Of a stretch of 34,774 nucleotides of DNA, positions 1-34,774 are shown piece by piece; the first letter of the stretch is position 1; each line of letters begins with the position of its first letter. Source of the stretch: Bifidobacterium breve (GTDB taxonomy: Bacteria > Actinomycetota > Thermoleophilia > Miltoncostaeales > Miltoncostaeaceae). The DNA is taken from contig CAMAVU010000012.1 in the NCBI GenBank assembly GCA_945861935.1, positions 1-34,774 on the forward strand, read 5' to 3'. The translations under genes and the position numbers were made by a program. A model generated the notes under the pieces. It worked only from the letters and a program-made list of their open reading frames with translations. It was not told the origin of the DNA and did no database searches.

Positions 1-222
1 CGTGGAGATCCGCTGCGACAGAGGCGACGATGCGGACCCGTCCGACCCCAGGCGCACCCCGTCCGGGGAAGGGGCCCCGGCGCCTTGCTGACACGGGTGG
101 TGGCAGTGCGGCGCGGGCCGGGGGAGATGCTGCGGCCACGCACCTGCCAGCGGGACCCACTTCGCGGTCCTGCCGGGGAACGGGGGCCTCTACCCCCCGA
201 TCATCTGAACCCCATGGGCTGC
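1..222. other. Window edge, no supported gene
   Basis: Open frames cross this stretch on the plus strand only because the DNA is GC-rich and stop-poor. Their translations are Arg/Pro/Gly-rich, show no recognisable domain, and run through the hairpin at 223-265 into the opposite-strand gene. I see no coding signature, RNA gene or promoter that I can support. Confidence 0.5.
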
Positions 223-265
223 TGCACCGGGCAACGGCGCCGGAGCGGCGCCGTTGCCCGGTGCA
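223..265 (-). terminator. Long perfect hairpin after the secreted-protein gene
   Basis: TGCACCGGGCAACGGCGCC (223-241) and its exact reverse complement (247-265) flank a GGAGC loop, giving a 19-bp perfect stem. It starts 3 nt after the stop codon of the minus-strand gene 269-1024. There is no U-tract, so it may act as a U-less terminator or protect the mRNA 3' end. Confidence 0.7.
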
Positions 266-268
266 CGG

Positions 269-1024
269 TCAGGCGCAGGCCAGCACCACGGAGAACGGGT
301 AGTCCTTCGGCCCATTGTTCTCGCCCATCGCCGTGACGTACAGGTACGACCCGGCGACCAGGGTGGCGAGAGGGGTGTTCCAGGTGAGTCCGTTGATGCT
401 CGTGGTCCCGGCGAGCGAGGCGGTGCTCACCGCGCATCTCTTGATTGATGCCGAGAATGTGATCTTGTACTTGTCCTGGGCCGCGCGCATCGCCGAGGTC
501 GCACCGTACGAGCGCCTGGCATCGAGTACGCCGGTGGACGATACGGTCGCGAACCGGATCGGCTGCTTGCTCGTGCTCCCCGGGACCGGGACCGGCGTGA
601 TCGGTGCTGCCGGGACGCCGGCCGTGGGGGGGCGACAGGCCAGTAGCACGGAGAACGGGTAGTCCTTCGGACCATTGTTCTCGCCCATCGCCGTGATGTA
701 CAGGTACGACCCGGAGATCAGGGTGGCAATACGGGTGTTCCAGGTGAGTCCGTTGATACTCGTGCTCGCGGCGCCCGAGGCGGTGCTCACCGCGCATGTC
801 GTGATGGATGACGCGAAGGTGATCTTGTACTTGCCCTGGGCCTGGCGGATCGCCGAGGTCGCACCGTACGAGCGCGTGAGATCGAGCACCCCGGTGGACG
901 ACACCGCCGCCATCTTGACGGTCACGGTGGATGTGGCACTCAGGCTGGAAGCGGGGGTGAGCGCGGCGGCAAGCGTGATGCCCGCGATGAGCATCGTGGT
1001 GCGCGTGGGTGATGATGATGACAT
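269..1024 (-). CDS. Secreted protein with two tandem copies of a ~120-residue domain
   Basis: The 251-residue product begins with a Sec-type signal peptide (MSSSSPTRTTMLIAGITLAA, then Ala-rich). The ATG at 1024 is chosen because AGAGGAGAA lies about 5 nt upstream; longer in-frame starts have no ribosome site. The mature part is two copies of one domain with exactly 120-residue (360-bp) periodicity. Each contains VSSTGVLD, RSYGATSA, KYKITF, CAVSTAS, INGLTWNT and GENNGPKDYPFSV, and ends in LAC, so each copy has a Cys pair (CAVSTAS and LAC) that could form a disulfide. A Pro-rich linker (TPVPVPGSTSKQP) joins them. I do not recognise the domain; a beta-rich extracellular fold is inferred from composition. 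It stands alone, with a hairpin directly after the stop. Confidence 0.85.
   Translation of the reverse strand: MSSSSPTRTTMLIAGITLAAALTPASSLSATSTVTVKMAAVSSTGVLDLTRSYGATSAIRQAQGKYKITFASSITTCAVSTASGAASTSINGLTWNTRIATLISGSYLYITAMGENNGPKDYPFSVLLACRPPTAGVPAAPITPVPVPGSTSKQPIRFATVSSTGVLDARRSYGATSAMRAAQDKYKITFSASIKRCAVSTASLAGTTSINGLTWNTPLATLVAGSYLYVTAMGENNGPKDYPFSVVLACA
271..905 (-). repeat. Direct duplication with 360-bp period inside the secreted-protein gene
   Basis: Units at about 271-545 and 631-905 align without gaps at an offset of exactly 360 bp. Comparing 281-360 with 641-720 by eye gives 74 identical bases of 80. The lack of indels points to a fairly recent in-frame duplication or to ongoing gene conversion. 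Confidence 0.9.
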
Positions 1025-1270
1025 GAGATTCTCCTCTGCAAGGGGTGGGTACGAACGGCTGAGGCCACGCGTACAATCGTGGCCCCCCGGAGCCGCCATT
1101 CCGTGCGGACCTCGCCCGTGGGGGAGACGAGCATGGATTCCCGGGCCGTGAGGGACACGTCGTCGGGGGAAGGGGGAACCCGGCGCGCCGGGCGATGTCA
1201 TTCAGCGCTCACCGCACCTCGGGGATCAGGGGCCGATCAGGTGTGGGGCTGTGCTCTTCCATTGTCCATC

Positions 1271-2515
1271 TCACGCGCGGGCCGGCAGGGGTGGCCGCTC
1301 GGTCCATGCATGCAGCGCGAGGATGACGGCCTGGCAACTGAACGCCCGGGCGCCGATCCCCGTGCCGTTGATGGGGTCGGTGTACTCGCGGAACCCGTGG
1401 GCGTCGAGGCGCTCGTCGATGCGGGCAACCAGCGCCGACGCCTCCGCATGGCGCCCCGCCAGTAGCAGGGCCGGCACCGCGAATGGTGGCGTGAATGGCC
1501 ACGACGGGCCACGCCAGTACTGCGGGATCATCCTGCCGTCGCCACGGATGAAGGCCGGATCGTCCAGGCTGACCGACGGCACCGGATGCCGGGCCCAGAA
1601 GCGACTGGGGGCCATCAGCCAGCCGTTCACCACGCGGTCGCGGATCTCCGCGGGCAGGTCGGGGAGGGCAGCCGGCGCCAGTCCCTGCCAGACGTTGACC
1701 GGGCTCAACCGTCCGTCCGGGCCGAGCAGGCGGAAGATGCCCGTGTCGTCATCCCAGAGGTGCCGGACGATCGCCTCGGTGATCTCCCGGGCGCGATCCC
1801 GGGCGCCCGCCACGCCGAGAGCCGCGAGTCCGACATGGCCCAGGGCGAGCGCCGTGTTCACCAGCGGGCACGCCGCCGTGAAGCCGCCTGCCGCGCGGAT
1901 GCGCCGGAACGAGAACTCGTGCCGCCGGACCTCGGCGACGAGCGCGGCGAACCCGGGTGTGCCGTGGCGCCGCCAGCCGAGCGCGGCATCGAACACCGGG
2001 GAGGCGTCGCATCCGGTCTCGTCGGGGAGGATGACCCAGGCGAGACCGGTCTCATCCATGCGCTCGCGCTCGATCCACCCGTGATACCGCGACACCACAT
2101 CGCGGCCACGCGCGGTGAAGGAGGGGTCGTCGAGCCGTTCGGCGATCTCCGCCCACGCCCACCCGAGAAACGGTGGTTGGATCGTGGCGGTGGCCAGATC
2201 AGCGCACCGGCGGACGTTGTAGAAGGCCAGACGGGACGGCCGCACCGGTGCATTCCAGAAGATCGTGTGGCCGATGAGGCCGTCGGGCGTCTGTGACCCC
2301 GCCAGCGATTCAACTTCGGCGGCCGCACGCCGCGGATCCACCTCATTCCATGCAAGCGCGTGCATCAGCGAATCCCAGAACCACTGGTACGGGTACTTCT
2401 CGCCATCCGGGCATGTGTAGGCGTATCGCGTGCCATCGCGGCCGACGCCCTCGCGCCAATTGGCGGTGAGCAGGGCCCGGGCCGCCCCGTCCACTCTGGC
2501 GCGCACCGCATTCAT
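1271..2515 (-). CDS. GH63/mannosylglycerate hydrolase-like (alpha/alpha)6 glycosidase
   Basis: This is a 414-residue cytosolic-looking protein (no signal peptide) resembling the six-hairpin glycosidases of the GH63, trehalase and mannosylglycerate-hydrolase group. Support comes from KYPYQWFWDSLMHALAW near the N-terminus, the TPDGLIGH loop, PQYWRGPSWPF (the typical YWRGP.W motif) and REYTDPINGTGIGARAFSC near the C-terminus. It probably hydrolyses an alpha-linked glucoside or mannoside such as a compatible solute or trehalose-like sugar; the substrate cannot be read from sequence. The ATG at 2515 matches where family homology seems to begin. An in-frame GTG at 2629 would add 38 low-complexity residues and lies only ~28 nt after the predicted transcription start, so it cannot be excluded. 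The likely promoter is at 2665-2692. Confidence 0.8.
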   Translation of the reverse strand: MNAVRARVDGAARALLTANWREGVGRDGTRYAYTCPDGEKYPYQWFWDSLMHALAWNEVDPRRAAAEVESLAGSQTPDGLIGHTIFWNAPVRPSRLAFYNVRRCADLATATIQPPFLGWAWAEIAERLDDPSFTARGRDVVSRYHGWIERERMDETGLAWVILPDETGCDASPVFDAALGWRRHGTPGFAALVAEVRRHEFSFRRIRAAGGFTAACPLVNTALALGHVGLAALGVAGARDRAREITEAIVRHLWDDDTGIFRLLGPDGRLSPVNVWQGLAPAALPDLPAEIRDRVVNGWLMAPSRFWARHPVPSVSLDDPAFIRGDGRMIPQYWRGPSWPFTPPFAVPALLLAGRHAEASALVARIDERLDAHGFREYTDPINGTGIGARAFSCQAVILALHAWTERPPLPARA

Positions 2516-2656
2516 GCAGGCGAGGCCCTGAAGAAGCGGCCGGCGGCGGACGGCGCGGGGAACCCCCCGATTCCCTGCACTTCCGAGGCCCCCCGACCTC
2601 GGGACGTCCGCCGCTCGGTACCGCCACACACCCGGGTCCCGTGTGGGTCCGAATGC

Positions 2657-2669
2657 ATAACCGGGTTAT
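2657..2669. promoter_or_regulatory. Inverted repeat ATAACC-G-GGTTAT, possible operator
   Basis: A perfect 6-bp inverted repeat with a 1-nt spacer covers the -10 element of the predicted glycosidase promoter. The position suits repressor binding by a LacI- or GntR-type regulator. No such regulator is in the window, so this is inference. Confidence 0.4.
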
Positions 2670-2692
2670 ACAGCACCCGGCGTGGGGCGCAA
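2665..2692 (-). promoter_or_regulatory. Predicted promoter of the glycosidase gene
   Basis: On the minus strand, TTGCGC (2692-2687) and TATAAC (2670-2665) are separated by 16 bp. TATAAC matches five of six -10 consensus bases. The region 2641-2765 is also less GC-rich than its surroundings, as expected of a promoter in this genome. Confidence 0.5.
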
Positions 2693-2769
2693 GCCTTACA
2701 CCGTCAACCACATGGATTCTTTACCCGGTGTTCTCATTCATTGTGCGCGTTGATTCCCATCCGACGGCA

Positions 2770-3444
2770 CTAGGGTGAGCACCCTGCCACGGGCTTCAGC
2801 GGGTGGCTGTCCGTCGCGGTGATGCTGGCGACCTCGCTGATCAGCGCGTGCGTAGGGGCAAGCCTCTCGGTGCGCGCACGCCGGTCCGCGAGGGCGCGGA
2901 GCATTAGGGCCGTGTCGGCGATCGGCACACCGGTCAGGTGGGCATCCCGAGCGGCGAAGTCGTCCTCGATCGCTGCGATCGCGGCGGACAGACAGTCCAT
3001 GTTCCCCTGGGCGATGGCCTCGATGGCGTCGGCGGCGCGGTCGAATGCGGGACCGCCCTCGCGCATTCCCGGTGCGAGGCGCAGTGCGGTCGCGTCGTCA
3101 CCATCAATGACCGCGCACAGGGCACCCAGATAGCACGACGCCGGCGAATCGGCGATGTCGGCGAGGGCGATCCGGGCATGGCTCGCCTCCGGGGCGCCGT
3201 CACCAGCCAGCACGGCGGCCTTGACCGCGCCGATGAGGCGCCCCCAGGATCGCGGCTGTGCCAGCGGGAACGATGCCAGGTAGGCCGCGGCAGCGGCACG
3301 CATGAAGCGGCGCCCACCCCGGGTATCGCCACTCATCAGGCGCTGCTGCCCCTCGCGCTCGGCCACGAGGGCGGCGAGCAAGAGGTCCACGTCGGGGCCG
3401 TCACCGATGCCGGGGGCCTCCCGCAGTAACGGGTCAGTGCTCAC
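2770..3444 (-). CDS. Hypothetical alpha-helical protein
   Basis: This 224-residue soluble protein is rich in Ala, Asp and Arg, with no signal peptide or membrane segment. Most of it (residues ~20-210) looks like amphipathic helices separated by short loops, reminiscent of a TPR-like superhelix, but I see no consensus repeat and assign no function. The GTG start at 3444 overlaps the end of the upstream membrane-protein gene by 11 nt, so the two are almost certainly co-transcribed and translationally coupled. No good terminator is visible after the stop. Confidence 0.7.
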   Translation of the reverse strand: MSTDPLLREAPGIGDGPDVDLLLAALVAEREGQQRLMSGDTRGGRRFMRAAAAAYLASFPLAQPRSWGRLIGAVKAAVLAGDGAPEASHARIALADIADSPASCYLGALCAVIDGDDATALRLAPGMREGGPAFDRAADAIEAIAQGNMDCLSAAIAAIEDDFAARDAHLTGVPIADTALMLRALADRRARTERLAPTHALISEVASITATDSHPLKPVAGCSP

Positions 3445-3904
3445 TGTGTGCCTTCCCGGCCTGTTCGCGGAGCAGATCGACGCGGAGGGCCACGGTGAGG
3501 GCGTCTACCTTTCCCTCGCCGTCCAGACGGTCCGCGACGAGCCAGGCCTCCCCGGACAGGAAACGAAGGCGCTCGACGGCGTCGGGCAGTGATGCCGCGC
3601 GCGCGGCTTCGGCCTCGATGTAGGCCAAGATCTCGGCCTGCTCCTGTGGCAGCCACCGGGGCCCTGACCCGGGCCATTCGCGGTTTCGTGCGATCAGCCA
3701 CCAGAGGACGGCGATCAGCGGAAACTTGAGGAGGACCACCACGAGCATCGCGAAGGCGGGGCGGACCCAGTCCGGCCCGGGCATGCCGGGCGCCAGCACC
3801 AGCAACGCGGTGCCGAACAGCGCGAGCACCAGTGACGCCACGATGGCGGGCACGACACGTCGTGCGACCGGGGCGGGGAACGATCCGCAGAGCAGCCAGC
3901 GCAT
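3434..3904 (-). CDS. Hypothetical two-helix membrane protein
   Basis: This 156-residue protein has two predicted membrane segments, residues ~17-39 and ~50-72, each hydrophobic and ending at basic residues. A charged, probably helical cytosolic tail follows (residues 80-156, rich in Glu, Ala and Arg). The ATG at 3904 is chosen; a GTG six codons earlier, just after a G-rich stretch, is an alternative. It is divergent from thrS (117 bp between starts) and overlaps the downstream hypothetical gene by 11 nt. A long open frame continuing upstream, antisense to thrS, is a shadow and was excluded. No function is assigned. Confidence 0.7.
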   Translation of the reverse strand: MRWLLCGSFPAPVARRVVPAIVASLVLALFGTALLVLAPGMPGPDWVRPAFAMLVVVLLKFPLIAVLWWLIARNREWPGSGPRWLPQEQAEILAYIEAEAARAASLPDAVERLRFLSGEAWLVADRLDGEGKVDALTVALRVDLLREQAGKAHSEH

Positions 3905-3972
3905 CACGCCCGGATCTTCCACCCCCCGGCGGGCGACCGCAAGGGGGGAGCGGAGCGCCCCTGCCTCGTTGC

Positions 3973-3978
3973 TACCAT
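3973..3978 (+). promoter_or_regulatory. Candidate -10 element (TACCAT) for thrS
   Basis: TACCAT lies 43 nt before the thrS start, leaving a leader of about 35 nt that contains GAGGAG and AGGAA. No convincing -35 is visible. No T-box (specifier loop, antiterminator) fits in the 117-bp gap. Confidence 0.3.
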
Positions 3979-4021
3979 CGGCCGCCGCCACGATCGCCCG
4001 CACGAGGAGCACGCCAGGAAC

Positions 4022-5926
4022 ATGCACGTCGTACTCCCCGATGGCACCCACCTCGACCTGCCCGATGGCGCCACCGGCCACGACGCCGCCCTGGCCATCG
4101 GGCCGGGCCTCGCGAAGGCGGCCGTGGCCGTGCGGGTGGGGGGCGAGGTCCGCGACCTTGCGCGGCCACTCGCCGACGGCGAGGAGATCGCGATCGTCAC
4201 CGGCAAGAGCGGCGACGACCACCTGTACGTGATGCGCCACTCGGCGGCCCATGTTCTGGCCGAGGCAGTGATGACCCTCTTCCCGGGGACGCGGTTCGGC
4301 TTCGGCCCGCCCATCGCCGACGGCTTCTACTACGACTTCGAACTCGATCAGCCGCTGACCGAGGACGACTTCCCGGCCATCGAGGCCGAGATGCAGCGCA
4401 TCGCCAAGGCGAAGGCGCCGTTCGAGCGCACCGTCATGAGCATCCCTGACGCGCGCGCGTTCTTTGCCGAGCGTGAGCAGCCCTACAAGGTGGATCAGGT
4501 GGAGGAGCTCGGCCGGCAGGGTGAGTCCGACGTGTCGCTGTACCGCGAGCGCGAGTTCATCGACCTCTGCCGCGGCCCGCATGTCCACGACACGGGAAGG
4601 ATCGGCCACGTCAGGTTGCTGTCGGTGGCCGGCGCGTACTGGCGTGGAACCGAGGCGAACCCGATGCTCACGCGGGTCTACGCCACAGCATTCCCCACGA
4701 AGGCCGATCTGGATGAGCACCTCGAGCGGCTCGAGGCCGCCCGGGCGCGCGATCACCGGCGCGTGGGACGCGATCTCGGCATCTTCCACTTCGACGAGGC
4801 CGGGCCCGGCTTCCCCTTCTTCCTGCCCAGGGGGATGATCGTGGTGAACGAGATCCAGAGCGCGCTGCGCTCGGAACTCGACGCCATGGGGTATCAGGAG
4901 ATCCGCACCCCGACGCTGCTCTCGGACGAGCTCTGGAAGCAGAGCGGCCATTTCGAGCACTACAAGGACAACATGTACTTCACGGAGGTTGACGGTCAGG
5001 GGTTCGCCGTGAAGCCCATGAACTGTCCGGGGGCGTGTCTGGTGTTCCGCTCCACCCGTCGCTCGTACCGCGAACTGCCGCTTCGCCTGGCCGAGTTCGG
5101 GCATGTGCACCGTCACGAGCTCTCGGGCGTTCTGCACGGGCTCTTCCGCGTCCGGGCGTTCACGCAGGACGATGCGCACGTCTTCTGCCGCATGGATCAG
5201 GTCCAGACCGAGGTCCGGTCCATCCTCGATCTCACCGAGCGCTTCTACGCGCGCTTCGGGTTCCGGGATGTCGCGATGTTCCTCTCCACACGGCCGGCGA
5301 AGGCCACCGGCACACCCGCGATGTGGGATCAGGCCGAGGAGGCCCTGCGCCTCGCCCTCGGCGATCGCGAGTACGGCATGAAGGAGGGTGACGGCGCGTT
5401 CTACGGGCCGAAGATTGACATCCAGGTGACCGACTCGATGGGCCGCTCGTGGCAACTGGGTACGTGCCAACTCGACTTCTACATGCCCGAACGCTTCGGG
5501 CTCGGGTACACGACCGCCGACGACACCGAGGAGCGGCCGGTCATCATCCACCGGGCCATCACCGGCTCGCTCGAGCGCTTCCTGGGGATCCTCCTCGAGG
5601 ACACCGGCGGCGACCTGCCGTTCTGGCTGGCGCCCGAGCAGGTGCGGGTCATCCCGGTATCGGACCGGCACGCCGTCTATTCGGATGAGGTGTGCGCGAC
5701 GCTCCGGGAGTCGGGGCTGCGCGCCGAGGTGGACACCCGAGGCGAGACCATGGGCAGGCGCATCCGCGATGGTGAGCTCGGCAAGGTGCCGTACCTGCTC
5801 ATCGTGGGCGACCGCGAGGTGGAGACGCGCACGGCGTCGGTGCGCGCCCGCCATGGGGGCCAGGAGGGCGACGTTCCCCTCACCGGGCTCGCCGAGGCCC
5901 TTCGCGCGGGGGCGCCCACGGCGTGA
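4022..5926 (+). CDS. thrS: Threonyl-tRNA synthetase
   Basis: Charges tRNA-Thr with threonine in the cytosol. The 634-residue length is typical. Domains in order: TGS domain (~1-60); editing domain (~65-225) with RHSAAHVLAEAV (H73, H77) and CRGPH (C183, H187), the metal-site set used to clear mischarged serine; class II catalytic core (~250-530) with GFPFFLPRG, the zinc cysteine in MNCPG (C335), RHELSG, TQDDAHVFC (zinc H386) and IIHRAITGS carrying the third zinc histidine; and a C-terminal anticodon-binding domain ending in an Ala-rich tail. GAGGAG lies 12 nt and AGGAA directly upstream of the ATG. The stop overlaps the next small gene by 4 nt. Confidence 0.97.
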   Translation: MHVVLPDGTHLDLPDGATGHDAALAIGPGLAKAAVAVRVGGEVRDLARPLADGEEIAIVTGKSGDDHLYVMRHSAAHVLAEAVMTLFPGTRFGFGPPIADGFYYDFELDQPLTEDDFPAIEAEMQRIAKAKAPFERTVMSIPDARAFFAEREQPYKVDQVEELGRQGESDVSLYREREFIDLCRGPHVHDTGRIGHVRLLSVAGAYWRGTEANPMLTRVYATAFPTKADLDEHLERLEAARARDHRRVGRDLGIFHFDEAGPGFPFFLPRGMIVVNEIQSALRSELDAMGYQEIRTPTLLSDELWKQSGHFEHYKDNMYFTEVDGQGFAVKPMNCPGACLVFRSTRRSYRELPLRLAEFGHVHRHELSGVLHGLFRVRAFTQDDAHVFCRMDQVQTEVRSILDLTERFYARFGFRDVAMFLSTRPAKATGTPAMWDQAEEALRLALGDREYGMKEGDGAFYGPKIDIQVTDSMGRSWQLGTCQLDFYMPERFGLGYTTADDTEERPVIIHRAITGSLERFLGILLEDTGGDLPFWLAPEQVRVIPVSDRHAVYSDEVCATLRESGLRAEVDTRGETMGRRIRDGELGKVPYLLIVGDREVETRTASVRARHGGQEGDVPLTGLAEALRAGAPTA

Positions 5927-6123
5927 CCGAACGCCGCCGTCGCATGCCCGCGGGGCTGTGCGACCGGTGTGTATCCCAGCGGCTCGTGCCCACGCGCAAC
6001 TCCGTGTTCACCCTGTGCGAGGACCCCCGCATGCCCCGGTATCCCGCCGTGCCGATGGTGCGGTGCCCGGCCTTCGTGCCACGCGAGGCCGACACGGGTC
6101 CCGCGGACCCCGCTCCCGGGTAG
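5923..6123 (+). CDS. Small Cys-containing conserved protein
   Basis: This 66-residue protein contains GLCDRCVSQRLV, then TLCEDPRMPRYPAVPMVRC, so four Cys in a C-x2-C, C, C pattern with a DPR-x-P-x-YP-x-x-P signature. Small proteins of this type are common in Actinomycetota and Firmicutes and are generally annotated as hypothetical; a small zinc-binding knuckle is plausible. The GTG start shares GTGA with the thrS stop, so it is probably made by translational coupling to thrS. The spacing of its four Cys supports it being real despite its size. Confidence 0.75.
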   Translation: MTERRRRMPAGLCDRCVSQRLVPTRNSVFTLCEDPRMPRYPAVPMVRCPAFVPREADTGPADPAPG

Positions 6124-6297
6124 GGCAGGTCCGGGGCGGTCGCCATGATGGCCGCCTCGCGCAGCGGCAGCCGGATGGCGCCATGTCGTCGCAACGCGTC
6201 GCCGGGCGGGACGGGCTGAGCGTCGGTGGCCTCGACCTGGCCGGCCATCACCGCGTTCGGCGGGATCGTGCACCCACCGCATGGGGGAGCGTGACGG

Positions 6298-6303
6298 TAT
6301 CCT
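6298..6303 (+). promoter_or_regulatory. -10 element of a leaderless transcript (TATCCT)
   Basis: TATCCT ends 6 nt before the ATG at 6310, with no Shine-Dalgarno in between. Transcription would begin at or next to the A of the ATG. Confidence 0.55.
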
Positions 6304-6309
6304 CGCGGC

Positions 6310-6666
6310 ATGTCCGCAGGCATCCGGAACGTCATCATCATCCTCGGCCTGGCCGCGCTGGTCGTTGTCTGGGAGCGCTCGTTCGTGGTGGCCATCGGGT
6401 CGGTGGCGCAGATCATGGGGGTGCTGTTCGTGATCGCCGTCCTGGCCGCGGGCGTCGCGTACTTCCGGCGCAACCAGCTCGCCTGGCTGGTGCTCAAACC
6501 CTGGCAGAGGGCGGTCATCGTGCTGGCGGCGCTGGCGATCGCATTCCTGCTCGTCGCGGGCCACCCGCTGCTCACCGACCGGATCACGACCGTCGGTCTC
6601 ATCGCCCTGATCGTGGCGCTGGGCTTGCTCATCTGGTGGATCATCCGGGACAGCCGCCGCCTGTAG
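6310..6666 (+). CDS. Hypothetical four-helix membrane protein
   Basis: This 118-residue integral membrane protein has about four hydrophobic segments (residues ~7-22, 30-51, 66-84, 91-112) with short connecting loops. The Arg/Lys-containing loop YFRRNQLAW between helices 2 and 3 and the Arg-rich C-terminus suggest both lie in the cytosol. I do not recognise the family. It has its own predicted leaderless promoter and lies just upstream of the TadE-like cluster; no functional link is shown. Confidence 0.7.
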   Translation: MSAGIRNVIIILGLAALVVVWERSFVVAIGSVAQIMGVLFVIAVLAAGVAYFRRNQLAWLVLKPWQRAVIVLAALAIAFLLVAGHPLLTDRITTVGLIALIVALGLLIWWIIRDSRRL

Positions 6667-6732
6667 CCGGGTCGGCACCGCGACGCGCGTGAGGCATGAC
6701 GCGTGGCGCGCCCTCTGGGTGCATCACGTCCA

Positions 6733-6738
6733 TAGCGT
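6733..6738 (+). promoter_or_regulatory. -10 element of a leaderless transcript (TAGCGT)
   Basis: TAGCGT ends 6 nt before the ATG at 6745. It would drive the three-gene pseudopilin cluster 6745-8662 as one leaderless mRNA, because the following genes overlap by GTGA. Confidence 0.5.
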
Positions 6739-6744
6739 CGGCCC

Positions 6745-7098
6745 ATGCGAGCGGGTGCCCACCGACGGCAGGAGGGACAGGCCTCCGTCGAGGTCGTTGC
6801 ACTCATGCCGTTGCTGGCGCTGGCGGGGGCGGTGGTGGTGCAGGTGGGGATGGTCGTCAATGCGTGGAGCGCGGCCCACGAGGCCGCAAAGGCCGGCGCA
6901 CGGGCCATCATGGTGAATGCCCCGCCGGCCGCGGCGGCCCGGCGGGTGCTCGGGCAGCGGCTGGCCAGTGGTTCCTCGGTCCGGGTGGTCACCGATGGTG
7001 ACGGCGTGAAGCACGTAGACGTGCGCGTCGTCGTGCCGATGGTGCTCCCGTGGCTTCCCGCACCCCACGTGGCGTCGGCCGCCGAGGTCCTGCGGTGA
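6745..7098 (+). CDS. TadE-like pseudopilin
   Basis: This 117-residue protein has an N-terminal RRQEGQASVEVVALMPLLAL segment. The EGQASVEV motif places a Glu five residues after a Gly, as in the prepilin cleavage site of TadE/Flp proteins (G/xxxxE), followed by a ~20-residue hydrophobic helix. The rest (AHEAAKAGARA and a short beta-rich tail) is typical of TadE-type minor pilins. It would be inserted in the membrane and processed by a TadV-type peptidase, which is not encoded here. The stop shares GTGA with the next gene. Confidence 0.85.
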   Translation: MRAGAHRRQEGQASVEVVALMPLLALAGAVVVQVGMVVNAWSAAHEAAKAGARAIMVNAPPAAAARRVLGQRLASGSSVRVVTDGDGVKHVDVRVVVPMVLPWLPAPHVASAAEVLR

Positions 7099-7367
7099 GG
7101 GGTGCAGGCGCCTCGGGCGGGCAGGCCTCGCTGGAGGTGATCGCGCTGCTGCCGATCCTGCTCGCGCTCTCGCTGGTCGCCGTGTATATCGCCTCGCTGC
7201 TCGCGGCGGCATCGACCGCGCAGGACCGCGCCCGGGCAGGGGCCATGCGGGCGACCGGGCAGGACGGGGCGATGGTCACGGTCACCGGCTCGGGACCCGT
7301 GACCGCACTGCCCGTCCTCGGCGCGGACGCACCGGTGCGGCACCGTGTCGCAGTGCGCCTCCCGTGA
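7095..7367 (+). CDS. Second TadE-like small pseudopilin
   Basis: This 90-residue protein starts at the GTG overlapping the previous stop (GTGA). The N-terminus GASGGQASLEVIALLPILLA repeats the TadE signature, with Glu five residues after Gly, then a hydrophobic helix and STAQDRARAGAMRA. Longer in-frame starts lie inside the upstream gene and are not needed. Its stop again shares GTGA with the next gene, giving a three-gene translationally coupled unit. Confidence 0.8.
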   Translation: MRGAGASGGQASLEVIALLPILLALSLVAVYIASLLAAASTAQDRARAGAMRATGQDGAMVTVTGSGPVTALPVLGADAPVRHRVAVRLP

Positions 7368-8662
7368 GGTCACCGGCCCGGCGGGTGCGCGACCGGCGCG
7401 GCCAGGCGATGCCCCTCGTCCTCCTGGTGTCCGCCGTGGCCACGGCTCTGGTTCTCGGTCTCGCGGCCCTGGGTGGGTTGCGCGTGGCGGCGGGCGCCGC
7501 GCGGCTGGCGGCGGACCTGGCGGCCCTCTCGGCGGGCCGGGCACTGCTCGATGCCATTCCGGGGGCGCTGCTCGACCCGTGGGACCTGCGGCCCCGCCTG
7601 CAGCGCGCGGTGGAGGGGGCTGCAGCGGCGTCGGCCCGCGGGTCGGGCGCCCGGGTCACTTCCGTACGGCTGGTGGGAGAGGGCCGTATTCCGTTGCAGG
7701 TCCAGGTACAGGTGCGGCGACCGGGTCCGATGGGCGTGTCGGTGTCGGCGACGGCACGCGCAGGCATCCAGGTGACGGCGGACGTGCCGGGTACCGGCCC
7801 CGTGGGGTGGGCGACCGGCGGTGGCTACATGGGGCCGCTCGTCTACCGGGATGGCAAGCCCGTATGCCCGGCCATCGCGGCGGCGTTCGACCAGATGGAC
7901 CGTGCGATCCACTCCGCGGGAATGGATCTGGTGGTGGTGAGCGGCTTCCGCTCCGATGCCGAGCAGGCGGTGCTCTTCGCGCGCCACCCCGACCCGAAGT
8001 GGGTGGCCGCCCCCGGCCACAGCCGCCACCGCGACGGCACGGAACTCGACATGGTGGTGAGCGGTGGCATCCATCCGTGGCTCACGCGCAACGCAGGGTC
8101 GTTCGGCTTCATCCAGCGCTACCCGTGGGAGCCCTGGCACTGGGGCTTCGTCTCCGGTTGCGGACCGGGGCAGCCCGGCGCCACATCCGGGGCGCTGGCG
8201 GCGGGTGCGTTGCAGCCGTGGGTTCCCGCCTCGTACCGCAACCTCGTGCTGCTCTCCGCCCAGGCGGCCGGCATCGCCCCGGCGCTCCTCGCCGCCGTCA
8301 TCGAGGCCGAGTCGGCTTTCGATCCGCAGGCGGTGAGCAGCACCGGGGAGCAGGGCATCGCGCAGTTGACGCCGGGGACCGCGCGGGGTATGGGGGTGGA
8401 TGACCCGTTCGATCCCGTGCAGGCGATCTCCGGCGCCGCGCGCCTGCTGGAAGCGGGCATCCGGGAGTTCGGGTCGGTGCCTCTGGCCGTCGCGGCCTAT
8501 CACGCCGGGTCGGCTGCCGTGCGGCGGTACGCCGGCATCCCCCCGTACCCCGGAACGATGGTGTACGTGGCACGGGTGATCGCTCTCGCGGGGCAGGGTG
8601 GCGCGCTGGCCGATGGTCCGGACGCGGTCGTGCTTGTACGGGCGGGCACGCTGCTCGCCTGA
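7364..8662 (+). CDS. TadG-like / VanY D,D-peptidase / lytic transglycosylase fusion
   Basis: This 432-residue protein combines three modules. (1) Residues 1-60: RRGQAMPLVLL, a membrane helix, then RLAADLAALSAGRAL, as in actinobacterial TadE/TadG-like proteins; the Glu at +5 is absent. (2) Residues ~150-265: VanY-type D-Ala-D-Ala carboxypeptidase with SGFRSDAEQ, the S-x-H-x-x-G-x-x-x-D-like zinc motif (HSRHRDGTELDM; H222, D229) and EPWHWGF (H259). (3) Residues ~290-405: SLT lytic transglycosylase with AESAFDPQAVSSTGEQG (catalytic E316), AQLTPGTA and AAYHAGSAAV. All key catalytic residues are present. The inferred product is a membrane-tethered enzyme that cuts both peptide stems and glycan strands outside the cell, perhaps opening the wall for the pseudopilus encoded just upstream. 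No frameshift or internal start separates the modules. Confidence 0.9.
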   Translation: MRSPARRVRDRRGQAMPLVLLVSAVATALVLGLAALGGLRVAAGAARLAADLAALSAGRALLDAIPGALLDPWDLRPRLQRAVEGAAAASARGSGARVTSVRLVGEGRIPLQVQVQVRRPGPMGVSVSATARAGIQVTADVPGTGPVGWATGGGYMGPLVYRDGKPVCPAIAAAFDQMDRAIHSAGMDLVVVSGFRSDAEQAVLFARHPDPKWVAAPGHSRHRDGTELDMVVSGGIHPWLTRNAGSFGFIQRYPWEPWHWGFVSGCGPGQPGATSGALAAGALQPWVPASYRNLVLLSAQAAGIAPALLAAVIEAESAFDPQAVSSTGEQGIAQLTPGTARGMGVDDPFDPVQAISGAARLLEAGIREFGSVPLAVAAYHAGSAAVRRYAGIPPYPGTMVYVARVIALAGQGGALADGPDAVVLVRAGTLLA

Positions 8663-8774
8663 TCACCGGCTTCCACTGCACCAACGACGCTCATCTCCGT
8701 GGACCGCGTCGGGCCCTGACCTCGCGGCTCCGAGGAGCGCCCCCATGGAGTCCGGGGCGCTGCGGTCCCGCTCC

Positions 8775-8780
8775 TATACT
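8775..8780 (+). promoter_or_regulatory. -10 element of a leaderless transcript (TATACT)
   Basis: TATACT, one base from the consensus TATAAT, ends 7 nt before the uvrC ATG at 8788. There is no Shine-Dalgarno between them. Confidence 0.6.
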
Positions 8781-8787
8781 CGCGCCA

Positions 8788-10719
8788 ATGGGCATGGAGC
8801 CGCTCCGCGAGCAGCTCGCCGCGCTCCCTGACGCGCCGGGCGTGTACCTCTTCCGCGATGTCGACGACCGCGTGCTGTACGTGGGGAAGGCGAAGTCGCT
8901 GCGAAGGCGCGCGCCCTCGTACTTCGAAGCGCCCCTGCGCGGTCCGGGCCGGGGGGACACGCGGCAGCCTGGCCCGAGGCCGGGACTGCACCCGCGCATC
9001 GCCGAGATGGCCTCGCGCGTGGCGCGCCTCGAGGCCCTGGTGGTGAACAGCGAGGAGGAGGCCCTCATCGTCGAGGGCAACCTCATCACGACGCACCGGC
9101 CGCCGTTCAATGTGAGGCTGCGCGACGACAAGAGCTACCCGTACATCGGGATCAGTTTGGATGAGACGTACCCGAGGGTGTACTTCACCCGCGAGCGCCA
9201 TCGCCGTGACCGCGTGTACTTCGGCCCGTTCTCGAGCGCCTCGAAGGTGCGCGAGACCCTTTCGCTGATCGGCAAGATCTTCCCCAGCCGGCCCTGCGAG
9301 GGCACCGAGCCCGGCAGGCCCTCGGGTATCCCGTGTCTCGACTACCACATCAAGCGCTGCCTGGCGCCCTGCGTGGACTACATCAGCCTCGCGGACTACC
9401 GCCACCTGATCGACCAGATCATCGCCTTCCTGTCCGGGCGCTACCGCGGTCTGGAGCAGGAACTCGAGGAGCAGATGCGGGCCGCCGCCGCCGCGCAGCG
9501 CTTCGAGGACGCCGCTCTGTACCGGAACCGCCTTACCGCGGTGCGTCACCTCATGGAGCACCAGTCGGTGCGCAAGGGGTCCATGGGATCGCTCGATGTC
9601 CTGGGCATTGCTCTCGACGACGACGGCGAGGCCGCCAACGTGCAGGTGCTGCAGGTGCGCGACGGGGCCCTCTGCGACCGGCAGGCGTTCTTCGTGGATC
9701 CCTCAGGCGTGTGTGACCCCGAGATCATCCTCGAGCAGTTCGCCATGGAGTACTACGCGCTCGGCATGGCGATTCCGCCACTGGTGATCGTGCCGCGGGG
9801 CATGGAGACGCGCGGCCTGGAGGCGCTGCTCGGCGAGCGCCGTCAGGCCGGGGTCGAGGTGCGTGCCTCCGAGCGCGGGGAGAAGCGGCAGATGCAGGAG
9901 GTGGCCGAGCGCAACGCGCGCCTCGCCCTCGATCAGGACCGCGCCCGGGTGACCCGGACGCGCGAGCGCCGGGCTACCGCTCTCGGCGACCTGGAGCGCG
10001 CCCTGGGCCTCGATGCGCCGCCGATGCGCATCGAATGCTTCGACATCTCCGACATCGGGGCCACGTACGCGGTGGCATCGATGACGGTGATGATCGGTGG
10101 TGCGCCCGCCCGCCAGCACTATCGCTCGTTCACCATGCGGCACGAAGGGGGCCCCGACGATTTTGCGCGCATTGAGGAGGCCCTCGGGCGCCGCATGGCG
10201 CGCCTGGCGGCCGGCGACCCCGACCCGAGCCTCGGCGCCACGCCGTCGCTCGTCGTGATCGATGGCGGCAAGGGCCAACTGGGCGCCGCGCACCGGGCCA
10301 TGCGTGCGGCGGGTGTGGACGTTCCGATGATCGGGCTGGCGAAGAAGCAGGAGGAGGTCTTCGTGCCGGGCCGGTCGACGCCGATCCTGCTGCCCGTGGA
10401 CTCGCCGGGCCTCGGGCTGCTGCAGCAGGTGCGCGACGAGGCCCACCGCTTCGCGCTCCGGCATCACCGCTCGCGGCGGGGCAAGGGCATGACCGCCAGC
10501 GCCGTGGACACCCTCCCGGGCATCGGGCCTGCGCGCCGCCGCGCCATACTGGGGCACTTCGGGTCGCCGGAGCGGTTCCTCGCCGCGACCCGCGATGAGA
10601 TGGAAGCGGTCCCGGGACTTCCGCCGAAGGTGGCGCGCGACCTGTACGAGCACCTCAACAAGGCGGGTGGTCCCGATCAGTCCGGGGCGCTCGCGGGATC
10701 GGGGATCGGGTGGAACTGA
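8788..10719 (+). CDS. uvrC: Excinuclease ABC subunit C
   Basis: Nuclease subunit of nucleotide excision repair; makes the 3' and 5' incisions around a lesion marked by UvrA-UvrB. The 643 residues carry the GIY-YIG nuclease (PGVYLF, LYVGKAKSL; ~14-100), the Cys-rich region (CLDYHIKRCLAPC), the UVR motif that binds UvrB (~215-250), the RNase H-like endonuclease with ECFDISD, VVIDGGKGQLG and DEAHRFALRHHR (catalytic Asp/Asp/His), and two helix-hairpin-helix motifs (LPGIGPARR, VPGLPPKVA). Residues ~48-66 are a Gly/Pro/Arg-rich insertion that usual UvrC proteins lack. The stop lies 10 nt inside rapZ, so uvrC-rapZ-yvcK is one operon. Confidence 0.97.
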   Translation: MGMEPLREQLAALPDAPGVYLFRDVDDRVLYVGKAKSLRRRAPSYFEAPLRGPGRGDTRQPGPRPGLHPRIAEMASRVARLEALVVNSEEEALIVEGNLITTHRPPFNVRLRDDKSYPYIGISLDETYPRVYFTRERHRRDRVYFGPFSSASKVRETLSLIGKIFPSRPCEGTEPGRPSGIPCLDYHIKRCLAPCVDYISLADYRHLIDQIIAFLSGRYRGLEQELEEQMRAAAAAQRFEDAALYRNRLTAVRHLMEHQSVRKGSMGSLDVLGIALDDDGEAANVQVLQVRDGALCDRQAFFVDPSGVCDPEIILEQFAMEYYALGMAIPPLVIVPRGMETRGLEALLGERRQAGVEVRASERGEKRQMQEVAERNARLALDQDRARVTRTRERRATALGDLERALGLDAPPMRIECFDISDIGATYAVASMTVMIGGAPARQHYRSFTMRHEGGPDDFARIEEALGRRMARLAAGDPDPSLGATPSLVVIDGGKGQLGAAHRAMRAAGVDVPMIGLAKKQEEVFVPGRSTPILLPVDSPGLGLLQQVRDEAHRFALRHHRSRRGKGMTASAVDTLPGIGPARRRAILGHFGSPERFLAATRDEMEAVPGLPPKVARDLYEHLNKAGGPDQSGALAGSGIGWN

Positions 10720-11582
10720 CGATCATCACAGGCCTCTCCGGTGCGGGGAAGTCCGGAGCCATCGGGGCCTTCGAGGATGCCGACTACTTCTGCATCGACA
10801 ACCTGCCACCGCGGCTTCTGTCATCGCTCGTGGATCTCTTCGCGCTCGAGGGCAGCCGGATGGAGCGGGCGGCGTTGGTCTGCGACGTCAGGGGTGGGGT
10901 GTGGTTCGACGAACTCGTGCGCGAACTCGACCGACTCGGGGCGATACCCGGCACGACGACGCGGATCGTGTTCCTCGAGGCCTCCGACGATGTCCTGCTG
11001 GCGCGCTTCCGCGAGACCCGTCGCCGCCACCCGTTGGCAGACGGGGGCGAGGTGCTGCGGGGCATCGAGAAGGAGCGGGCGCTCCTTGCCGACATCCGCG
11101 ACCGGGCCGATGTGGTCATCGACACCAGCGAGATGAACACCTGGCAGTTGCGGGAGGCCGTCGCGCAGGTGATGAAGCCCGGCGACCGGCCGCGGATGCG
11201 CGTGACCTTCTCGTCGTTCGGCTTCAAGCACGGGGTGCCACGCGAGGCCGACCTGATGTTCGATGTGCGCTTCCTGCGCAACCCGCACTACGTGCCCGCG
11301 CTCACGGCACTCACGGGGGAGGACCCGACCGTGGCCCGGTACGTCGCGGAGGACCCCGGGTACGACGAGTTCATGGACCGTCTGGCCGGGCTGCTCGACC
11401 ACGTGCTCCCGCTGTACGAGGCCGAGGGCAAGCGTCACCTCGTGGTGGCGGTCGGGTGCACCGGAGGCAGGCACCGCAGTGTCACCGTGGCCAGCGCACT
11501 CGCAGCACGCTACGCCGACCTGCTGGAGGTCTCGGTGGCGCATCGCGACTCCGGGCGCCCGGCGGAGGTCCGCTCCGCATGA
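10710..11582 (+). CDS. rapZ: RapZ/YvcJ-type RNase adapter P-loop protein
   Basis: This 290-residue nucleotide-binding protein has Walker A GLSGAGKSGA (residues 8-17), the DNLPP signature, FLEASDDVLLARFRETRR, and the C-terminal half with SFGFKHGVP, DVRFLRNPHY and VGCTGGRHRSV. In enterobacteria this family controls GlmZ RNA and amino-sugar synthesis; in Gram-positives (YvcJ) it is a GTP/ATP-binding protein of less clear role. The start is a GTG overlapping uvrC by 10 nt; its stop shares ATGA with yvcK. Gene order uvrC-rapZ-yvcK is conserved across Gram-positives. Confidence 0.96.
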   Translation: MELTIITGLSGAGKSGAIGAFEDADYFCIDNLPPRLLSSLVDLFALEGSRMERAALVCDVRGGVWFDELVRELDRLGAIPGTTTRIVFLEASDDVLLARFRETRRRHPLADGGEVLRGIEKERALLADIRDRADVVIDTSEMNTWQLREAVAQVMKPGDRPRMRVTFSSFGFKHGVPREADLMFDVRFLRNPHYVPALTALTGEDPTVARYVAEDPGYDEFMDRLAGLLDHVLPLYEAEGKRHLVVAVGCTGGRHRSVTVASALAARYADLLEVSVAHRDSGRPAEVRSA

Positions 11583-12559
11583 CCCGCCCGCACGTGGCGG
11601 CGCTCGGGGGCGGCACCGGCCTGTCGTCGGTCCTCCGGGGCCTCAAGCGCCGCGACCTCGACATCTCCGCGGTGGTGGGGGTGGCTGACGACGGCGGATC
11701 GTCGGGCCGCCTGCGGCGGGAACTGGGCATCCTGCCCCCAGGGGACATCCGCAACGTGCTGGTCGCCCTGGCCGAGGATGAGTCGCTCATGGGGCGCCTC
11801 TTCCAGCATCGGTTCGCCGACGGAGATCTGTCGGGGCATCCCTTCGGCAACCTCATTCTGGCTGCCCTCACACAGGTGACCGGCTCCTTCGACGAGGCTG
11901 TGCGTGAGGCCTCGCGCGTGCTCAACGTGCGGGGCCGGGTGATCCCGGGTGCACTCGAGCACGTGCGTCTCTGGGCCGAGCGGGAGGACGGCTCGGAGGT
12001 GTGCGGGGAGACGCTGATCGCCTCGGGGGTCGGAGCGTGCCGCCGCATCTGGCTGGACCCCGAACCGGCGGCGCACCCGGATGCCGTCTCGGCCATCTCC
12101 GATGCCGACCTGGTGCTGCTCGGCCCCGGTTCGCTCTACACCAGCGTGCTGCCGCACCTCGCGGTGGGGGAGATTGCCGAGGCCGTGCGCGCGGCGCGCG
12201 GTCTGCGCGTGTATGTGTGCAACATGATGACCCAGCCCGGCGAGACCGATGGCATGGACGCTGTCACCCATCTTGACCGGGTGCTCGAGATGCTCCCGGG
12301 CGGCGTTGATGTGGTGGTGGTCCACGACGGGGCCCTGGACCGGGCGGCCGTCGTGCACTACGCCGCCGAGGGGCAGGAGCCTGTGCACGTGGATGCCGAG
12401 GCGCTGGCCTCGCGCGGCGTGCGCGTGGTGGCCGCCGGTATCGCCGAGGCCGACCGGGTGGTACGGCACTCCCCCGAGGCCCTCGCCGATGTGCTGGAGC
12501 CCCTCGCACGGGAGGGCACCGGACGTCGGTCCGTGCCATCACCCGTCGATTCGCGCTGA
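11579..12559 (+). CDS. yvcK: YvcK/CofD-like gluconeogenesis factor
   Basis: This 326-residue protein begins HVAALGGGTGLSSVLRGLK, the glycine-rich nucleotide/UDP-sugar binding motif of the family. VVGVADDGGSSGRLRRE, PPGDIRN, GHPFGN, LGPGSLYTSVLPHL and MTQPGETDG are further family motifs. YvcK binds UDP-GlcNAc and links cell-wall precursor supply to central metabolism, being needed for growth on gluconeogenic carbon in Bacillus. The ATG overlaps the rapZ stop. In most relatives whiA follows immediately; here it does not. The C-terminal tail (RRSVPSPVDSR) is unremarkable. Confidence 0.96.
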   Translation: MTRPHVAALGGGTGLSSVLRGLKRRDLDISAVVGVADDGGSSGRLRRELGILPPGDIRNVLVALAEDESLMGRLFQHRFADGDLSGHPFGNLILAALTQVTGSFDEAVREASRVLNVRGRVIPGALEHVRLWAEREDGSEVCGETLIASGVGACRRIWLDPEPAAHPDAVSAISDADLVLLGPGSLYTSVLPHLAVGEIAEAVRAARGLRVYVCNMMTQPGETDGMDAVTHLDRVLEMLPGGVDVVVVHDGALDRAAVVHYAAEGQEPVHVDAEALASRGVRVVAAGIAEADRVVRHSPEALADVLEPLAREGTGRRSVPSPVDSR

Positions 12560-12637
12560 TCATTACCGTCGCGTAAACCGCCCGCTCGTAGCGTGAAAAT
12601 GACGGGGTTTCCGGCGGGCGCGAAGGATATGTAGCAC

Positions 12638-12667
12638 TTGTAACGAATAGGCGGGCGCCCGTAGAGT
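12638..12667 (+). promoter_or_regulatory. Predicted promoter of the DUF1097 gene
   Basis: TTGTAA (12638-12643) and TAGAGT (12662-12667) are 18 bp apart. The transcript would have a leader of ~92 nt containing a small GCCGT/ACGGC hairpin near its 5' end and a strong ribosome site. Confidence 0.45.
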
Positions 12668-12753
12668 GCCGTCTGCACGGCGGCATAGCCTACGTGCAAC
12701 CGCGAAGCCCACCTCATCGTGTTACCGGGTTAGCGGGGATCCCTGTCCTATCC

Positions 12754-12760
12754 AAAGGAG
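12754..12760 (+). promoter_or_regulatory. Strong ribosome binding site AAAGGAG
   Basis: AAAGGAG lies 5 nt before the ATG at 12766, the best Shine-Dalgarno in the window. It fixes this start over an in-frame ATG at 12694. Confidence 0.85.
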
Positions 12761-12765
12761 CTCAC

Positions 12766-13410
12766 ATGGGTGCTCGCGCTAAGGCGATTTTTCCGCTCGC
12801 GCTTGTCATCGGGGTTCTGTCGTACCTGTGGACTGAGTTCTCGCTGAACTTCACGTTCCACTGGGTCACCGTCGCCGGCACGGATGTGCCGGGCGCCGTC
12901 GGTGTGCCGCAGAACTTCCACTTCATTCTTCCCACGGCATTCATTTCGTGGGGCCTCTTCTTCGCCGCCGGTGGTGACAACGCCGCCTTCGGCAAGATCT
13001 TCCTGGCATCCGTCTTCGGTACCGTCGCCGCCCTGGTGACGATCCCGCTGTCGTACAAGACGGCTGCTTTCCCCGACTTCTGGGGCATCGCCCTGTGGGT
13101 CGGCGTCTTCGCTTTTGTCCTCGTGATGATCCTCGTCGCGGGTGACTGGTACTACGTCGCCGGTACGTTCCCGGCATTCGCCGCAGTCTTCCTCTGGTGG
13201 GTTGCCACCGGCATGGACGGCTGGGCTCCGCTGGGCGCTGACGCGGCCAACGGCACTTCTTCGGGCCTCGGCGCCTTCGGTGGTCTCATCTCGACCCCGT
13301 GGGCCTGGGTTTGGTTCGACACCCTTGTAACCCTGATCATCGGCGTCATTCTTGGCGTCGCGTCGGGCAGGCTGTCGGCCCTCCTCACCCCGAAGGCCAA
13401 GGAGTCCTAG
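12766..13410 (+). CDS. DUF1097-like multi-pass membrane protein
   Basis: This 214-residue protein has about six hydrophobic segments (residues ~5-24, 43-62, 68-90, 99-124, 128-146, 183-203). The pattern, with GVLSYLWTE near the N-terminus, FISWGLFFAAGG, a central FAFVLVMILVAG and a final LIIGVILGVASGRL, fits the DUF1097 (YcdZ-like) family, whose function is not established. Codon use differs from neighbours: many GCT, GTT, CTT, ATT and TTT codons where other genes use C/G-ending codons. With the strong ribosome site and the perfect terminator this suggests a highly expressed, independently transcribed gene, or one acquired from elsewhere. It lies between yvcK and gap, where whiA is expected. 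Confidence 0.75.
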   Translation: MGARAKAIFPLALVIGVLSYLWTEFSLNFTFHWVTVAGTDVPGAVGVPQNFHFILPTAFISWGLFFAAGGDNAAFGKIFLASVFGTVAALVTIPLSYKTAAFPDFWGIALWVGVFAFVLVMILVAGDWYYVAGTFPAFAAVFLWWVATGMDGWAPLGADAANGTSSGLGAFGGLISTPWAWVWFDTLVTLIIGVILGVASGRLSALLTPKAKES

Positions 13411-13439
13411 GCCCAGAGCCGACGACTTCGTCGCTTCAC

Positions 13440-13475
13440 CTCCGGGGGGCCATCTGGCCCCCCGGAGTCGTTTTT
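13440..13475 (+). terminator. Intrinsic terminator of the DUF1097 gene
   Basis: CTCCGGGGGGCCA (13440-13452) pairs perfectly with TGGCCCCCCGGAG (13455-13467) and is followed by TCGTTTTT. It is the only classic hairpin-plus-U-tract terminator I find in the window, and it separates this gene from the gap operon. Confidence 0.93.
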
Positions 13476-13570
13476 GCCCGCCCGCAACCCCCATGCGGGG
13501 GCACGTGGAACCCACTCCCGGACCCAGCGGCACCAGGGCTTGGCCGCCGCCGCTGGAAGAGGTCCGTTCG

Positions 13571-14661
<1,091 letters not shown>

Positions 14662-14662
<1 letters not shown>

Positions 14663-15870
14663 TGACGCGGCTGGTCCAGGTCGACTCCCCGGGTCGGTCA
14701 TGGGCAGGTGAGCGCGTGCTCGTCCGCGCCGACCTCAACGCCCCCCTTGAGGTCGGCGCGGACGGATGCCCGCGCGTGGCTGATGACGCCCGCATCCGGG
14801 CATCCGTGCCGACACTGCGGTTCCTCTTGGACTCCGGTGCCTGTGTGGCGGTGTGCTCGCACCTCGGACGGCCGCGGGGCCAGCGCGTGGACGACCTGTC
14901 GCTCGCCCCGTGCGCGGAGCGTCTTGCCGATCTCCTGGGGCAGCCGGTCGAGTTGCTGCCCGACTCCGTGGGCCCCGGGGTCGCCACCCGCGTCCGGGCG
15001 CTGGGGCCGGGAGAGATCGTGATGCTCGAGAACCTGCGATTCCACGCCGGGGAGGAGGCGAACGCCGCGGCTTTTGCCGATGATCTGGCGGCTGGGTTCA
15101 CGCGGTACGTGAATGATGCGTTCGGCGCCGCGCACCGGGCCCATGCGTCCACCGAGGCCGTGGCGCGCCGCCTGGACTCCTCTGCCGGGCTGCTTCTGGC
15201 GCGCGAGGTGGAGGTGCTCGGCGGCCTCCTCGACGATCCAGCGCCGCCGTTTGTCGCGGTGCTGGGCGGTTCCAAGGTCAGCGACAAGTTGCCGCTGATT
15301 GACAACCTCCTCGACCGGGCCGACCGCATCCTGATCGGCGGGGCGATGTGCTTCACGTTCCTCAGGGCGCTGGGGGACTCCGTGGGCACCTCCCTGCACG
15401 AGGACGGGAACGCACAGGCGCTTGCCCTCCGGTTGCTCGAGCGCGCGGCCAGGGTGAACTGCACCCTCCAGTTGCCGACAGACATCCTCGTTGCCGACCG
15501 CTTTGACGCCGGGGCCAACCTGAGGGTGGTGCCGAGCGACGGCATCCCACCCGGCTGGATGGGCGTGGACATCGGGCCGCGCACGGCTGCGGCGTACCGC
15601 GAGGTGATCATGGGGGCAGGCACGGTGTTCTGGAACGGCCCCATGGGCGCCTTCGAGATACCGCCGTTCGCCGACGGCACGCGGGCGGTCGCCGAGGCCA
15701 TGGCCGCCTCATCCGCTGTCACGGTTGCCGGGGGAGGCGACTCGGGCGCCGCGCTGGGCGACATGGGACTGGCCGATCGCCTGACATGGGTGTCCACCGG
15801 TGGTGGGGCCGCCCTCGAGATGATGGAGGGGCGGGCACTGCCCGGTGTGGCCGCCCTGCTCCGGTCATGA
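14662..15870 (+). CDS. pgk: Phosphoglycerate kinase
   Basis: Transfers phosphate from 1,3-bisphosphoglycerate to ADP. The 402 residues are the usual length. Seen: VLVRADLNAPL, HLGRPRG, LENLRFHAGEEAN, YVNDAFGAAHRAHAST, GGSKVSDKLP, and the C-terminal GGGDSGAALGDMG with WVSTGGGAALE. The typical RSV-x-P stretch is replaced by RASVPTLRFLLD. The ATG at 14662 is chosen because it overlaps the gap stop and matches the family N-terminus; an ATG 17 codons upstream lies inside gap. The stop shares ATGA with tpiA. Confidence 0.97.
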
Positions 15871-16619
15871 GCGACGGGCGGCGCCCGCTGGTGGCGGGGA
15901 ACTGGAAGATGAACAAGACGGCCGCGGAGGCGCGGGAGTTCTGCACGGCGCTGGCCTCCCTTCTGGGTCCGGACCCGCCCGCCGACGTGGTGGTGTGCCC
16001 GCCCTTCACCGCGCTGGAGGCGGTCGTGGTCGCGCTCGGGTCGTCGCCCATCGCGGTGTACGCACAGGCCGTGCACGGTGCTGCGGGCGGCCCCCACACC
16101 GGCGAGATCTCGGCGGACATGCTCCGGGCGACCGGGGTGGTCGGCACGCTCGTGGGGCACTCCGAACGCCGCGCGGCCCGCGAGACGGACGAGCAGGTGG
16201 CCCAGAGTCTGCGCGCGGGTCTGGACGCGGGCCTGATGGTCGTGCTCTGCTGCGGGGAGTCACTCGGCACCCGTCGGGGCGGTGGCACCGAGCGCTGGGT
16301 CGCCGCTCAGGTGGCGTCGGCGCTCGCGGCCGTGCATCCCGGCGACGGTGACCGGCTCGTCATCGCCTACGAGCCCATCTGGGCCATCGGCACCGGCGAG
16401 ACCGCGTCGCCCGCAGAGGCCCAGGAGGCGTGCGCCATCGTACGCGCGGTGGCCTCGGAGCGGGTGGACGGCGCGGCGCTGCGGGTGCTCTACGGCGGCA
16501 GCGTGACCCCGGCCAACGCGGCGGCGCTGATGGCCCAGCCCGACGTGGATGGAGTTCTCGTCGGCGGCGCCAGCCTGGAGCCCGGGTCTTTTGCCCGGAT
16601 CGTGGCGGCCGCGGGGTGA
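15867..16619 (+). CDS. tpiA: Triosephosphate isomerase
   Basis: Interconverts dihydroxyacetone phosphate and glyceraldehyde-3-phosphate. This 250-residue TIM barrel shows GNWKMNK (N12, K14), GEISADML, GHSERR (catalytic H98), AYEPIWAIGTG (catalytic E169), YGGSV and GVLVGGASL (phosphate loops). The ATG overlaps the pgk stop (ATGA) and its TGA is shared with the gpmI GTG. Confidence 0.98.
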   Translation: MSDGRRPLVAGNWKMNKTAAEAREFCTALASLLGPDPPADVVVCPPFTALEAVVVALGSSPIAVYAQAVHGAAGGPHTGEISADMLRATGVVGTLVGHSERRAARETDEQVAQSLRAGLDAGLMVVLCCGESLGTRRGGGTERWVAAQVASALAAVHPGDGDRLVIAYEPIWAIGTGETASPAEAQEACAIVRAVASERVDGAALRVLYGGSVTPANAAALMAQPDVDGVLVGGASLEPGSFARIVAAAG

Positions 16620-18124
16620 CGGGACCACTCGTCCTCGTGGTGATCGACGGGTTCGGAATCGCGCCGCCGGGCCCCGGCAACGCGGTGAGCCTGGCGCGCA
16701 CCCCCGCTCTGGACGCGCTGGCTGCCGAGGGCTCGGCCACCCGCCTGCAGGCCAGCGGTCTGCCCGTGGGCCTTCCCGACGGGCAGATGGGCAACAGCGA
16801 GGTCGGGCACCTCAACCTCGGTGCCGGGCGGCGGGTACCGCAGATGCTCGTCCGTATTGACGCGGCCGTCGCTGCCCCCGGGGGCCTCGCGGCCGTTCCG
16901 GCCATCGCCGCGGCGATGGATGCGGCATCCGGCTCCACGCTGCATCTGGTGGGGCTGCTGGGTGACGGCGGTGTCCACGCCAGCCAGCGGCATCTGGTCG
17001 GGTTGCTCGACGCCGCACGCGACCGTGGCGTCGGGCGGGTGGTGATTCACGCCATTACGGATGGCCGCGACTCGCGCCCCGACTCCGCGTTGCCCGCGAT
17101 CCGGGCGCTGGAGGACCACGGCGCCGTCATCGGCACGGTCGTCGGCCGGTACTGGGCCATGGATCGCGACCACCGATGGGATCGCACGCGACGCGCGTAC
17201 GACGCCCTCGTGCACGGCCGTGGCGAGGCTGCCCTGAATGCGTCCGACGCGGTACGGCGGTCGTACGAGGCGGGCGTGACCGATGAGTTCATCGAGCCAT
17301 GGGTCATCGGCGACCCGTCGTCCACCCGTATTCGCACGGGCGATCAGGTGATCGTGTGGAACTTCCGGCCTGATCGTGCCCGGCAGATCACACAGGCCCT
17401 CGGCGAGCCGGGGTTCGACGGCTTCGACCGCGGTCCGGCGCCGCCGGTTCCCGCCATCACCACGATGACGCGCCTGCGTGCTGACTGGACCCATCCGGTG
17501 GCCTTCGAGTCGGAGGACGTGCGTCAGGGCCTGGCCGAGGCCGTGAGCCTGGCTGGGCGGTACCAACTGCACGTGGCCGAGACCGAGAAGTACGCGCATG
17601 TGACCTACTTCTTCAACGGTGGTCGGGAGGAGCCGTTCGACGGCGAGGACCGGGATCTGGTGCAGAGCCCACAGCATGTGGCCACCTACGACGAGGCACC
17701 CGAGATGAGTGCCGTCGGCATCCGCGACGCGGTCGTGGGTGCGCTCGGGCGTGGCGGCCGCGACCTCATCGTCGTCAACTTCGCCAATGCCGACATGGTG
17801 GGTCACACCGGGGTCGTACCTGCCGCCGTGCGCGGTATCGAGGCCGTGGACCGCTGCATGGCGGCGATCCGCCCCGCGGTCATGTCCGCGGGCGGGCTGC
17901 TGCTGGTCACGGCTGACCACGGCAACGCCGAGGTGATGATCGAGCCCGACGGCAGTCCGAACACCGCGCACACCACCAATCCGGTGCCTCTCTGGATTGA
18001 CCGCCCGGGAGTGCCGCTCCGCACCGGCTGCCTGGGGGACGTCGCGCCCACCGCGTGCGTGCTGATGGGCTGGGACATCCCCGCGGCGATGACCGGCGAC
18101 GTGCTCATCGCGGGCGCCCAGTAG
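16616..18124 (+). CDS. gpmI: 2,3-bisphosphoglycerate-independent phosphoglycerate mutase
   Basis: Converts 3- to 2-phosphoglycerate using two Mn ions and a phosphoserine intermediate. The 502-residue length is normal. Seen: VIDGFG, MGNSEVGHLNLGAGR with the nucleophile Ser (S61), HAITDGRDSRP, GRYWAMDRDHRWDR, WNFRPDRARQ, TEKYAHVTYFFNGG, FANADMVGHTG, TADHGNAE and NTAHTTNPVP, which together hold both metal sites. The GTG start overlaps tpiA (GTGA). Linkage of gpmI to gap-pgk-tpiA replaces the secG or ppc neighbours often seen after tpiA. Its TAG stop is the first half of the next gene's predicted -10. Confidence 0.97.
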   Translation: MTGPLVLVVIDGFGIAPPGPGNAVSLARTPALDALAAEGSATRLQASGLPVGLPDGQMGNSEVGHLNLGAGRRVPQMLVRIDAAVAAPGGLAAVPAIAAAMDAASGSTLHLVGLLGDGGVHASQRHLVGLLDAARDRGVGRVVIHAITDGRDSRPDSALPAIRALEDHGAVIGTVVGRYWAMDRDHRWDRTRRAYDALVHGRGEAALNASDAVRRSYEAGVTDEFIEPWVIGDPSSTRIRTGDQVIVWNFRPDRARQITQALGEPGFDGFDRGPAPPVPAITTMTRLRADWTHPVAFESEDVRQGLAEAVSLAGRYQLHVAETEKYAHVTYFFNGGREEPFDGEDRDLVQSPQHVATYDEAPEMSAVGIRDAVVGALGRGGRDLIVVNFANADMVGHTGVVPAAVRGIEAVDRCMAAIRPAVMSAGGLLLVTADHGNAEVMIEPDGSPNTAHTTNPVPLWIDRPGVPLRTGCLGDVAPTACVLMGWDIPAAMTGDVLIAGAQ

Positions 18125-18127
18125 CAT
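18122..18127 (+). promoter_or_regulatory. -10 element TAGCAT formed by the gpmI stop codon
   Basis: The gpmI stop TAG and the next CAT give TAGCAT, ending 9 nt before the ATG at 18137. The leader would be 1-3 nt long. The same hexamer precedes argS and the glucosaminidase gene. Confidence 0.5.
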
Positions 18128-18136
18128 GGGCCGCCG

Positions 18137-18541
18137 ATGAGCACGCGTCCCCAGGAGTGGTTCCCCGATCCGTCCGGTCGTCATGAGTTGCGATGGTGGG
18201 ATGGCACCCAATGGACCGACCACGTGAGCGACGACGGCGAGACGGCCAACGACGAGCCGGGTGAGCCGTTGTACCCGCCGCCGCCTGCGAAGGGCTCGGA
18301 GCCGGGTGCACCGCCGACGCGGTCCGGCCGCGCAACTGCGGCACTGGTGCTCGGCATTGTCGGCATCCTGGTGTTCCCGGTGGTGTGCTCGACCCTCGCG
18401 ATCATCTTCGGTGCGCTCGCCTTGCGCGACATGGGTGAGGACCCCGCCCTCTCCGGGAGGAAGATGGCGTGGTGGGGGCTCGGCCTCGGTATCGCGGGCC
18501 TGGTCGTGGGCCTCGCGCTCATCGCCTACCGCTTCGTGTAA
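18137..18541 (+). CDS. DUF2510/DUF4190-type membrane protein
   Basis: This 134-residue protein has an N-terminal DUF2510 motif (EWFPDPSGRHELRWWDGTQW, residues 7-26), a Pro-rich acidic linker (~35-62), and two membrane helices (~65-95 and ~110-131) arranged as in DUF4190 proteins, with FGALALRDM and SGRKMAWWGLGLG around the loop. This pairing is common in Actinomycetota; the DUF2510 module is thought to be a cytosolic interaction domain, function unknown. No Shine-Dalgarno is present; a leaderless start is predicted. Confidence 0.88.
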   Translation: MSTRPQEWFPDPSGRHELRWWDGTQWTDHVSDDGETANDEPGEPLYPPPPAKGSEPGAPPTRSGRATAALVLGIVGILVFPVVCSTLAIIFGALALRDMGEDPALSGRKMAWWGLGLGIAGLVVGLALIAYRFV

Positions 18542-18570
18542 CGGCCTGGGCGGGCGGCCAACCCGCCCGC

Positions 18571-18807
18571 CTATCCCACGCGGATGTGCGTGGTGATGAT
18601 GTCGCGCCTCTGCTCCATCGACAGGACCTCGTGGCCGCGGTCGTGGCACCACGCCGGGAGGTCCAGGAACACCAACGGATCGTCCGCGAGCACCTCCAGA
18701 ACCTCCCCCGGGCTCATCCGGGCGATGGCCTCGCCCGCCATGGCCACGGGCACCGGACACCATGTGCCGAGCGCGTCCACCATGCGAGCCGCCCGCCCGC
18801 CCGTCAC
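18571..18807 (-). CDS. tusA: TusA-like sulfur carrier protein
   Basis: This 78-residue protein contains DALGTWCPVPV with the CPxP motif (C17) that carries persulfide sulfur in TusA/SirA/YeeD proteins. It continues with MSPGEVLEVLADDP and the downstream HDRGHEVLS segment of the family fold. A second Cys (LPAWCHDRG) may be relevant. The GTG start shares GTGA with the stop of the NifS-like gene; ATG at codon 9 is an alternative. Position after a NifS homolog suggests it receives sulfur for tRNA thiolation or cofactor synthesis, but that partner has lost its PLP lysine, so the donor is uncertain. Confidence 0.88.
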   Translation of the reverse strand: MTGGRAARMVDALGTWCPVPVAMAGEAIARMSPGEVLEVLADDPLVFLDLPAWCHDRGHEVLSMEQRRDIITTHIRVG

Positions 18808-19946
18808 GGCGCCATCCCCCGGAGGATGCCGACCGCCTCACCGAACGCGGTGACGGCCCGCTCCACCTCATCGGCGGTCGTGTCGGGCCCGGCGGTCAGC
18901 AGGACGGCGGACCGGGCGATCTCCTCGTCGAGCCCCATGGCCTCGAGCACCGGTGAGGCCTTGCCCGCCCCGGACGTGCAGGCCGACCCCGGCGAGACGG
19001 CAACCCCCCGGGCGGCCATGGCGAGGGCAAGCGCCTCGCCATCCACCCCGACGGCCGACACCTGCACGTGGCCCGGCAGGCGCCGGTCGGGCGGGGGGCC
19101 GTTCAGTCGCGTGCCCTCAACACGGAGCAGGCCGGCGGCGAGCGAGTGCGATGCAACACGCATGCGCGCCACGCGCACACCCATTCCGGCGCTGGCTTCA
19201 CGGGCGGCCACACCCAAACCGGCGATTGCCGGCACGGCGTGCGGCCCGCCGCGTTTCCCGCCCTCCTCCAGGCCGCCTTCGATCACGGGGGAGAGGAGCG
19301 TCCCGGGCCGTACGAGCAGTGCCCCGGCCCATGCCGGCCCCCCGAGGGTGCGTCCCCCGATCGCCACCAGATCGGCGCCCAGGCCGTCGTCGAGTGGCAG
19401 GAGCCCGGCGGTCTCCTCGGCGTCGAGAATGACGAGTGCACCGGGGGCGGCACCGCGCGCCGCGGCCACGAGCGCCCGGGCATCGCGGATGGAGCCAACC
19501 TCGGCCTGTCCATGGGTGACCACGACGATGTCGGCGCCCCCGGCCGCGGACGCCAACACGGATGGCGCGATGTCGCCGTCGCCGTCCACTGCGACGAGGC
19601 GTAACTCACCTCCGTGGCGCGTGAGCGAGCGCGCGACGGCGAGGGTGGATGCATGCGCGAGGGGATCGGCGACGATCACGGTCAGGTCTGCACGGCGCGC
19701 CGCGAGCCCGCCCTTGAGAGCGAGGTTGCGGGCTTCGGTGGCCCCTGCGGTGAAGATGACGGTGTCGGTGGGCCAGCCAACCAGCGCGGCCACGGCGTCG
19801 CGCGCTGCGGCAACGGCCTCGGCCGGACCCCGCGCCGCCTCGTGCAGCGACCCGGGGCTGCCCACGTGCTCGGTCCAACGGGTCATCGCAGCCCGAACCG
19901 CGGACGACAGCGGCCACCCCGATGCGTGATCGAGGTAGGCCGTCAT
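18804..19946 (-). CDS. NifS/IscS-like protein lacking the PLP lysine
   Basis: This 380-residue protein aligns over its full length with class V aminotransferase-type cysteine desulfurases: YLDHAS, GSPGSLHEAARG, IFTAGATEARNLALKGG, the stacking His in LAHASTL (H98), LDAEETAG, GALLVR and the active-site loop SPGSACTSGAGKASPVL with Cys323. Gapless comparison with E. coli IscS from memory puts IGGRTLGGP against FSGHKIYGP, so Lys206 becomes Thr200 and the preceding His becomes Arg199. The NNE PLP-contact motif is QAE and the Gln of DATQ is Thr. The protein therefore should not form the usual internal aldimine, though the Cys loop is kept. It overlaps its neighbours by ATGA and GTGA. It could be a scaffold, a persulfide relay, or an enzyme with a new mechanism. 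Confidence 0.88.
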   Translation of the reverse strand: MTAYLDHASGWPLSSAVRAAMTRWTEHVGSPGSLHEAARGPAEAVAAARDAVAALVGWPTDTVIFTAGATEARNLALKGGLAARRADLTVIVADPLAHASTLAVARSLTRHGGELRLVAVDGDGDIAPSVLASAAGGADIVVVTHGQAEVGSIRDARALVAAARGAAPGALVILDAEETAGLLPLDDGLGADLVAIGGRTLGGPAWAGALLVRPGTLLSPVIEGGLEEGGKRGGPHAVPAIAGLGVAAREASAGMGVRVARMRVASHSLAAGLLRVEGTRLNGPPPDRRLPGHVQVSAVGVDGEALALAMAARGVAVSPGSACTSGAGKASPVLEAMGLDEEIARSAVLLTAGPDTTADEVERAVTAFGEAVGILRGMAP

Positions 19947-20680
19947 TGCCCCTCCGCGAGTCGTGCGCCGAGTTCGGCCGGGAGCCCCGCCGCCTGGATG
20001 GCGTTCTGGGCGCCGGGGACGTCGTAGGGGGTGCGCCTGAACGTGAGGGTAAGGGCGTCGAGGTCGAGGATCACCCAGGAGGCCCGGGGGTCCAGATCGC
20101 GGGGCTGCCCCACCGACCCGGGATTGATCAGCCAGCGCCCCGCCTCGAGCGACACGGTGCCCTCACCGCGCATCATCCCGCCGTCGAGGCGCCCGTCGTC
20201 CGACAGCCGCCACGCCCCGGCCACGTGGGTGTGGCCCACCATGATGATTCGCGACGGGTCCGCCACGAATGCCGCCCGGACCTGTTCACCAGTGATGATG
20301 TACTCCCAGATGGGATCCCGGGGGCTCGCGTGGAAGAGCGCCACGGGCGCGTCCGCATCCTGAGGCTCGAGGATTGCAAGCCTGTCCAGGGAGTTGCGGT
20401 CGAGGCGGGTGCGCGTCCATTCGATCGCCGTCCGGGCCAGATACGAGAACTCGCTCACCGACACGCGCCCGGCCGCGGCCAGATCATGGTTTCCTGCGAT
20501 GCACCGCTCCGAGTCATGCACACACACCCGCAGGCACTCCGCCGGATTGGCGCCGTAGCCCACCATGTCGCCCAGACACCAGATGCGCGTGATGGATGTG
20601 TGATGGATCGCCCGGCGCACCGCCTCGAGGGCATGGAGGTTGCCGTGGACGTCGCTGATGACGGCGATCCGGTCAGTCAT
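19943..20680 (-). CDS. YfcE-like calcineurin-type metallophosphoesterase
   Basis: This 245-residue cytosolic protein has all dimetal phosphoesterase motifs: ISDVHGNLHAL (D10, H12), LGDMVGYG, AGNHD, LFHASPRD and VGHTHVAG. A fold with INPGSVGQPRD is typical of the YfcE/MJ0936 group, which act on phosphodiesters or nucleotides. It is first in a three-gene minus-strand operon with the NifS-like and TusA genes. The start ATG at 20680 has no Shine-Dalgarno and is preceded by TACTGT 8 nt upstream, predicting a leaderless mRNA. Confidence 0.93.
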   Translation of the reverse strand: MTDRIAVISDVHGNLHALEAVRRAIHHTSITRIWCLGDMVGYGANPAECLRVCVHDSERCIAGNHDLAAAGRVSVSEFSYLARTAIEWTRTRLDRNSLDRLAILEPQDADAPVALFHASPRDPIWEYIITGEQVRAAFVADPSRIIMVGHTHVAGAWRLSDDGRLDGGMMRGEGTVSLEAGRWLINPGSVGQPRDLDPRASWVILDLDALTLTFRRTPYDVPGAQNAIQAAGLPAELGARLAEGQ

Positions 20681-20699
20681 CGCAACCTACAGTAGCCGT
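20681..20699. promoter_or_regulatory. 19-bp bidirectional leaderless promoter region
   Basis: The start codons of two divergent genes are separated by only 19 bp. On the plus strand TACAGT (20688-20693) ends 6 nt before the rlmH GTG. On the minus strand TACTGT (20694-20689) ends 8 nt before the metallophosphoesterase ATG. The two hexamers overlap by five base pairs, so polymerase can occupy only one at a time. Each -35 region would lie inside the opposite gene. Confidence 0.6.
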
Positions 20700-21182
20700 G
20701 TGAGCCGCCTCATCCAGTTCGTGGTCGTCGGGCGCCTCCGCCCGCCGCTCGCGGGGGCCGGTGCCGACTTCGAGCAGCGCATCGGCCGCATGGCCGACCT
20801 GCGCGTGGACGAGGTCGCCGCAGAGCCCGTCCAGCACGGCGACGTGCAGGTGTTCCGCCGTGAGGGCGAGAGAATGCGGGCCAAGGTCTCCCCGGGGGCA
20901 CATGTGGTGGCGCTCGATGTCCGTGGTCGGCAGCCGGAAAGCAGCGAGGCGCTGGCTGCGTGGGTGGGCCGCCGACTTGAGGCCCCGACCCCCACCTGCT
21001 TCCTCGTCGGTGGTGCCATCGGGTTGGATCCGTCGCTCGTGGCCGTCGCGGACGAGCGGCTGTCGCTCGGGCCGCTGACGCTGCCACACCAACTGGCTCG
21101 CGTGGTGCTGGCCGAGCAGGTGTACCGGGCTCTTGCCGATCTCGCGGGGCACCCGTACCCGCGGGCGGGCGGCGGCCGCTAG
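20700..21182 (+). CDS. rlmH: 23S rRNA pseudouridine-1915 N3-methyltransferase
   Basis: This 160-residue SPOUT-family methyltransferase modifies helix 69 of 23S rRNA on 70S ribosomes. Seen: VVVGRLRPPLAG at the N-terminus, FEQRIGRM, the SAM-knot motifs FLVGGAIGLDPS and LSLGPLTLPHQLARVVLAEQVYRAL, and the C-terminal YP motif (GHPYPRAGG), where the usual GxPYH has Pro in place of the His. The GTG at 20700 gives the normal family length; an ATG 20 codons upstream would lie inside the divergent gene. The TAG stop overlaps the argS -10 element. Confidence 0.93.
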   Translation: MSRLIQFVVVGRLRPPLAGAGADFEQRIGRMADLRVDEVAAEPVQHGDVQVFRREGERMRAKVSPGAHVVALDVRGRQPESSEALAAWVGRRLEAPTPTCFLVGGAIGLDPSLVAVADERLSLGPLTLPHQLARVVLAEQVYRALADLAGHPYPRAGGGR

Positions 21183-21185
21183 CAT
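21180..21185 (+). promoter_or_regulatory. -10 element TAGCAT formed by the rlmH stop codon
   Basis: The rlmH stop TAG plus CAT reads TAGCAT, ending 8 nt before the argS GTG at 21194. There is no ribosome site between them. Confidence 0.5.
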
Positions 21186-21193
21186 CGCGCGCC

Positions 21194-22855
21194 GTGCACG
21201 CAGGGAGCCCCATCACACCGCTGTCGCTCGCCCTCTCGCGCGAGGCGTCCGTCGTCGCCGGCGGGGCTGATGTCATCGCGGTGCTCGAACCGCCCGCGGA
21301 CACCGGATTCGGCGATCTCGCCACCAACGTCGCGATGATCCTTGCCGGGTCATCCCGCCGCAACCCCCGCGAGCTCGCCGACGAACTGGTGCAGCGCATC
21401 GGGGCGGCCGGGGGTCTCGGCGGGTACGTCGAGTCCGCGGTGGTGGCCGGCCCGGGCTTCATCAACCTCACCCTGAGCCCGAGGTGGTTTGCGGACGCCG
21501 CCCGCACCATCGTCGTGGCGGGGGACGCCTACGGGCGCGGCCAGGCCGAGCCCCGCGAGCGGATCCTGATCGAGTTCGTCTCGGCCAACCCGACCGGGCC
21601 GCCGCATGTGGGGCACGCACGGCAGGCGGCCTACGGCGACGGTGTCGCGCGCCTCCTCGAGTACGCCGGGCACGACGTCACCCGGGAGTTCTACGTGAAC
21701 GACTGGGGCCGTCAGATGGATCTGTTCGGGGCGTCGGTCGCGGCCCGGTACGGGCAGTTGATGGGCCTCGCCACCGAGGTCCCCGCGGATGGCTACCAGG
21801 GCGACTACGTGGTCGGCGTTGCCGAACGCATACGGGATGAGGTGGGTGATGCATTCCGCGACCGGGTGGACCCGCCCGACGCGGAGGCGCGTGCGCTGTT
21901 CACGGCGCTCGGCCGGGACATGATGCTGGCCACCATGACGGATGAACTGGAGCGGTTCCGTGTCCGGTTCGATGCCTTCGCCAGCGAGACCACCTTTCAC
22001 GCGGGGGGTGCGGTGACCCGCGGCCTCGAGGCTCTTGTCCGGTCGGGCGATGCCTACGAGCAGGATGGTGCGTTGTGGTTCCGTACTACGGCGTACGGCG
22101 ACGAGAAGGACCGTGTACTCCGGCGTTCCGATGGCTCCACGACGTACCTTGCCGCCGACGTGGCGTACCACTTGGACAAGGCCGGTCGCGGTGGTGATCG
22201 CCTGCTCGACATCCTGGGCGCGGACCACCATGGCTACATCGCGCGCCTGCGCGCGGTGGTCGCCGCCGGTGGGCACGACCCCGGGATGCTCGAGGTGCCC
22301 ATCGTGCAACTGGTCTCGTTGATCGAGGGGGGCGAGGCGCGGCGCATGAGCAAGCGGGCCGGCACCCTGGTGACCCTCGGCGAGTTGGTGGACGACATCG
22401 GGGTGGACGCGGCCCGGTTCTTCCTGGTGCAGCGCAGCCATGAAACGGCATTCGACCTTGATCTCGACGTCGCGCGGGCACAGGGCAATGAGAACCCCGT
22501 GTACTACGTCCAGTACGCCCACGCGCGCATCGCGGGAATCCTGATGCAGGAGCCCGCCGCGCCGGCCGCCGCGCCGCCGCCCGCCGCCATCGACCCCTCG
22601 GAGAGGGCCCTGCTGATTTCCCTTGCGCGCTGGCCGCAGGTCGTGGACGAAGCCGCGCGCCGTAGGTCACCGCACCGCGTGGCGGCATTTCTCATGGACC
22701 TCGCCCGCGACTTCCACGCGTTCTACCATCGCTGCCGGGTGGTGGGGGAGGCCCCCGAGGTCGTCGCGTTCCGCCTCGACGTGTTGCGCGCCACCCGGTC
22801 GGTCATCGCCACGGGTCTGGGCTTGGTCGGCGTGGAGGCCCCCGACCGAATGTAG
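21194..22855 (+). CDS. argS: Arginyl-tRNA synthetase
   Basis: Charges tRNA-Arg. This 553-residue class I enzyme has the N-terminal Add-1 domain (~1-95; DTGFGDLATNVAM), the catalytic core with SANPTGPPHVGHARQA (HxGH motif), REFYVNDWGRQMD, DGSTTYLAADVAYHLDKA, LGADHHGYIARL, the MSKR loop (RRMSKRAGTLVTL), and the DALR-type anticodon-binding domain with NPVYYVQYAHARI. The GTG start is chosen from the family N-terminus and the leaderless promoter; no Shine-Dalgarno is present. Confidence 0.97.
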   Translation: MHAGSPITPLSLALSREASVVAGGADVIAVLEPPADTGFGDLATNVAMILAGSSRRNPRELADELVQRIGAAGGLGGYVESAVVAGPGFINLTLSPRWFADAARTIVVAGDAYGRGQAEPRERILIEFVSANPTGPPHVGHARQAAYGDGVARLLEYAGHDVTREFYVNDWGRQMDLFGASVAARYGQLMGLATEVPADGYQGDYVVGVAERIRDEVGDAFRDRVDPPDAEARALFTALGRDMMLATMTDELERFRVRFDAFASETTFHAGGAVTRGLEALVRSGDAYEQDGALWFRTTAYGDEKDRVLRRSDGSTTYLAADVAYHLDKAGRGGDRLLDILGADHHGYIARLRAVVAAGGHDPGMLEVPIVQLVSLIEGGEARRMSKRAGTLVTLGELVDDIGVDAARFFLVQRSHETAFDLDLDVARAQGNENPVYYVQYAHARIAGILMQEPAAPAAAPPPAAIDPSERALLISLARWPQVVDEAARRRSPHRVAAFLMDLARDFHAFYHRCRVVGEAPEVVAFRLDVLRATRSVIATGLGLVGVEAPDRM

Positions 22856-23140
22856 TCCCCGGTGCCGGGATACCTCGTGACCATGGGGGGTGCGCGTGGA
22901 GACCGCGCTCACCCGGCGGACCGGCAGCAGGACCAGATCTCTGACGTCCTTGGCGACGAGTGCTCGCACGAGGACACGCGTCACGGATCGGGGCACCCCA
23001 CATGCGGCATCGTCCGTCACATGACCAGCCATCCCCACCGCTTCCGCTCGCGGTCTATCCGCTGGCCCCGGCCCCTCCGTCGGGGGCGGGGTACCCGGGG
23101 TATGTTCCGGACGGGTGTCCGGAAGCGAGGGACGGGGTGA
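22856..23140. other. Noncoding gap between converging genes
   Basis: Between argS and the converging repeat-protein gene I find no convincing gene. Short open frames give Arg/His/Pro-rich translations without motifs. The only structures are a weak 5-bp hairpin just after the argS stop (22858-22869) and the hairpin at 23105-23124. Confidence 0.5.
23105..23124 (-). terminator. Hairpin after the stalked-protein operon
   Basis: TTCCGGAC, loop GGGT, GTCCGGAA: a perfect 8-bp stem 16 nt after the stop of the minus-strand gene 23141-24622. No U-tract follows, like most hairpins here, so termination efficiency is uncertain. Confidence 0.5.
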
Positions 23141-24622
23141 TCAGGGCGTCCTTTGGAACGGCGCGCAGAAGATGTTGCTGCAGTGGGCGACCTTCAGGCT
23201 GGTAGCGGCGTCGGAGTAGTAGGAGATAAGCCCCTTCCCATCGGTTCCGATCGTGATGGTCGGGAGCCGCCCCAGATTCGAACCGGAGTCGACGGTTGCC
23301 GCAGTCCCGATCGAGCAGGCGATGTTCTGGCAGCGGATCACCTTCAGAGCGCCCCCCCCGGGGGCGACGTAGTACGCGATGAGGGCACGCCCGTCGGGGC
23401 CGATGGCAATGCTGGAATAGCCGCTGCCCACCCCGATGGCCTGAAGGGTGGTGATGCCCGCCGCGGTGCATGCGGTGTTGGTGCAGTGGGCCACCTTGAG
23501 CTCGGAAGTGGTCGTGTCCACGAAGGAGATGAGAGCGAGCCCGTCAGCGCCGATGGTGATCCCGGTGTAGCCGCCCGTGGCGAGGGCGGTGACGCCCGCC
23601 GCGGTGCATGCGGTGTTGGTGCAGTGGGCCACCTTCATCTGCAACCCCGGCGTCTGCTGGTAGGAGATGATCCCCAGACCGTCGTCGCCGATGGCGAGGG
23701 AGATGGACGATGTGCCGGTGCCGGATGTGTTGGACAGCCCGGCCGTGGTGGACGCCGAGCATGCGGTGTTGGTGCAGTGGGCCACCTTGAGGTGTCCAGT
23801 CGGCCCATCGGCGTAGACGATAAGGCCGAACCCATCGGATCCGATCGCGATCGAGGTGTGGGCGCCGGTCAAACCGGCGGTGGCGTCCACGGTGGTGACG
23901 TCCGCCGCCGAGCATGCGGTGTTGGTGCAATGAGCCACCTTGACGGCGCCGGCTGTGGTGTTGGTGTATGAGATGAGGCCGAACCCGTCCGTGCCGATAG
24001 CGATGGACACGTACCTGCCGACATCGTTGGAGGAGTCCAAGGTGGTGACGCCCGCTGCGGTACACCCGATGTTGGAGCAGTGGGCCACCTTGAGGTCCTG
24101 ATTCGTCGAGTCGTAATACGCGATGAGCCCAAGGCCGTCGTCACCAATGGCCAGGCTCGAGTACAGGCCGATGTCATCAGAGCTGGCCCCGTCCAGCGTG
24201 GTACGGGAGAACACGGGTGCTCCGGGGGATCCGGTCGCCCCCTGCAACCCCGTCGCCCCCGTCGGGCCCTGCGGTCCCGTCGGGCCCTGCGGTCCCGTCG
24301 GGCCATCCTGACCAAGGGGCCCGACGATCCCCTGCATCCCGGTCGAACCCGCTGCCCCCGTTGCCCCGGTCGCCCCGTCCGGCCCCGTGGGCCCGGTCGC
24401 ACCGGTGGCCCCCCGTCCGCCGGTGAGCACCCCGGGGGCGATGTCGGCGCCCGAGAGCGACCCCGCTTTCACCTTCACGCCGGTAACCGCACCCTTCTTC
24501 AGTTGGGCGGTCCCCACCGAGTTCCTGGGCAGCCTGACCGCGGCGTAGCCAGCGCCCGCGATCGCGATGCACATGGCGATGATGCCGATGACCAACGCGG
24601 GCGAGGGAGTCCGGAGGCGCAT
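23141..24622 (-). CDS. Collagen-stalk seven-repeat surface protein A
   Basis: This is a 493-residue exported protein. Residues 8-28 are a hydrophobic signal or anchor helix, followed by [19 protein letters not shown], a sequence shared by its two upstream paralogs. Residues ~68-135 are collagen-like Gly-X-Y triplets ([20 protein letters not shown] repeats). Residues ~140-493 are seven repeats of 46-51 residues of the form SIAIGxDGxGLISY followed by LKVAHCxNxxC. Cys pairs lie at 182/187, 232/237, 283/288, 334/339, 380/385, 431/436 and 481/486. The repeats resemble the ISYYD-type beta-propeller repeats, so a seven-bladed propeller held off the membrane by a triple-helical stalk is inferred. GAGGGGG precedes the ATG but sits in a hairpin. 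Ligand or function unknown. Confidence 0.88.
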
Positions 24623-24630
24623 GGGGTGGT

Positions 24631-24654
24631 CCCCCTCAGACCCGTCTGAGGGGG
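24631..24654 (-). promoter_or_regulatory. Hairpin that hides the ribosome site of protein A
   Basis: In the mRNA, CCCCCTCAGAC pairs perfectly with GTCTGAGGGGG across 2 nt (11-bp stem). The 3' arm contains the only Shine-Dalgarno for the ATG at 24622 and ends 8 nt before it. It could lower translation of the third gene, stop transcripts leaving the second gene, or both. Confidence 0.6.
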
Positions 24655-24691
24655 AGGGGCGTGAACGTGGCGGGTATCCCGGCAGGGATGA

Positions 24692-26209
24692 TCATCCGAA
24701 TCTCTGGAACGGGCGGCAGGTGAGGCTTCCGCAGTGGAGGACATGGAGGTCCTTAGCCACCGAAATATCGGAATGGGTGATGAGCGCGAGTCCGTCCGCA
24801 CCGATGGCGATGGCGGGGTAGTGGCCGATCATCTCGCCCCCCGATGACGTGCGGACGGTGCTCACGGTGCTCGTCGAGCAGGCGGCGTTCCCGCAGTGGG
24901 CGACCTTGAGGGTGGTGGCGCTGGCATTCGGATACGCGATGATGGGCAGCCCGTCCGCCCCGATCGCGATCGCGGGGCGCAAGCCGTCTGTGCCCCCGGT
25001 GTCAACGTCCGCAATTTCGATAGTGCCCGTGCAGTCGATCGTCGTGCAGTGGGCAACACGCGGTCGTGTTCCCGTGATGTCGGAGTAGGCGATGATGGGG
25101 AACCCGTCGGCACCGAGCACGGCGTGGGGGTAGCGGCCGCCGCTCGCAACGATCTCGGCGTGCGCCGCGGTTGTACAGGCCACATCGGTGCAATGGCTCG
25201 CCCAGATCTTGCTGGCCGCGTTGTAGTGGCCGTGGACCGCCAACCCCAAACCGTCCGTGCCGATGAGCAGGCTTACGTCGCCCCCGGCGGCGACGCCCAC
25301 ATCGAAAATTGTAGAGCCGCTCGACGTGCAGGCCACGTTGGTGCAGTGCATGACGCCGAGATCCGCAACGAGTTCGTCCCGGAACGCGACGAGGGGGAAT
25401 CCGTCGGAGCCGATCGCGATCGCGCTGGACGTCCCGCGGTACGCCCCGCCAGTCATCTCTGCGGCAGAGAAGGTCGTGCACTCCGTGTTCGTGCAGTGGA
25501 CCACCCGGACCGTGTGGGTGCCCGCGCCGGTCTGTCCGGTGAAGTGCGAGATGACTCCGAACCCATCTGTACCGATCACGAGGCGAACGTTGTAATCGTA
25601 GTTGTCCCCGACCGTGCCCACGGTGGTGGTGGTCCTGCCGCCAGCCGAGCAGGTCACGTCCGCGCAGTGGACCACGACGACCTTATTGGTGCCCGACGTT
25701 GACCGGTACGCGATGAGGGGCAAGCCGTCGGTGCCGATGGCGATCGCCGGGATCATCGCAGTGTTGATCGCGTCGCTGTCCAAGACCGCCCGTGTGAAAC
25801 CCGGTGTGTTGGCCGGGCCGCCCGCGGGACCCAGCAGGCCTGCCGCCCCCGCGCTTCCCGTCGCACCGGAGGCTCCCGTGAGACCCACCGCACCGGAGGC
25901 TCCCGTGAGACCCACCGCACCCGTGGCACCGGTGGGTCCCACCGCACCCGTGGCACCCATGGCACCCGTGGCACCCACCGCACCCGTGGCACCGACGCCT
26001 GGGGTGCCCGAGAGCACCCCAGGGGCAAAGTGCCCTGCATTGAGGGTTCCCGCCCTGATCTTCCCGCCGGTGACGGAGTTGTTCTTCAACTGAGCGGTGC
26101 CCACCGAGTTCATGGGCAGCCGGACCGCGGCGTAGCCACCCCCCGCGATCGCCACCATCAGGGCGATCAGGCACACCACGAGCGCGGGGGAAGGGGTGCG
26201 GATGCGCAT
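24692..26209 (-). CDS. Collagen-stalk seven-repeat surface protein B
   Basis: This 505-residue paralog of its neighbours has the same plan: hydrophobic segment (~8-28), [19 protein letters not shown], collagen-like triplets at ~69-131 ([29 protein letters not shown]), then seven repeats with HC-X4-C in each (HCADVTC, HCTNTEC, HCTNVAC, HCTDVAC, HCTTIDC, HCGNAAC, HCGSLTC). The C-terminus CRPFQRFG matches CAPFQRTP of protein A and CIPYQRTG of protein C. ATG at 26209 is preferred over an in-frame GTG three codons earlier because GAGGGG lies at the right distance. It is the middle gene of the three and the most diverged in its repeats. Function unknown. Confidence 0.88.
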
Positions 26210-26236
26210 GGGCCGCACCCCTCAGTCCTCTCTCGG

Positions 26237-26258
26237 CGCGACGTGTGCGCACGTCGCG
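26237..26258 (-). repeat. Hairpin between proteins C and B
   Basis: CGCGACGTG, loop TGCG, CACGTCGCG: a perfect 9-bp stem in the 68-bp gap, 19 nt after the stop of gene C. It lies clear of the ribosome site of gene B, so partial termination or mRNA processing and stability are likelier roles than blocking translation. Confidence 0.6.
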
Positions 26259-26277
26259 GATATGCAGACGGGAGCGG

Positions 26278-27765
26278 TCACCCGGTCCTCTGGTACGGGA
26301 TGCACGCGAGGCTGCTGCAGTGGGCCACCTTCAGGTTGCCGTTCGTGGCGTCGGAGTACGCGATGATCGCCCGCCCGTCCACCCCGATGGCGAGGGACGG
26401 GTCCCCCCCGACGTTTCCGGGCGAATCCAGCATGGCCAGAGTGGCCGCCGAACATGCCGTATTGGTGCAGTGGGCTGCCTTGAGGTCGCCGGAGTTTTCA
26501 TCCGGGTAGGCGATGAGCCCATGGCCGTCCCGGCCGATGACGATGGAGATTCCCGACAAGCCGACAGATCCGGTCGCCAAGGTGACGGGGGCGCTAGAGG
26601 TCGTGCAGGCGGTGTTGGTGCAGTGGGCCGCCTTGAGGCTTGCGGACGAGAGGACGTTGTAGGCGATGAGCGCGTAGCCATCGGCCCCGATGGCTACGGA
26701 TGATGCGAGGCCCACGGTGCCAGTCGTGTCCACCACCGTCCTGTCCCAGGTCGAGGTGCAGTCGGCGTTCGTGCAGTGGACCACTCTGAGAGCACCGTTC
26801 GTGTTGTCGTAGTGTGAGATGAGCCCGAATCCGTCCGCGCCGATTGCGATGGCGGGATATAAGCCCACCTCTTGGGTGGCGTCGGCGGTGCCCGTTGTGG
26901 CCGTGGTACACGCCGTTTGGTTGCAATGGGCGACCTTGAGGTCCCAACTGGGGGTACCTGCGGTGTATGCGATGAGCCCGAGCCCGTCGGCGCCGATAGC
27001 GATGGCAGGGTTTTCGCCGACAGCGCCGGTCGCGTCCAGAGTGACGGGGGTGCCAAATGTCGTGCAGGCGGTGTTGGTGCAGTGGACCATCTTGAGATTC
27101 GTGTTCGTGGTGTCGTAGTAGGCGACGAGCGCGTAGCCATCGGCCCCGATGGCGATTGAGGGGGACTGGCCGACAAGACCGTCCGAATCAAGCGTGGTGG
27201 AGGTGGCCTGCGTACAGGCGGCGTTGTCGCAGTGGGCCACCTTGAGGCTCGTATTCGTGGTGTCGTAGTAGGCGATGAGCGGGTTCCCGTCCGCCCCGAT
27301 CGCGATGGAGGTAAAGCTGCCGACGTCCGTCGCGGGGTTGCCGGCCCCGTCCACGACTGAGATGGCGAAGCCATGCTGTCCCACCGTCCCGACGGGTCCT
27401 TGAGCACCCTGAGCACCCTGAGCACCCAGAGCACCCTGAGCACCTTGAGCACCCTGAGCACCCTGAGCACCCTGAGCACCCTGAGCACCCTGTGGTCCGT
27501 CCCCCCCGGCGGCCCCCGGCGGACCCTGAGGTCCCTGCGCGCCCATCGGTCCGGCTCCTCCGTCCGCATTGGACAGCGCTCCGGTGGCGAAGTGGCGCGC
27601 CCGGATGGCTCCGTCCTTCACCTTCTTGCCGGTGACCGCACCCTTCTTGATCTGCGCGGTCCCCACCGAGCTCCTCGGCAGTCGCACCGCTGCGTAACCG
27701 ACCCCTCCGACCGTGATGCACAGAGCGATGAGTCCGATGGCCAAGGCTGGAGGAGTTGAGCGCAT
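26278..27765 (-). CDS. Collagen-stalk seven-repeat surface protein C
   Basis: This 495-residue protein is first of the three tandem paralogs. Hydrophobic segment (~5-25), RLPRSSVGTAQIKKGAVTG, collagen-like stalk at ~69-130 dominated by ten consecutive GAQ/GAL triplets, then seven repeats each with HC-X4-C (HCDNAAC, HCTNTAC, HCNQTAC, HCTNADC, HCTNTAC, HCTNTAC, HCSSLAC). Repeats carry the IAIGADGxxLIAYYDTTN pattern typical of ISYYD beta-propellers. The ATG at 27765 has GAGGA directly abutting it, too close for a normal ribosome site, so its initiation is unclear. With B and A (gaps of 68 and 69 bp) it probably forms one operon for stalked surface proteins. Confidence 0.87.
   Translation of the reverse strand: MRSTPPALAIGLIALCITVGGVGYAAVRLPRSSVGTAQIKKGAVTGKKVKDGAIRARHFATGALSNADGGAGPMGAQGPQGPPGAAGGDGPQGAQGAQGAQGAQGAQGAQGALGAQGAQGAQGPVGTVGQHGFAISVVDGAGNPATDVGSFTSIAIGADGNPLIAYYDTTNTSLKVAHCDNAACTQATSTTLDSDGLVGQSPSIAIGADGYALVAYYDTTNTNLKMVHCTNTACTTFGTPVTLDATGAVGENPAIAIGADGLGLIAYTAGTPSWDLKVAHCNQTACTTATTGTADATQEVGLYPAIAIGADGFGLISHYDNTNGALRVVHCTNADCTSTWDRTVVDTTGTVGLASSVAIGADGYALIAYNVLSSASLKAAHCTNTACTTSSAPVTLATGSVGLSGISIVIGRDGHGLIAYPDENSGDLKAAHCTNTACSAATLAMLDSPGNVGGDPSLAIGVDGRAIIAYSDATNGNLKVAHCSSLACIPYQRTG
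27401..27490 (-). repeat. Ten tandem 9-bp units in the stalk of protein C
   Basis: The plus strand reads ten 9-bp units of TGAGCACCC, eight of them identical; one starts with A and one ends with T. On the coding strand each unit encodes one Gly-Ala-Gln (one Gly-Ala-Leu) triplet. Gain or loss of units keeps the frame and changes stalk length. Confidence 0.95.
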
Positions 27766-27896
27766 TCCTCGCGGACGGTCGGGGACGAATGTGTCACCAC
27801 AGGGCAGGTGCCAATCCCGCGAGAAACCCTACTTGAACCATCGGCGCCACGGCAGGGGGCCGCACGGGCCGATGTCGCAGTGGAACATCGGTGCGC

Positions 27897-27902
27897 TAGT
27901 GT
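27897..27902 (+). promoter_or_regulatory. -10 element (TAGTGT) of the tRNA gene
   Basis: TAGTGT ends 11 nt before the 5' end of the tRNA. A -35 is not clear. Confidence 0.4.
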
Positions 27903-27913
27903 GCCGCTCGCAC

Positions 27914-27986
27914 GCGGGTGTAGCTCAGTTGGTAGAGCATCAGCTTCCCAAGCTGAGGGTCGCCGGTTCGAGCCCGGTCGCCCGCT
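27914..27986 (+). tRNA. tRNA-Gly (anticodon CCC)
   Basis: A complete 73-nt cloverleaf: acceptor GCGGGTG/CGCCCGC with one G-U pair, D arm GCTCAGTTGGTAGAGC, anticodon stem TCAGC/GCTGA with loop TTCCCAA (anticodon CCC, reads GGG), variable loop GGGTC, T arm GCCGG-TTCGAGC-CCGGT, and discriminator U as usual for bacterial tRNA-Gly. CCA is not encoded. Confidence 0.97.
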
Positions 27987-27999
27987 TCGTATCCCGGGC

Positions 28000-28015
28000 C
28001 ACCGTCGCGACGGTG
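28000..28015. terminator. Palindrome CACCGTCGCGACGGTG
   Basis: A 16-bp perfect palindrome lies 14 nt after the tRNA and 30 nt after the end of the converging glucosaminidase gene. As RNA it makes a 6-bp stem on either strand and may be a weak bidirectional terminator. Confidence 0.4.
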
Positions 28016-28044
28016 CGCGTGCGGACCGCCACTGCCGCGTGGGA

Positions 28045-29187
28045 TCAGCCCCGGTGGGGAACCGCGACCACGAGGGCCTTCACCACTCCCTCACCGAGGC
28101 GCACCGAGAGGCGGGCGCCGGATCGTGCCTGCACCAGCACCCCCGTGGGGCCGCGTGCCGCCTGTCGCCCGTAGAGGCGGCGCACCTTCGCCACCGGGTC
28201 CCCGGGCTTCAGGCCCTTGGCCGTGAGCCACTGCGGGCCGGTCAGCACCGCGGCGCGCAGGCGCGCGTCATCGCCGCAGGTGCCGGAGCCCCCGGGGGGC
28301 TGGAAGGCCATCACGGCGCCGAGGGCGGCCCAGGTGATGTGGCATGTCCCGTGCGCGGGGCGTGCCGAGCCGGTCCCGAACGCCGTGGTCGCGCTCTTGA
28401 TCGTGCCGTCGCCGATGGCGCGGAGGTCGCCCAGGCGCACAGCCCCACTCGGGGTCACGAGCGCCCCCAGCGGGCCGCTCGGCGCGCCCGACGCCACGTC
28501 AGGCACGGTGACCGTCGTCGGCTGCAGGCCGTTGTGGCGCAGCATGGACGCATACACGCCGAGGATCTTCCCGGTGTATCCGCCGCCGGTCGCCCAGTTC
28601 CCGTTCCCCATCGCCTCCCATGTCGGCGCCTTGCCGTAGGGCCGCACGTAGGCGAATCGTGTGTCGGCCAGAGGGCGTGCCGTTCGTGCGGGGTCGGCCC
28701 CCGGATCGGCGTACGCCCACAGGTGCTGGATCTGCGCACGCACACCCTCCTCGGGCGTGGCGTAGATGTTGCCGCGGGCGCACGAGTCGCAGGCGCCGAG
28801 CCCGGCGAAGTTGTTGTCCCCCGGCTTCACCATGCTGCCCAGATACCGGAACCACCCGGTCTCGAGGACGGACTGTGCGAAGGCGATGTCGCCGCGCACG
28901 CCCTGAGCGTTGCCCTCATCGACGAAGAGACGGGCGAGGTCGGGAATGGGGATCGAGATGAGCGGGGTGATCCCCTGCTTGGAGAACCATGAGGCGATCT
29001 GCTCGGCTGAGAGGCGCGATGGTCCCATCACCGGCGTCACGGCCACCGTCACCGGGGTACTCGTGACCGGGGTCGTGGTCGTGCCGCCCGGCGGAGCCGG
29101 CGGCTGCGGCACCGACTGAGCGCCCAGCGCGGATGGCAGGGTGAGGGCGACGGCGATCGTCACAGCGATGGTCACGGATTGGCGCAC
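28045..29187 (-). CDS. Secreted glucosaminidase-domain peptidoglycan hydrolase
   Basis: This 380-residue protein has a signal peptide (MRQSVTIAVTIAVALTLPSA, cleavage near LGA-QS), a Pro/Thr-rich linker (~25-55), and a GH73-type N-acetylglucosaminidase domain (~60-220) with LFVDEGNAQGVRGDIAFAQS, VLETGWF (catalytic Glu109) and DNNFAGLGACDSC. A Cys pair (CDSC) inside the domain may be a disulfide. The C-terminal ~150 residues (HITWAALGAVMAF, QWLTAKGLKPGDPVAKVRRL) are not recognised. It should cut glycan strands in the wall during growth or separation. The GTG at 29187 is chosen because it starts the signal peptide and has TAGCAT 7 nt upstream, predicting a leaderless mRNA. Confidence 0.88.
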   Translation of the reverse strand: MRQSVTIAVTIAVALTLPSALGAQSVPQPPAPPGGTTTTPVTSTPVTVAVTPVMGPSRLSAEQIASWFSKQGITPLISIPIPDLARLFVDEGNAQGVRGDIAFAQSVLETGWFRYLGSMVKPGDNNFAGLGACDSCARGNIYATPEEGVRAQIQHLWAYADPGADPARTARPLADTRFAYVRPYGKAPTWEAMGNGNWATGGGYTGKILGVYASMLRHNGLQPTTVTVPDVASGAPSGPLGALVTPSGAVRLGDLRAIGDGTIKSATTAFGTGSARPAHGTCHITWAALGAVMAFQPPGGSGTCGDDARLRAAVLTGPQWLTAKGLKPGDPVAKVRRLYGRQAARGPTGVLVQARSGARLSVRLGEGVVKALVVAVPHRG

Positions 29188-29194
29188 CGGGGCG

Positions 29195-29200
29195 ATGCTA
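29195..29200 (-). promoter_or_regulatory. -10 element TAGCAT of the glucosaminidase gene
   Basis: On the minus strand TAGCAT ends 7 nt before the GTG at 29187. The hexamer is the same as upstream of argS and the DUF2510 gene, but here no stop codon overlaps it. Confidence 0.55.
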
Positions 29201-29332
29201 GGACAGCCCGCCCCCGGCACGCGAACGGCATGTTGCGGCCCCTGCGCGCGGCCATTCCGGCTGCAGGCGGTTTCCGTGTCCACGGGGCACCATTCGCCCG
29301 CACCCCGGCGCGGCTCGCCATGGGACCGGGCG

Positions 29333-29776
29333 CTACCGGGCGGGGGGGTGGGGCGGCGCCTGACCCGCCCCGCCCGCCGGGTCGCGCTCCCGGAATCCCA
29401 GCGACGCGGAGTTGATGCAGTAGCGCTGACCGTGTGGTCCCGGGCCGTCGGGGAACACGTGGCCCAGATGGGCGTCGCACGCTGCGCAGCGGACCTCGAT
29501 CCGGCGCATTCCGTGGGCGCGGTCCTCGTGCTCGCTCACGGCGTCCGCGCTGACCGGGCGGACGTAACTGGGCCATCCGGTGCCCGAGTCGAACTTGTCG
29601 GACGAGTCGAACAGCGGCGCACCGCAGCAGATGCACCGGTAGGTTCCGTCGCCGTGGTGGTCCCAGTAGACGCCCGTGAAGGCGGGCTCCGTCCCGGCCT
29701 CGCGGGTGACGTGGTACTGCATGTCGGTCAGCGCTGTCTGGTCGCTGTCCCTGTCGCTTCCGGGCTGGCCTGCCAC
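29333..29776 (-). CDS. msrB: Peptide-methionine (R)-S-oxide reductase
   Basis: Reduces methionine-R-sulfoxide in oxidised proteins. The 147-residue MsrB fold is complete: [19 protein letters not shown], zinc Cys pairs CICC (C48, C51) and CAAC (C97, C100), [18 protein letters not shown] and the catalytic Cys in [11 protein letters not shown] (C120). No signal peptide, so it is cytosolic. The GTG at 29776 is chosen because GGAGG lies 5-6 nt upstream; the longer frame would run into ccmE, and an internal ATG at 29722 lacks a ribosome site. TAGGAT at 29819-29814 (minus) is a candidate -10, giving a normal leader. Confidence 0.96.
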
Positions 29777-29845
29777 GTGGTCCTCCGTGTCGTGCGGGGC
29801 CGGTGGACACGGGATCCTAGGGGCAGTCGGCCCCCGTGCCGGTGC

Positions 29846-29851
29846 TACCGT
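29846..29851 (+). promoter_or_regulatory. Candidate -10 element (TACCGT) of the ccm genes
   Basis: TACCGT ends 11 nt before the ccmE ATG; the leader would be about 4 nt. No Shine-Dalgarno is present. Confidence 0.4.
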
Positions 29852-29862
29852 CGGGGGCTGCC

Positions 29863-30291
29863 ATGAGGTCCCGTTCCCGCTTCGCAATCGCGCTCACACT
29901 CGCCGCCCTCCTGGGTGGCTGGCTTATCTGGACGAGCATCGGCGGCAGTCTCGAGGCGTACACGAGCCCGTCCGGGCTCGTGAAGACGTCTGATGGCACG
30001 ACGTACCGGCTGAACGGGAAGGTGGCCCCGGGCAGCCCGGGCGATGCTGCAGAGCGGGCGCAGTCGGTGGAGGGGCTGAGGTTCGTGGTACGCGACAAGG
30101 ACCTCGCCTCGGCGACGGTCCCCGTCGTGTACCGGGGCAGCGTCCCTGATGCCTTCCGGGACGGCCGCGAGATCGTGGTGACCGGGCACATGGCGGCCGG
30201 GGTCTTCCAGGCCGACCGTGGCACGCTCATCACGCTCTGCCCGTCCAAGTTCATGGAGGAGCAGGCGGCGAAGGGCGCCACCGGCACGTGA
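29863..30291 (+). CDS. ccmE: CcmE-type heme chaperone, Cys variant
   Basis: Carries heme for cytochrome c maturation outside the membrane. This 142-residue protein has an N-terminal anchor helix (~7-25) and an OB-fold domain with [28 protein letters not shown] and GVFQA. The usual heme-binding H-x-x-x-Y (KHDExY) is replaced by CPSKF (C126, F130). Cys-type CcmE (CxxxY) is known from Desulfovibrio and archaea; here even the Tyr is Phe. The ATG at 29863 is the family start; GTG codons just upstream are alternatives. The stop shares GTGA with ccmF. Confidence 0.92.
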
Positions 30292-32282
30292 CGCTCGTCG
30301 GCCGCGCCGCGCTGCTGCTGGCATTCGCGGCTGCGCTGTATGCGGTCGGCGCCGCCCTGTGGTCGAGGCGCACGGCGCGGCGCGCACTGCTCGCCTCGGC
30401 GGAGCGCGGCGTCTGGGCCGTCTTCATCACCACCACCTGCGCCGCCGTGACCATGTGGGTACTCCTGCTCACGGACCGGTTCGACGTGGCAGATGTGGCG
30501 GGCTACTCGAATCAGAGTCTGGGGTGGCGCTACAAGATCACCGCCCTGTGGGGCAGCCAGCCGGGCTCGCTGCTGTTGTGGATGTGGCTGCTGTCGATCG
30601 TGGCCGTGCTGGTGGTCGTCACGAACCGCCGGCGCAATCGTGATCTGATTCCCGTGGTCATCGCGGTCCTTATGGGCACGGCGGTGTTCTTCACCAGCGT
30701 TCTGTCGTTCATCACCAGTCCGTTCGCCACCGTCTCGCCCGTGCCGGGCGACGGGCGCGGGCTCAACCCCCTCCTGCAGAACGTGTACATGGAGAGCCAC
30801 CCGCCTCTCCTGTACATCGGGTACGTCGGTCTGTCGGTGCCCTTCGCGTTCGCCATCGCGGCGCTGGTCACACGCCGCCTGGACGGCACGTGGCTCACCT
30901 CGGTGCGGCGTTGGACCATCGCCTCGTGGATGTTCCTCACCACCGGGATCATGCTGGGGTCGCGGTGGGCCTACGAGGAGCTGGGGTGGGGCGGCTACTG
31001 GGCATGGGACCCGGTGGAGAACGCGGCGCTGATGCCGTGGTTGGTGGCCACGGCGTTCCTCCACTCGGTGATGGTCCAGGAACGCCGGGGGATGCTGCGC
31101 ATCTGGAACATGGTCCTGATCATCATGACCTTCACCCTGGCCCTGTTTGGGACCTTCCTCACCCGCTCCGGCATCCTCTCGTCGGTGCACGCCTTCGGGG
31201 AGAGCACGCTTGGGGCTTACTTCCTCGCGCTCATCGTCGTGGTGCTCGGCGGCTCGTTCGCTCTTCTGTTCACACGCCTGCCGGCGCTGCGGAGCCGGAA
31301 CTCGCTCGAGAGCTACGTGAGTCGCGAGGCGATCTTCCTCTACAACAACCTCCTGCTGGTCGGGCTCGCCTTCGCGGTGTTCTGGGGCACGATGTTCCCG
31401 ATCCTGTCCGAGGTGGTGCAGGGGCAGAAGATCACGGTGGGGCAGGGCTTCTTCAATCAGGTCGCCGCACCGATCGGGGTGGCCCTGCTGTTCCTCACCG
31501 GCGTCGGGCCCCTGATCCCGTGGCGCAGGGCATCGCCCCGGGAACTCCGGCGGCGCTTCGGCGTCCCGCTGGTGATCGCGGCCATGGCGATGATCCCCGC
31601 GTTCATCTACGGGCAGGACGGCGCCCACTGGTGGGCCGCCGCCGCGATCATCCTCGGGGCGTTCACGCTCGCCTGCCTGCTCGGCGAGTTCTGGCGGGGC
31701 ATGAAGGCGCACCACGGGCTGGGTGACACGTCCTGGGTCGGGTCATTCGGGCGCCTGTTCACGCGCAACCGGCGCCGGTACGGCGGATATGTGGTCCACC
31801 TCGGGGTGGTGTCCGTGATCGTGGCCATCGCATGCCAGGGGGCGTTCTCGACTCAAGGGGATCTGGCGCTGCGTACCGGGCAGGGCGGCGAGGTCGCTGG
31901 CTACCGGTTCACCAATGAGGGCGGGACCCGCACGAGTGATGACCACAAGATGAGTGTCGCCGTGACACTCGGGGTCTCCGACGGCGGGGGCCGCGTCGCC
32001 ACCCTCACGCCCGGGGTGGATGTCTTCACCGCCCAGCAGCAGAGGTCGAGCGAGGTGGCGGTGGACACCTCCCCCTTCCGCGATGTGTACGTGGTGCTGG
32101 TCGGGCTCACGCCCGACGGTCTCGCGCGCATCAGCGTGTTCATCAACCCGATGATGATGTGGATCTGGGTGGGCGGACTGATCATGGTCACGGGCGCGCT
32201 CGTCGCGGCGTGGCCCGCGCGCCGGCCCCGGAAGGCAATTGTGCCGTCGGCCACGGGGGCTGACGGCCGCGGGCGCGAGTAG
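30288..32282 (+). CDS. ccmF: Cytochrome c heme lyase CcmF
   Basis: System I heme lyase subunit that attaches heme from CcmE to apocytochrome c. The 664-residue protein has many membrane helices, the tryptophan-rich WWD segment WGGYWAWDPVENAALMPWL at ~233-251, conserved NPLLQN and MESHPPLLYIGYVG near residues 155-180, FLTRSGILSSVHAF, and a large extracytoplasmic loop before the final helix (INPMMMWIWVGG). The GTG start overlaps ccmE. No ccmA, B, C, D, G or H lies in the window. Its TAG stop forms part of the next gene's -10. Confidence 0.96.
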   Translation: MTLVGRAALLLAFAAALYAVGAALWSRRTARRALLASAERGVWAVFITTTCAAVTMWVLLLTDRFDVADVAGYSNQSLGWRYKITALWGSQPGSLLLWMWLLSIVAVLVVVTNRRRNRDLIPVVIAVLMGTAVFFTSVLSFITSPFATVSPVPGDGRGLNPLLQNVYMESHPPLLYIGYVGLSVPFAFAIAALVTRRLDGTWLTSVRRWTIASWMFLTTGIMLGSRWAYEELGWGGYWAWDPVENAALMPWLVATAFLHSVMVQERRGMLRIWNMVLIIMTFTLALFGTFLTRSGILSSVHAFGESTLGAYFLALIVVVLGGSFALLFTRLPALRSRNSLESYVSREAIFLYNNLLLVGLAFAVFWGTMFPILSEVVQGQKITVGQGFFNQVAAPIGVALLFLTGVGPLIPWRRASPRELRRRFGVPLVIAAMAMIPAFIYGQDGAHWWAAAAIILGAFTLACLLGEFWRGMKAHHGLGDTSWVGSFGRLFTRNRRRYGGYVVHLGVVSVIVAIACQGAFSTQGDLALRTGQGGEVAGYRFTNEGGTRTSDDHKMSVAVTLGVSDGGGRVATLTPGVDVFTAQQQRSSEVAVDTSPFRDVYVVLVGLTPDGLARISVFINPMMMWIWVGGLIMVTGALVAAWPARRPRKAIVPSATGADGRGRE

Positions 32283-32285
32283 CCT
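32280..32285 (+). promoter_or_regulatory. -10 element TAGCCT formed by the ccmF stop codon
   Basis: The ccmF stop TAG plus CCT gives TAGCCT, ending 9 nt before the ATG at 32295. No ribosome site is present in the 12-nt gap. Confidence 0.45.
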
Positions 32286-32294
32286 CGCCCGGCG

Positions 32295-32582
32295 ATGGCC
32301 TATGTCCTGATCGCGGTACTCAGCGTGTTCCTGGTCGCGCTGGTCGTCTGGCCGCTTATCGCGCCCGCCTCCTCGCCGTTGCCCGCCGAGCAGGCGGACG
32401 ACCAGCGTGCGGTGGAGGAGGAACTCACGAGGTCGCTCGACGCCATACGGGAGATCGACATGGACCACCGCGCTGGGAACCTGTCCGACGAGGACTTCCA
32501 GGCGCTCGACCACGACGAGCGCGCACGGGCCGTCGCGCTCATCGGTCGACGGGATGCGATGTCGGCCGGGGGCGATTCGTGA
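32295..32582 (+). CDS. Short CcmI-like membrane protein
   Basis: This 95-residue protein has one N-terminal helix (~4-24) and a cytosolic helical region EEELTRSLDAIREIDMDH with RAGNLSDEDFQALDHD. This matches the membrane-proximal region of CcmI-type proteins (REIDxDxxxGxLSxED), but the TPR domain of full CcmI is missing. Position directly after ccmF supports a role in cytochrome c maturation. The stop shares GTGA with the lipoprotein gene. Confidence 0.75.
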   Translation: MAYVLIAVLSVFLVALVVWPLIAPASSPLPAEQADDQRAVEEELTRSLDAIREIDMDHRAGNLSDEDFQALDHDERARAVALIGRRDAMSAGGDS

Positions 32583-33547
32583 GGCGCGGCCGTGTGGCCG
32601 CAGCAGCGCTCGCCGTCATGGCTGCCGTGCCGCTGGTGTCGGGCTGCAGCGCCCACCTCTCGCAGTTCATCGACGTCGCCCCGGACGGCGGCGGCCGCCT
32701 GTCGCTCGAATTGAGTCTGGACCCGGCGGCGCAGCAGGCCATCGACCTGCCGCGTCAGTTGCGCGAAGGCACGTTCGAGCAGTTCCTCGACGTCCGCACG
32801 GAGCGCTGGCGCGCTCCCGGCGACTCGGGGAAGCCGTTCCTGCAGCGCATCGACGCGGATGGGACTGTGGTGCTGAGATCAGTGCGCGCTCTTCGGGCGG
32901 GCACCTCCGAGTTGGATGACCTCACCAGCGCACTCGGGGTGCAGCGGCCGCTGCAGCCCATCCTGACGGCGACGGGCAGGTACTGGGCGGCGCCCGACCC
33001 GGGGAACAGGCCTGTCCGCACATCCACGACCCCCGCCAGTGGTACCGCTCCCGGGGGCGCGGCCCAGGACGGGATCACCGGCCTGCCGACGCGGATCTCC
33101 CTGCAGTCGGTGCTCGTGGAGGAGTTCACGCCCGCCTACCAGGACGGTGGGGAGCAGCGGGTCGCCACCTTCGCGATCGCCTCGCGCGGTGGGGTGGGCG
33201 ACATGCTCGACCCGCCGTGCAACGCCGGGAGCACGCGGCTGGACTTCACGGGCGCAGACGTTGCCCTCCAGAAGTCGCTGGGCTTCACCTACACATGGGC
33301 GATGCCAGCCCGTGTCGCGTTGCACTCCGCCCCCGGGGCTCTGTCGGAGGACAACTACGTCGCCGCGTGGTCCATGTCCTACGGGTCGTGTCTGCGGATG
33401 GAACTCTCGTCCGTCGGCGCAGAGGATGGCCGGGTGGTCAATGGGATCATCCTGGGCGCGGCGGTGCTGTTCCTGAGTCTGGTCTTCGCCCTGCGCACGG
33501 TCTCCCGTCGCCGGCGTCGGGGCGACCTCTCCGCTTCGGACGACTGA
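32579..33547 (+). CDS. Membrane-anchored lipoprotein, unknown function
   Basis: This 322-residue protein has a lipoprotein signal (AAVPLVSGC, lipidated C23), an extracellular beta-rich region (IDVAPDGGGRLSLELSL) somewhat like the LppM/DUF3153 type, and a C-terminal helix (~286-306) followed by RRRRRG. Both ends would thus be membrane attached. Three later Cys (PPCNAG, SCLRM region) may pair. The GTG start overlaps the CcmI-like gene, so it is likely in the ccm operon; whether it helps cytochrome assembly is unknown. Confidence 0.75.
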   Translation: MRRGRVAAAALAVMAAVPLVSGCSAHLSQFIDVAPDGGGRLSLELSLDPAAQQAIDLPRQLREGTFEQFLDVRTERWRAPGDSGKPFLQRIDADGTVVLRSVRALRAGTSELDDLTSALGVQRPLQPILTATGRYWAAPDPGNRPVRTSTTPASGTAPGGAAQDGITGLPTRISLQSVLVEEFTPAYQDGGEQRVATFAIASRGGVGDMLDPPCNAGSTRLDFTGADVALQKSLGFTYTWAMPARVALHSAPGALSEDNYVAAWSMSYGSCLRMELSSVGAEDGRVVNGIILGAAVLFLSLVFALRTVSRRRRRGDLSASDD

Positions 33548-33868
33548 TACCCCTGCATATCGCCGGAAACGCCGTCGGTGCGGTCTCTCCCCGCCGGGAT
33601 GATGGTTCCCCGTCTGTCATGCAAGGGGCGGGGGCAACATCCCCGGGAACGTGCGAAAACCGGTAAGCATGTGGTCGCTGGGGGGTTGACACGCCGGGGG
33701 TCGTCGCTAGGGTCAGTCGCGGCCTATGGCCTCCGAGGCGTACTCGACCCGGTTTCCTGCCGGGCACAACGTGCGTGACCGACGGCCACGGATCCCGCGC
33801 ACGGCGCGGGGCCACGGCGGAGAGGGAACCGGATCAGAGACCACACCCGCAACGTCCCGCGTAACCGC
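33548..33868. other. Noncoding region with promoter and structured leader
   Basis: No gene is supported in these 321 bp. The first part holds a small hairpin GGGG-CAACAT-CCCC (33631-33644) that may end the ccm operon. After the promoter at 33686-33713, the ~150-nt leader (from ~33720) contains CCCGG-TTTCCTG-CCGGG (33748-33764), GCAC-AAC-GTGC (33764-33774) and CCCGCGC-ACG-GCGCGGG (33794-33810), the last flanked by direct repeats GGCCACGG. Confidence 0.6.
33686..33713 (+). promoter_or_regulatory. Consensus-type promoter of the M23 peptidase gene
   Basis: TTGACA (33686-33691) is a perfect -35; TAGGGT (33708-33713) is the -10, spacing 16 bp. It is the best full promoter in the window and points to housekeeping sigma control. 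Confidence 0.75.
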
Positions 33869-34759
33869 ATGACGCCGTTCCGGAGGGTTGCGGGCGTGCT
33901 CGCGGTGGTGACGCTCGCCGTGGGTGCTCCGACTCTGGCGGCCTCACCCATGCCGGATCGGCTGCCGGGGGGCGGTACCAGCGTGGCCCCCGGCGCGCCG
34001 GGCACCGCGCCGCTGCCTATCGATCCACCGGTCGTGACTCCGGCGCCTGTGACCGCGCCGGCTGTCGCCCCTGCTCCCCCCGGTCCCCCCGCCCCGGGGT
34101 TGCGCCTGGGTGCCCGCGGGTCCGACGTGAGGGCGCTCCAGCGCAGGTTGCGTGTACGGGGCATCAGGGTCCCGGTCAACGGCACGTACGGGAGGGTGAC
34201 GCGGGCGGGCGTGCGCATCCTCCAGCGCAGGATGGGGCTGGAGGCCACGGGCATCGCGAATGCCGCGTTGCTCGGTCGGCTCGGCGTCAGGATCCGGGCC
34301 GTCGCGAGTGCCCCGCCACCCCCCCCGTCCGCCGTCACGGCGACCTATCTGAAGGCGTTCCCGGTCGTCGGGGACTACTCCTATTCTGATGACTTCGGTG
34401 CACCGCGCGGGCAGGGCCCCCATCAGGGCAACGACATCATGGGGCAGATGGGCATGCCCCTCGTCGCGTGTGTGGACGCCACGATCTCCCGCCTCACGCG
34501 CACCGAGAGCGGCTTGGGGGGGATCTGGATCTGGTTCGTGGACGCCCAGGGCAACGAGTACTACTACGCCCACATGGAGTCGATCTCGCCCGAGTTGAGA
34601 GCGGGGTCGCAGGTGACGACCGGGCAGGTGGTGGGCACCATGGGGATGACCGGCGACGCCCGGGGCACCACTCCGCACCTGCACTTCGAGATCCGCCCCA
34701 GCGGCGGGGGGTCCATCAACCCCTTCTCGGACCTGAGGGCTGTGGATCCCAGGAAGTAG
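33869..34759 (+). CDS. Secreted M23 endopeptidase with peptidoglycan-binding domain
   Basis: This 296-residue protein has a signal peptide (MTPFRRVAGVLAVVTLAVGA, cleavage near LAA-SP), a Pro-rich linker (~30-75), a PG_binding_1-type domain (~77-140; LRLGARGSDVRALQRRLRV, VNGTYG) and a C-terminal M23 metallopeptidase (~165-290). Zinc ligands are present: HQGNDI (H and D) and HLHFEI, with the supporting His in YYAHM. It cuts peptide cross-links in peptidoglycan. The ATG has no ribosome site just upstream although the mRNA has a ~150-nt leader, so the leader may fold to control initiation. Confidence 0.93.
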   Translation: MTPFRRVAGVLAVVTLAVGAPTLAASPMPDRLPGGGTSVAPGAPGTAPLPIDPPVVTPAPVTAPAVAPAPPGPPAPGLRLGARGSDVRALQRRLRVRGIRVPVNGTYGRVTRAGVRILQRRMGLEATGIANAALLGRLGVRIRAVASAPPPPPSAVTATYLKAFPVVGDYSYSDDFGAPRGQGPHQGNDIMGQMGMPLVACVDATISRLTRTESGLGGIWIWFVDAQGNEYYYAHMESISPELRAGSQVTTGQVVGTMGMTGDARGTTPHLHFEIRPSGGGSINPFSDLRAVDPRK

Positions 34760-34774
34760 CGGGCCCAACCCCAA

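Follow-up and report, generated by a model that had tools for sequence, protein, structure and literature searches.

Three tandem genes, T1, T2, and T3, lie in the window, the whole stretch of 34,774 nucleotides that was analyzed. Their products are most likely bacterial collagen-stalked surface binding proteins of a widespread, so far unnamed family, with a cysteine-paired head that is predicted to be seven-bladed from the modelled T1 head and its alignment with the other two.

Gene Organization and Domain Layout

The genome containing these genes has 1.6 Mb in 78 contigs. A preliminary description of the window had reported three tandem genes, each encoding a collagen-like stalk and exactly seven repeats, and our analysis bears this out with exact coordinates. 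The features are listed below by their position in the window.

26278..27765, minus strand: T1, complete ORF of 495 aa, collagen-like stalk and seven-repeat head
24692..26218, minus strand: T2, complete ORF of 508 aa, GTG start
23141..24622, minus strand: T3, complete ORF of 493 aa
27688..27765, minus strand: T1 hydrophobic N-terminus (aa 1-26), read directly from the sequence
27562..27687, minus strand: T1 linker (aa 27-68, VRLPRSSVGTAQIKKGAVTG...), scaffold module common to the genus
27364..27561, minus strand: T1 collagen-like stalk (aa 69-134), 22 Gly-X-Y triplets, from sequence and Pfam Collagen
25814..25993, minus strand: T2 collagen-like stalk (aa 76-135), 20 Gly-X-Y triplets, from sequence and Pfam Collagen
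24215..24421, minus strand: T3 collagen-like stalk (aa 68-136), 23 Gly-X-Y triplets, from sequence and Pfam Collagen
26281..27378, minus strand: T1 head (aa 130-495), seven HC-X4-C, from the AlphaFold2 model and fold matches
24695..25807, minus strand: T2 head (aa 138-508), seven HC-X4-C, from alignment with the modelled T1 head
23144..24223, minus strand: T3 head (aa 134-493), six HC-X4-C and one RC-X4-C, from alignment with the modelled T1 head

The genes follow each other head to tail on the minus strand with gaps of only 59 nt (T1-T2) and 69 nt (T2-T3), so they probably form one co-transcribed operon. A search for sigma-70 promoters and terminators near them gave no matches. As a check of the phylum, WhiB was looked for in 13 genomes of the class and was absent; the class's scaffold sequences may resemble those of Thermoleophilia. 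The third-position GC of their codons (0.79-0.86) matches the expectation for real genes of the host genome. Alignment with T3 suggests that the ATG at 26209, three codons in, is probably the likelier start of T2. One flank is occupied by a convergent arginyl-tRNA synthetase gene (21194-22855); on the other lies a tRNA-Gly of the plus strand and, after it, a glucosaminidase-domain gene of the minus strand.

All three proteins start with a hydrophobic N-terminus and a linker; the N-terminus of T1 is likely an export signal or a membrane anchor. All three stalks are uninterrupted Gly-X-Y runs which pass the Pfam Collagen cut-off. The similarity of their lengths, earlier given as about 62-68 residues, holds, and the measured range is 60-69. 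Because the stalks are short and that of T2 is proline-poor, the stability of a triple helix is uncertain. The linker before the collagen run (27562-27687) consists of near-repeats of about 10 residues, NGSLTGKDLR-like, which are far longer in some relatives (L036, L039, L043), and it may be a separate trimeric stalk element.

The Head Is a Predicted Seven-Bladed Propeller

Each head contains seven repeats of about 50 residues. Its fold was modelled for T1 with AlphaFold2 from an alignment of 46 heads, those of the window and relatives from genome contigs. The resulting monomer model has a mean pLDDT of 95.2, a pTM of 0.93, and 28 strands, that is seven blades of four; the same prediction run without the alignment had low confidence. 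Repeat 7 stops seven residues past its second Cys, and in the model its missing fourth strand is replaced by the first strand of the head, FAISVVDG, which lies before repeat 1. Completion of the last blade by an N-terminal strand is the usual way in which propeller rings are closed. The best solved matches were seven-bladed PLL-type lectins both in Foldseek (E 9.7e-16, TM 0.73) and in VIA-align (Z 33.9, 318 residues, 2.4 A). The model and these matches strongly support the propeller suggested earlier from the repeat count: a closed ring of seven blades with one Cys pair in each.

If the ring is closed, how constant is the number of blades among relatives? A repeat profile was used to count the blades of 48 full-length ORFs. 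Seven were found in 26 ORFs, T1-T3 among them, and 14 in 12 others, while the remaining ORFs had 5 (six ORFs), 4 (two), 6 (one), or 12 (one). Several of the low-count ORFs are frame-broken or partial. Thus the repeat numbers expected of a closed ring do dominate, as 7 and 14, beside a few 5-blade ORFs, of which L087 and the second L081 gene seem intact, and perhaps L089 as well. The collapse of near-identical repeats in short-read assembly is a possible source of these exceptions. In a second, wider set, almost every intact ORF has seven blades, including relatives that lack the Cys pair. Seven blades are the rule, with exceptions.

All 12 of the 14-blade ORFs come from Nitrospira, and each would amount to a pair of consecutive seven-bladed propellers. 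The Nitrospira loci L048-L067 look secreted and carry 14 blades without a collagen stalk.

A Cysteine Pair in Every Blade

A C-X4-C motif is present in all 21 repeats of the three proteins (7 + 7 + 7), and in 20 of them the first Cys directly follows a His, exactly as first reported; the one exception is RCQNIAC in T3. The only cysteine outside these pairs, one per protein, lies in the hydrophobic N-terminal segment. When the head residues were shuffled 20,000 times, C-X4-C occurred on average 0.47-0.50 times per protein and at most 5 times, so seven per protein are beyond chance.

The pairs are also well kept in the alignment of 46 heads: both Cys are intact in 318 of 322 blades, a single one remains in 2 blades, and none in another 2, all of these losses being confined to blade 7. 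Proteins of the wider relative set have the pair in seven blades, in six, or in none, so that, blade 7 aside, a protein has either all of its pairs or none. The same genome has a VKOR gene directly adjoining a gene for a DsbA-like thioredoxin-fold protein, and such a pair is a known route of disulfide formation outside the cytoplasm. As cysteines are kept or lost in pairs and these genes are present, each blade likely has a disulfide that spans its turn.

Comparison with Known Families and Structures

Pfam has no family that covers the head repeats. The sole match above cut-off in the T1-T3 heads is a 13-residue stretch of DUF1936 at the Cys motif of T3; the other Pfam matches across the 46 heads are scattered and inconsistent. 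DUF1936 (PF09151) matches 12-14 residues around C-X4-C in 21 of the 46 heads, and its model may mislabel heads of this type in annotation. The identities PyrI_C and DUF1936 were both dropped, being judged chance matches to C-X4-C. Against PDB sequences, phmmer with T1 and a search with the head profile returned only collagens and chance matches.

The PLL/PHL lectins of Photorhabdus, as well as BP39L and CV39L, share with the T1-T3 heads the architecture of seven four-stranded blades. However, identity is only 14-18% and there is no sequence-profile match, so the likeness is that of a shared fold and does not show family membership. PLL-type lectins bind fucose, galactose, or O-methylated sugars. 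Their sugar sites lie between blades and use conserved Trp residues (PMC5584973, PMC6943638). This motif is absent from the heads of T1, T2, and T3, which have 2, 1, and 0 Trp, respectively. The lectins, in turn, lack both the collagen stalk and the C-X4-C of each blade. Integrin-type and VCBS propellers also have seven blades, and integrin alpha heads gave VIA Z values of 27-29, but identity is about 10% and the T1-T3 repeat has no DxDxDG calcium loops.

With regard to the whole layout, Legionella Lcl is likewise a bacterial surface protein in which a collagen-like region is followed by a C-terminal binding head (PMC11162425), although that head is a different, trimeric, glycosaminoglycan-binding domain. 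The NCBIfam Lcl model covers only the collagen part of T1-T3, with 34.7 bits against a cut-off of 500; over the Lcl, SclA, and SclB models the best scores were 35-37 bits against cut-offs of 325-500, again on the collagen stretch only. BclA-type and Scl-type proteins also join a collagen-like stalk to a non-collagen domain (PMC8968730), whereas T1-T3 have neither a BclA/C1q-like head nor an LPXTG anchor. A collagen-like stalk combined with a propeller was not found in the literature searched, a scope outside which most subscription papers fall.

Divergence of the Paralogs

The three genes had been taken for an expanding family of binding heads. They are not a fresh expansion, as the T2 and T3 heads are only 37-48% identical to that of T1, with no position-wise correspondence of blades. 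In likely orthologs of SAR202 or of Nitrospira, a blade clearly resembles its counterpart at the same position more than it does blades at other positions (0.64 v 0.44, 0.71 v 0.47, and 0.78 v 0.48). For the T1-T3 pairs the respective values are 0.36 v 0.39, 0.57 v 0.56, and 0.37 v 0.37. With longer blades they are 0.37 v 0.37 and 0.45 v 0.46, and 0.40 v 0.35 for T2-T3. Since there is little or no blade-position correspondence between the paralogs, their sequences indicate either that the blades were still alike at the time of the gene split or that each gene amplified its own blades later.

This pattern agrees with published evidence for a continual emergence of propellers by amplification of single blades (PMC9218822); in the propellers of that survey, too, blades are alike within a protein and show no blade-to-blade match between paralogs. 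The survey mentions neither disulfides or cysteines nor collagen fusion, in contrast to the C-X4-C of each blade and the collagen stalk in T1-T3. Divergence among T1-T3 is uneven within the blade: identity is 0% in the B-C loop, 8% in the D-A loop, 29% in the C-D turn, and 79% in the A-B turn.

Scaffold and Head as Separate Modules

Of the 20 species of the genus, 16 carry the N-terminal scaffold (T1 aa 1-64). The ORFs that contain it are mostly about 230-350 aa long and combine a short collagen run with a different small head. Two such paralogs are present elsewhere in the T1-T3 genome. The small C-terminal heads of these paralogs (L013, 1105-1863; L014, 1492-2232) look C1q/TNF-like, and Pfam has no match to them.

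The propeller head has another distribution. At E <= 1e-20 no other genome of the genus (20 species) has it, five of them giving only weak, remote matches. With the same threshold 8 of the 299 class genomes contain the head; with E <= 1e-30, 11 of 396 genomes of the phylum do. The idea of binding heads set on one scaffold is therefore supported in a wider form, since the scaffold is genus-wide and mostly carries other small heads; fresh expansion, as seen above, is not part of it. Elsewhere in the T1-T3 genome, a 1169-codon open frame gives a weak match to the propeller profile (L132, G000:C4:26665-27117; E 1.8e-7).

Outside the genus, many SAR202 and other Chloroflexota have the same propeller joined to collagen. 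The SAR202 proteins have lipobox-like N-termini, for example AVSACGSQG and VVSCSGS. Two further loci (L060, L068) belong to a MAG labelled Euryarchaeota (EA_22); either archaea use such proteins as well, or these loci were binned wrongly. In the same phylum as the window, genome G409 has two tandem collagen-propeller genes with another N-terminal domain; their collagen run is short and, in the one gene scanned, under the Pfam cut-off. At G606:C1:1228977-1236681, five tandem genes (L148, L157, L161, L163, L164) encode an N-terminal CWB2 domain, which binds cell walls, followed by the same seven-bladed head, CWB2 being scored in L148 and recognized by eye in the other four. This set is a second, independent tandem expansion of heads on another scaffold. 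Both the lipobox-like N-termini and the CWB2 are signs of surface display in relatives.

The head tree is poorly resolved at depth. For the collagen label parsimony counts 6 changes, of which the starred branches force only 1, and the tree may thus be compatible with a single origin of the collagen-head fusion. A viral origin was rejected: there was one weak IMG/VR locus, which had no collagen link.

Proposed Function and Alternatives

On balance we lean toward T1-T3 being exported, surface-displayed, disulfide-stapled and probably trimeric propeller binding heads. The hydrophobic N-terminus would direct export and perhaps anchor the protein. The linker and the stalk would hold the C-terminal propeller off the cell. 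With the usual rise of the collagen triple helix, about 0.29 nm per residue, the stalk of 60-69 residues would measure about 17-20 nm if fully triple-helical. The stalk would run directly into the ring-closing strand, and in each blade a C-X4-C disulfide would bridge the turn that joins strands three and four, a staple suited to a protein exposed outside the cell. The collagen stalk suggests a trimer, which would put three propellers (21 blades) at one tip. Such a tip, which would be the trimeric lollipop adhesin or receptor first suggested, could bind a repetitive ligand with avidity; the likeliest ligand would be a glycan or another polymer found on surfaces.

Propellers of standard topology have the start of their closing N-terminal strand on the A-B/C-D side. 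For this reason the stalk should attach on that side, leaving the variable B-C/D-A side outward. As an argument for binding, the variable face is weak, because loops outvary turns in most proteins and the C-D turn varies here too. Taken together, the variable loops, a fold like that of lectins, and the surface modules seen in relatives make a repeated surface ligand our best guess, and a fairly probable one; that it is a glycan, the most likely class, is quite possible, although the missing Trp motif of the PLL lectins counts against it.

Several other functions may be considered. BclA-type proteins build the nap layer on spores, and T1-T3 could similarly be a structural coat in which stalks and heads form a nap or matrix layer, the propellers packing against their neighbours and binding no foreign ligand. 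The three co-oriented copies and the arrangement of a collagen-like stalk with a C-terminal globular head, which is that of BclA (PMC8968730), would fit such a layer. Heads this divergent, most of all in their loops, are unlike a repeated lattice protein, however, and an element found in 1 of 20 species of the genus does not belong to the basic structure of its cells, so that we regard a coat as unlikely.

Less probable still is a head in which the His-Cys-X4-Cys of each blade binds zinc or another metal, at structural sites or for metal capture. The nearly constant His and weak Pfam matches to PyrI_C, a C-X4-C metal-binding domain, speak for it. But in relatives Arg, Ala, Lys, or Glu often stands before the first Cys, which shows that the His is dispensable and makes a metal site less likely; moreover, C-X4-C offers two ligands only, one or both Cys of blade 7 can be lost, and the genome encodes the VKOR-DsbA pair. 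We give the least credit to an enzymatic role, in which a stalk would carry a glycosidase or polysaccharide lyase of propeller fold. Propeller glycoside hydrolases, sialidases, and the PL25 ulvan lyase do appear in the Foldseek and VIA lists, but they rank below the lectins. The invariant columns of the 46 heads are all positions of the repeat consensus (G, D, Y, L, H, C), and none of them is special to one blade. The lack of such a symmetry-breaking residue disfavours a single catalytic centre and is what one would expect of a binding ring, as in the surface-displayed binding head that we prefer.

Significance

A wider reading can be put forward tentatively. The stapled seven-bladed propellers may be a family of exchangeable binding heads, which lineages of two or more bacterial phyla, and possibly archaea, would have put on collagen stalks separately; the products would be trimeric lollipops of 21 stapled blades. 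In the species studied here such a propeller would have replaced the usual small head of a genus-wide collagen scaffold. The heads commonly reported for bacterial collagen-like proteins are of other kinds, and the papers searched contain no tandem set of stalked proteins with a large propeller head in which every blade has a Cys pair. These heads offer a clean test case for the amplification of propellers from single blades and for their transfer between scaffolds, and the stapled ring is a possible display scaffold. If the trimer and the binding are true, T1-T3 would represent a new kind of multivalent surface receptor, common to uncultured freshwater, marine, and soil lineages.
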